Shown piece after piece: positions 1-44,749 of a stretch of 44,749 nt of DNA (positions within the stretch are counted from its first letter, which is position 1; each line of letters begins with the position of its first letter). The DNA comes from Treponema sp. Its GTDB lineage: Bacteria; Spirochaetota; Spirochaetia; Treponematales; Treponemataceae. Under the pieces are notes generated by a model. The model made no database searches. It was not told the origin of the DNA and worked only from the letters and a program-made list of their open reading frames with translations. The DNA lies in the NCBI GenBank assembly GCA_012519415.1, contig JAAYQG010000012.1:1-44749 (forward strand), given 5' to 3'. The position numbers and the translations under genes were made by a program.

Positions 1-182
1 GCAGACAGAGCGTTGCTATATAAATGCCAGCTCAATAAAAACACAAAGGGAGATTTTGTTCGCTGTAGCATGATGAATTTGGGCTTTTTCCAAAATCGAA
101 ATTGCGAACAATTATTGACGCTATCAAATTTAATATTCCGAATCTTAAATAGTTGTTTACTGTTGAAATTGTTTGGTATCAT

Positions 183-198
183 TGTTTCACGTGAAACA
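183..198. other. parS: parS centromere-like site
   Basis: The sequence TGTTTCACGTGAAACA is a perfect 16-bp palindrome and matches the widely conserved bacterial parS consensus bound by ParB (Spo0J). ParB loaded here spreads and recruits SMC for origin segregation. Such sites usually lie within the origin-proximal part of the chromosome. It sits in the non-coding stretch downstream of argA; I saw no second copy in the window and no parAB, dnaA or gidA gene nearby. The remaining bases 1-182 show no gene I can support. Confidence 0.85.
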
Positions 199-235
199 TT
201 AATAAGGTTTTGTGAATATTCTTAAAGAGTTAATC

Positions 236-1597
236 TTAAAGAATTAAGGAGAATGCTTTTGAACCACGCTCGGAAGAATATTTTTTTTGGCGTTCTTCCG
301 GTAAAGAATCAATGGAAATGGGCAAAAAACCTAATTGTTCAAACCAATCTGCGGTGCGCGTTGTAAGAACAAACACTTCTTTAATATTTTTATTTCGTGC
401 TCTTTCAATAAGATAATTTACAAGTTTTGGACCTATGCCAATATGACTGCAACGCTTGTCAACAGCAACAGCGGCAATTTCTGCCTGTTTCCCATTATAA
501 ATATGAAGAGCTGCACAAGCTTTTATTCCGCCGTCTAGCTCATAAACAATATAATCGCCGTATTTTTCTGCCAAATCTAATTCTGTACGTGGAAGCAAAA
601 TGCCTTCGTCTACAAAAGGACGCATAACGTTGAGAACATCGGGAATATCGTCGATAGTCATGTTTCTAATTCCGCCATAATTATCTTCATAAATCATTGT
701 GCCAGAGCCGAAATCAGAGAAAAGTTCACATGGAATTGTGCCGTTGTAAGAACCGTTCAAAATGTGAATTCTTGAAACTCCGGAACGACAAGCTGTAAGA
801 CCTAAGCGCAATAAAGAAAGACTATGTTTAAGGTTTTCCGAATGTTCGGAATCATTACTTAATTTGTTGATTTTTAATTCATTTATATGAATAAATGAAG
901 GAAGTTCATCAACGTTAAGTGCAAGAACATGACCTTCTTGCGATAATTTTGTGTTTGGAAGAATTTCAAAATCTTTGCTGGTAATGCTTGAATTTTCTGT
1001 TAAAAAGAAAAGTTTGTCGGCTTTCATTTTTACTGATAAAACGACAGCAAGTTGCATAGATGAAATATTATAAGGTTTTCCTGCAATGCTCCAGCCTATA
1101 CATGGGAATATAGGAATAAAGTCGTTTTCTAATATTGTAGAAACTGCATCTACTTGTATTTTATCAATCTCACCGGATGTTCCAAAATCAATTCCGTTTT
1201 GAATGCCTTTGCCTCGTGCTCTAACCCAATTTCCTATAACAGCTGAGTTTTTTTCTGCTGCAAGAGATGTCATTATTTGATTTGAAACATCAAAAGCTGC
1301 CATTTTAATAAGAGGCATTGCGTCTTCTTTTGTTATTCGGTATCCGTTTTGAATTTGCCAAGAAATTGATTCTCTGTCTAAAATTTGGCTTATTCGGTTT
1401 CGTGCAGCCGGAACAATAATTACACGAATCCCTGTTTCTTTTACAAAACAAATATCTCTAATATGGCTTGCAAATATAGGAGAATCAATAATAGCATCAT
1501 CTATGTGAATAACTATCGTTGCTCGTTTGAAAAGTCGTATATAGCGAATAACATCTCGAATACTTTCAGCTTTTGTGAATATATCAGTATTGTGCAT
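236..1597 (-). CDS. argA: Amino-acid N-acetyltransferase (N-acetylglutamate synthase, ArgA type)
   Basis: This enzyme acetylates glutamate with acetyl-CoA, the first step of arginine synthesis. The product has the two-part ArgA layout: an amino-acid-kinase-like domain over about residues 20-290 and a C-terminal GNAT domain over about residues 310-453. The GNAT part shows the acetyl-CoA loop (VAVDKRCSHIGIGPKLVNYL) and the ArgA-type stretch FVLTTRTADWFEQLGF. Its length, 453 aa, is close to E. coli ArgA (443 aa). I chose the ATG at 1597; a TTG seven codons upstream is also open, and neither has a clear Shine-Dalgarno. No other arginine-synthesis gene is adjacent, although arginase lies 20 kb away. 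The amino-acid-kinase domain is expected to carry arginine feedback control; that is family knowledge, not visible here. Confidence 0.88.
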   Translation of the reverse strand: MHNTDIFTKAESIRDVIRYIRLFKRATIVIHIDDAIIDSPIFASHIRDICFVKETGIRVIIVPAARNRISQILDRESISWQIQNGYRITKEDAMPLIKMAAFDVSNQIMTSLAAEKNSAVIGNWVRARGKGIQNGIDFGTSGEIDKIQVDAVSTILENDFIPIFPCIGWSIAGKPYNISSMQLAVVLSVKMKADKLFFLTENSSITSKDFEILPNTKLSQEGHVLALNVDELPSFIHINELKINKLSNDSEHSENLKHSLSLLRLGLTACRSGVSRIHILNGSYNGTIPCELFSDFGSGTMIYEDNYGGIRNMTIDDIPDVLNVMRPFVDEGILLPRTELDLAEKYGDYIVYELDGGIKACAALHIYNGKQAEIAAVAVDKRCSHIGIGPKLVNYLIERARNKNIKEVFVLTTRTADWFEQLGFLPISIDSLPEERQKKYSSERGSKAFSLIL

Positions 1598-1686
1598 ATG
1601 TGAAGTATAAAAAGACAATTAATAAAAAGCAAGCAACAGATAATATTCTTTGTAAATATATACTGAACAAAATGCGAAAATACAGT

Positions 1687-2478
1687 TTAGTTTAAGTTTA
1701 ATTTGTTTAATTCATAAAAAAATAATGTTGCCGCTTGTGCAACATTGAGACTTTCTACAGCGGTGCGAATTGTATTTCCATAATAAAGATGCTCTTTGCC
1801 TTCAATACGGATAAGTTCATCGCAGTTCTCAATAACATCTTTTGAAATGCCGTTTTCTTCATTTCCAAGAACGAGCAAAACCGGCTTGTTGTTTGCAATT
1901 AACGGCAAGTCTTTGAGTGTTTTTTTTGCTCTTATTTCTGTTCCAATGCGAACCATTTTGTTTTTTAAATCTTGCATAAATTTTGTACAGGACTCAACCG
2001 TATATAAACGAACATATTCCATGCCGCCTTGCGCCACTCTGTAACTACTTGTAGAAACACTAGATTGCGCTTCATCTAAAGGAATTACAATATTATCTAT
2101 GCCGAAAAAAACCGCACTTCTAATTATCGCGCCTAAATTATTTGCATTTCCAACCCTATCTAACAGAATAATATGTTCTTTTTTCTTTATCCACGAATCA
2201 ATAACAGAAGAATCCAATTGTGGAATTTTAGGCTGTGGAATCATTGCGACGACGCCTTGATGATGAACGCTTCCACAAAGTTTTTCAAGTTCTTTATCAT
2301 CTTTGACGCAATTATAAGGTTTTTTTGCAGCAGCAAGGCGGCGGCATAATCCACCAAATTGAGATGCTCGCTCTTGATTAAAATAAAAGCGAGTAATAAT
2401 ATCTCCGTGTGCTTTTTCTAAAGCTTTTACTGCTTCCATGCCGCATATGGCAAGTTCGTTCAATTTTTTATTTTTCAT
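1687..2478 (-). CDS. TrmH/SpoU-family RNA 2'-O-ribose methyltransferase
   Basis: This is an S-adenosylmethionine-dependent methyltransferase of the SPOUT class that modifies rRNA or tRNA ribose. An N-terminal RNA-binding part (about residues 5-95) precedes the knotted SPOUT domain (about 100-258). The three family motifs are visible: NLGAIIRSAVFFGID near residue 117, LVLGNEENGIS near 205, and the C-terminal knot motif with SLNVAQAATLFFYE near 245. The length of 263 aa is normal. Family members differ in target (23S G2251 for RlmB, tRNA G18 for TrmH), and sequence inspection alone does not separate them. It follows argA on the same strand with a 90-nt gap. No Shine-Dalgarno is evident before the ATG. 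Confidence 0.85.
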   Translation of the reverse strand: MKNKKLNELAICGMEAVKALEKAHGDIITRFYFNQERASQFGGLCRRLAAAKKPYNCVKDDKELEKLCGSVHHQGVVAMIPQPKIPQLDSSVIDSWIKKKEHIILLDRVGNANNLGAIIRSAVFFGIDNIVIPLDEAQSSVSTSSYRVAQGGMEYVRLYTVESCTKFMQDLKNKMVRIGTEIRAKKTLKDLPLIANNKPVLLVLGNEENGISKDVIENCDELIRIEGKEHLYYGNTIRTAVESLNVAQAATLFFYELNKLNLN

Positions 2479-2597
2479 AGTGATGAGTATATCATTTTGT
2501 ACAACAGTCTGTGTAGTATTAGTATAAATATGAAGAACTTAGATTTCGTATGTTTTTAATTATAATATGATTGCCAAGATGTTTTAATTTATGTAAC

Positions 2598-2626
2598 TTG
2601 ACAATCAGCTTGTATATCATTATTGG
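2598..2626 (+). promoter_or_regulatory. Candidate sigma-70 promoter for the HD-domain gene
   Basis: TTGACA at 2598-2603 is followed after 17 nt by TATTGG at 2621-2626, 40 nt before the start codon at 2666. The -35 is perfect and the -10 is weak (a TTTAATA alternative lies 5 nt further on). Confidence 0.45.
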
Positions 2627-2665
2627 TTTAATAAACGCATATTCGTAAGACAAATGGAGTGTGAT

Positions 2666-3259
2666 ATGAAAATAAAAGACGCACATGAATTATTATCAAA
2701 ATATGTTACCAGCAATACGCTTCAGCGACATTGTTTAACAGTGTCTGTCGTTTTAAAATATTGGGCAAATTTACTTGGGGAACCAGATTGTGAATTTTGG
2801 GAAAGTGTTGGGTTGTTGCATGATATAGATTATGAACAGTTTCCAAACGAACATTGTAAAAAAGCTAAAGAAATATTGGAAGCGGAGAAAACAAATTATC
2901 CTGATATTTCAAATGAGTTGATTCATGCTGTACAAAGTCATGGATGGAAGATTTGTTGTGATGTTGCTCCTGTTCATATAATGGAAAAAATTCTATATAC
3001 GGTTGATGAACTTACAGGGCTTATTTTTGCATGTGCAATGGCAAGACCATCAAGAAGCGTAATGGATCTTGAAGTAAAATCAGTTATGAAAAAATTTAAG
3101 ACTCCGGCTTTTGCAGCTGGTTGTAATCGAGAAATAATAACAAACGGAATGGAGCTTATTAAAGCTGAAATTCCAAATATCGATAACAATGAAATAATTC
3201 AGCGATGTATTCTTGCTATGCGAACAAATGCACCATTGTTGGGTGTTGGTGTAGTTTAA
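2666..3259 (+). CDS. HD-domain phosphohydrolase-like protein
   Basis: A 197-aa protein of the HD metal-dependent phosphohydrolase superfamily. A conserved His lies in RHCLTV near residue 21 and the HD doublet in GLLHDIDY near residue 50, with further His residues in NEHCKKA and QSHGW, as expected for a two-metal site. Many such stand-alone HD proteins in spirochetes and clostridia have no assigned substrate, and I do not assign one. The start is the ATG at 2666, preceded by GGAG six nucleotides upstream; an in-frame ATG at 2654 overlaps that GGAG and is unlikely to be used. The gene diverges from the argA/TrmH pair and is followed by about 190 nt without a gene before ftsK. Confidence 0.75.
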   Translation: MKIKDAHELLSKYVTSNTLQRHCLTVSVVLKYWANLLGEPDCEFWESVGLLHDIDYEQFPNEHCKKAKEILEAEKTNYPDISNELIHAVQSHGWKICCDVAPVHIMEKILYTVDELTGLIFACAMARPSRSVMDLEVKSVMKKFKTPAFAAGCNREIITNGMELIKAEIPNIDNNEIIQRCILAMRTNAPLLGVGVV

Positions 3260-3449
3260 AGTAGCTGAAGAACATCTAAAGCAAGCAAACCAAACAAAAT
3301 TTGTGTGATTCTTTGAACAGAATCTTATTTTGCTTTGTCAAAGCTTATGTTTTTAATAAAATCATTCTAATATCAAAAATTAAAATTCCGATAATTAAAG
3401 AGTCTATCTAGCCGAAGGTTTTTCGGTATGGTGCAATTGGAGTTTGTTA

Positions 3450-6400
3450 ATGAATCGGTCTGGTAAGTTATCAATAGTTTTTGGATTTCTGCTTGAAGTT
3501 CTAGCTGTTTTTTTTGTGTGTACTATTCTCATGCAGTTTTTTGCTTTTGGAGAGCAGCAGCCTGCTATTTTTAAAATCGGGGCTGTTCTTTTTCAAGCTT
3601 ATGGATACTCTTCCATGTTAATTCCTGTCTGTATGTTTGTAGCAGGGCTTTTGATTTTTACAGGTTACTGCACTTTAAGATGGAGTATTTATCTTGCTTG
3701 TTCAATTTTTCCTTTTATAACTGTTGTTTTAGCAGAAAGAATAGCCAAGCATTTTTTAATTACAGACACGTCGGTTTTAGTGGGTTTTAAAATAGCTGCA
3801 ATTTTTGTTTTTGCTGCTTTAGCTGTCGTAATTGAATACGTTCTCATTGGAATGATTTCCGATTATTTTTTAGCAAAAAAAGCATTATCTGTAAAAAAAC
3901 CCAAAAAACCCAAAGAAGAAAAAGAAGAAATACCGCAAAATGCCTTTTCTAAAGACCCATTGGTCGTTGATTCCAATAAAACAGAAGAGCCGGAACAAGA
4001 AGAAACTTTTTCTTTTAAAACAACGAGCATTTTAAATGATGATAAATCTAATTCCGGCTTGACAGATAAAACAGCAGAAATAGAAGAAGAGCAGCCTGTT
4101 AAAAAAGATAAAAAAGACGATGTTACTTTTATAATTCCTCAATATGTGCCATATGGAGAACAAATAGCTAAAAAAGGTTCTGTTTGGAAAGATTATAATA
4201 AAATCGGCGATTATATTAGAAAAACTCCACCTAAGGACATTTCTGCCAAAAGTGAAAATGAAGTGTCTGACGAAGAAATTGTAGAAATTTCACTGAAAGA
4301 AAAAACATCTCATACCGTTTTGCCTTTTCAAAAAGAAGAAGAATCTGTTTTTTTAAATTTTAAAAGAATTCTGGTGCCGGATGAGCCGATTATACCTGAC
4401 CCTAATGCAGAACCTGCAAAACCGGATTTGTTTCTAAACGAAGAATCGCCGATTGAAGCTTTGCATAAATCTCTAAAGGCAAAAGCTCTTCAAGATGAAG
4501 CGGAAAAAATTGCAGGAAATGAGCTTAAAGAACTTGACGAAGATTCTCTAAACAAGGTAAACACAAACATTGCTGCAAAATCGTATTTTGAGCAAATGCC
4601 GGAAGTAGAAGCAGAAATGCAAGAAAATTTTGTAAGTCTTGATGAAGAGGCATTTCTTGAAAATCCGTTTAAAGAAGCGGAAAATTTTTCAGAAGGTTTG
4701 GAGCCTGCTGTTGATATTCAAATGGAAGAACCTGTTTTTGAAGAGCCGAAATTTGAAAAGAACTCAATTGCCAATACGGAATCTAAAGATGTCTTTGAAG
4801 GAATTTCAACTGTTGAGAAAGTTTTAGAAGAACTTGAACCTATTGATGAAAATATCGAAGAATTTGAACTTGATGATTCTTTTGAAATAGAATCGATTGA
4901 TGAAAATCAAATTGATGATACGGAATTTGATATAATTCCTTTTGATGAAGATTTTGAACTTGAAGAAGAAGATGATGATATAGAATTTGAAATTGAAGAT
5001 TTTGAAGACTTAAAAGAAACGAAAACAGATGAAAAAAATTTTGCAGATAGTTTTTCTTCGTTGACAAAAGAAAAAGCGGAAAAAGCAGAAGATTTTGAAG
5101 AACCGAAAATTTCGCCGGAAAAAATGTTTGAACATGAACTTGCACAGAAAGCAGCATCTGTTGTTCCTGAAAAATCTATAAAAGATTATAAAATTCCAAC
5201 AGACGGTTTGCTGAATACGTATCCAGATGGGCAATATTGGATAATTGACGAGAGAACTGAAAAAGCTGGAGAAATTCTAAAACAAACACTTTCAGAATTT
5301 AAAATAGAGGCTGATGTTACAGCAATACGCAAAGGTCCTGTTATTACAATGTTTGAAATACTTCCGGCACCCGGTGTTAAGTTGAACAAAATTGTTGGGC
5401 TTCAAGATAACATAGCACTTAGGCTTGCCGCTTCAAGCGTACGCATTGTTGCGCCAATTCCGGGAAAACATGCTGTAGGCATAGAAGTGCCAAACAAACA
5501 GCGTTCTATTGTTAGTTTTAGAGAGCTTATTGATAATGATTCTCCGCTTTTTGATAAAATGGAAGTGCCTGTTGTTTTGGGTAAAGATATTACAGGAGAA
5601 GCAAAACTTTTAGATTTGGCTGCAACTCCTCATCTATTAATTGCAGGTTCTACCGGTTCAGGAAAATCTGTTTGTGTTAATACGATGATATTGTCTATTT
5701 TATACAAACGAACTCCTATGCAAGTCAAAATGATTTTGATAGACCCAAAAGTAGTTGAACTTAAACTTTACAATGATATTCCGCACCTTTTGACTCCTGT
5801 AATAACAGAACCGAAAAAAGCATTTCAGGCTCTTCAATATTGTCTTTGCGAAATGGAAAGGCGTTATGCACTTCTTGATAGAATGGGTGTTCGTGATATT
5901 AAAAGCTATAACCGTCGCATTAAAGAGAGAAAGCTTGCAAATGAAAATTTGCCTTATATTGTTGTTATTATTGATGAATTTGCAGACCTTATGGCAACAA
6001 CAGGAAAGGAACTTGAATCAACAATTGCTCGTCTTGCTGCAATGAGCCGAGCGGTAGGAATCCATTTGGTTCTCGCAACACAACGTCCGTCTATTGATGT
6101 AATTACAGGACTTATCAAAGCAAATATTCCGACTCGTATTGCGTTTATGGTTGCTTCAAAAATGGATAGTCGTATTATTATTGATCAAGTCGGTGCAGAA
6201 AAATTGCTTGGCAAAGGCGATATGCTTTATGCTTCTGCTGTAGATCCGTTCCCTGTTCGTATTCAAGGAACTTTTGTTTCTGACAATGAAGTTGAAAATG
6301 TTGTTGATTATGTCAAGAAATTTGGTCCACCGGAATATATTGACGAAGAAATTTTCTTTGATGATGAAGAGGAAGAAACAGAGCCTTCGCTTTTTTCTGA

Positions 6401-6629
6401 TGGTGAAGATCCGCTTTATGAGAAAGCACTTGATATAGTTCTTCAATCTGGAAAAGCTTCTGCATCTTACATTCAACGAAGATTAAAGGTTGGATATAAC
6501 AGAGCAGCCCGTCTTGTTGAAGAAATGGAAGCTCGTGGAATCGTAGGCCCTGCAAACGGCTCAAAACCACGCGATGTGATTCATGTGCCAACAAGAACTG
6601 TTCGTTCTTCAATGACAACAGAAGAATAA
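3450..6629 (+). CDS. ftsK: DNA translocase FtsK/SpoIIIE
   Basis: A septum-anchored DNA pump that clears and resolves the chromosome terminus at division. The 1059-aa product has about four hydrophobic membrane segments in residues 8-140. A very long linker (about 150-590) follows, dominated by Glu, Asp and Lys, including a run of nearly pure acidic residues around 460-525. The motor then carries Walker A GSTGSGKS near residue 733 and Walker B VVIIDEFADLM near 837. A C-terminal winged-helix gamma domain (about 985-1040; SYIQRRLKVGYNRAARLVEEME) reads the polar KOPS sequences in known FtsKs. I take the ATG at 3450 because GGAG lies 7 nt upstream; a TTG at 3444 is too close to it. A small hairpin (CCGAA/TTCGG, 3412-3426) precedes the gene. 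Confidence 0.93.
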   Translation: MNRSGKLSIVFGFLLEVLAVFFVCTILMQFFAFGEQQPAIFKIGAVLFQAYGYSSMLIPVCMFVAGLLIFTGYCTLRWSIYLACSIFPFITVVLAERIAKHFLITDTSVLVGFKIAAIFVFAALAVVIEYVLIGMISDYFLAKKALSVKKPKKPKEEKEEIPQNAFSKDPLVVDSNKTEEPEQEETFSFKTTSILNDDKSNSGLTDKTAEIEEEQPVKKDKKDDVTFIIPQYVPYGEQIAKKGSVWKDYNKIGDYIRKTPPKDISAKSENEVSDEEIVEISLKEKTSHTVLPFQKEEESVFLNFKRILVPDEPIIPDPNAEPAKPDLFLNEESPIEALHKSLKAKALQDEAEKIAGNELKELDEDSLNKVNTNIAAKSYFEQMPEVEAEMQENFVSLDEEAFLENPFKEAENFSEGLEPAVDIQMEEPVFEEPKFEKNSIANTESKDVFEGISTVEKVLEELEPIDENIEEFELDDSFEIESIDENQIDDTEFDIIPFDEDFELEEEDDDIEFEIEDFEDLKETKTDEKNFADSFSSLTKEKAEKAEDFEEPKISPEKMFEHELAQKAASVVPEKSIKDYKIPTDGLLNTYPDGQYWIIDERTEKAGEILKQTLSEFKIEADVTAIRKGPVITMFEILPAPGVKLNKIVGLQDNIALRLAASSVRIVAPIPGKHAVGIEVPNKQRSIVSFRELIDNDSPLFDKMEVPVVLGKDITGEAKLLDLAATPHLLIAGSTGSGKSVCVNTMILSILYKRTPMQVKMILIDPKVVELKLYNDIPHLLTPVITEPKKAFQALQYCLCEMERRYALLDRMGVRDIKSYNRRIKERKLANENLPYIVVIIDEFADLMATTGKELESTIARLAAMSRAVGIHLVLATQRPSIDVITGLIKANIPTRIAFMVASKMDSRIIIDQVGAEKLLGKGDMLYASAVDPFPVRIQGTFVSDNEVENVVDYVKKFGPPEYIDEEIFFDDEEEETEPSLFSDGEDPLYEKALDIVLQSGKASASYIQRRLKVGYNRAARLVEEMEARGIVGPANGSKPRDVIHVPTRTVRSSMTTEE

Positions 6630-6674
6630 AAGACAGATATTAAATTTTAAGAATGTAAATTTTATCGGATTAGC

Positions 6675-6703
6675 TTGACAATTTTCGGGAAACTATTTAC
6701 CAT
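6675..6703 (+). promoter_or_regulatory. Promoter of initiator tRNA
   Basis: Consensus -35 TTGACA (6675-6680), a 17-nt spacer, and -10 TACCAT (6698-6703). The mature tRNA begins 13 nt downstream of the -10, so transcription would start almost at the tRNA 5' end. Confidence 0.75.
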
Positions 6704-6715
6704 TGTTCAACACGT

Positions 6716-6788
6716 CGCAGGATAGAGCAGTTGGCAGCTCGTCGGGCTCATAACCCGGAGGTCGTAGGTTCGAGTCCTACTCCTGCTA
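6716..6788 (+). tRNA. Initiator tRNA-fMet (anticodon CAT)
   Basis: The cloverleaf folds with a 7-bp acceptor arm CGCAGGA/TCCTGCT in which position 1-72 is an unpaired C-U. The anticodon loop is CTCATAA with anticodon CAT at 6749-6751. Three consecutive G-C pairs (GGG/CCC) close the anticodon stem, and the D stem has A11-U24. The 1-72 mismatch, the three G-C pairs and A11-U24 are the classic initiator identity marks, so this is tRNA-fMet rather than elongator Met or Ile2. The 3' CCA is not encoded; A at 6788 is the discriminator base. Confidence 0.95.
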
Positions 6789-6792
6789 GAAG

Positions 6793-6823
6793 CGGTTCGC
6801 AATCTTGCGAACCGTTTTTTTTT
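6793..6823 (+). terminator. Rho-independent terminator of initiator tRNA
   Basis: A perfect 9-bp stem, CGGTTCGCA (6793-6801) and TGCGAACCG (6806-6814), with loop ATCT, is followed by nine T. It ends the single-gene tRNA transcript, and the next gene starts 11 nt later. Confidence 0.92.
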
Positions 6824-6833
6824 GAGGTTTTAT

Positions 6834-7643
6834 ATGATTGTTGATTTCCATACACATATTTGGCCTGACAGTCTTGCAAAAAAAGCAATCACGGAATTGT
6901 CAAAAAACTTACAAGACGGATACGAGCATTTTAGCGATGGAACAGCTTCCGGATTAATTCAAAAAATGGACGAATGGAACATAGACAAGTCTATTGTTCT
7001 TCCTGTTCAGACAAAAGCAAGCCAGTCAAAAACGATAAACGAATACGCATTTTCGATTAATCAAAATGAAAAATATAAAGACCGCATTATTTCATTTGGC
7101 GGAATATGGCCTTATACAGAGAATATAAAAGAAGATATAGATTTTATAGTAGCTCATAATTTTAAAGGAATAAAATTTCATCCTGAATATCAGCGCTTTA
7201 ATGTTGACGATAAGCGATTTTTTCCACTTTACGAATATGCTTTAAGCAAAGGATTAATTCTTATTTTCCATGCAGGCGTCGATATCACTGTTAAAGATTA
7301 TCTGCATAGTTCTCCAAAACAATTTAAGCATCTTGCTGAAGAAATGAAAGGTGGAATTATTGTTGCTGCCCATTTAGGTGGGCATCTTCAGACAGATGAA
7401 GCTATTGAAGTTTTGGCAGGTTCTTCCGTTTATATTGATACTTCAATGGGGTTTGGTTTTTATGGAAAAGAAAATTTCTTGAAAATGGTAGCTGCACACG
7501 GTGCCGAAAAAATACTTTTTGCTTCGGATTCTCCTTGGGGCAATGCAAAAGAAGAACTTGAAAATATTTTGAGCCTTCCTCTAGCAGAAGAAGAGAAAAA
7601 TCTAATTTTGAGCGGAAATGCAATAAGGCTTTTAGAAGGCTGA
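6834..7643 (+). CDS. Amidohydrolase-2 family metal-dependent hydrolase
   Basis: A 269-aa TIM-barrel hydrolase of the amidohydrolase-2 family (PF04909), which includes ACMSD- and gamma-resorcylate decarboxylase-like enzymes. Metal-site motifs are visible: HTH at residues 6-8 in DFHTHIWPDS, the FHPEY strand near 110, FHAG near 145, HLGGH near 182 and SDSPW near 230. Substrate is unknown; family members act on C-N bonds or decarboxylate aromatic acids. The start is the ATG at 6834 with GAGG 6 nt upstream; this Shine-Dalgarno directly follows the tRNA terminator T tract, so the message must come from a promoter inside or upstream of the tRNA unit, or from read-through. The stop codon is only 4 nt from the convergent tRNA-Ala gene. 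Confidence 0.8.
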   Translation: MIVDFHTHIWPDSLAKKAITELSKNLQDGYEHFSDGTASGLIQKMDEWNIDKSIVLPVQTKASQSKTINEYAFSINQNEKYKDRIISFGGIWPYTENIKEDIDFIVAHNFKGIKFHPEYQRFNVDDKRFFPLYEYALSKGLILIFHAGVDITVKDYLHSSPKQFKHLAEEMKGGIIVAAHLGGHLQTDEAIEVLAGSSVYIDTSMGFGFYGKENFLKMVAAHGAEKILFASDSPWGNAKEELENILSLPLAEEEKNLILSGNAIRLLEG

Positions 7644-7647
7644 AATA

Positions 7648-7720
7648 TGGAGCATATCGGACTTGAACCGACCACCTATTGATTGCGAACCAATCGCTCT
7701 ACCAGATGAGCTAATGCCCC
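7648..7720 (-). tRNA. tRNA-Ala (anticodon CGC)
   Basis: On the minus strand the acceptor arm GGGGCAT/ATGCTCC contains the G3-U70 wobble pair, the dominant alanine identity element. The anticodon loop is TTCGCAA with anticodon CGC, which reads GCG. The stem ATTGG/TCAAT, the D stem GCTC/GAGC and the T arm with GTTCAAGTC all form. No CCA is encoded. No terminator hairpin is seen on its 3' side, where the amidohydrolase gene ends. Confidence 0.93.
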
Positions 7721-7731
7721 AAAACAAAATG

Positions 7732-7761
7732 ATTCTAACGTAAACTGTTCGTTTTGCGCAA
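7732..7761 (-). promoter_or_regulatory. Promoter of tRNA-Ala
   Basis: Read on the minus strand: -35 TTGCGC (7761-7756), an 18-nt spacer, and -10 TAGAAT (7737-7732), 11 nt before the tRNA 5' end at 7720. Five of six -10 bases and four of six -35 bases match the consensus. Confidence 0.6.
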
Positions 7762-7814
7762 TATCATGAAAATTTTATTTGAGTTTATAAAATCCATTTT
7801 TTGGTGAATTTATC

Positions 7815-8459
7815 TTAACTTAACAGACTTTTAAGATTATAAATAGAATTTATTCTCAAACCGTCCCAGTCGTTTATCGAAAATCTATTGTTTTCATCAA
7901 TTAAGACAGCTTTTCCGCCGATTGCATCAAAACCTTTGACATATCTTAGCGTGTCATCAACAAACAAAGTTTGTTCAACTGAAAAACCTGCGGCTTTAAT
8001 TGGTGCAAAGTATGATTCAGGCGCAGGTTTCCCATTTAAATTGTTTGCACGCAAATCAAAAATAACTTTAAACAAATCAAAGATTTTAAGTTTTTTTAAA
8101 ATCCGTTCAGCATGTTCGTAAGGGGAATTTGTCAAAATAGACATGGGCATTTTTAGAGAAAGTAAATAATCCCTAAGATTCGGATCAAAAGAAACTTCAT
8201 TAATTTCTTCTTCCGGATGTACGGATTTGAAAAAAACGTCTTCATTTTTTAAGCCTTTTTCTTTTTTTAGCCATTCAAGAGTTGTTCCAAAACGCGAAAG
8301 ACCGCTTTTTCGCTCAATAGTAGCTTCTTCCGGAGAAATATTAAGATAATCTGAAACAAATTGCACGAAGCGTTCATTCATTTTTTGGGTTATAGGTGCA
8401 GAAGACGGATATAGCGTATTATCAAGGTCAAACAGTAGATGTTCAATTTTTTCTGCCAT
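7815..8459 (-). CDS. HAD-superfamily phosphatase, pyrimidine 5'-nucleotidase-like
   Basis: A 214-aa haloacid-dehalogenase-type hydrolase. Motif I is FDLDNTLYP near residue 10 (Asp nucleophile and acid/base), motif II is ILTNSPYEHAERIL near 109, the motif III Lys is in GKPAPESYF near 142, and motif IV is LFVDDTLRYVKG near 165. The DLDNTLYP opening and helical cap resemble the yeast Sdt1/Phm8-like pyrimidine 5'-nucleotidase group; substrate is inferred only from that. Its start codon overlaps the stop of the phosphofructokinase gene (TAATG). A GGAG lies 7 nt upstream, so the two genes are translationally coupled and co-transcribed. Confidence 0.78.
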   Translation of the reverse strand: MAEKIEHLLFDLDNTLYPSSAPITQKMNERFVQFVSDYLNISPEEATIERKSGLSRFGTTLEWLKKEKGLKNEDVFFKSVHPEEEINEVSFDPNLRDYLLSLKMPMSILTNSPYEHAERILKKLKIFDLFKVIFDLRANNLNGKPAPESYFAPIKAAGFSVEQTLFVDDTLRYVKGFDAIGGKAVLIDENNRFSINDWDGLRINSIYNLKSLLS

Positions 8460-9547
8460 TATTTATCTCCAAAACAAGTTCCAACTGTTCTTCCTGCAAG
8501 AATAAGTTCGTGTGTTAAAGGTACTTTTTTTATTTTTCCGCTTATTTCTTCTAATGGAACAGCCGTAATGCGGTCGTTTTTTATGGCAACCATTTTTCCA
8601 AATTCGCCACGAGCGAGCATATGTGCTGCTTCAACTCCAAATCGTGTTGCTAAAATTCTATCATACGGTTCCGGCGTGCCGCCTCTTTGTAGATAACCTA
8701 AAACTGTTACTCTTGAAACAAAACCTGTTTCTTTTTCTAATTCTCTTGCAATTCTATAGCCGATTGATTCTTTCATTTCTGAACGGCGATGTTTAAGCAC
8801 TTTTTTGTCAAGCTTTGCTTCTTCTAGAGATTTTGCACCTTCTGCAACAACAACAATAGAAAAGCTTTTTCCTTCTTCTTTCCGCTTTGATAAATGCTTG
8901 TTTATTATTTTTACATCATAAGGAATTTCTGGAATAATAATAACATCGCCGCCGCCTGCAATTCCTGCATACAAAGCTAGCCAGCCTGCTTTGTGTCCCA
9001 TAACTTCAATAACCATAATTCTGTTGTGGCTGTGTGCTGTTGTATGTAGTCTATCAATAGCTTCTGTTGCAACAGAAACAGCTGTATAAAATCCAAAAGT
9101 TATGTCTGTTCCAACTAAATCATTATCTATTGTTTTGGGAAGTCCGATTATATTCAGTCCTTCTTGATGAAGCATATGTGCGGTTGTGTTTGCGCCGTTT
9201 CCGCCCAAAACAACTAAAGCATCAAGCGCAAGCTTTTTATACGTTTGTTTAATGCTTTCAACGGGATTTTTTCCCGTTTTAGAATTTTCTTCAGTATATT
9301 TAAACGGTTTTTCGCGCGAAGTTCCAAGTATGGTGCCGCCGCGTGTTAAAATCCCTGTAATGTCAAACGGTTTTAGTTCTTCATATTCACAGTCAATCAA
9401 ACCTCTGTATCCATTATGAATACCGATAACTTTCATTCCATATTCATCCATTGCAGTGCGTGCAATAGCTCGAATTGCAGCATTTAACCCCGGAGCGTCG
9501 CCACCGGAAGTTAAAATACCGACAGTTTTGACTAATGAATTTTTCAT
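8459..9547 (-). CDS. pfkA: 6-phosphofructokinase
   Basis: Phosphorylates fructose 6-phosphate to the 1,6-bisphosphate in glycolysis. The 362-aa protein shows the N-terminal phosphoryl-donor loop SGGDAPGLNAAIR (14-26), RGGTILGTSRE (69-79), the catalytic TIDND (139-143) and MGHKAGWLAL. The donor-site motif reads GGNGAN (115-120), where ATP enzymes usually have GGDG. Gly at 118 is typical of ATP users and Lys138 before TIDND typical of PPi users; this mixed pattern occurs in the clade X enzymes, some of which (trypanosomal PFK) use ATP. I favour ATP but cannot prove it. AGAGGA lies 6 nt before the ATG. The HAD gene overlaps its 3' end. Confidence 0.88.
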   Translation of the reverse strand: MKNSLVKTVGILTSGGDAPGLNAAIRAIARTAMDEYGMKVIGIHNGYRGLIDCEYEELKPFDITGILTRGGTILGTSREKPFKYTEENSKTGKNPVESIKQTYKKLALDALVVLGGNGANTTAHMLHQEGLNIIGLPKTIDNDLVGTDITFGFYTAVSVATEAIDRLHTTAHSHNRIMVIEVMGHKAGWLALYAGIAGGGDVIIIPEIPYDVKIINKHLSKRKEEGKSFSIVVVAEGAKSLEEAKLDKKVLKHRRSEMKESIGYRIARELEKETGFVSRVTVLGYLQRGGTPEPYDRILATRFGVEAAHMLARGEFGKMVAIKNDRITAVPLEEISGKIKKVPLTHELILAGRTVGTCFGDK

Positions 9548-9881
9548 AAATTTCCTCTAAAAATGATATATTTCATAATAACGGAAACCAACAGCCTCGA
9601 TACAATTCAAAATTTATTAGCTCGAATCGTCGCATTTGGCAATTGTGTCTGTTTTAAACATTTCGATGAATTAAAACTTGCATCAAAATGTAAGATTGTA
9701 CGTTTGCACTGATAACACTTGCGCTTTTGAGTTTATTCTACTATAAAAAGAAGATAATTAAAATGATATTTAGCATTTGTTTATAAAATCTTTTGCTTTT
9801 ATGACTTTCTGCTATTATGCGATTTTGCAACCGATGAAATTGTTATAGACAGGAAGAGTATTCGGCAGATAAGGGAAAAAT
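9548..9881. promoter_or_regulatory. Divergent intergenic region with candidate PAP2 promoter
   Basis: A 334-nt gap between the divergently transcribed phosphofructokinase and PAP2 genes. On the plus strand an extended -10 (TG at 9810-9811, then TATTAT at 9813-9818 after one base) lies about 64 nt before the PAP2 start, with no good -35. No gene, RNA or long hairpin was recognised. Confidence 0.4.
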
Positions 9882-10844
9882 ATGTTTTTTGAAACTTTTT
9901 CATTTATGTATGACTGGGGATTAAATTTAATTCGTTCAATTCAAAGCGTTTCATCGCCGGTTCTGACTGCTTTTGTTAAAGGCATTACATTTTTGGGCAA
10001 TCCAGAATTTTGTATAGCGGTTTTTGTTTTTCTTTTATGGTGCGTTGACGAAAAAAAAGGATTTAGACTTGCTGTATTACTTGGTTTTTCCGGCGGATTG
10101 AATGTTGTTATAAAAAATGCGCTTCAAATTCCGCGACCGTTTGAATTAGATCCGTCTGTAAAATTATTGGATGCAAAGAATTTTTCAACACCGTCCGGTC
10201 ATGCTCAAAATTCTGCAATTATGTGGCCTTTTTTTGCAAAAAATATTCATTTTCTGCAAAAAAAAAGATTTTTAATTCTCAAAAATGTTGTTGCTGTTCT
10301 TCTTCCGCTTCTTATAGGCTTTTCGAGAGTTTATTTAGGTGTTCATTATCCGTCTGATGTATTGATTGGTTGGTTTATTGGCTTTTTATTTATTTTGATT
10401 TCTTTTTTATTTTGGCAAAAAGTCTCGCTTTTTTTTGAAAAATTGCAACATTCTCTTAAAATTTTATTTTGTTTTGCCCCTTGTTTTTTGCTTCTTTATA
10501 TTGATAAAAGTCAAATAGAAATACCGGCGTTTCTTTTTGGCTTTACTATTGGCAGAGTTTTTATAAACGAAAAAGGAGGATTTTCCGCAGCAGACGGAAA
10601 AATCTATCAAAAGATTATAAGACTTATTGTTGGCGTGTCGGGTGCAATTATTATTTATTTTGTTTTAAATTTTGCTAAGGAATTTCACCAAATTTCAAGA
10701 TATGTAATATTTATTCAGTTTTTATTTTTAGGATGGTGGTTAACATTTGGTGCGCCTGTTATTTTTGGAAAATTACATTTAACCGGCGTAAAAAAAGCAG
10801 AATCCACAGAAGAAATCAACAATGGGGAAAAAAATGATAAGTGA
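9882..10844 (+). CDS. PAP2-family membrane phosphatase
   Basis: An integral membrane phosphatase of the phosphatidic-acid phosphatase 2 superfamily, likely acting on lipid phosphates such as undecaprenyl- or phosphatidyl-phosphates. All three signature motifs are present: the KxxxxxxRP element in KNALQIPRPF near residue 80, PSGH near 105, and SRVYLGVHYPSD near 148-159 with the catalytic His. The rest of the 320 aa is strongly hydrophobic, with about seven to eight membrane segments; the region after residue 165 forms an extra C-terminal membrane half beyond the core domain. The gene overlaps mnmE by 11 nt, so the two are co-translated although functionally unrelated. Confidence 0.85.
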   Translation: MFFETFSFMYDWGLNLIRSIQSVSSPVLTAFVKGITFLGNPEFCIAVFVFLLWCVDEKKGFRLAVLLGFSGGLNVVIKNALQIPRPFELDPSVKLLDAKNFSTPSGHAQNSAIMWPFFAKNIHFLQKKRFLILKNVVAVLLPLLIGFSRVYLGVHYPSDVLIGWFIGFLFILISFLFWQKVSLFFEKLQHSLKILFCFAPCFLLLYIDKSQIEIPAFLFGFTIGRVFINEKGGFSAADGKIYQKIIRLIVGVSGAIIIYFVLNFAKEFHQISRYVIFIQFLFLGWWLTFGAPVIFGKLHLTGVKKAESTEEINNGEKNDK

Positions 10845-12273
10845 ACAATATACGCCGGACGAGCCGATTGTTGCTATTGCGACGGCATTGGTGCCTTCGG
10901 CTTTGGCTGTTGTGCGCACGTCTGGAAAAAATTCTATTGAACTTGTGTCAAAATGTTTTTCAAGACCAAAAGCATTAAATGATGCGGAAGCAAATACGCT
11001 TGTTTATGGCTGGATAATCGACCCGAAAACATATGAAAAAATTGACGAAGTAATTCTTGCCGTTTATAAAGCTCCAAAAAGCTTTACAGGCGAAAATATG
11101 GTTGAAATATTTTGTCATGGCGGTACATCAACAGTTCTTGGCGTTTATCAATCTTTGCTTGCTTCCGGTTTTCGTTCTGCACAAAAAGGAGAATATACTT
11201 TTCGCGCATTTATTAACGGAAAAGCAGACCTTACAAAAGCCGAAGCTGTACGTGAAATTATCGGTGCAAAAACAGACGAAAGCCGTAGACGCGCAGCAAA
11301 TCGTTTACAAGGTGCTCTTTATACGGAAATAAAAACCGTTAAGGAAGAATTATTAAAAGTTTTAGCTTCAATTGAAGTCGGAATTGAATATCCGGAAGAT
11401 GAAGAAAATTTTTCTGAAACTTTTGATGATTCATTTTTAAAAAATATTATTTCAAAACTGAAAATATTACATAATTCTTGGCAAGCTGAAAAACTCTATC
11501 AAGACGGAGCAGAAATTGTTCTTTGCGGAAAGACAAATGCCGGAAAATCAAGTTTGTTCAACTTGCTTTTGAAAGAAGAAAGAGCCATTGTTTCAGACAT
11601 TCACGGAACAACAAGAGATTTTATTGAAAGTTATGTATCATTTGATGGAATTCCCGTTCGTCTTTTTGATACGGCAGGACTTAGAGAAACAAAAGATGAA
11701 ATTGAAAAAGTGGGTGTTGAACGAACAAAAGAATTGATAAGTCATTCAGATGCTGTTCTTTATATAATTGATTCTTCTTGCGGTTTTACAGACGAAGATG
11801 AAGAATTTTTGAGAAACTTTACAGATGAAAATTCTAAAACAAGCGAAATACCCATTATTCTTGTTTTTAATAAAATTGACAAAGCTGGTTTTTTATATGA
11901 AGAATTAAAAAGCAATAAAACTGTTCCGCTGGAAAAACTACCTTTTCGGCAAAATATCAAAATTTTTGGTGTCAGCGCAAAAACAGGTTTGGGTGTGCAG
12001 GAATTAATAAAAGCAACAGCTGAAATAATTCAGAAATCTTGTGCGAGCGTAAAAGACGGAACGGGATTGGGTAGCGAACGACAAAAAGATGCAATAGAAG
12101 AAGCTTTAGAATCTTGTGAACATGCACTTTTATGCACAAAAGAAGGATTTACGCTAGATGCTGCTGTTCACGATATAGAAGATGCCATTGCTTCTTTAGG
12201 TGAATTAACCGGCGAAATAACAAGCTCAGATATTCTCGAAGCTGTTTTTTCTGAGTTTTGTGTAGGAAAATAA
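10834..12273 (+). CDS. mnmE: tRNA modification GTPase MnmE
   Basis: With MnmG it builds the carboxymethylaminomethyl group on U34 of tRNAs reading A/G-ending codons. The 479-aa protein has the N-terminal tetrahydrofolate-binding domain (about 1-115) and a helical domain. The G domain carries G1 GKTNAGKSS, G2 in DIHGTTRD, G3 DTAG and G4 NKID. The C-terminal Cys motif FCVGK ends the protein, as in the family. The ATG at 10834 is preceded by GGGG 6 nt upstream, all inside the 3' end of the PAP2 gene. mnmG is not in the window. Confidence 0.95.
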   Translation: MISEQYTPDEPIVAIATALVPSALAVVRTSGKNSIELVSKCFSRPKALNDAEANTLVYGWIIDPKTYEKIDEVILAVYKAPKSFTGENMVEIFCHGGTSTVLGVYQSLLASGFRSAQKGEYTFRAFINGKADLTKAEAVREIIGAKTDESRRRAANRLQGALYTEIKTVKEELLKVLASIEVGIEYPEDEENFSETFDDSFLKNIISKLKILHNSWQAEKLYQDGAEIVLCGKTNAGKSSLFNLLLKEERAIVSDIHGTTRDFIESYVSFDGIPVRLFDTAGLRETKDEIEKVGVERTKELISHSDAVLYIIDSSCGFTDEDEEFLRNFTDENSKTSEIPIILVFNKIDKAGFLYEELKSNKTVPLEKLPFRQNIKIFGVSAKTGLGVQELIKATAEIIQKSCASVKDGTGLGSERQKDAIEEALESCEHALLCTKEGFTLDAAVHDIEDAIASLGELTGEITSSDILEAVFSEFCVGK

Positions 12274-12303
12274 ACGATTCAGACAATTAGGCAGCTTCGA
12301 TGA

Positions 12304-13005
12304 TTAATTTTTCAGTTTGACTTTGTCTAAAGCTCCGATGTTTTTTATTCCTTCTAATAGATTTGGAATATCTAAATTATGTGGAACTTTAACCGTATAA
12401 ATTATGCGGATTTGTTGTTCCGAAAGTTCTTTGGAAAAATCTACATTTGTAACAATAAGCCCGTGTTTTTTAAGCTCTTGGTTTAGAGATTTCATGTTAA
12501 TCATATCGTTCTTATAAATAAGTTCCAAATGTTTAATATGTTCAGCTGGAAAATATCGTTGTTCAAAATGTTCAAGAGAAAACATTAAAGAGTTTGAAAT
12601 AATTAAAGCAAGAAAAGCAATAACAATCATTCCGCAACCTATAGCCATTCCGATGCCAGCAGCAGTCCAGACTGTTGCTGCAGAATTTAGCCCTCTAATG
12701 TTAAGCCCTTGATGTAAAATTGCACCGCCGCCCAAAAAGCCAACCCCCGAAACTATTTGGGCAGCAATCCTTGTTGGATCTCCGCGCCCCGGTGCATATA
12801 CCTGTGGAATATAAAGTGAAGTCAGCATCATAACTGTTGCTGAAAGACAAATCAAAATATGAGTTCGTAGTCCTGCGCTTTGAAGATGTATTTTTCTTTC
12901 AAAGCCGATAACAAAGCCTGCAATTGTACTCAGTACAATGCGAAATGCCATTGTTTTAAAAGAGAGAGATGGACTTGTTAAAATATCAAAAATATTTTCC
13001 AACAT
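12304..13005 (-). CDS. MgtC/SapB-family membrane protein
   Basis: A 233-aa protein with four to five membrane segments in its first 140 residues and a soluble C-terminal part (about 145-233) resembling the ACT-like tail of MgtC homologues. The family signature is clear: GFERKIHLQSAGLRTHILICLSA near residue 33 and VSGVGFLGGGAILHQGLNIRGLNSAATVW around 85-115. Family members influence Mg2+ homeostasis, membrane potential or F-ATPase activity; the exact role here is unknown. It is convergent with mnmE (30 nt apart). No Shine-Dalgarno is visible before the ATG. Confidence 0.85.
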   Translation of the reverse strand: MLENIFDILTSPSLSFKTMAFRIVLSTIAGFVIGFERKIHLQSAGLRTHILICLSATVMMLTSLYIPQVYAPGRGDPTRIAAQIVSGVGFLGGGAILHQGLNIRGLNSAATVWTAAGIGMAIGCGMIVIAFLALIISNSLMFSLEHFEQRYFPAEHIKHLELIYKNDMINMKSLNQELKKHGLIVTNVDFSKELSEQQIRIIYTVKVPHNLDIPNLLEGIKNIGALDKVKLKN

Positions 13006-13085
13006 AAATTTTAAGAAGAAATTTTATCAAGAAAAATAATCTCAATAGTTTCTTTTCCTTATGGTAATTTATGAATTTTCTAAAA

Positions 13086-13769
13086 TTATTTTAGAAAAGA
13101 AAAAACACGACCGGTTTTAGTTCCAACTTTAAGCCAATCTGTCGTTTTTCGATCTTGTAAATCATTCAAATACGGAAAAAGCCATGTGCAGATTTCCGAA
13201 TCGCTGTTAGTATCTGCTCTTACAAGTGTAATTTGAAAAGGATTTCCGTTTTGAAAGCGAGCTGCGTAATTTTCCGCAAGTGCTATAAATGCGTCTTGTG
13301 CAACAGCAAGCGGAATGCTTGTTGGTCTTACGTCCAAACCAGAACGTACAGGATTTGCTGAAGTTGGTGCATATTTTAGAATAAACACAAGACGACCGGA
13401 ACCTTGTTTTTCAAAATATGTTATTGCTTCGTATGCCATGTAGCTGTATCCGAGTATTAAATCATCAACACTGTGAGAAATTCCTTCAATGCTATTTGAT
13501 GTATAATCCGGTGCAAAAAATTGGGCATCAAAGATAAGAATAACTTCATCTAAAGTTTTATAAGCATTTGTAGCTTTTAAAACAGCACCTCTTGCAGAAA
13601 TAGGAGAAGGTCTGTTCCACGCCATTGTTTCTGTGTTTAATGGCGAAATATCACTGTCTATTCCGGACGGCAATGTAATCAGTACATTTCGTCCGGCTTC
13701 TACTGCAAAAGTTGAATAAGCTGTTCCGGCAGGATAATCTTTGCCGGCTATCAATGTTGTCTTTTTCAT
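13086..13769 (-). CDS. Uncharacterised protein, SDR/Rossmann-like but degenerate
   Basis: The 227-aa product is not a family I can name. The order of secondary-structure-like elements resembles short-chain dehydrogenases: an opening strand TTLIAGKDYPAG, a central strand LDEVILIFDAQ, a helix AYEAITYFEKQGSGRLVFI, and PLAVAQDAFIALAENYAARF where SDRs have the active-site helix. It lacks the TGxxxGxG loop, NNAG and the YxxxK pair, so it is unlikely to be an active reductase. I start it at the ATG at 13769; the open frame extends to 13970 but that part overlaps the divergent symporter and looks non-coding. It diverges from the symporter with a 157-nt gap. Confidence 0.5.
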   Translation of the reverse strand: MKKTTLIAGKDYPAGTAYSTFAVEAGRNVLITLPSGIDSDISPLNTETMAWNRPSPISARGAVLKATNAYKTLDEVILIFDAQFFAPDYTSNSIEGISHSVDDLILGYSYMAYEAITYFEKQGSGRLVFILKYAPTSANPVRSGLDVRPTSIPLAVAQDAFIALAENYAARFQNGNPFQITLVRADTNSDSEICTWLFPYLNDLQDRKTTDWLKVGTKTGRVFSFLK

Positions 13770-13926
13770 TGCTATAGTATAAAACAACAAATGAAACCTC
13801 TCAAGTAGAAAAACTGTTCCGTTATGTATTTTGCCGACAAGACGCAAGTTTAATTCCATGAAAGTATTTGCTACAAGGTTCGCGATACCGTTGACGGCAA
13901 TGCAAATGTTATGTATTCTGCCTTGT

Positions 13927-15153
13927 ATGAAAATTTGGTTGAAATATATTTTAGGTTGTGCATTAGGCATTATATTGTCAATTATTCTGCAAAGTTCAAA
14001 TCAATCAGCTATTGCGGTTGTTCAGTATTTATCTGATTTTTCACTTTCTGCAGGGCGTTATGGACTTTTGCCTTTTCTTTTCTTTTCTATGACCGTTGCG
14101 GTTTTTGAACTGCGCGAATCAAAAGCTCTTTTGCGTACTGCGTTTAATTGTGTGATTATTACGTTGATTACAACGGCAGGATTTACAATTTTAGGTGTTT
14201 TTTCCGTGCTTGTTTTTCAGCCACCGCGCATTCCTATTTCTGTTGAAGAAGCAACAACTATTTATTCGCTTGCAGTTCCGGAAAATATAATGAAACTTTT
14301 TCCCGTTTCAAATTTTTCATCGTTTTTGGAAGGTTCTTATCTTTTGCCGTTATATGTTTTTGCAGGTTTTGCAGGTGCAGGCTGTGCTTCAGAAAAAGCC
14401 AACGCAAAACCGACTCTTACATTGTTTGATTCTATTTCAAGAGTAAGTTATGCAGTCGTAAGTTTTTTTATTGATATGCTTGCAGTGGGACTTATTGCAA
14501 TTTCTTGTACATGGATGCTAAATTTTCCAAGTGTTTTAAGAAGCGATTCGCTTTCGCATTTAATTCTTCTTGTGAGCATTGATGCTGCAGTAATAATTTT
14601 AATTATCTATCCGCTTCTTTTGAGATTAATTTTTAGAGAACGGCATCCTTATCGAATTCTTTTTGCAAATATAGCTTCTATTGTAACAGCCTTTTTTTCC
14701 GGAGATTATAATTTGACGCTGGGTGTGAGTATCCGTCATTCTCGAGAAAGTTTAGGTGTTCATCAAAGAATAAGTTCCGTATGCCTTCCCGTTTTCTCAA
14801 CATTTGCGCGTGGCGGAGCTTCAATGGTTTTAAGTATTTCTTTTATAGTCATATGGCGCTCTTATTCCGACATGAAAATTTTAAGCGAATTACCTTGGAT
14901 AATTATCGTGTCTTTTGTTTTATCTTTTTTATTAGGAACATTTACAAACGGCGGACCGTTTGTCGCGCTTGCTGTTATGTGTTCGCTTTATGGAAGAGGA
15001 TTTGATACAAGCTACTTGATTATTAAACCGGCAGCTTTCTTTTTATGTTCTGTCGCAGCTACAATAGATGCCGTTACATCATTTTTTGGAACATACATTG
15101 TTGCCGTGCATGAAAATCTTGTGCAACATAAGGAACTGAAGTTTTATATATAA
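13927..15153 (+). CDS. Dicarboxylate/amino acid:cation symporter (DAACS) family transporter
   Basis: A 408-aa membrane transporter resembling the Glt/DctA fold: an N-terminal helix LKYILGCALGIILSIIL, repeated hydrophobic helices, a hairpin-loop-like region FFSGDYNLTLGVSIRHSRE where glutamate transporters have the Ser-rich HP1, and the C-terminal GTFTNGGPFVALAVMC and AATIDAVTSFFG segments corresponding to HP2/TM8. Ser-rich and NMDGT motifs of typical members are altered, so substrate is uncertain. I chose the ATG at 13927 because the hydrophobic protein starts there; several upstream in-frame ATGs are possible and no Shine-Dalgarno decides it. Confidence 0.65.
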   Translation: MKIWLKYILGCALGIILSIILQSSNQSAIAVVQYLSDFSLSAGRYGLLPFLFFSMTVAVFELRESKALLRTAFNCVIITLITTAGFTILGVFSVLVFQPPRIPISVEEATTIYSLAVPENIMKLFPVSNFSSFLEGSYLLPLYVFAGFAGAGCASEKANAKPTLTLFDSISRVSYAVVSFFIDMLAVGLIAISCTWMLNFPSVLRSDSLSHLILLVSIDAAVIILIIYPLLLRLIFRERHPYRILFANIASIVTAFFSGDYNLTLGVSIRHSRESLGVHQRISSVCLPVFSTFARGGASMVLSISFIVIWRSYSDMKILSELPWIIIVSFVLSFLLGTFTNGGPFVALAVMCSLYGRGFDTSYLIIKPAAFFLCSVAATIDAVTSFFGTYIVAVHENLVQHKELKFYI

Positions 15154-15170
15154 TCATATTATGAATTTTG

Positions 15171-15189
15171 CATCCCCCCGCTTCAACCT
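15171..15189 (+). repeat. 19-bp direct repeat, copy 1
   Basis: CATCCCCCCGCTTCAACCT is present identically at 16842-16860, on either side of the two decayed genes. It starts 18 nt after the symporter stop codon. The C run is conspicuous in this AT-rich region. Confidence 0.8.
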
Positions 15190-15405
15190 CAAGAAATTAC
15201 AAGGTAATGGATTTTTTGCGTGATAGGAGCGAGTGGGATTTATACGGATAAAAATGCTTTTATAATTTCTCAAATCCATATATAATAACGAAATAAGTAT
15301 TTTGTCGTGGATTTTATATTGGCAGCTTTTTCAGTATAAGAGATTTACGGCGGATATGGAGGGGATATATTCGATGGACGGCACTAAAGAGGCACTTAGG
15401 GAATC
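15190..15405. other. Non-coding stretch upstream of the decayed genes
   Basis: Between the first 19-bp repeat and the pseudogene I find no intact gene. It contains an inverted repeat ATGGATTT/AAATCCAT (about 15208-15285) with a long loop. The whole 15154-15635 gap is therefore accounted for by the repeat, this stretch and the pseudogene. Confidence 0.4.
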
Positions 15406-15639
15406 ATGAAAGAAGATTTTTCAAGTTACCAAGCTGATCACAAGATGTTTAGATTAGCAAACGATAATGATGTAGATATATAAGTTTTATTGCCTTTATT
15501 GGAATCCAACGATGAATAAATTCGCGGTGCTACGATATTGAATAAGAAAATACCAAAAGAAATTCTTTATGAATTCCGAAAAGATAAAAGTGAGTATATT
15601 CAAAATTGCCTTAGAATACGCGGAGTAAATATAGAATGA
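15406..15639 (+). pseudogene. Decayed short gene with two in-frame stops
   Basis: One frame runs from the ATG at 15406 to TGA at 15637-15639 and would encode about 75 residues, but it is interrupted by two in-frame TAA codons (after NDVDI and after LLESNDE). The three pieces read as protein (MKEDFSSYQADHK; VLLPLLESNDE; IRGATILNKKIPKEILYEF) and carry HEAT- or ankyrin-like hydrophobic spacing. I do not recognise a family. Its final TGA overlaps the ATG of the formyltransferase (ATGA), as coupled genes do, which supports former coding function. Confidence 0.55.
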
Positions 15640-16819
15640 AAACAATATGTATAGCTGGAAAAAATAGTATTGCAGTAAATAGTTTGAAATATATATTAGA
15701 AAAATATTCTGAATACAGAATTGTATGTATTGTAAATCCTACAGATACCGGTATAGATAGTTGGCAACCTTCGTTAAAAAAATATGCGAAAGAAAATCAA
15801 ATAGAAATAGTATCCTTAGATAAATTATATTCTTTGGAAGACTTGTACTTCATTTCTCTAGAATACTCTGAAATAATAAAACCGTTTATGTTTAAATCTA
15901 GTCAGCTTTATAATATTCTCTTTTCAAAGCTTCCGAAGTATAAAGGTATGTATACCTCTGCTTTGCCGTTGTTAAATGGAGAAACTGAAACAGGGGTAAC
16001 ATTGCACAAAATTGAAGCAGGTATTGATACAGGCAACATTATTGACCAAACAACTATTTCCATTGAACTTTCTGATAATTCTCGTAGCTTATATCATAAA
16101 TATTTAGATTACGCATATAAGTTATTTACAAAGAATATTTTCTCCCTACTTACAAATACTTTTTCTGATTATCCACAGCCTAATGTTGGGTCATCGTACT
16201 TTTCAAAACGCAGTATAAACTACGCAGCATTAGAGATTGATTTGCGTAAAACAGCATATGAAATACATAATCAATTTCGTGCATTTACATTTAGAGAGTA
16301 TCAAATGCCAAAATTCAACAATTGGCAGATTATAAGAACTGAAATTACTACAAATAAAAGTATAAAAAAGCCAGGTACAATAATCTGTGAAAATGATGAG
16401 TTTTTTTATTGGCTACAATTGATTATGATATTATTCTGTATAAGGATTATTATCCAATCTTATGGCACGCTTCTGAAACTGGCAATATTCAGGAATTGAA
16501 AAACTCATTAAAATATATATCTGATATTGATTTAAGAAACAAAAATGGATGGAATGCACTAATTATTGCTACATATAATGGACAGGTTGAAATTATAAAT
16601 TATTTATTAAATCAAGGTTCTAATGTAAATACTACAAATTACAAAGGCACTACTGCATTGATGTATGCTTTTAGTTATTATGAAAGATCGAAGGATAGAT
16701 CTGTAATAGATTTTCTGATTAATCATGGAGCTGATACGACTATAAAAGATCAAAGCCAAAAGAATATCTTTGATTACATGAAAGAGAGAAGATGTCCTGA
16801 TTTGCTGGATTTAAAGTAA
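15636..16819 (+). pseudogene. Sugar N-formyltransferase with C-terminal ankyrin repeats, frameshifted
   Basis: Residues 1-165 are a formyltetrahydrofolate-dependent formyltransferase domain (KLPKYKGMYTSALPLLNGE near 98-116, EAGIDTGN near 128-134) and about residue 265 onward, in the next frame, carries ankyrin repeats (NGWNALIIATYNGQVEIINYLLNQGSNVN). Adding one T to the T7 tract at 16401-16407 fuses the frames into one 394-codon reading frame. That architecture matches QdtF-type enzymes that formylate dTDP-amino-deoxysugars for surface glycans. In the present sequence the first frame stops at 16499 and a second open frame covers 16409-16819. The catalytic triad Asn-His-Asp is also damaged: Asn93 and Asp131 are present, but Leu95 (CTC) occupies the His position. 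Hence I call a pseudogene, though sequencing error cannot be excluded for the frameshift. Confidence 0.72.
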
Positions 16820-16841
16820 TAAACATAAATATAATAAACAT

Positions 16842-16860
16842 CATCCCCCCGCTTCAACCT
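16842..16860 (+). repeat. 19-bp direct repeat, copy 2
   Basis: Identical to 15171-15189. It is followed within 11 nt by an imperfect palindrome from GTTAC at 16872 to GTAAC at 16931. The block between the copies is 1.65 kb and holds only the two decayed genes. Confidence 0.8.
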
Positions 16861-17002
16861 GTTTCGGCTATGTTACGAAAATTGCTTTGGCTTTGTCAGG
16901 CATTTTTTCATGAAGCTTTTGTCAATGTAACTATAATTGAAAAAATCTTAAAAATATAGTATGATAATCTATGGAGGCTTAAATCAAAGGGGAAGTTTAT
17001 AA

Positions 17003-17533
17003 ATGCAATTATCAACTTTTTTCTTTATCATTGGATTTTTGGCTGTTTATTCATGTTTATTTGTTACTCAAATTATTCCTTTATTTTCAAATAGAGAAGC
17101 GAAATCAAACAATAATATTACAAACAAAAAAATGGGCAGACAATTAATATCAATAAAATATGAACCAATTAATTCAAAACAAAAAAATATGTTTTTGGTT
17201 TTTTCATTACTTTTATTTTTTGTATCAATTGCTGTATTAATTATATGGAACTTAGAATATTCTTTACCTTTTTTAGCTTTTAGTATCATTTTTATAGCAA
17301 TATTGAAGTCTCAGTATAGTAATGATTATGGAATATATGAAAATGGCATAATTTTTGGAGATTTGCTTCCATGGAGTAAAGTACATTCATGGAAAATTGA
17401 AAGTAATCAAGATATTTCAATATTAAAAACAAATGGATTTAGTTTTACATTATCAGAACAGTGTGATGAAATTTCTAAAATATTGAAAGCAAAAAATATA
17501 AATCAAATATATGAAGCGACTTCCAACAACTGA
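17003..17533 (+). CDS. Small uncharacterised membrane protein
   Basis: A 176-aa protein with one N-terminal membrane helix (about residues 5-27), a basic-polar loop, two closely spaced membrane helices (about 63-102) and a soluble tail. The tail segment YENGIIFGDLLPWSKVHSWKIE resembles the small PH-like domain fused to membrane helices in many Firmicutes and spirochete proteins of unknown function. GGGG lies about 9 nt before the ATG. It stands alone between non-coding stretches and is very AT-rich, like a recently acquired orphan. Confidence 0.6.
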   Translation: MQLSTFFFIIGFLAVYSCLFVTQIIPLFSNREAKSNNNITNKKMGRQLISIKYEPINSKQKNMFLVFSLLLFFVSIAVLIIWNLEYSLPFLAFSIIFIAILKSQYSNDYGIYENGIIFGDLLPWSKVHSWKIESNQDISILKTNGFSFTLSEQCDEISKILKAKNINQIYEATSNN

Positions 17534-17704
17534 TTCAGCGCTGATAACGCTATGTTATATTTTTTGAAATTCGCACTTGATACGTAGCAAAAAATGCGCT
17601 AATGTGTGCAACGCAGGTTAAAGAATGTTCTATTTTTGCAGATGTTGAAAGTAGAAACTGTCTTTTGCCTAAATTAACTTTTATATTTTTACTAGGAAAA
17701 TTTT

Positions 17705-18625
17705 ATGAAAAAACTGCTACTATGTGCTGTGCTAGTAATTTCAAGCATTATGTTTGCACAAGCTGTTTTTGCGGAATCTGAAGAAGAGATTCTAAGGAAT
17801 GCCTACAAAGATTTTACGACTCCGATTGTTGTAAATTCCATAAAAGAAAGTCCTGTTTTGGGGAAAAATCAGGGAAATTCATACGTATTTGCAGAAATGA
17901 CAATAATCAAATTCTGTAATATCAGTGATGAAGTCATTAAAAAAATAACCTTTTCCTATACAGTTTATGACCGCAATTATAAAAAGGTATACTCTAGGGA
18001 AATTTCAGAAAAAAACATAGAGCCTTTTGCTGTTCTGTCTAAACCATTAAAGAATGTCAACATGAAAGAAACAAAGGCATTGAAAGAGCTTCGCAGAAAG
18101 GCAGAGGAAGCTAAACTCTACAGTGTAGAGATTGATAAAATAGATATTCAGTTTGCTGGTGGAAAAAAACAACAAATTTCAAAGGCAGATATTCCGTCAT
18201 GTATATATGGTACTACGGTTGATTTATATGATAAGAATAATATGAAAATCAGTCTGGAATATAATGCTTATGAAGAATCTTGCTCCATAACGGCTGAAGC
18301 ACCGTTTGAGATGTCATATCTTAGCTGCAATTTTGGAGTATCGAACGATGACGCAGAAGAAGCAAAAGATGATGATTTAGAAAACGGAGAAGAGATTGTT
18401 GATATAGAAGATTCAGATGTAATATCGTCTATAAAGACAACTAAATCTGAAAGAGGCTATAAAAGCACAACTTTAATTAGTGCTTCTGATGTTGTTTTTA
18501 CAGACAGTGTTAGTGTAGAATATGTTGGCGGTTCTGCCGGAAAAAATGAAAAAATTTTTATTGATAATGCAGGTACATTGCAACAAATCAACAAACTGGC
18601 AGAATTTCTGGAGCTTGTTTTGTAA
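17705..18625 (+). CDS. Secreted protein of unknown function
   Basis: The 306-aa product starts with a good signal peptide (MKKLLLCAVLVISSIMFAQAVFA, cleavage likely after AVFA at residue 23), so it is exported. The mature part begins with the acidic SEEEIL and continues as a beta-rich domain (NSIKESPVLGKNQGNSYVFAEM, ITFSYTVYDRNYKKVYSRE) resembling FxLYD-type or DUF-like extracytoplasmic domains. An acidic stretch lies near 218-240 (DDAEEAKDDDLENGEE). I do not recognise the family. AGGA precedes the ATG by about 8 nt. A strong hairpin terminator follows, so it is a single-gene unit. Confidence 0.65.
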   Translation: MKKLLLCAVLVISSIMFAQAVFAESEEEILRNAYKDFTTPIVVNSIKESPVLGKNQGNSYVFAEMTIIKFCNISDEVIKKITFSYTVYDRNYKKVYSREISEKNIEPFAVLSKPLKNVNMKETKALKELRRKAEEAKLYSVEIDKIDIQFAGGKKQQISKADIPSCIYGTTVDLYDKNNMKISLEYNAYEESCSITAEAPFEMSYLSCNFGVSNDDAEEAKDDDLENGEEIVDIEDSDVISSIKTTKSERGYKSTTLISASDVVFTDSVSVEYVGGSAGKNEKIFIDNAGTLQQINKLAEFLELVL

Positions 18626-18665
18626 TATCGTATTGTCGCGCTACATAAATTTATCATGTTCAAAT

Positions 18666-18714
18666 AAAAAAGCCTTGTTTTTGAATGGAATAATTTCAAT
18701 ACAAGGCTTTTTTT
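18666..18714. terminator. Bidirectional terminator between secreted protein and pheT
   Basis: AAAAAGCCTTGT (from 18666) pairs with ACAAGGCTTTTT (from 18701) over 12 bp, with A and T runs at the outer ends on either side. It can terminate both the 17705 gene and the convergent pheT. Confidence 0.85.
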
Positions 18715-18746
18715 GTTCGTTATACAAATATTTCTAAAATTAAAAA

Positions 18747-20477
18747 CTAATTCAGTAAATCCTCAAGATCGATTTCTCCTGCAAAGCAGGGTACTGTAAT
18801 TGTCCAGTTTTCAAGAGCCGACGGATGAAGCTCGCCGAAAATGCCGATGACTTTTGTTTTTCCGTTGTCTGTTTTTATCAAAATATTTGCTTGTCTTCCG
18901 GGAATAAAGCGTGGATCATCGCTTTCGCTAACGAGATATTCATGATCTAAGAAGTGAAGAATAGTTGCCGCTTCACTTGCCGCCGTGTTAAAGTTAGCAT
19001 CACTTGCTGCCGTAACAAAACCAAGACATTGTCGTGTTTTTGTTCCTGTATTTTCAGTATTGTCAAGGAAAGCAATTTTGCCGATTTCAAAAATTTTATG
19101 CGGATAAACGGCATTTCCCGATGCAGCTTCAGCACCAAGCAAAGAAGGAATAATTGAAGGGCGAACAAATTGGTAGTTTTCCGTCATTGGGTTTGATATT
19201 TCAATTACTTTAGAACCGTCAATATTCATGCGGTCAATATAATCTTTCTTTGAGCCAAGATAATTGAAAATCATTTCTTGATAACCTAAGCCGACCATAA
19301 TAGTTTTCGCCTTGCGACTGAAAATAGTAAGCTTAGAAAGACGTCCGATTGTAAAATCATTCGGTTTTTCGGGGTTAAAATTTGTAATTTCTTTACCTAT
19401 CATAACATCTTCGATAATATCAACTTCATGTAAAAAATCATTACGATAAGGAGGCGGCGTAACAACAATTTTTCCGTCTTTTATTTCTGCTGAAATATCC
19501 ATTTTGGCAAGAATATCGACAGCTTCTTTTTCTGTAAAATCAGAACCCAAAAGCTTGTTAATGGCTTGAATAGATGTTGATGTTGATTCTTGAAAATAAA
19601 AAGGCGTAACGATTGATTTTCCGAAACCTGTTTCATAAGGGTGATTAATCTGAACAGGAAGAATTTCGTATCCTGTATCCTTAAAATCACAAGCAACAAT
19701 AGATGTTGCCAAAAGTAGCGAAGGCATATCTGTTCCTGTCATTTCTACAAGAAGGTCTTTGTCGCCGACTTTTACAGCTCCGATAGTTGCACTGTTAATA
19801 ATCGGTGCCATCGACATAATTTCACCTTTTGAATCGCTTAAAAGAGGAAACAATTTTGCATCTTTTAAAATCCAGCCATATTCTTTTCCCTTTGGATGGT
19901 CGTTCAAAATCTGACGGCAAGTCATTTCTTCTTCATAACCAAGAGGCACAAAAGATGTTTTATCGGGGTTAACTGCTTTATAGCTGACAGGCCAGCTTAT
20001 ATTTGCAGAGCGGTAAACTCCCATAGAAACGGAACGTCTTTTTCGTCCGAAATTCCAACAAAGTTTTTCTTGAGTTTGAATAATGTCAAGAAGCATAGGC
20101 TCATCAATTTCTTTGCCAGAAATAACAAATGCAGTCATAAACGGACGAATATCTTTTATATTTGCATCTACATTTACAATTCTGTCGGCAAAATCGCAAG
20201 ATTTATTTTTAGTAGAAAGAAAAGAAGAGTAATCTGTGCGTTTTCCGCCATTATGTATACGAAGACAACGAGCAATTCCGGCTGTTGACCATAAATCCGG
20301 GCGGTTTGTATCGTTGAGTTCAATTTTAATGACACGTTGATCAACCGGCATTGTTTCATCCGGTTTTTCATCTAGCTCTGCTTTTCCGCTTTCAAGCCGG
20401 TTTTCTAGTTTTTCGTAATCATACTTTGTGCCGAGCAGGCTAAAAAAAAGTTTTTCGTTGACTTCAATTTTAGGCAT
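18747..20477 (-). CDS. pheT: Phenylalanyl-tRNA synthetase beta chain, archaeal/spirochete type
   Basis: The beta subunit of the heterotetrameric enzyme that charges tRNA-Phe. At 576 aa it is far shorter than the roughly 800-aa bacterial PheT and lacks the N-terminal EMAP/OB tRNA-binding domain and the C-terminal anticodon-binding domain. The opening MPKIEVNEKLFFSLLG with KIELNDTNRPDLWSTAGIARCL near 50-71 is that of archaeal/eukaryotic PheT. Spirochetes are known to carry this type, acquired by transfer. The B3/4 editing region (about 100-260), the B5 region (about 275-345) and the catalytic-like core with NPMTENYQFVRPSIIPSLL near 430 are visible. No pheS is adjacent. No T-box leader was seen upstream. 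Confidence 0.92.
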   Translation of the reverse strand: MPKIEVNEKLFFSLLGTKYDYEKLENRLESGKAELDEKPDETMPVDQRVIKIELNDTNRPDLWSTAGIARCLRIHNGGKRTDYSSFLSTKNKSCDFADRIVNVDANIKDIRPFMTAFVISGKEIDEPMLLDIIQTQEKLCWNFGRKRRSVSMGVYRSANISWPVSYKAVNPDKTSFVPLGYEEEMTCRQILNDHPKGKEYGWILKDAKLFPLLSDSKGEIMSMAPIINSATIGAVKVGDKDLLVEMTGTDMPSLLLATSIVACDFKDTGYEILPVQINHPYETGFGKSIVTPFYFQESTSTSIQAINKLLGSDFTEKEAVDILAKMDISAEIKDGKIVVTPPPYRNDFLHEVDIIEDVMIGKEITNFNPEKPNDFTIGRLSKLTIFSRKAKTIMVGLGYQEMIFNYLGSKKDYIDRMNIDGSKVIEISNPMTENYQFVRPSIIPSLLGAEAASGNAVYPHKIFEIGKIAFLDNTENTGTKTRQCLGFVTAASDANFNTAASEAATILHFLDHEYLVSESDDPRFIPGRQANILIKTDNGKTKVIGIFGELHPSALENWTITVPCFAGEIDLEDLLN

Positions 20478-20874
20478 TGGAACATTCCTTTAATAAATAA
20501 AAACGGAAAACAGCTTGAAATTGCTGTTCAAATCCATAAATAAGCGAATAAAAACGCTAACGAGATTATAACGAAAAATTGGCTTATTTGTCTATGTGCG
20601 TTTTGCGTTTGGGTTTAAGTTACAAATTTGGGTTTAATCTAGCAAAACCCGTAGTTTGTGGCAAGCACAAACTACAAGGCTTATGTGTTTCGTGGGTTTA
20701 ATCTGCAAATTTGGGAATAATCTAGTTAAAGTGTAAGCTATATGGCTTGATGTTATGGGGGTGAGTTAAAAGGAGGGATAAACTGGTGGAGCTTCAAACA
20801 AGATTTTTCTTGCAAAAATTTGTTGGATTCGCTAAATTAATCCCAATAGCGAAACCACAAGGACTATTGTTTTT
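20478..20874. other. Intergenic region with hairpins between pheT and arginase
   Basis: This 397-nt divergent gap contains a perfect 10-bp hairpin GTAGTTTGTG/CACAAACTAC (20651-20675). It also holds two related short segments (ACAAATTTGGGTTTAATCTAG and GCAAATTTGGGAATAATCTAG) about 70 nt apart. A long imperfect hairpin at about 20820-20859 (core TTCGCTA/TAGCGAA) lies just upstream of arginase, 15 nt before its start. No gene was found. Confidence 0.5.
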
Positions 20875-21783
20875 ATGGATATTCATATATTAGAAATGCC
20901 TCTTGATTATGGAGCAAACCGACATGGTTCGGATATGGGGCCGTCTGCAATGCGGCTTGCTGGCTTAAAAGAAAAAATACAGCAGCTTGGTCATAATATA
21001 ACCCGTTCTTTTTCGCCTATTGAGTTTCGTCCGCAAGAATATGAAGAAATATATGATGAAAAGGCAAAATATTTACCGCTTATTGTAAAAGCATGTAACA
21101 ATCTCGCACAGTCTGTAAAAGAAGCAATAAATAAAAATGCGTTTCCTCTTGTACTTGGCGGCGATCATTCTATTGCGCTTGGTACTATTGCTGGTCTTTC
21201 AAGTGAATATAGAAAAAAGAATTTGCGATTCGGGGTTGTTTATATAGATGCGCACGGTGATTTTAATACGTGTGAAACTACATTAACCGGTAACATTCAT
21301 GGAATGTGTCTTGCTGCGTCTTGCGGTTACGGAATTAAGCCTTTAACGGAATTGTTTGAAAAAGAAACAAAAGTAGATTCGGAACTGGTTTTCTATATCG
21401 GGCTTAGGGATGTTGATCCAAAAGAAAGGGAACTTATGCATAAGGCAAAAGTAAAAACTCTTACAATGGCAGATATAGATAGAATAGGTTTTACAGAATC
21501 TGTAAAGCAACTTATAAAGTTTATAAAAACCAAAACAGATGTTGTTCATGTAAGTGTTGATATGGACGTTATAGACCCGATGTTTGCACCCGGTGTCGGT
21601 ATTCCTCTTCCCGGCGGACTTACCTACAGGGAAATATTGCTTTTAATGGAAGAATTAGCCAAAACAAATAAAGTAAAATCAGCAGAAATAGTCGAAGTTA
21701 ATCCTGTTTTAGACGTTAGAAATCAAACAGCCGCCATGGCAGTTGAAATTGTAGGACGTCTACTTGGTGGAACAATTTACTAG
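20875..21783 (+). CDS. rocF: Arginase (ureohydrolase family)
   Basis: Hydrolyses arginine to ornithine and urea with a dinuclear Mn centre. The metal ligands are in place: GGDHS near 94-98, DAHGD at 125-129 and VDMDVIDP with D229/D231. The stretch TTLTGNIHGM near 137-146 and FAPGVG support arginase rather than agmatinase or formiminoglutamase. The 302-aa length is standard. The start ATG is preceded by AAGGA at an unusually long distance (about 13 nt) and immediately by five T. Transcription is independent of the fab cluster, whose promoter lies 28 nt after the arginase stop. Confidence 0.9.
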   Translation: MDIHILEMPLDYGANRHGSDMGPSAMRLAGLKEKIQQLGHNITRSFSPIEFRPQEYEEIYDEKAKYLPLIVKACNNLAQSVKEAINKNAFPLVLGGDHSIALGTIAGLSSEYRKKNLRFGVVYIDAHGDFNTCETTLTGNIHGMCLAASCGYGIKPLTELFEKETKVDSELVFYIGLRDVDPKERELMHKAKVKTLTMADIDRIGFTESVKQLIKFIKTKTDVVHVSVDMDVIDPMFAPGVGIPLPGGLTYREILLLMEELAKTNKVKSAEIVEVNPVLDVRNQTAAMAVEIVGRLLGGTIY

Positions 21784-21810
21784 TTGCAATAAAAAGATAT
21801 TTAAACAATC

Positions 21811-21839
21811 TTGACAAAATTCATAATTTTGTTCATTAT
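21811..21839 (+). promoter_or_regulatory. fab operon promoter with embedded palindrome
   Basis: -35 TTGACA (21811-21816), a 17-nt spacer and -10 CATTAT (21834-21839), 64 nt before the fabH start. The palindrome ACAAAATTcatAATTTTGT (21814-21832) occupies the end of the -35 and nearly all of the spacer, the place where a repressor dimer would block RNA polymerase. Operator function is inference. Confidence 0.7.
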
Positions 21840-21903
21840 CACCTAGCTTACAACATAATATATAAATATTGTCGAATTGTCCGCCAAAACAAAAGGGGAA
21901 TGT

Positions 21904-22860
21904 ATGTCTGTAAAAATTATAGGTGTTGGAAAAGCTCTTCCAAGAAAAAAAATACTGAATAGTGAATTGCCTGAGGAATTGAATACATCTGACGAATGGA
22001 TTCGTTCACACACAGGAATAGGAAGTCGTTATATTTGCAGCGAAAATGAAAATTCAGCAGTCCTTGGTGTAAAAGCGGCAGAAGCTGCCCTTGCAAATGC
22101 CAAATCAAACGGATTTTTTGTTAATTCAGAACAGATAGATTTAATTGTATGTTCAACAGCAGTTCCGGTTCATTGGGGTTTTCCTTCAAATGCTTGTTTA
22201 ATTCAACAATCGTTATGTGCGGATAACGCAGCCGGTTTTGATGTAAGTGCTGCATGTTCCGGGTTCATTTATGGATTGCAGACTGGACGAGCGTTGCTTA
22301 ATCAAATGAATTGGAAATATGCATTAGTTATTGGTACGGAAGAGCTTTCTAGAATTGTAAACTGGAAAGATCGTTCATCGTGTATTTTGTTTGGTGATGG
22401 AGCCGGAGCTGTACTTCTTGAAAATTCAGAAGAAAATACTGAACATTTCGGTTCTTTTGTTTTAGGAACAGACGGAAAAGGCGCAGAAGTCCTTTATCTT
22501 GGAACAGATGATATATTAATTCATATGGATGGTCATGCTGTTTACAATTTTGCTGTAAAAAAAATGGTTGAAATTATTCAGACTTTAATGGAAAAAGACA
22601 ATCTTTCAATAGATGATATTGATTTAATTATATGTCATCAGGCTAACGAGCGAATAATTCAAGCTGCTGCAAAACGCCTGAATTATCCTTTGGAAAAATT
22701 TCCGATTTTGATTGAAGAATATGCAAATACTTCCAGTGCCTCAATTCCTATTTCGTTAACTGATTTGTCTGAAAATGGAATTTTGAAACATGGTATGAAA
22801 ATTTTGCTTGCAGGTTTTGGTGCCGGGCTTACATGGGGAGGATGCTCGCTAACATGGTAA
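21904..22860 (+). CDS. fabH: 3-oxoacyl-ACP synthase III
   Basis: Starts fatty-acid synthesis by condensing acetyl-CoA with malonyl-ACP. The 318-aa thiolase-fold protein has the catalytic Cys118 in SAACSGF, His near 245 in ICHQAN, and Asn near 275 in YANTSSAS, the complete FabH triad. The ATG at 21904 has AAGGGGA 7 nt upstream; an upstream in-frame extension to 21877 covers the leader and is not needed. It is the first gene of the fab-acc cluster and overlaps fabD by 7 nt. Confidence 0.93.
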   Translation: MSVKIIGVGKALPRKKILNSELPEELNTSDEWIRSHTGIGSRYICSENENSAVLGVKAAEAALANAKSNGFFVNSEQIDLIVCSTAVPVHWGFPSNACLIQQSLCADNAAGFDVSAACSGFIYGLQTGRALLNQMNWKYALVIGTEELSRIVNWKDRSSCILFGDGAGAVLLENSEENTEHFGSFVLGTDGKGAEVLYLGTDDILIHMDGHAVYNFAVKKMVEIIQTLMEKDNLSIDDIDLIICHQANERIIQAAAKRLNYPLEKFPILIEEYANTSSASIPISLTDLSENGILKHGMKILLAGFGAGLTWGGCSLTW

Positions 22861-23816
22861 AGTACATTTTTGCATTTCCGGGGCAGGGTGCACAAACACC
22901 CGGCATGATTAAAGATATTTGCGAAAAACACCAAGAAATCAAAGCTGTTCTCGACAGATTCAGCCAAGTAACGGGAATTGATGTTCCTTCACTTTTGTGG
23001 AATTCAACAGAAGAAGAACTTGCAAGAAGCGACAATAGTCAAATTGCAATTACAGCATCTTCTCTTGTTGCTGTTGAAATCTTAAAGAAATTTGATATAA
23101 AACCGGATGTGCTTGCAGGTTTTAGTCTCGGTGAATGGAGTGCTCTTTGTGTTTCGGGCGTTCTTTCATTTGAAGAAACAGCTTATGCGGTAAAAAAGCG
23201 CGGTGAAATTATGCAGTCTGTCTGTGATGAAATTGCCGAACAATCTCATGGAAATGTACCCGGTATGGCAGCCTGTATTGGGCTTGAACCAGAAACCATA
23301 ATAAAAGCAATTGAAGGCATAAAAGATGTTTTTGCTGCAAACTTGAACAGCTTTAAACAAACTGTACTTTCCGGCACAAAAGCAGGGCTTGAAAGAGCGA
23401 CAGAAGTTCTTAAAGAAGCCGGCGCAAAGCGCGTTATTCCTCTTAAAGTTGCTGGTCCTTTTCATTCGCCTTTAATGCAAAAAGCGGCAGAACAATTTGA
23501 AAAAGTGCTTGACGAGCTTCATTTCAACAATCCGGGCATTCCGCTTTTTTCAAATGTTACGGGAAAACAAATTACAAATGCGGAAGAAGCAAAAATAAAT
23601 GCTATAAAACATTTGACTCATCCTGTTTTGTGGACAGATGAAGAAAGAGAAATCGCCGAATTCTGCAAAAAAAATACTTCAGATGAATTTAAATTCATTG
23701 AAGCAGGGCCGGGTAAAGTTTTGAACGGATTATGGAGCGACAGCGGAAATGCTGAAGTAATTCCATCTTTTCAGTGGGAAGAATTAATAGCGCAATTAGA
23801 GGGTCAAAATAGTTAA
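22854..23816 (+). CDS. fabD: Malonyl-CoA:ACP transacylase
   Basis: Transfers malonyl from CoA to ACP for each elongation round. The 320-aa protein opens with FPGQGAQTPGM (8-18). The nucleophile Ser91 is in GFSLGEWSAL, where almost all family members have GHSLGE, so the preceding His is Phe90 here. The catalytic His near 205 is in GPFHSPLM and an Arg in KKRGEIMQS. I start at the ATG at 22854, 7 nt inside fabH; the GGGGAGG at 22835-22841 is 12 nt upstream, longer than ideal. An ATG at 22842 abuts it and is less likely. A 170-nt gap with a structured repeat separates it from fabG. Confidence 0.9.
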   Translation: MVKYIFAFPGQGAQTPGMIKDICEKHQEIKAVLDRFSQVTGIDVPSLLWNSTEEELARSDNSQIAITASSLVAVEILKKFDIKPDVLAGFSLGEWSALCVSGVLSFEETAYAVKKRGEIMQSVCDEIAEQSHGNVPGMAACIGLEPETIIKAIEGIKDVFAANLNSFKQTVLSGTKAGLERATEVLKEAGAKRVIPLKVAGPFHSPLMQKAAEQFEKVLDELHFNNPGIPLFSNVTGKQITNAEEAKINAIKHLTHPVLWTDEEREIAEFCKKNTSDEFKFIEAGPGKVLNGLWSDSGNAEVIPSFQWEELIAQLEGQNS

Positions 23817-23829
23817 ACTAGAATTCTAA

Positions 23830-23979
23830 CGAAAACTTTGCCGGAAATAGCGTCAAAGTTTTCGTTTTCAAGTTTGCGTCGCGAACTTTGTTATTTATTG
23901 CACTTTCTCATTTCATTGCGAAAGTGCGGTAAAAAGTCAATTCGGAAGTTGAAACTTCCTCATTGAATTTTTATGGGAG
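23830..23979 (+). repeat. Structured repeat, copy A (upstream of fabG)
   Basis: Four consecutive hairpins: I CGAAAACTTTG/CAAAGTTTTCG (23830-23864); II AAGTTTGC/GCGAACTT; III GCACTTTC/GAAAGTGC; IV an outer stem TCAAT/ATTGA flanked by AAAAA and TTTTT, with inner stem GGAAGT/ACTTCC. It ends TTTTTATGGGAG at 23979, whose GGGAG serves as the fabG ribosome-binding site. Related copies are at 26505, 36201, 39199 and 39357. It interrupts an otherwise tightly packed operon. Confidence 0.8.
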
Positions 23980-23985
23980 ATGAAA

Positions 23986-24732
23986 GTGGGACTTTTACAG
24001 GACAAAAAAGCGTTGATAACCGGTTCTTCTCGCGGCTTGGGCAAAGAAATTGTGCGCCGCTACATAGAAGAAGGTTGCGAAGTTTGGGGTTTATGTACAA
24101 AACCATCTCAGGCAAAAGAAGAACTTGAAGCATTTGCTTCCGAAAAAGGCACTGCTTTTCATGAAATTTATGCAAACTGCGGAAATGCGGATGAATTGAC
24201 TGCAACAGTAAAAGCGGCGCTTGCAGATGCCGGTTCGTTTGATATTCTTGTAAACAATGCGGGAATTACACGCGATGGTTTGTCTTTCCGTATGAAAAAA
24301 CAAGATTGGGACGATGTTCTTGCCGTAAATCTTACGGCTTCATTTCTTACATGCCAGATTATTTCAAGCGATATGATTAAAAAACGAGTTGGCTCAATAA
24401 TTAATATGTCAAGCATTGTTGGGCTTCGTGGTCAAGGCGGACAGGTAAATTACGCTGCAAGTAAAGCCGGCTTAATTGGCTTTTCAAAAAGTCTTGCAAA
24501 AGAAGTTGGCAGTCGCAATGTTCGTGTAAATGTAATTGCTCCCGGATTTATTGAAACTGATATGACTGATGCAATTCCGGAAGAAGCACGCAAAAATTGG
24601 CTTGAAACAATTCCTCTTAAACGAGGCGGAAGACCTATTGATGTTGCAAATGTTGCGGTTTTTTTAGGTTCTGATTTATCAACTTATATAACAGCTCAAG
24701 TTTTGGGCGTAGACGGCGGAATGGGAGCATAA
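23986..24732 (+). CDS. fabG: 3-oxoacyl-ACP reductase
   Basis: NADPH-dependent reduction of 3-oxoacyl-ACP. A classic short-chain dehydrogenase of 248 aa: TGSSRGLG near residues 12-19, NNAG near 88, the catalytic Ser in MSSIVG, and Tyr156/Lys160 in NYAASKAG, ending with DGGMGA. I favour the GTG at 23986, because GGGAG (23975-23979) is 6 nt upstream and the resulting start, MGLLQDKKALITG, fits FabG proteins. The ATG at 23980 directly abuts the GGGAG and would add MK. One nucleotide separates its stop from fabF. Confidence 0.9.
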   Translation: MGLLQDKKALITGSSRGLGKEIVRRYIEEGCEVWGLCTKPSQAKEELEAFASEKGTAFHEIYANCGNADELTATVKAALADAGSFDILVNNAGITRDGLSFRMKKQDWDDVLAVNLTASFLTCQIISSDMIKKRVGSIINMSSIVGLRGQGGQVNYAASKAGLIGFSKSLAKEVGSRNVRVNVIAPGFIETDMTDAIPEEARKNWLETIPLKRGGRPIDVANVAVFLGSDLSTYITAQVLGVDGGMGA

Positions 24733-24733
24733 T

Positions 24734-25990
24734 ATGAAAAAAGTAGTAGTTACCGGTTTAGGAGCCGTAACTCCTGTTGGCAATTCTATTGAAGAAACAT
24801 GGGCTTCTTTGTGTGCAGGGAAAAGCGGAATTGCACAAATTACAAATTTTGATACAACCGGATATAGCGTAAAAATTGCCGGTGAAGTCAAAAATTTCGA
24901 TGTAACAAAATGGGTTGATAAAAAAGAAGCCAGAAAAATGGCTCGATTTACAAAACTAGCAGTTGCAGCTTCTGCAATGGCATTAGAAGATGCTGGTCTT
25001 TCAAAGCAGGATATGGACGGCGAACTTGGTGAAAAGACAGGAGTTATTTTTGGAATCGGTATCGGCGGTTTTGAAATTCTTGAATCTTCTATGGAAAAAT
25101 ATTTTAAATCATCTCCGGACCGAGTTCCGCCGCTTTCTGTGCCTATGCTTATTCCGAATGAAGCACCCGGAAATGTAAGTATGCTGTTTAACATAAGAGG
25201 TCCTTCACTAGCTGTTTCGACAGCATGTGCTTCCGGAACAGATGCTTTGGGTACAGCTCTTGAACAGATTCGTTCTGGCAGACTTGATGTTTGTCTTGCA
25301 GGCGGTGCGGAAGCAACAGTAACAGGCTATGGAATTTCGGCTTTTAGCGTGCTTCAGACGCTTGCTTCTTCATTTAATGATGACCCGGAAAAGGCAAGCC
25401 GCCCGTTTGATAAAAAACGCGAAGGATTTATCATGGGTGAAGGTTCTGCTGTGCTTATTCTTGAAGAGGAAGAACATGCAAAAGCACGTGGAGCTAAAAT
25501 TTATGCAGAATTTGTAGGCTATGGTGCATCAAGCGACGCATATCATATTACAAGCCCCAGTCCTGACGGCAGTGGCGGTGCTCTTGCAATTAAAAAAGCT
25601 CTTAATGACGCAAATTTACCACCAGAAGCTGTTGATTATTACAATGCACATGGGACGTCAACTCCAATAAACGATCCGGCCGAAACAGAAATGATAAAAA
25701 AAGCTTTCGGAAATCATGCGTATAAAATGAAAATTTCATCTACAAAAAGCATGACAGGTCATTGTCTTGGAGCTGCTGGTGCTATAGAAGCTGCTGTTTG
25801 TATAAAAGCAATTCAAGACGGCTTTTTCCCTCCAACAATCAATCTTGATGAACCGGATCTTGAAAACGGATGCGATTTAGATTATGTAGCGAATGTTGGT
25901 GTAAAAGGTGTAATTAACTGTGCTGCTTCCGGTTCTCTTGGATTTGGAGGTCATAACGGAGTTGTAATTTTTACAAAACCAAAAGCATAG
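24734..25990 (+). CDS. fabF: 3-oxoacyl-ACP synthase II
   Basis: Elongating condensing enzyme. The 418-aa protein shows the KAS II triad: Cys165 in STACASGTDALG, His near 305 in NAHGTSTP, His near 342 in MTGHCLGAAGAIEA, and the C-terminal GFGGHNGV loop. GGGAG lies 5 nt before the ATG, within the last codons of fabG. It is followed 13 nt later by fabZ. Confidence 0.94.
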   Translation: MKKVVVTGLGAVTPVGNSIEETWASLCAGKSGIAQITNFDTTGYSVKIAGEVKNFDVTKWVDKKEARKMARFTKLAVAASAMALEDAGLSKQDMDGELGEKTGVIFGIGIGGFEILESSMEKYFKSSPDRVPPLSVPMLIPNEAPGNVSMLFNIRGPSLAVSTACASGTDALGTALEQIRSGRLDVCLAGGAEATVTGYGISAFSVLQTLASSFNDDPEKASRPFDKKREGFIMGEGSAVLILEEEEHAKARGAKIYAEFVGYGASSDAYHITSPSPDGSGGALAIKKALNDANLPPEAVDYYNAHGTSTPINDPAETEMIKKAFGNHAYKMKISSTKSMTGHCLGAAGAIEAAVCIKAIQDGFFPPTINLDEPDLENGCDLDYVANVGVKGVINCAASGSLGFGGHNGVVIFTKPKA

Positions 25991-26003
25991 GAGGCTTGGT
26001 AAA

Positions 26004-26444
26004 ATGAGCGAATTTTTAACAGAAGATATAGAATCTTTGATTCCGCACCGAGATCCGTTTAAGTTTGTAGATCGAATTATCAGTGCAGACAAAGAAAAGA
26101 TTGTTGCTGAACGCACTTTTACTGACAAAGAATTTTTCTTCAAAGGGCATTTTCCACAATATCCGGTTGTTCCCGGTGTTATTTTGATTGAAACAATGGC
26201 TCAAGCTGGTGGTGCGGGTTTAAGTGCACAAAAGATTTTTGAGGAAGGCTCGCTTTTCTTTTTGGGCACTGTTGATAAAGTGAAGTTTCGACATCAAGTT
26301 CGACCTGGCGATAAAGTGCGGCTTGAAATTCAGAATTTACGAGTTTCACCTCGCATGATTAAACAGCAGGGAGTAGCTTATATTGGTGATGAAATTGCTG
26401 CCGAAGCAACATGGATGTGTCTTGTCGGCAACGCAGACAAATAA
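26004..26444 (+). CDS. fabZ: 3-hydroxyacyl-ACP dehydratase
   Basis: Dehydrates 3-hydroxyacyl-ACP to trans-2-enoyl-ACP. The 146-aa hot-dog-fold protein has the opening IPHRDPFKFVD, the catalytic His49 in GHFPQYPVVPG and Glu near 63 in IETMAQ, the FabZ pair. AGGAGG stands 9 nt upstream of the ATG. The gap to fabV is 119 nt and holds a shortened copy of the structured repeat, unlike the 1-30 nt gaps elsewhere in this cluster. Confidence 0.93.
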   Translation: MSEFLTEDIESLIPHRDPFKFVDRIISADKEKIVAERTFTDKEFFFKGHFPQYPVVPGVILIETMAQAGGAGLSAQKIFEEGSLFFLGTVDKVKFRHQVRPGDKVRLEIQNLRVSPRMIKQQGVAYIGDEIAAEATWMCLVGNADK

Positions 26445-26504
26445 GTGAATGATGTTCTGCAAAGCTGATTAAGTTTTATAAGACATTTAATTGTTTGCAA
26501 ATTA

Positions 26505-26560
26505 ACGGTGCTTTCTCGCTATGCTACGGAAGCACGTAAAATAACATTTTTATGGGGGAA
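26505..26560 (+). repeat. Structured repeat, copy D (shortened, upstream of fabV)
   Basis: Hairpin III is present with its own stem sequence (GTGCTTTC/GGAAGCAC, 26508-26535), followed by GTAAAATAACATTTTTATGGGGG. Compared with the other copies the inner part of hairpin IV is missing, and hairpins I and II are not recognisable in 26445-26500. The terminal GGGGG provides the fabV ribosome-binding site. Confidence 0.6.
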
Positions 26561-26563
26561 GAA

Positions 26564-27796
26564 ATGGTTATTAAACCGATGATTAGAAGTAATATTTGCT
26601 TAAATGCGCATCCGGCAGGTTGCAAAAAAGCTGTTGAAGACCAAATTGAATATGTAAAAGCACAAGCTGCAAAACGTGCAGAAACAGGAAAAAGCGTATT
26701 AAAAAGCAGCAAATATGCACCTAAAAACGTTCTTGTTTTAGGTTGCTCGAACGGATATGGGCTTGCGAGTCGTATAACAGCTGCTTTTGGATATGGAGCT
26801 TCGACAATAGGCGTATCTTTTGAAAAAGCAGGAAGCGAAACAAAATGGGGTACACCCGGCTGGTATAATAATTTAGCATTTGACGCCGCCGCAAAAAAAG
26901 AAAATATAAAATCAATTACCATTGATGGTGATGCGTTTTCTCATGCAGTTAAGCAGCAAGTTGTTGATCAAGCAAAAGCTCAAAACATGAAGTTTGATCT
27001 TGTTGTTTATAGTCTTGCAAGTCCTGTACGTGTAGATCCTGATACAAACGTTATGTATAAATCTGTACTTAAACCTATAGGCAAAGTGTTTTCGGGAATG
27101 ACTATTGATCCGTTTACTGGTGAACTTAAAGAAATTTCTGCAGAACCTGCAAATGAAGAGGAAATTATAAACACACAAAAAGTAATGGGCGGCGAAGACT
27201 GGGCTTTATGGATTGAAAAGCTGGAAAAAGAAAATGTTTTAGCAGAAAATTGTATAACATTAGCTTATTCATATGTCGGGCCGGAAGTTTCTCATGCAAT
27301 ATACAGAAGTGGAACAATAGGCAAAGCAAAAGAACATCTTGAAAAAACAGCACAAGAACTTACTAAAAAAATGGCTTCTTACGGCGGGCGCGCTTATGTA
27401 TCTGTAAACAAAGGACTTGTAACAAGAGCTAGTGCTGTAATTCCAATTATTCCGCTTTATCTTTCGGTTTTGTTCAAAGTTATGAAGGCAAAAGGAACAC
27501 ATGAAGGCTGCATTGAACAGATTGATCGTCTTTTTGCCGAACGTCTTTATATAAGTGAAGATCGCACAAAAACGCCAATTCCCGTTGATGAAGAAAATCG
27601 TATAAGAATTGATGACCTTGAAATGGATTCGGAAGTTCAAGCTGAAGTAAGTCGAATTATGCCAACTGTAACAAGTGAAAATAGTGCAGAACTAACAGAC
27701 CTTGAAGGATATCGCCACGATTTTCTTGCAACAAGCGGCTTTGATATTGATGGAGTTGATTACGAAGCTGATATTGAAGCTTTTGACAGAATCTAA
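26564..27796 (+). CDS. fabV: Trans-2-enoyl-CoA/ACP reductase (FabV/Ter)
   Basis: NADH-dependent reductase of the trans-2-enoyl thioester, the last step of each elongation cycle. The 410-aa product closely matches, from memory, T. denticola Ter: opening IKPMIRSNICLNAHPAGCKKAVEDQIEY, nucleotide loop LGCSNGYGLASRI near 58-70, GVSFEKAGSETKWGTPGWYNN, and the active-site Tyr/Lys region AYSYVGPEV...GTIGKAKEHL near 232-256. Ter was described as a CoA-level enzyme; its place here between fabZ and accB argues for a role in type II fatty-acid synthesis. No FabI, FabK or FabL is in the cluster. The start ATG at 26564 follows GGGGG of the repeat. Confidence 0.95.
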   Translation: MVIKPMIRSNICLNAHPAGCKKAVEDQIEYVKAQAAKRAETGKSVLKSSKYAPKNVLVLGCSNGYGLASRITAAFGYGASTIGVSFEKAGSETKWGTPGWYNNLAFDAAAKKENIKSITIDGDAFSHAVKQQVVDQAKAQNMKFDLVVYSLASPVRVDPDTNVMYKSVLKPIGKVFSGMTIDPFTGELKEISAEPANEEEIINTQKVMGGEDWALWIEKLEKENVLAENCITLAYSYVGPEVSHAIYRSGTIGKAKEHLEKTAQELTKKMASYGGRAYVSVNKGLVTRASAVIPIIPLYLSVLFKVMKAKGTHEGCIEQIDRLFAERLYISEDRTKTPIPVDEENRIRIDDLEMDSEVQAEVSRIMPTVTSENSAELTDLEGYRHDFLATSGFDIDGVDYEADIEAFDRI

Positions 27797-27810
27797 ACAT
27801 CGAGGATTAA

Positions 27811-28302
27811 ATGAACGAAAATTTTATTATTGAATTAATGAAAACATTTGATAAAAGCTCAATAGCGAGTTTTGAGCTTAGTCAAAACGGGGCTACAATA
27901 AGCTTGAAAAAAGCAAATGCTCCCCAAACAGCTGCAAACAGTTTTGCAGCGCAATCTCAGTCTGCAAATAATACAGGTTCATCGCAAATTGCGGAACAGA
28001 GTTCTGCTTCGGGCGTACAAATTCAGCCTGTTACTGATATTCCTGCTGAAAAAAAAGATGTCGGAGTTGCAATTAAAAGCCCGATTGTAGGAACATTTTA
28101 TCGTTCTCCTTCTCCGGATGCACCTCCTTATGTGGATGTTGGCAAGACAGTAAAAAAAGGACAACCGTTGTGCATTCTTGAGGCTATGAAAATGATGAAT
28201 ACACTGGAAGCTGAATTCGACTGTGTAGTTGAAAAAGTTCTTGTTTCTAATGGCGATCTTGTAGAATTCGATCAGCCATTGTTTATGGTACGCACCCTAT
28301 GA
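27811..28302 (+). CDS. accB: Acetyl-CoA carboxylase biotin carboxyl carrier protein
   Basis: Carries the carboxyl group on biotin between AccC and AccAD. The 163-aa protein has an N-terminal helix region, an Ala/Ser/Gln-rich flexible linker (about 30-80) and a C-terminal biotinyl domain with the site EAMKMMN, Lys127. It includes the characteristic thumb region GTFYRSPSPDAPPYVDVG of AccB. It overlaps accC by 4 nt (ATGA), so translation is coupled. Confidence 0.94.
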   Translation: MNENFIIELMKTFDKSSIASFELSQNGATISLKKANAPQTAANSFAAQSQSANNTGSSQIAEQSSASGVQIQPVTDIPAEKKDVGVAIKSPIVGTFYRSPSPDAPPYVDVGKTVKKGQPLCILEAMKMMNTLEAEFDCVVEKVLVSNGDLVEFDQPLFMVRTL

Positions 28303-29627
28303 TTTCACGTTTGCTTGTTGCAAATCGCGGCGAAATTGCTGTGCGAATTATTCGCGCTTGCCGTGAAATGAACATTGAAACAGTTGCAGTTTATTCTGTT
28401 GCAGACGAAAAAAGTTTGCACGTAAAACTTGCAGATAAAGCTGTTTGTATTGGTCCTGCGCCTTCAAGCCGGAGCTATTTGGATAAAAATGCATTAATTA
28501 CCGTAGCCATTAAAACAGGCTGCGAAGCTGTTCATGCCGGCGTAGGATTTTTGTCGGAAAATGCAGATTTTGCCAGAAAAGTTCAAAAAGCAGGGCTCAT
28601 TTGGATTGGTCCTTCTCCTGAAATTATAGACTTGTTGGGAGACAAAATTCAGGCTAGAGCAACAGCTCAAAAAAACGGACTTCCTGTTACGCCGGGCACA
28701 AACGGTGCTGTAAATGATATGGAAGAGGCAAAATTATTTGCAAAAAACTGCGGATATCCTGTAATTATCAAAGCTGCTTCAGGTGGCGGCGGCAAAGGAA
28801 TGCGTATTGTCTATAAAGAAACAGAACTTGAAGAAAATTGTAAAATCGCATCTGCAGAAGCCGAAAAGAATTTTTCAGATAGTACAATTTATATAGAAAA
28901 ATATTTAGAAAATCCGCGCCATGTAGAACTTCAAATTCTTGCAGACGGCAAAGGAAAAGTTGCAATTCTAGGCGAAAGAGATTGTTCTGTTCAAAAAAAT
29001 CACCAAAAACTAATAGAAGAAAGTCCATCGCCGAGCGTAACGACAGAAATGCGCAAAAAAATGTATGATGGTGCTAGAAATCTTTTTGCAAGTTTAAAAT
29101 ATTGCGGTGCCGGCACTATAGAGTTTCTTGTAAATAAAAATGATTTTTATTTTATGGAAGTAAATGCTCGCGTTCAAGTTGAACATCCTGTTTCGGAATT
29201 TGTCAGCGGTGTTGATATTATTCGCGAACAAATACTCGTTTGTATCGGTGAAAACATGGAAACAGACCCTGAAAAAGTAGAACTTAAAGGCTGGGCTATT
29301 GAAGCTAGAATAAATGCGCGCACGCCGGGAACGATTAAAAATCTTGAAATACCCTCAGGGCCAGGCATTCGTTTCGATTCGTTTTTATATAACGGCTACA
29401 CGGTTGTTCCTTTTTATGATTCTATGCTTGCAAAGCTGATTGTTCACAATGTCAACAGAGAAAGAGCTATAAAACGCTTGGAGAGTGCATTAAAAGAACT
29501 TCGCATAGACGGCATACAAACAAATATAGACGAACAACTTAAAATTTTAAACACAAAGCAGTTTAAATCCGGCAATTTTGGCACAAGTCTTTATGCGGAA
29601 CTTGAAAAATCAGGCGTACTTAAATAG
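28299..29627 (+). CDS. accC: Acetyl-CoA carboxylase biotin carboxylase subunit
   Basis: ATP-dependent carboxylation of biotin on AccB. The 442-aa ATP-grasp protein starts LLVANRGEIAVRIIRACRE, has the glycine-rich loop KAASGGGGKGMRIV near 160-173, the ERDCSVQKNHQKLIEE stretch near 227 and MEVNARVQVEHPVSE near 287-301, all typical. The length is standard for AccC. Its start overlaps the accB stop; accD begins 27 nt downstream. Confidence 0.95.
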   Translation: MISRLLVANRGEIAVRIIRACREMNIETVAVYSVADEKSLHVKLADKAVCIGPAPSSRSYLDKNALITVAIKTGCEAVHAGVGFLSENADFARKVQKAGLIWIGPSPEIIDLLGDKIQARATAQKNGLPVTPGTNGAVNDMEEAKLFAKNCGYPVIIKAASGGGGKGMRIVYKETELEENCKIASAEAEKNFSDSTIYIEKYLENPRHVELQILADGKGKVAILGERDCSVQKNHQKLIEESPSPSVTTEMRKKMYDGARNLFASLKYCGAGTIEFLVNKNDFYFMEVNARVQVEHPVSEFVSGVDIIREQILVCIGENMETDPEKVELKGWAIEARINARTPGTIKNLEIPSGPGIRFDSFLYNGYTVVPFYDSMLAKLIVHNVNRERAIKRLESALKELRIDGIQTNIDEQLKILNTKQFKSGNFGTSLYAELEKSGVLK

Positions 29628-29654
29628 CCTTTTAATAATAAAATAGGGGGAATC

Positions 29655-30464
29655 ATGAGCGAAAACATCGAATGTCCGCACTGCAAAGCGGTAAGATCTA
29701 AAGAGGTTTATCAACAAAACTTGATGGTCTGCCCTGAGTGCGATGCGCATCTTAGGCTTGATGCCAAAGAACGAATAAATTATCTTTGTGATAAAAATTC
29801 TTTTGTTGAATTATATAAAAACTTAAAAAGCACAAATCCCATTGAAATGGAAGGTTACGAAGAAAAACTTTCTGCTGCGGCTGCAAAAACAGATATGAAC
29901 GAAGCAATAATTGTTGGAAACTGCACTATCGAGGGACATAAAGCAATTCTTGGAATAATGTCTTTTGCGTTTATGGGCGGTTCAATGGGTTCTGTTGTAG
30001 GAGAAAAAATAACAAGAGCAATGCTCAAAGGAGCGGAAGAGCGTACACCTGTTATTTTATTTACTACTTCCGGCGGAGCACGTATGCAAGAAGGGCTTTT
30101 TAGCCTTATGCAAATGGCAAAAACATCAAGTGCAGCAGCAGAGCTTGATGAAGCAGGTGTTCCGCTTTTTATAGTTTTGTGTGATCCAACGACCGGCGGT
30201 GTAACTGCAAGTTTTGCAATGCTTGGCGATTTGATATGTGCAGAACCGGCAGCACTCATAGGCTTTGCAGGGCCGCGTGTTATTGAGGGAACTATTAGGC
30301 AAAAACTACCTGATGATTTTCAGCGAGCTGAGTTTCAGCTTCAAAAAGGATTTGTAGATTGTATTGTTCCTCGATCTGAACAGAAAAGTTTTTTTGCGCG
30401 AATGATAAAGGCACACAATTGTAACCCATCTGAGGAGGCAAAAAATGAGCGATACGCAGAATGA
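29655..30464 (+). CDS. accD: Acetyl-CoA carboxylase carboxyltransferase beta subunit
   Basis: Half of the carboxyltransferase that moves CO2 from biotin to acetyl-CoA. The 269-aa protein has the N-terminal zinc ribbon with Cys7, Cys10, Cys26 and Cys29, then the crotonase-fold domain with TTSGGARMQEGLFSLMQMAKTS near 136-157 and FAGPRVIEGTIRQKLPDDFQRAEF near 203. GGGGG lies 6-8 nt before the ATG. It overlaps accA by 20 nt, consistent with equimolar coupled synthesis of the two subunits. Confidence 0.94.
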   Translation: MSENIECPHCKAVRSKEVYQQNLMVCPECDAHLRLDAKERINYLCDKNSFVELYKNLKSTNPIEMEGYEEKLSAAAAKTDMNEAIIVGNCTIEGHKAILGIMSFAFMGGSMGSVVGEKITRAMLKGAEERTPVILFTTSGGARMQEGLFSLMQMAKTSSAAAELDEAGVPLFIVLCDPTTGGVTASFAMLGDLICAEPAALIGFAGPRVIEGTIRQKLPDDFQRAEFQLQKGFVDCIVPRSEQKSFFARMIKAHNCNPSEEAKNERYAE

Positions 30465-31368
30465 AATGATTCTAAGCAATTTGCAATCAATGGCGAAAGA
30501 TGCGGGCCTTGATATATCAGCAGAGTTAGAGAGCATAACAAAAAAAATTCGCGAAACACAAGATGCCGCCGCAAAAACATGGAAAAAAGTTGAACTTGCC
30601 CGCCATCCCGACCGCCCTCGTGCTTTAGATTACATCAATATGATTGTTGATGAATTTACAGAACTACATGGAGATAGGTTTTTTGGCGATGATCCGGCAA
30701 TGGTTGGCGGAATCGGATTTATAAATGGAATTCCGGTAACTGTTATTGGAAATCAAAAAGGGCGTAACTTAAAAGAAACTGTTGAGCGCAACGGCGGCAT
30801 GGCAAATCCGGAAGGATATAGAAAAGCACTTAGACTTGCAAAACAAGCAGAGAAATTTCATAGACCGGTTATTACTTTTATTGATACGCAAGGAGCTTAC
30901 CCCGGCGTTGGAGCAGAAGAGCGCGGTATTGGCGAGGCTATTGCGGTAAATTTGCGTGAATTTGCAAGATTAAAAACACCTGTAATATGTATCATAATCG
31001 GAGAAGGCGGTTCAGGTGGTGCGCTTGGAATTGGTGTCGGCGATAAAATTTATATGCTTGAAAATTCAATATATTCTGTAATTTCCCCCGAAGGCTGTGC
31101 TTCAATTTTGTTAAGAGATTCAAGTCGGGCAAAAGATGCAGCTTCTATGCTTAAAATTACAAGCAAAGATGTTCTTGATTTTAAGATTATTAACGGTGTA
31201 ATTGCAGAACCCGCAAATGGCGCACATACAGACCCAAAAGCAACCGCAGAATCGTTAAAATCAAAAATAATCGAAGATTTATCCGACCTTATAACAAGAA
31301 ATCCGTCTGTTCTTGTAAAATATCGCAATAAGAAAATAAGAAAATTCGGCTGTATTACCGAAGATTAA
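30445..31368 (+). CDS. accA: Acetyl-CoA carboxylase carboxyltransferase alpha subunit
   Basis: Partner of AccD. The 307-aa protein contains VELARHPDRPRALDYI near 47-62, ELHGDRFFGDDPAMVGGIG, FIDTQGAYPGVGAEERGIGEAIAVNL near 146-171 and GEGGSGGALGIGVGD near 187-201, the AccA oxyanion and CoA-binding elements. GAGGAGG precedes the ATG by 6 nt inside accD. It is the last gene of the cluster and is followed by a hairpin. Confidence 0.95.
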   Translation: MSDTQNEMILSNLQSMAKDAGLDISAELESITKKIRETQDAAAKTWKKVELARHPDRPRALDYINMIVDEFTELHGDRFFGDDPAMVGGIGFINGIPVTVIGNQKGRNLKETVERNGGMANPEGYRKALRLAKQAEKFHRPVITFIDTQGAYPGVGAEERGIGEAIAVNLREFARLKTPVICIIIGEGGSGGALGIGVGDKIYMLENSIYSVISPEGCASILLRDSSRAKDAASMLKITSKDVLDFKIINGVIAEPANGAHTDPKATAESLKSKIIEDLSDLITRNPSVLVKYRNKKIRKFGCITED

Positions 31369-31378
31369 TAATGAGATT

Positions 31379-31419
31379 AACAATCTGCATACATTGACAA
31401 TGTAGATTGTTATTACTTT
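31379..31419 (+). terminator. Terminator-like hairpin after accA
   Basis: AACAATC (31379-31385) pairs with GATTGTT (31405-31411), and TACAT/ATGTA stacks inside with a 5-nt loop and one asymmetric bulge; a T-rich ATTACTTTT follows. It probably ends the fab-acc transcript, although the T tract is imperfect. Confidence 0.55.
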
Positions 31420-31487
31420 TAACCGCTAATATCAACTTTAGTTGAGAAGCTCGTTACACTTAGCTAAAACTTGATTTTTAGCGGTTA
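31420..31487. repeat. Long imperfect palindrome
   Basis: TAACCGCTAA (31420-31429) pairs with TTAGCGGTTA (31478-31487), and after a short internal loop ATCAA/TTGAT and TTTAG/CTAAA extend the stem to about 20 bp around a 20-nt apical loop. The TAAC...GTTA ends and interrupted pairing resemble integron attC recombination sites, but no integrase gene is present. A second terminator or regulatory hairpin is the alternative. Confidence 0.55.
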
Positions 31488-31506
31488 TATTAATAAAATC
31501 AAACAT

Positions 31507-31836
31507 ATGAATGCAGAAGATATTTCAAGAAAAATCCATAGACAAATACTTCCGCTTTCAACTGAAAATCTTCCTCCAGTAGCTTATATCTGTATTGAAG
31601 TTGGAAATAATTTTCAGTTTTCAGACGACGATATTCGCAAAGCGTTTGATAAAATCAAATGGGACACAGAACTTTCTTCTGCTGAACTTTTAGTTTTGCG
31701 AAAGCCCAAATCAAATATACCAGATTCTTCGGTCATTCTTGGCGGATTTTCATTTTTTGATGATGGTGTCGACAACAATATAGATGAAACTGGAGAAATA
31801 CCTTCATTTTGCTTTATTGAAAAGCATATTGTTTAA
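31507..31836 (+). CDS. Small uncharacterised protein, faintly HypA-like
   Basis: A 109-aa protein I cannot assign. Its middle, CIEVGNNFQFSDDDIRKAFDKIKWDTELSSAELLVLRKP, follows the spacing of HypA nickel chaperones (VG.LS.V....L.FAF......T....A.L.I...P). The HypA N-terminal MHE nickel site and the two CxxC zinc motifs are absent, so a metal-chaperone role is not supported; the only Cys residues are isolated. The start ATG at 31507 lacks a clear Shine-Dalgarno. It lies 20 nt after the palindrome and 34 nt before the deaminase gene. Confidence 0.45.
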   Translation: MNAEDISRKIHRQILPLSTENLPPVAYICIEVGNNFQFSDDDIRKAFDKIKWDTELSSAELLVLRKPKSNIPDSSVILGGFSFFDDGVDNNIDETGEIPSFCFIEKHIV

Positions 31837-31870
31837 ATATACTGAATCGATAACTAATAAAAAGGAATCT

Positions 31871-32359
31871 ATGGAAAGACGAGATAAACATAATTACTAT
31901 TTAGATTTAGCTGAAATAGTTTCGCAGCGAAGCACATGCCTTAGACGCCGTTATGGTGCGGTTATCGTCAAAAACGATGAAGTTATTTCTACAGGTTATG
32001 TAGGTGCTCCTCGCGGACGCAAAAATTGTTCTGATATTGGAGAATGTATAAGACAAAAAATGCAAGTTCCTCGAGGAGAGCGATACGAACTTTGCCGATC
32101 TGTTCACGCTGAAATGAATGCGATTATAAGTGCCAGCCGCGATAAAATGATAGGTTCCGCTCTTTATTTGGTAGGAATTGAAGTTTCGGACGGTTCATAT
32201 ATAGAAAACGCAACAAGCTGTTCAATGTGCAAACGTGCAGTAATTAATGCCGGCATTGAAACGGTTTATATCCGTGATGATAAAGACCATTTCCGCACTG
32301 TTCCTGTTTTGGACTGGATAGAAAACGACGAATCTCTTGTCGGAAAAATCGGTTATTAA
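31871..32359 (+). CDS. dCMP deaminase family protein
   Basis: A 162-aa zinc-dependent deaminase of the ComEB/dCMP deaminase family, converting dCMP to dUMP to feed thymidylate synthesis. The catalytic HAEMNAI (with His and Glu) is near residues 78-84, and the second zinc half-site is SCSMCKRAVINAGI near 117-130. The family's usual PCxxC is SCSMC here. The insert CSDIGECIRQKMQVPRGERYELC provides the additional Cys residues seen in dCMP deaminases with a structural zinc. AAAGGA precedes the ATG; an upstream in-frame extension to 31784 overlaps the previous gene and is unlikely. Confidence 0.85.
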   Translation: MERRDKHNYYLDLAEIVSQRSTCLRRRYGAVIVKNDEVISTGYVGAPRGRKNCSDIGECIRQKMQVPRGERYELCRSVHAEMNAIISASRDKMIGSALYLVGIEVSDGSYIENATSCSMCKRAVINAGIETVYIRDDKDHFRTVPVLDWIENDESLVGKIGY

Positions 32360-32472
32360 TAGGTTTTGTACCGTCAATCGGAATAAATTTAAACAAAATT
32401 GCACAAAAACCACAACATTGTAAAATATATGTTAAATTTTTAGAAAATGCTGTACGAAGAGGCAAATAAATT

Positions 32473-32542
32473 TTGACTTTTAGGTTAAATCGGTTTACCA
32501 TTTAACAATAATAAGTCATTCGGAGTGTTTCTACCTAAAAGT
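32473..32542 (+). promoter_or_regulatory. Candidate promoter with overlapping inverted repeat
   Basis: TTGACT (32473-32478), a 17-nt spacer and TACCAT (32496-32501), the same -10 as the initiator tRNA promoter. A 10-bp inverted repeat ACTTTTAGGT (32476-32485)/ACCTAAAAGT (32533-32542) spans the promoter, and GTTAAAT/ATTTAAC pairs inside it. If this promoter drives the hydrogenase-chemoreceptor gene, its leader is about 360 nt. The rest of the 510-nt gap holds the 50-nt repeat at 32761 and nothing else I recognise. Confidence 0.5.
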
Positions 32543-32760
32543 TCGACAACAATTAAATAAAAATCTAAATATTAGAAAATTAATGATTTCGTATTGTTTA
32601 GGTGGTTTCTTTTATTCGTATGAAAAAGATATTCAATAATATGACACAAGAGTCAATACGCTTGATGTCATGTATTGTTGACACGTTTATGAATTAGCCT
32701 GCGCTTTTCTGTTTGGAAGTTGCTCGTGCTATGGTGTTTACGTTATGACATTCCATGTCG

Positions 32761-32810
32761 AAATAAAAGAAATTGAATCCGACTGCGATACTTTTTGAAA
32801 ACAACAATGT
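32761..32810 (+). repeat. 50-nt dispersed repeat, copy 1
   Basis: The block with core GACTGCGATAC, followed by TTTTTGAAAACAACAATGT, recurs with changes at 35134-35183. Both copies lie about 60-120 nt upstream of a gene start on the same strand. Confidence 0.6.
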
Positions 32811-32869
32811 CGCTGTTGCTTAAAATTTTTATGCAAGTTTGTGATGTGATTGTTGGTTAGGAAGATGTG

Positions 32870-34972
32870 ATGTCTGATAATTTACGTACTGTTATTAAAG
32901 TTGATGCAGAAACATGCATTAATTGCCGTCGCTGCATTGCAGTTTGCCCTGTCAAATTTTCTAACGATGCTTCAGGAGATCATGTAGAAGTAATCAATGA
33001 ATTGTGTGTAGGATGTGGTGCATGTATTTCAGCATGTCCTACAGGAGCGCGTTACGGAGTAGATGATTCTGAAAAGTTTTTTGAAGCATTAGAGAAAAAA
33101 GAACCAATTGTTGCAATCGTTGCTCCGGCTGTAGCAACATGTTTTGATACAAATTATCTTTCTTTTAACGCTTGGCTCGCTTCAATGGGAGTTTCTGCCA
33201 TATTTGACGTAAGTTTCGGTGCGGAACTTACTGTAAAATCGTATGTAGAATATCTTAAAAAGAATAAGCCGCAAGCACTTCTTGCACAGCCTTGTCCTGC
33301 TCTTGTTTCGTATGTTGAGCTTTATTATCCTGATTTAATTCAGTATTTGGCTCCGGCAGATAGTCCGATGGCACACACTATGAAAATGATTAGACGTTAT
33401 TTCCCTCAATTCAGCAATCATAAAATAGCTGTCATTTCACCTTGTTATGCAAAACGTCGTGAATTTGATGCTGTCGGTTTAGGTGATTATAATGTTTCTA
33501 TTGTTGCTATAGAAAAGTATATTCTTGACCACGATATTCAAATAAACAAATATCCGCCGCGAGAATTTGATGGGCCAAAAGCAGAAAGAGCTGTTTTGTT
33601 TTCTATGCCAGGCGGATTAATGCGCACTGTTGCTCGTGAATTACCGAAATCGCTACTTAAAATAAGAAAAGTTGAGGGAGTTCCTGAAGTATACGAGTAT
33701 TTTTCAAGTTTAGATGAAACTTTAAAAAAAGGAACAAATATTACGTACAAAGTAATTGATTGTTTAAGTTGTAGGCTTGGTTGCAATGGCGGTTCTGCAA
33801 CTTCTAACAGACACAGGTCGTCTGGTTCTTTAGAATATGATGTTGAAAAACGAAACATTCAATCTGTTGAAGATAATCGAAAAAAATACTTTTTACGTAC
33901 AGCACGTGGTGCAGAAAAGGCTTTTTCAAGGAGTCTTAATAAATATTGGGAAAAAAACCTTTATAATCGTGTTTATACAAACAGGCACAATGTTTACAAG
34001 CAATTTATAAAAGAACCTACAAAAGAAGAAATAAGAAAGGTTCATATTGCCATGCACAAAACAAAAGCAAAAGACTTTTTGAATTGCGGTGCGTGTGGAT
34101 ATTTAGACTGCGATCAAATGGCTTTAGCTGTTTATAATGGTTTTAATCGCCCTGAAAACTGTAGCCACTACAATGATAAAGCAATAAAAATTGCTTCGGA
34201 AGAAAGACACTCAAAAGTAAAAGAAGCAATCGATACTGTTGTAGATTCAAGCGTAGAGAAATTTTCAGTTAATATGGAACAAATTAAAAAGCTTGCCGCA
34301 AAAACAGTAGATATGACTAGTTATGTAACACAGTCTTCTGCTTCAATCGAAGAGATGGTTGCAAATATTGCTTCAATCAATTCTGTTTTAGACCAAAACA
34401 ATGAAGCTGTATCAAACCTTGCAATGGCTTCCAGTGATGGCAAAAAAGGCTTGAATGTTGTATCTGAACATATCAAACAGATTGCAGCTGATTCACAAAA
34501 TCTTGTTCAAGCAAGTTCAATCATTGAAGAAATTGCAACACAGACAAACCTTTTGGCAATGAATGCTGCAATTGAAGCGGCACATGCAGGCAATGCAGGC
34601 AAAGGATTTGCCGTTGTTGCAGATGAAATTCGTAAACTTGCAGAAAATTCAGGCAAACAAGCGCAGACAATTTCAAATGTTTTGAAACAAATTAAAGAAA
34701 AAATAGATAAAACATCCGAATCGTCTGTTGAAGCGCAAAAACGATTTGATCAAGTTGTTGAACTTTCTAATAAGGTTAAAGACCAAGAAAACGTAATTAA
34801 AACTTCTATCGAGGAGCAAAGTCATGGCGGAAAACAAGTGCTTTCTTCTTTAGCACTTATGAATGAAGTTACAAAGGAAGTTCGTTCCGAAACCGAATCT
34901 CTTTTAAATACAAGTACAACAATTCAAAATGAGATTCAAAACCTGGCAAGCACAACAGGTGTTGAACAATAA
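32870..34972 (+). CDS. [FeFe]-hydrogenase-like / methyl-accepting chemotaxis fusion protein
   Basis: A 700-aa soluble protein with four parts: a two-cluster ferredoxin ([24 protein letters not shown]); an H-cluster domain (about 80-310); a small 4Fe-4S domain ([19 protein letters not shown], about 405-430); and a methyl-accepting signalling domain (about 440-690) with the conserved tip [40 protein letters not shown]-cluster ligand equivalents are Cys142 (QPCPAL), Cys192 ([10 protein letters not shown]), Cys301 and Cys305 (SCRLGCNGG). The proton-relay Cys of the catalytic TSCCP motif is Pro here, so turnover is unlikely and H2 or redox sensing more plausible. No transmembrane helix is present, so it should be a cytoplasmic receptor signalling to CheA. 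AGGA lies about 8 nt before the ATG. Confidence 0.85.
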
Positions 34973-35298
34973 ATTTTGAGCAGATTTGAATTTATTCATT
35001 ACACTGTCTGTAACTTTTTGCATTAATAGTTTATTTTTGATACGATTAGACATTAAAACGACAGTGTTTGAATAATATCTATGAAAATTAGATTTGATTC
35101 GTGTGGACGGCTCAATGTTCCGACGATTTGCGTCAAAATGAAAAGAATTGAATTGACTGCGATACCTTTTGAGAACAATATGTTTTGTTACCAACCGCAT
35201 CTTGCAACAAATGTGAAGTTTCGAGCAGGATTTGTAGCGAATCTACAGTGATATTGTTGTTTTGTTATCTTGTCAGAGAATTTGTGGAGGATTTTCTT
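34973..35298. other. Intergenic region upstream of M48 peptidase
   Basis: 326 nt without a gene. It holds the second copy of the 50-nt dispersed repeat (35134-35183). No confident promoter or terminator was identified. Confidence 0.4.
35134..35183 (+). repeat. 50-nt dispersed repeat, copy 2
   Basis: Shares ATTGACTGCGATACC and TTTTGAGAACAA with 32761-32810, with small insertions and substitutions. It lies about 115 nt before the M48 peptidase start. Confidence 0.6.
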
Positions 35299-36099
35299 AT
35301 GAAAAGATTAGCTGTAGTTATTTCGATATTACTTGCAGCACAAATTTCTTGCTTTGCTTTTAGTAAAGTAGAAAGCACAGGCAAAAATGCGTTTATTTTA
35401 ATGACACCTGCTGAAGAGCAGCAACTTGGAACAGAAGCTTATAATGAAATTCTAAAGGAATGTAAACTTTCTACAAATGCTGATTATAATAGGCGTCTTG
35501 ATGAGATTGCAAAACGTCTTATAGTGTCTGTAGGAAAAGACGCTCCGGAAGGAACAAAATGGGAATATCATGTTATTGAAGATGAACAAGTAAATGCGTT
35601 TGCTGTTCCCGGTGGAAAAATTGCCGTTTATTCAGGACTTATGGCGATAGCTTCGGACGAAGAACTTGCGTATGTTGTTGGGCACGAGCTTGGGCATATA
35701 ACTGCAAGACATGGAGCACAGCGCATGAGCCAGCAGTCGGTTATTTCTTTAGTTGGTGCTCTTGTGCAAAATTCGTTGAAATCTGAAAAAAGTGCAACTC
35801 TTTTTTCTGTTGCATATGGAATTGGCTCTGAATATGGTGTTGTTTTGCCTTATTCGCGAAAAAACGAATATGAAGCAGATGATCTTGGCAGTTTATATGC
35901 AGCACGCGCCGGCTATAATCCGGAAGGCGGCATAACAATGCTGAATAAGCTTAAATCTTTAAGCGGTTCAAGTGTCGTTCCGGAATGGCTTTCAACGCAC
36001 CCGCTTGACGATAATCGTATTGCAAAGTTGCAAACGCTTTATCAGCGCAATGTTGAAGAATATAAAAAAGCTTTGGCAAGAAAAAAACAAAATCTGTAA
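35299..36099 (+). CDS. M48-family zinc metallopeptidase, exported
   Basis: A 266-aa periplasmic or lipid-anchored peptidase of the BepA/YcaL type. A signal peptide (MKRLAVVISILLAAQISC) is followed by Cys18, which could be a permissive spirochetal lipobox. The zinc site is VVGHELGHITARHG (His129, Glu130, His133) with the third ligand Glu near 193 in NEYEADDLG. The C-terminal STHPLDDNRIAKL is typical of this subgroup, which degrades misassembled outer-membrane proteins in E. coli; that role is inferred. GGAGG is 8 nt before the ATG at 35299. A terminator follows. Confidence 0.88.
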   Translation: MKRLAVVISILLAAQISCFAFSKVESTGKNAFILMTPAEEQQLGTEAYNEILKECKLSTNADYNRRLDEIAKRLIVSVGKDAPEGTKWEYHVIEDEQVNAFAVPGGKIAVYSGLMAIASDEELAYVVGHELGHITARHGAQRMSQQSVISLVGALVQNSLKSEKSATLFSVAYGIGSEYGVVLPYSRKNEYEADDLGSLYAARAGYNPEGGITMLNKLKSLSGSSVVPEWLSTHPLDDNRIAKLQTLYQRNVEEYKKALARKKQNL

Positions 36100-36112
36100 A
36101 ACAGAAATTATG

Positions 36113-36157
36113 AAAAGCAAAACCTGCAAAAATGATTAAAAGGTTTTGCTTTTTTTG
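36113..36157 (+). terminator. Terminator after M48 peptidase gene
   Basis: AAAAGCAAAACC (36113-36124) pairs with GGTTTTGCTTTT starting at 36142, then continues as a T run. A 12-bp stem with a 17-nt loop. Confidence 0.85.
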
Positions 36158-36200
36158 TGCAGATTTTATAAATCTGCGTTAAAATAAAAGCAATATTTAA

Positions 36201-36373
36201 GAGTTTGCGTTGCAAACTTTATTATTAAAAAAAATGATGAGTAGCTCGGTCAAGATTGTGCCGTATTGCTTGCTCATTATATTCATTGCACTTTTTCATT
36301 TTATTGCGAAAGTGCAGGTAAAATGTTACTGAGAAAACTTCAGTTTTTGAAAACAACATTTTATAAGAGGGAG
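36201..36373 (+). repeat. Structured repeat, copy C (upstream of 5'-nucleotidase)
   Basis: Hairpin II (AGTTTGC/GCAAACT, loop GTT), an extra segment of about 60 nt with its own pairing (ATGAG/CTCAT), hairpin III (GCACTTT/AAAGTGC, 36288-36315) and hairpin IV with outer stem AAAATGTT/AACATTTT and inner GAAAACT/AGTTTTT. Hairpin I is missing. The 3' end reads TTATAAGAGGGAG and supplies the ribosome-binding site of the next gene. Confidence 0.7.
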
Positions 36374-36378
36374 TAAAA

Positions 36379-37959
36379 ATGAAAAGGGTATTATTTGGTT
36401 TAATTGCAGCAATATCATGTGCTTTGCTTGTTGCGGGTTGTGCTTCTGTTTCGGCAGGCAACTCGGTAGCAAATAATGATGTTTATGAATTAGTTATTCT
36501 GCATACAAATGATCATCATGGGGCAATAGAATCAAAAGATGGTTTAGGTGGACTCGCTTTGCGTTCACATTATGTAAAAGAGGTTCGCTCGCAAAATGAA
36601 AATGTGCTTTTGCTTGATGCCGGCGACATTAATACAGGAACCGCAATTTCAAATATGTTTAAAGCAGAACCAGATATAAAAGCATATAATATAATGAAAT
36701 ATGATGCCGTTACCTTAGGCAATCACGAATTTGATAATGGTCAAGATTTGCTTGAAAAACAAATTAAAATGGCAGAATTTGCATGGTTATCTGCAAATGT
36801 TACACGTTCTAACGGCAAGTATCTTGATAAAGCATATATCATAAAGGATTTTAAAGGATTTCGTGTGGGTGTTTTTGGATTGACAACTTTACGCACATTG
36901 ACAACATCAAGCCCCGACAAATCATTGAATTTTGCAGATGAAATTGAAACGGCAAAAACAATGGTTGATTATTTGAAAAATGAAAAAAAAGCAGACATTA
37001 TTATATTGCTTGGTCATCTTGGTGATAGCGAAGAAACAAAAGGACACACAACATCTATCGATATAGCAAAAGCTGTTTCCGGAATAGACTTGATTGTTGA
37101 CGGTCATACACATACAAATATGAAAGAACCAAAAATTGTAAATGGAACACCTATTGTTTCTGCATGGGAATGGGGAAAAGCGGTAGGAACATGCAATTTG
37201 AAAATCCAAAACGGTAAAATTATTGGATTTAATTGGGTTCCCGTATCGATAAGAACAGATACAATGTTATCAGATGAGAAAATGACATCTTTTTTGAAAA
37301 CATACACAGATAAAGCTGCCGCAGAGCTTGATAAAGTTATTGGGAAAACAGCGGCAGAATTTGTATTTGGCAATAAATTAACGCGCTACAAAGAAATGCC
37401 ACTTGGCGATATGGTTTGCGATGGAATTGTATGGTACGCACGCGAAAAGCATAACCAAAAAATAGATTTTGCAATAACAAACGGCGGTGGAATTAGAGCT
37501 GCACTTCCCGCAGGCAATGTAACAATGCGAGATATATCAACAGTATTACCTTTTGATAATTATTTGTATGTGCTTACACTTAAAGGAAGCGATGTAATCA
37601 AGTTGTTCGATTTTATAGGAACCGTAAATCAAGGCGCAGGTGCTTTTCCGCAAGTTTCAAAAGAGGTGAGTTTTGTTGCAACATATGATTCAAGCGGAAA
37701 AAACGGCAAAGTGTCTGATGTAAAAATTAACGGCAAACCAATAGATGAAAACGCTATGTATAAAATTCTTACAAATGATTATATGGCAGGAGGCGGAGAT
37801 GGCTATGTTATTTTTAAATCAAGCATAGATACATTCAATACGTCTTGCACTTTACGAGATGCAATCATTGAATATTTCAAAGTTTTACCATCTCCTGTAG
37901 ATCCAAATTCTTTTGAGACAGGACGAATTACCGTAAAAGGCGGTGTAAAAACAGAATAA
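36379..37959 (+). CDS. 5'-nucleotidase/UshA-family lipoprotein
   Basis: A 526-aa exported nucleotide phosphohydrolase, anchored through Cys21 of the lipobox LLVAGC. The N-terminal metallophosphatase domain carries LHTNDHHG near 38-45, DAGDIN near 81, GNHEFDNG near 113 and GHTHTN near 240. The C-terminal nucleotide-binding domain carries NGGGIRAALPAGNVT near 369-383 and NDYMAGGGDGY near 468. It would release nucleosides and phosphate outside the cytoplasmic membrane for uptake. The ATG follows GAGGGAG by about 5 nt, part of repeat copy C. Confidence 0.9.
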   Translation: MKRVLFGLIAAISCALLVAGCASVSAGNSVANNDVYELVILHTNDHHGAIESKDGLGGLALRSHYVKEVRSQNENVLLLDAGDINTGTAISNMFKAEPDIKAYNIMKYDAVTLGNHEFDNGQDLLEKQIKMAEFAWLSANVTRSNGKYLDKAYIIKDFKGFRVGVFGLTTLRTLTTSSPDKSLNFADEIETAKTMVDYLKNEKKADIIILLGHLGDSEETKGHTTSIDIAKAVSGIDLIVDGHTHTNMKEPKIVNGTPIVSAWEWGKAVGTCNLKIQNGKIIGFNWVPVSIRTDTMLSDEKMTSFLKTYTDKAAAELDKVIGKTAAEFVFGNKLTRYKEMPLGDMVCDGIVWYAREKHNQKIDFAITNGGGIRAALPAGNVTMRDISTVLPFDNYLYVLTLKGSDVIKLFDFIGTVNQGAGAFPQVSKEVSFVATYDSSGKNGKVSDVKINGKPIDENAMYKILTNDYMAGGGDGYVIFKSSIDTFNTSCTLRDAIIEYFKVLPSPVDPNSFETGRITVKGGVKTE

Positions 37960-37986
37960 TTACTCTGTTCTATTTTTAATATTCAC

Positions 37987-38047
37987 CAAGCATCGGTTTT
38001 TTATTTAGTTTTTTATTTTTATGGAATATTTAATTAATCGATGCTTG
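37987..38047 (+). terminator. Possible terminator after 5'-nucleotidase gene
   Basis: CAAGCATCG (37987-37995) pairs perfectly with CGATGCTTG (38039-38047) and is followed by TTTTATT. The 43-nt AT-rich loop is long for an intrinsic terminator. Confidence 0.45.
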
Positions 38048-38145
38048 TTTTATTATGTTTATTTCTAATCAAATTAAAGGTTTTATAACAAATTATTTTA
38101 CATAAAACTCTTGAACAAAATCTATAAAAATGTCATAATGCACGC

Positions 38146-38892
38146 ATGAATACAAAACTTAGAAAAATTTCTACGGCAGGCGTTTTAAGTGCCCTCATTA
38201 TTTTGCTTGGAATCACAAACCTTGGAATGATTCCTTGTTCTCCTACTGTTTCGGTTACACTTTTACATGTGCCTGTTATTGTCGGGACTATTATCGAAGG
38301 TCCCATTGTAGGTCTTATAACAGCACTTGTTTTTGGCCTTTATAGTCTTATACGAGCAGCAATTAGCCCTGCCGGTGCGCTAGATCCTTTTTTTGTGAAC
38401 CCGCTGGTTTCAATTCTTCCTCGTCTTCTCATTGCGATTGTAACATGGGGAGTCTATTCAGGATTAAGCAAAATTAAAGAAATGCCCAAAATTGTAAGGT
38501 ATATTGTATCTGCTATTCTTGGTGCATTAATTGCAGCATTTGTTTATACAATTTTGAAACCTGTTGAAATTCTTCCTAATACACTTGCAGCTTCTGTTTC
38601 CGCTTTTATAGGCTCTTTAATTGCTATCTTCTTTGCATTGGACGATAAAAAATCTATAATTGCTGTTTCTGCTTTTTTTGGTTCTATGGCCAACACTGTA
38701 TTTGTTTTAAGTTCTCTTGTGTTTTTTTCAAACGGAATGCTTACAAAACAAGTTGCAATTTTAGTTTCTACTACAAACGGAATTCTTGAAGCTGTAGCTT
38801 CAATAGTTTTTGTAACCGCAATTATTGTTGTTTGGCTTGGTTATAGCAACAGAAAATCATCTCGTTTAAGCGAAATTAAAGACGATGCTTAA
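38146..38892 (+). CDS. ECF transporter substrate-binding (S) component
   Basis: A 248-aa membrane protein with about six helices, the specificity subunit of an energy-coupling-factor vitamin importer. The family pattern is visible: a basic N-terminus followed by ISTAGVLSALIILLG, PVIVGTIIEGPIVGLITALVFGLYSLIRA near 45-75, then DPFFVNPLVSILPRLLIAIV near 83-102. This segment is shared by S components of the PF12822 type, some of which carry folate, pantothenate or riboflavin; the substrate cannot be read here. No ECF A or T subunit is adjacent, so it probably shares a module encoded elsewhere. No clear Shine-Dalgarno precedes the ATG. Confidence 0.8.
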   Translation: MNTKLRKISTAGVLSALIILLGITNLGMIPCSPTVSVTLLHVPVIVGTIIEGPIVGLITALVFGLYSLIRAAISPAGALDPFFVNPLVSILPRLLIAIVTWGVYSGLSKIKEMPKIVRYIVSAILGALIAAFVYTILKPVEILPNTLAASVSAFIGSLIAIFFALDDKKSIIAVSAFFGSMANTVFVLSSLVFFSNGMLTKQVAILVSTTNGILEAVASIVFVTAIIVVWLGYSNRKSSRLSEIKDDA

Positions 38893-39198
38893 AATATTAA
38901 AAACTTAACGCTCAGACTGCTTTTTATGTAAACCTATGGTGATATTACATAAAAGGCAGTCGATTGTGTCAAACTTTCTCCACATGAACTTATAAACTTG
39001 CAACATACATATTAAGCATTGCAGAAAAAACCTCTAAAAAAGATTTTTTACGTATCTCAACTCAAAAGATATGGATTAAAACTGTCTGATACCGAAAAAA
39101 ATCGGCAAGACGTTAGAATTTGTAAAATCTAAAACAACGCTATCCGTGATTATACATAAACTCCCATAATTCAGATGAGATATTCCAAATTATGGGAG
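38893..39198. other. Intergenic region with two long hairpins
   Basis: A 17-bp stem with one wobble (38915-38931/38945-38961, arms starting GACTGC and ending GCAGTC, loop of 13 nt) follows the ECF gene. An 11-bp perfect inverted repeat, CTCCCATAATT (39161-39171)/AATTATGGGAG (39188-39198), sits at the left edge of the tandem repeats, its right arm being the TTATGGGAG junction sequence. No gene is found here. Confidence 0.55.
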
Positions 39199-39356
39199 AG
39201 CAATCAAAACTTTGCCGGAGATGGCGTCAAAGTTTTGATTTGCAAAGTTTGCGTCGCAAACTTTATTATATATTGCACTTTCTCATTTCATTACGAAAGT
39301 GCGGTAAAAAGTTCCTATCGAAAACTGAAGTTTTCTCAAGTAACTTTTTATGGGAG
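39199..39356 (+). repeat. Structured repeat, tandem copy B1
   Basis: Hairpin I ATCAAAACTTTG/CAAAGTTTTGAT, II AAAGTTTGC/GCAAACTTT, III GCACTTTC/GAAAGTGC, IV outer AAAAAGTT/AACTTTTT with inner GAAAACT/AGTTTTC. It is bounded on both sides by ATGGGAG (39192-39198 and 39350-39356). Stems I and IV differ in sequence from copy A but still pair. Confidence 0.85.
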
Positions 39357-39510
39357 AGCAATCAAAACTTTGCCGGAGATGGCGTCAAAATTTTCGTTCC
39401 CAAGTTTGCGACGCAAACTTTATTATTGATTGCTGTTTTTCACTTCGTTACAAAACAGCGTAAAAACTCGAATCGGAAGTTGAAACTTCCTCATCGAGTT
39501 TTTATGGGAG
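39357..39510 (+). repeat. Structured repeat, tandem copy B2
   Basis: Direct continuation of B1 starting AGCAATCAAAACTTTGCCGG, identical to B1 for the first 36 nt. Hairpin III is GCTGTTTT/AAAACAGC, replacing GCACTTTC/GAAAGTGC; hairpin IV has outer ACTCGA/TCGAGT and inner GGAAGT/ACTTCC. It ends ATGGGAG (39504-39510), but no plus-strand gene follows; the convergent permease gene ends 11 nt away. Confidence 0.85.
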
Positions 39511-39520
39511 AAAAATTTAA

Positions 39521-40588
39521 TTATTCACTTAATGTTAAATCGCCCTCTTTTATCCAGCCGATTCTTCTAAGAATTGAGCCGAATATATATGTAAGAATTG
39601 CAGGTAAAATAAAAGATACCAGCAATAAACCAAGCCAGTCAAAAAAAGTTGGACTTATAGCCGAAGCACCATGTAATATTGCCGTTTCGCTTGGGCTATA
39701 CCAGCCTGTAATTACGCCGATTTGTCCGACAAAACCGCATGTACCCATGCCGCTTGAAACAGCCGGACCATTCATTTCAAGAGCAAAAATGCATGTTGCA
39801 ATCGGTCCTGTAATAAGCGAAGTTAAAATCGGAGGAATCCAGATTTTCGGATTTTTAATTATGTTCGGCATTTGCAACATAGAAGTTCCAAGTCCTTGAG
39901 ACAAAAGACCTCCTACACGATTTTCTTTGAAACTCATAACTGCAAAGCCAATCATTTGGGCACAGCAACCTGCAACAGCTGCTCCGCCTGCAAGTCCTGT
40001 TAAACCCAATGCAGCACAAATTGCAGCAGAGCTTATCGGAAGAGTAAGAGCAACACCTACTAATACTGAAATAATCATGCCCATAACAAACGGCTGAAAT
40101 GTTGTCGCCCATACAATCAAATTTCCAAAAGCAGAAGCAGCTTTTCCAATGTAAGAAGCTGTAAGAATTGTAAAAAGTGCGCCGCTCAAAATTGTTATAA
40201 GGGGAGTAACAATAATATCGAGTTTTGTTTTTTTGCTTACGAGGCTTCCAAGTTCAGCACTTATTATAGCAATAAAAAGTACAGCAAGTGGACCTCCTGC
40301 GCCGCCTGAAACATTTGCAGCAGCTCCTACAGCTGCAAGACAAAAAAGAACAAGCTGCGGTACTTTCATTGTGTAACCGATACCAATAGCCATAGCAGCA
40401 CCAACAACATGACTTTCAGAAGCAAAATTGCCAGCATCAACCAAAAAAGTGAAAACAAAGTTTTCATTAAGACGAAGTAGCTGTTGCCCTAATGTTTTTA
40501 TGATTGTTCCTATCAAAAGAGAAGCAAACAATCCCTGCGCCATACCACTCATAGCGTCAACAAGATAACGTTTAACACGCTGATTCAT
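39521..40588 (-). CDS. PTS_EIIC_2-type membrane permease
   Basis: A 355-aa polytopic protein of the PF13303 family, related to PTS enzyme IIC but encoded without IIA or IIB domains. About ten hydrophobic segments are visible; conserved-looking elements are YLVDAMSGMAQGLFASLLIGTII at the start, ASESHVVGAAMAIGIGY near 47-63, GGAGGPLAV near 87 and ALEMNGPAVSSGMGTCGFVGQIGVITGW near 280-307. Substrate and coupling are unknown. The start at 40588 is set by GGAGG 6 nt upstream; the open frame begins earlier but without support. It is convergent with the tandem repeats. Confidence 0.75.
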   Translation of the reverse strand: MNQRVKRYLVDAMSGMAQGLFASLLIGTIIKTLGQQLLRLNENFVFTFLVDAGNFASESHVVGAAMAIGIGYTMKVPQLVLFCLAAVGAAANVSGGAGGPLAVLFIAIISAELGSLVSKKTKLDIIVTPLITILSGALFTILTASYIGKAASAFGNLIVWATTFQPFVMGMIISVLVGVALTLPISSAAICAALGLTGLAGGAAVAGCCAQMIGFAVMSFKENRVGGLLSQGLGTSMLQMPNIIKNPKIWIPPILTSLITGPIATCIFALEMNGPAVSSGMGTCGFVGQIGVITGWYSPSETAILHGASAISPTFFDWLGLLLVSFILPAILTYIFGSILRRIGWIKEGDLTLSE

Positions 40589-40664
40589 AAAACCTCCGGA
40601 ATTTTGCAAAAAGTTGGCATTTATGCCTAAAAGACTGCAAAATCTTATAAATGAGAAAATAAAA

Positions 40665-40763
40665 ATGTCTTGGGTTGATATACTTGCTGATGTAGTGATA
40701 GGAGCACTCGTAGGCTCGTTAGGCAGCGGGTCTGCCGACAGTCATCTCAAACGTAACATCTAA
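40665..40763 (+). CDS. Possible 32-residue hydrophobic peptide
   Basis: ATG at 40665 to TAA at 40761-40763 encodes MSWVDILADVVIGALVGSLG followed by a polar tail ending HLKRNI. The hydrophobic stretch with small-residue spacing (GALVGSLGSGSA) could be a membrane peptide, a bacteriocin-like leader, or the fragment of a lost gene. No good ribosome-binding site is seen. It lies in a 368-nt gap (40589-40956) that otherwise shows nothing. Confidence 0.25.
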   Translation: MSWVDILADVVIGALVGSLGSGSADSHLKRNI

Positions 40764-40956
40764 AGTTAATGTAATTAAGAATTGAATTTTTTGCAAGTAG
40801 TTCGGTTTCGTATTAAGTGAAGCTATCATTTTGGGATAATTATGTGAACATGGCCAGATGATATAAAATTCCGAATAGTAAAAACGCTTCATCTTACGGA
40901 TAAAGACGGTTTTAATAATTCTTGCGGGTAGACATTTTTGAATATATAATAATCGC

Positions 40957-41432
40957 ATGAAGATTAAGAGTTATTCGACATCAATGCCAAACAGAGATAT
41001 TGTTGTTTGGGATTCTAAATTTGAAATAAAAATACCGTTTATTGATGCGCAACATAAAAAACTCATTGAATTATGCAACAATTTGCATAAAGCTATTATT
41101 GCAATGCCGGATTCTTCCGGTGTCGTGGTCGATGATTGGCAAGATTCGCTTTTAAATGCGTTGCGAGAATGTGTTGATTATACGCAAACACACTTTCGAG
41201 ACGAAGAAAACCTTATGCAGGCGGCAGGTTTTGTAGATTTTACACAACATAAATCGTTCCACTCTGCTTTTGTAAAGAAAATTCTTGAAACGGCGAAATC
41301 TTTTGAAAAAAAGATAAAATTAGCGCATTACGATTTGTTTATTTTTTGTATGACTGGATTTTAGAACACATTGCTTATAAAGATAAGCTTTATGTAAAAT
41401 ATGTTCTTGAGTATTACCAAAAAACAAATTAA
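40957..41432 (+). pseudogene. Bacteriohemerythrin, frameshifted before the last iron ligands
   Basis: The frame from 40957 encodes a hemerythrin O2-binding four-helix protein: VWDSKFEIKIPFIDAQHKKLIELCNN, THFRDEENLM (HxxxE) and QHKSFHSAF. It reaches a stop at 41362-41364 after 135 aa. The missing C-terminal helix is present in another frame, reading YDWILEHIAYKDKLYVKYVLEYY, with the conserved HxxxxD pair, and ends at 41432. Adding one T to the T6 tract at 41343-41348 restores a 158-codon gene. Without the last His and Asp the di-iron site cannot form properly. It is either decayed, phase-variable, or a sequence error. Confidence 0.75.
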
Positions 41433-41677
41433 TCATAACAGCACAATATTTGAAACAAATTTTAATATATAAAACATTTAACAACGATTCCAACTTGATT
41501 CATGTGGAGAAAAATTTGGAGAATTCAATTCTTGTTGATTTTCATACACATATTCATTCATATAGGGATTTAGATTCAATATCAAAAATAATATCCAATA
41601 ATAAAATTATCTCATATAAATATCTCACTGTTTTTCTCCAACAAGTTTTATTAATTCAACATCCGGTTTTTTCCCAT

Positions 41678-44308
41678 CTATTTTTGGTACGTCCCGTCGA
41701 GCCATTCATTGACGGCTTTTGCAAATTTTTCTGTTCTTTCGTTTTCGTTAAAGAACGGAAAGCCGATAATTGTGTAGTTTTTATGTGCGGTAAGTAATGT
41801 GTTTTCAATTTTATGTGTATCTAGTATTTGTAATAAAAATGTTTCTTTCCAACGGTCCTCCAGTAAAAACGGATCGCCTTTCGGTTCAATATATACTTGG
41901 AAGTTTGTGTCTTTGTCGGTGGTTTCTTTTTCAACAAATAGCAAAAAGTCAGGTTCAAATCTCTCTCCGTTTTCAAAAGAATAAATAGCAAGTTCCGGTA
42001 TGCGTTCGTTTCGTACAAGGAAAAATTTTAAATTCTTTTTATCAAGCTTAGGTTTTATTTCGCGATTAAAATAGGTAATAAACAGTTTTTCTTCGCTCGT
42101 TCCGTAATTGTCATTGTACGCATACCACGGTTCTTCAACAAGATTCAGCTGATATTTTTCTTTGATGTTGTAGTTTTGCGATTCTCCTTTTCCACCGTTT
42201 GCATCTATGCTCGATACATAAATTGTTTTGTCTTTAACAACGTCAGAGATTTTTTTCGGATAAAATACTTTGCTTCCCTCATACTCCGGCTTTAAGCTTA
42301 CAATGTACGATGATATTTCGTTGAACGCTTTTAATAGACCGTCGTATATGTCTTTACCCGCCACTTCTCCGGTTGTATATTTTATTTCAAGAACGTTGTT
42401 GCCGAAGTATTTGTCGGACGTAAAAAATTCTTTTTTAGATTTCAGTTGCGGATACTTTTCTTTTAAAATAGCAAACTTGAATTCACGGAATGCGTCCGAC
42501 GCTCCGGACATAATATTATATGGAATATCTTTAAATGTGTACGATATAACTTTTGTTTTTTCCGTTGTGTCCTTGTTTGCACTTTCAATGTCGCCGAACA
42601 AATTGATAACACTGCCTCGTGTGTCTTTTTTGGTAAACGTGTGAACGAGCGTTTTTTTACTTCCTTCCAACTCTTTGACATTCGTGCGGTCTTTGGGAAT
42701 ACGCTTGTTGGAAAAAACAAAGCCTTTTCTATACAGTTCAGATTCTTTAAAATGTTCTTTGAGTTGATAATTGAGCTTAATCGGTTTTTCATCTTCCATG
42801 CCCGTTGAAATAAGCGCTTGTCTGAGTTCTGCGATATATCGTGAGTCATTTTTGGAATGGAAGTACATCGTTTCTAAAATGCGGTTCGGGTGTTCCAGAT
42901 CATAGTCGTACTTTCTTTTAAAACGTTCTTGGTCATCTGAAATTTGAAACGGGCAGTATCGTGCACCGCGACCGATAAGCTGTGCTTCCTTAATCGTATA
43001 CGGCGACACTTTTGTACCGCTTTGGCGGGTGTCGTACAACCGCACAATGTCAAAAAGATTTAAGACGTCCCAACCCTCGTTCAACATATCGACGACGAAA
43101 ATGCAGCGAATGGGATTGTCTTTATCTTCCAAAGAGTTTACGAGCAATTGTTTTTCGACAGTGTTGTCGCTTGTTCCGTTCATAATAATTGCTTTGTCTT
43201 TAGAAAAACCGTCTTGTAAAGAATGAATTAAAAATGCAAAGCCGGAATCTTTTTCTTTAAAATAGTCGAGTGCATCAGTAAGTTGTTTTATATCGACATC
43301 ATACAAGGCGTTTATTTCTTTTGATGAAAGATTTTTAAGTTTCTCAAAAAATTCAACATAAAAATTTTCCGACTCGTCGATTGTTTGCGATTTAAAAAGT
43401 ACGACAGGTTTTATATTCGCTCCAACATCGGCAAATAGATATTTGCGGTACTCGCTCATAATAAGTGATATCAATACACGTTCCCAAAGAGAAGAGTCTG
43501 TTGCAAAGTTTTGAAAATCTTTTGTGTAGCCTGATGAGCGAAAATTCAAAAGCGGATAGTTGTAGATAATTTTATCGAGATATTTTATTTTGACATTCGA
43601 ATCGTTTAATTCACACGTTGCGGTAAACTCAAGCATAATATGTTCTGTGTTTCGTGCAAATGCATTTAAGACAGAATATTCCCACGAGTTTTTTTCTTCT
43701 TCCTCACTTTTGTTCAGTTTTTTTGTTTGTGTATTTACGTGATGCGACTCGTCCGAAATAAAAACGATTTTTGTATTTTCAAAATCATCAAACGTAAGGG
43801 AATTTTCTTTTGGGAAAAAAAGGTCGAGGTGTAATTTTTGTGTTGTCGTAAAACAAATGTTAATGTCGGTGGAATCTTTTGGCAAGCCTGAAAACGATGC
43901 GACAGGTTTTATTGCAATCTTTTCGCCAAGATATTCAATCTCCTCGGCAAACAAATATTTACCTGATGTTTTATTCAAAAAATTTTCTTTTGTTTTTTCT
44001 ACAATGTTTGTTTGATTTACAAAAAAAAGAAAGTTGCGATATCCTTTTGTGTAGAGATACAAAATAAGACCCGCCATGATAACCGTCTTTCCCGAACCGG
44101 TCGCCATGTGAAATAGCGTATGAATTTGTTTGTTTTTTGAAAGCTGTTTATTTTCAAAATAATTGACAAAATATTGAAACGCCTCTTCCTGATATTCGCG
44201 AAGGATGATGTTGGGAGACAAACCTGTTTTTATAAATTCCGGTGTTTCTTTTAATGTCCCATATTTTTTTAATACATCAAGCTCTTCATACAAAAACTGC
44301 TTCGTCAT
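41678..44308 (-). CDS. res: Type III restriction enzyme Res subunit
   Basis: ATP-dependent translocating endonuclease subunit that cuts when two unmethylated sites are met head-to-head, working in complex with Mod. The 876-aa product has a superfamily 2 helicase core: motif I ATGSGKT (69-75), motif II DESHH near 195, and motif VI QLIGRGARYCP near 455. A C-terminal PD-(D/E)XK nuclease shows EPDFLLFVEKE and YIEPKGD near 810-840. It is complete. Its ATG overlaps the mod stop by 4 nt (ATGA), so it is translationally coupled. Confidence 0.9.
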   Translation of the reverse strand: MTKQFLYEELDVLKKYGTLKETPEFIKTGLSPNIILREYQEEAFQYFVNYFENKQLSKNKQIHTLFHMATGSGKTVIMAGLILYLYTKGYRNFLFFVNQTNIVEKTKENFLNKTSGKYLFAEEIEYLGEKIAIKPVASFSGLPKDSTDINICFTTTQKLHLDLFFPKENSLTFDDFENTKIVFISDESHHVNTQTKKLNKSEEEEKNSWEYSVLNAFARNTEHIMLEFTATCELNDSNVKIKYLDKIIYNYPLLNFRSSGYTKDFQNFATDSSLWERVLISLIMSEYRKYLFADVGANIKPVVLFKSQTIDESENFYVEFFEKLKNLSSKEINALYDVDIKQLTDALDYFKEKDSGFAFLIHSLQDGFSKDKAIIMNGTSDNTVEKQLLVNSLEDKDNPIRCIFVVDMLNEGWDVLNLFDIVRLYDTRQSGTKVSPYTIKEAQLIGRGARYCPFQISDDQERFKRKYDYDLEHPNRILETMYFHSKNDSRYIAELRQALISTGMEDEKPIKLNYQLKEHFKESELYRKGFVFSNKRIPKDRTNVKELEGSKKTLVHTFTKKDTRGSVINLFGDIESANKDTTEKTKVISYTFKDIPYNIMSGASDAFREFKFAILKEKYPQLKSKKEFFTSDKYFGNNVLEIKYTTGEVAGKDIYDGLLKAFNEISSYIVSLKPEYEGSKVFYPKKISDVVKDKTIYVSSIDANGGKGESQNYNIKEKYQLNLVEEPWYAYNDNYGTSEEKLFITYFNREIKPKLDKKNLKFFLVRNERIPELAIYSFENGERFEPDFLLFVEKETTDKDTNFQVYIEPKGDPFLLEDRWKETFLLQILDTHKIENTLLTAHKNYTIIGFPFFNENERTEKFAKAVNEWLDGTYQK

Positions 44309-44749
44309 TTTTTATCTCCGTAAAAAGAACGTGTAAACCTTTTATCCGATTCGCTTATAGTAAAATCTGCGTTGTCGATATCAGCATAATTGACGTACAG
44401 CTTGTTTTTGTTGATGAGTTTGAGCAACACTTTTTTCTGCTCGTTTAATGACAGTGTTTCAAAGTCGTCATCTGCATCCTCCAGTTCCTTTGTTGTAAGG
44501 TAGGGGACAATCCGTTCGTCTTTGTATATGTCGTTTTTTATGTTCGAGATAGTTTGTTCTGTTGCGTGTTGAATTGTGTCGATTAAAACGTGTGCGTCTT
44601 CTTTGAGTTCGCAGTACACGAACGAACCGCCGCCTTGCCAGTTGACGTCTTTGGAGATGCCTCCTTGATCATATTCTATTGTATAATATTCCTCCGTGGG
44701 TTCTGAAACTAACTCTAACTTTTTCTGTGTCGTTTTATTTTCTTGCAAA
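44305..44749 (-). CDS. mod: Type III DNA methyltransferase Mod subunit (C-terminal part)
   Basis: Only the last 147 codons are in the window; the gene runs off the right edge. The stretch YDQGGISKDVNWQGGGSFVYCEL is the characteristic C-terminal segment of type III Mod proteins following the adenine methyltransferase domain. The catalytic DPPY and FxGxG motifs would be further upstream. Mod provides both target recognition and protection, and pairs with the adjacent res. An open TTG near 44748 is internal, not a start. Confidence 0.85.
   Translation of the reverse strand, partial: LQENKTTQKKLELVSEPTEEYYTIEYDQGGISKDVNWQGGGSFVYCELKEDAHVLIDTIQHATEQTISNIKNDIYKDERIVPYLTTKELEDADDDFETLSLNEQKKVLLKLINKNKLYVNYADIDNADFTISESDKRFTRSFYGDKK

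Follow-up and report, generated by a model that had tools for sequence, protein, structure and literature searches.

A soluble chemoreceptor of the hydrogenase-like group C2 in Treponema and its relation to the HydEFG maturases

We analysed a window of 44,749 nucleotides from Treponema sp. (GCA_012519415.1, contig JAAYQG010000012.1). At 32870..34972, on the forward strand, it holds a gene for a group C2-type, [FeFe]-hydrogenase-like chemoreceptor, called from its open reading frame and Pfam matches: an ATG start, 700 residues plus a stop codon, and no internal stops. A Shine-Dalgarno-like AGGAAG was read in the sequence 5 nt upstream of the ATG (32859..32864, forward strand), and an in-frame GTG lies at 32867, just 5' of it. 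For promoter and terminator signals at the gene, counts were not clearly higher than in shuffled sequences.

The 24-nt direct repeat GACTGCGATACYTTTTGARAACAA flanks the gene, one copy per intergenic stretch (32781-32804 and 35155-35178, 92% alike). Shuffles predict none by chance, and none was seen in the other loci of the same genome that we examined. Besides, reading the window revealed a family of repeats scattered through intergenic DNA, built on an inverted GCACTTTC...GAAAGTGC core, in three to four copies (23832-23980, 36280-36323, and 39207-39511). A few kilobases downstream of the receptor, a small bacteriohaemerythrin-like protein with a haemerythrin domain (40957-41364, forward strand) is a possible O2-binding protein.

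The receptor, whose features all lie on the forward strand, begins with two [4Fe-4S] ferredoxin motifs located by Pfam (Fer4 twice, residues 9-61) and alignment: C16, C19, C22, and C26 (32915..32947), and C46, C49, C52, and C56 (33005..33037). They are followed by the H-domain (Fe_hyd_lg_C, residues 79-308, 33104..33793, Pfam 6.4e-31), which Foldseek also matched to [FeFe] hydrogenases, and by a C-terminal Cx2Cx4Cx16C [4Fe-4S] motif (C406, C409, C414, and C431; 34085..34162) within the Pfam FeS domain PF04060 (404-432, 1e-6). Fused straight to this cluster domain is a coiled-coil MCP signalling hairpin (residues 436-700, 34175..34969), identified by Pfam (MCPsignal, 520-668, 4.9e-30), MCP alignment, and AlphaFold2. 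All Pfam matches exceed the gathering cut-offs.

No gaps were needed to align the hairpin with seven other MCPs of the genome, which are membrane receptors; the alignment places its tip –the CheA/CheW contact region– at 34541..34591. One full consensus methylation site is predicted by pattern match at residues 645-654 (34802..34831). Neither a HAMP domain nor, in a Pfam scan up to E = 1, a PAS domain was found in the receptor, and no membrane helix was detected (top 19-residue Kyte-Doolittle mean of 1.36). The preliminary description of this DNA was thus right to propose a methyl-accepting domain without a membrane helix.

The AlphaFold2 model (mean pLDDT 87, pTM 0.66, 47 homologues as input) presents a compact N-terminal part followed by a single long helical hairpin that spans residues 432-700. 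When searched against the PDB with Foldseek, the best 50 matches listed were [FeFe] hydrogenases throughout, with CbA5H at the top (8zqd, E 2.7e-19, probability 1.00). The match of domain anatomy and fold to hydrogenases and MCPs is far beyond chance. Sequence and predicted fold both mark the N-terminal part as hydrogenase-like: besides two ferredoxin clusters and the H-cluster pocket, it has a site for a third accessory cluster.

To describe the pocket, we use CpI numbering and an alignment of 100 C2 relatives. In the L1 motif QPCPA (residues 140-144, 33287..33301), P141 occupies the C299 position and C142 that of the ligand C300. In the L2 motif SPCYAK (190-195, 33437..33454), S190 corresponds to M353, C192 to the ligand C355, and K195 to K358. 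The L3 motif DCLSCRLGC (297-305, 33758..33784) places C298 at V496, L299 at M497, and C301 and C305 at the ligands C499 and C503. Positions 142, 192, 301, and 305, named earlier as the H-cluster cysteines, were exact.

These four cysteines and the four of the C-terminal cluster are each present in 100/100 relatives, and C16, C19, C22, and C26 in 97-98/100, the remainder being gaps. The 353 position is Ser or Thr and the 497 position Leu in all 100; P166 is also invariant, and the Lys358 equivalent is kept in 99/100. Cys replaces V496 in 99/100, and this C298 equivalent was absent from all the A, B, D-like, PAS594-type, GGDEF-EAL, and second-MCP-clade sequences examined. At the 299 position, Pro is found in 96/100 and Thr or Ser in the others. 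We therefore rejected Pro141 as an oddity of one protein; judging by this alignment, it is a signature of the C2 clade.

Among HydDB sensory sequences, about 10% have Pro at the C299 position and 17% have Cys (PMC10055695). Sensory HydS proteins lacking C299 (TmHydS with A131, TamHydS with A137) retain H2 turnover, and the A131C variant of TmHydS presented lower activity (PMC10055695, PMC10407848). Thus, Pro141 alone cannot tell a sensor from an enzyme. The earlier observation that the proton-relay Cys is Pro in QPCPAL holds, but it does not mark the protein as a sensor only.

We assign the receptor as an ordinary member of [FeFe] group C2 through the group description of HydDB, which lists C2 as 'Chemotactic (putative)' (PMC5037454). 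It is a known kind of receptor and not a new class. The assignment rests on the four H-cluster cysteines, the fused MCPsignal domain, and phylogenetic separation from groups A and B. An H-domain phylogeny had been proposed as a check, and our tree of 63 H-domain proteins, which has long branches and one unstable row (L054), separated the MCP-fused C2 rows from the A3 and B rows by a branch with support 76. In a profile comparison, every full-length member of the C2 clade carried the MCP domain.

The species collection yielded at least 565 confirmed candidate relatives. The best 80 of them came from Treponema, other Spirochaetota, Brevinematales, Ignavibacteria, Bacteroidetes, Auribacterota, and Geobacteraceae MAGs. 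Around these best 80, no neighbour beyond the receptor family was constant and the next commonest neighbour family reached 15/80 loci, so a conserved operon context was rejected; the absence of a conserved neighbour is consistent with a self-contained receptor.

Two clades lay next to C2 in the tree, one made up of GGDEF-EAL fusions, the other a second set of MCP-fused H-domain proteins. The former (L059, L060, L061, L062, and L069) combine an H-domain with GGDEF and EAL domains in 861-1154 aa, are likely an H-domain/c-di-GMP sensor class in treponemes, and occur in both HydG-positive and HydG-negative genomes. The latter (L056, L057, and L058; 752-811 aa) groups with the GGDEF-EAL fusions and not with C2.

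A C-terminal Cx2Cx4Cx16C motif and the loss of C299 are hallmarks of the sensory groups C and D (M2f/M2e) (PMC8163306), and the receptor has both, with the exact C406-C431 spacing and P141. It lacks the PAS domain that follows the C-terminal cluster in the biochemical group C (M2f): in the AlphaFold2 model, the cluster domain passes straight into the long helix where group C would have PAS. The receptor is also set apart from catalytic group A, with P141, S190, and L299 instead of Cys299, Met353, and Met497, and an NCBIfam group A score of 110 bits against a cut-off of 406. As a cytoplasmic MCP, it combines its hairpin and lack of a membrane helix with CheA encoded in the genome (two genes above the cut-off for the CheA dimerisation domain). 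We found no description of the C2 signature (QPCP, SPC, DCLxC), of the PAS absence, or of the HydEFG mismatch reported below in the literature searched.

The source genome (2.45 Mb, 98% complete) encodes HydE (513 bits), HydF (537 bits), and HydG (922 bits), all exceeding the curated cut-offs. It had been proposed that a lack of these maturases, together with a lack of any H-cluster in the purified protein, would point to an Fe-S redox sensor only; all three maturases are present and, therefore, this receptor most likely carries a full H-cluster. The genome also encodes a HydABC-type hydrogenase (NCBIfam group A6, 790 bits vs. a cut-off of 765), which makes H2 a relevant metabolite. A second sensory-like H-domain protein is encoded elsewhere in it (L017:1093-2472, reverse strand, G000:C90). 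It has 460 aa, no MCP domain, and Ser at both the C299 and M353 positions, and it adjoins short ORFs resembling an anti-sigma-type ATPase.

For this receptor, we propose H-cluster-based sensing of H2 or redox state feeding CheA by a soluble C2-type chemoreceptor, and we give this mechanism an even chance of being correct. HydEFG would load the full H-cluster into the receptor. The state of the H-cluster would then shift in response to H2 in the cytoplasm or, by way of the accessory clusters, to the redox poise of the ferredoxin/NADH pool. The resulting conformational change may reach the coiled coil by way of the C-terminal cluster domain and there alter CheA activity, so that the spirochaete would move along H2 or redox gradients. 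A pocket with P141, S190, and L299 in place of C299, M353, and M497 would suit a slow, state-holding sensor rather than a fast catalyst. The route through the C-terminal cluster is weakened by TamHydS, whose C-terminal cluster gave no response to H2 (PMC13104023).

To relate the receptor to maturation, we surveyed 145 Treponemataceae genomes, many of them fragmented assemblies, counting a protein as C2 when it matched the sensor part with an E-value of at most 1e-90. C2 receptors were found in 57/145 genomes. HydG was present in 51 genomes and HydE in 49, and all 49 fall within the 51; thus, the search appears reliable. Among the C2-bearing genomes, 27/57 have HydG, and neither HydG nor HydE was found in the other 30. 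When considering only good assemblies (>=90% complete, <=5% contaminated), both were missing from 26/39 C2 genomes. A permissive HydG search of the 30 genomes (E up to 1e-3) retrieved nothing above the cut-off, and 27 of them gave no match at all. The presence of C2 and that of HydG were weakly associated (odds ratio 2.4, Fisher p 0.02, uncorrected for phylogeny).

HydF exceeded its cut-off in two of these 30 genomes (G047 and G068), and none of HydG, HydE, and HydF was found in 28/57 C2-bearing genomes. In G047 (L168:3737-5955, G047:C74), HydF adjoins a divergent HydE-like radical SAM gene that scored 155 bits, below the HydE cut-off. Since the strict threshold missed this gene, the absence of HydE is less firm than that of HydG.

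The C2 pocket was alike on both sides of this divide. When comparing 26 HydG-positive with 26 HydG-negative C2 proteins, the cluster cysteines, Lys195, Ser190, Pro141, Cys298, and Leu299 were equally kept, and mean column entropy was no higher in the HydG-negative set, although that set may be less diverse, which makes the entropies an uneven comparison. Between close HydG-negative relatives with unsaturated synonymous sites (G094 vs. G089 and G099, G073 vs. G077), dN/dS of the sensor part was 0.04-0.07, values that indicate purifying selection on C2 in genomes without HydG. On the C2 tree, the presence and absence of HydG require at least 14 changes, and well-supported branches force seven of these; lateral transfer of C2 may account for part of the pattern. 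Close homologues with and without HydEFG exist; the C2 protein of the HydEFG-less G127, for instance, is 85% identical to those of the HydG-positive G041 and G048.

Some C2 genes are broken. Frameshifted or decayed copies were seen in three HydG-negative genomes (G035, G113, and G122; L169, L170, and L171), and in the same set a second copy in G095 and the N-terminus in G116 are also damaged. As a sign of function lost without HydG, this decay is not decisive: the HydG-positive G018 carries a broken copy too, and most HydG-negative copies are intact.

The same pocket under purifying selection in HydEFG-less genomes means that the conserved function of C2 does not track the known [2Fe] maturation genes, and that the conservation of the whole family cannot be put down to a [2Fe] made by HydEFG. 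Thus, the proposal of an H-domain sensor feeding chemotaxis stands in its anatomy and general idea, which match HydDB group C2, whereas H2 as the general ligand of C2 is less secure because about half of the C2-bearing genomes keep this pocket without HydEFG. We lean slightly against, while taking seriously, the broader claim that C2 and other Treponemataceae H-domain proteins work without HydEFG-made [2Fe] in many species, either with Fe-S clusters only or through an undescribed route to the H-cluster. Selection for a HydEFG-independent function in much of the C2 family favours one of these two for those members, and each is also a rival explanation for the receptor described here.

According to the first, C2 would be an Fe-S-only redox sensor, in which [4Fe-4S]H and the accessory clusters, lacking [2Fe], signal oxidants or the cellular redox state to CheA. 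Conservation of the pocket would then have a structural basis or reflect the binding of some other ligand. The lack of HydE and HydG in two thirds of the good C2 genomes and of HydF in 28 of the 30 HydG-negative ones argues for it, together with the similar pockets, the low dN/dS, and the repeated changes of HydG on the tree. Moreover, C298, which is specific to the clade and adjacent to the cluster ligands, could take part in thiol or redox chemistry. However, the source genome does have HydEFG, and the residues that in catalytic enzymes hold the [2Fe] ligands are kept (K195 and P166), a need that is not obvious without [2Fe]. Group A HydA with an intact relay Cys can also persist in HydEFG-less genomes, which rather suggests that H-clusters are still made there. 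We consider an Fe-S-only sensor possible but rather unlikely.

The HydA proteins in question have intact group A motifs and were found, without HydG and HydE, in seven genomes: G003 (L166), G008 (L157), G014 (L158), G015 (L161), G019 (L156), G036 (L160), and G039 (L159), of which G015 is a one-contig genome. They carry TSCCPGW or TSCCPAW, MPCxAK, and EVMAC or EIMAC, mostly in HydABC-like operons. Since HydG- and HydE-negative genomes can keep intact HydABC operons, the puzzle is lineage-wide and not specific to C2. Our literature search on Treponema and HydEFG retrieved nothing relevant.

These seven genomes also argue for the second rival, in which another maturation route supplies [2Fe] in HydEFG-less treponemes and all C2 receptors are true H2 sensors; the HydF kept by the HydG-less G047 and G068, next to the HydE-like gene in G047, points the same way. 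We know of no candidate gene for such a route. Besides, several gut treponemes have not been reported to make H2, and their HydABC might work without it. We regard this route as improbable, clearly more so than an Fe-S-only sensor. Finally, H-clusters react with CO and O2 in the TamHydS literature (PMC8163306), but it is very improbable that the receptor senses some other gas or an oxidant (CO, O2, or NO) attacking the H-cluster or the Fe-S clusters, with no pointer in sequence or gene context and no conserved neighbour genes.

C2 receptors have been proposed as a molecular basis of bacterial H2 taxis in guts and sediments, habitats in which H2 gradients determine which organisms grow. The HydEFG comparison bears on two questions: which of the two, H2 or the redox state, C2 responds to, and whether H-clusters can also be made by a second route. 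In the literature searched, we found neither a measured ligand nor a purified protein for any C2 receptor.

Characterised HydS proteins take up [2Fe] and respond to H2, and TamHydS carries A299, S353, and L497 (PMC8163306, PMC10407848). At the sequence level, the substitution pattern of the receptor resembles theirs. It shares with TmHydS (group C, Thermotoga maritima) two N-terminal clusters, a C-terminal [4Fe-4S] cluster, and an H-domain without C299, M353, and M497. However, TmHydS has a PAS domain and A131, G177, and S267, whereas the receptor has P141, S190, and L299, together with Cys298 and the MCP domain, and no PAS. With TamHydS (group D, Thermoanaerobacter mathranii) it shares the substitutions at 353 and 497 and the C-terminal Cx2Cx4Cx16C; TamHydS lacks a fused signalling domain, and its residue 299 is Ala where the receptor has Pro.

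Compared to cytoplasmic MCPs, the receptor has the same hairpin, methylation-site consensus, and lack of a transmembrane helix, but its sensor is an H-domain and its C-terminal arm is shorter by 43 residues than in six of seven other MCPs of the genome (143 vs. 186 residues from the tip motif onward).

Putative H2 sensor/transducer H-domain proteins of termite-gut treponemes are reportedly treated in the 2012 work of Ballor. Such proteins have also been described for termite-gut treponemes and Fibrobacteres (Warnecke 2007, as cited in PMC4704652). They share part of the phylum with the receptor and a proposed role in orienting cells in H2 gradients, a likeness drawn by description and not sequence by sequence; in contrast, the nearest named relative of the receptor among the matches listed is a water-buffalo rumen Spirochaetaceae MAG, at 77% over the sensor part. 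In HydDB group C2 itself, an MCP signalling domain is attached to an H-domain that has accessory clusters, and H2 sensing via chemotaxis is proposed; the receptor differs from it in nothing essential.
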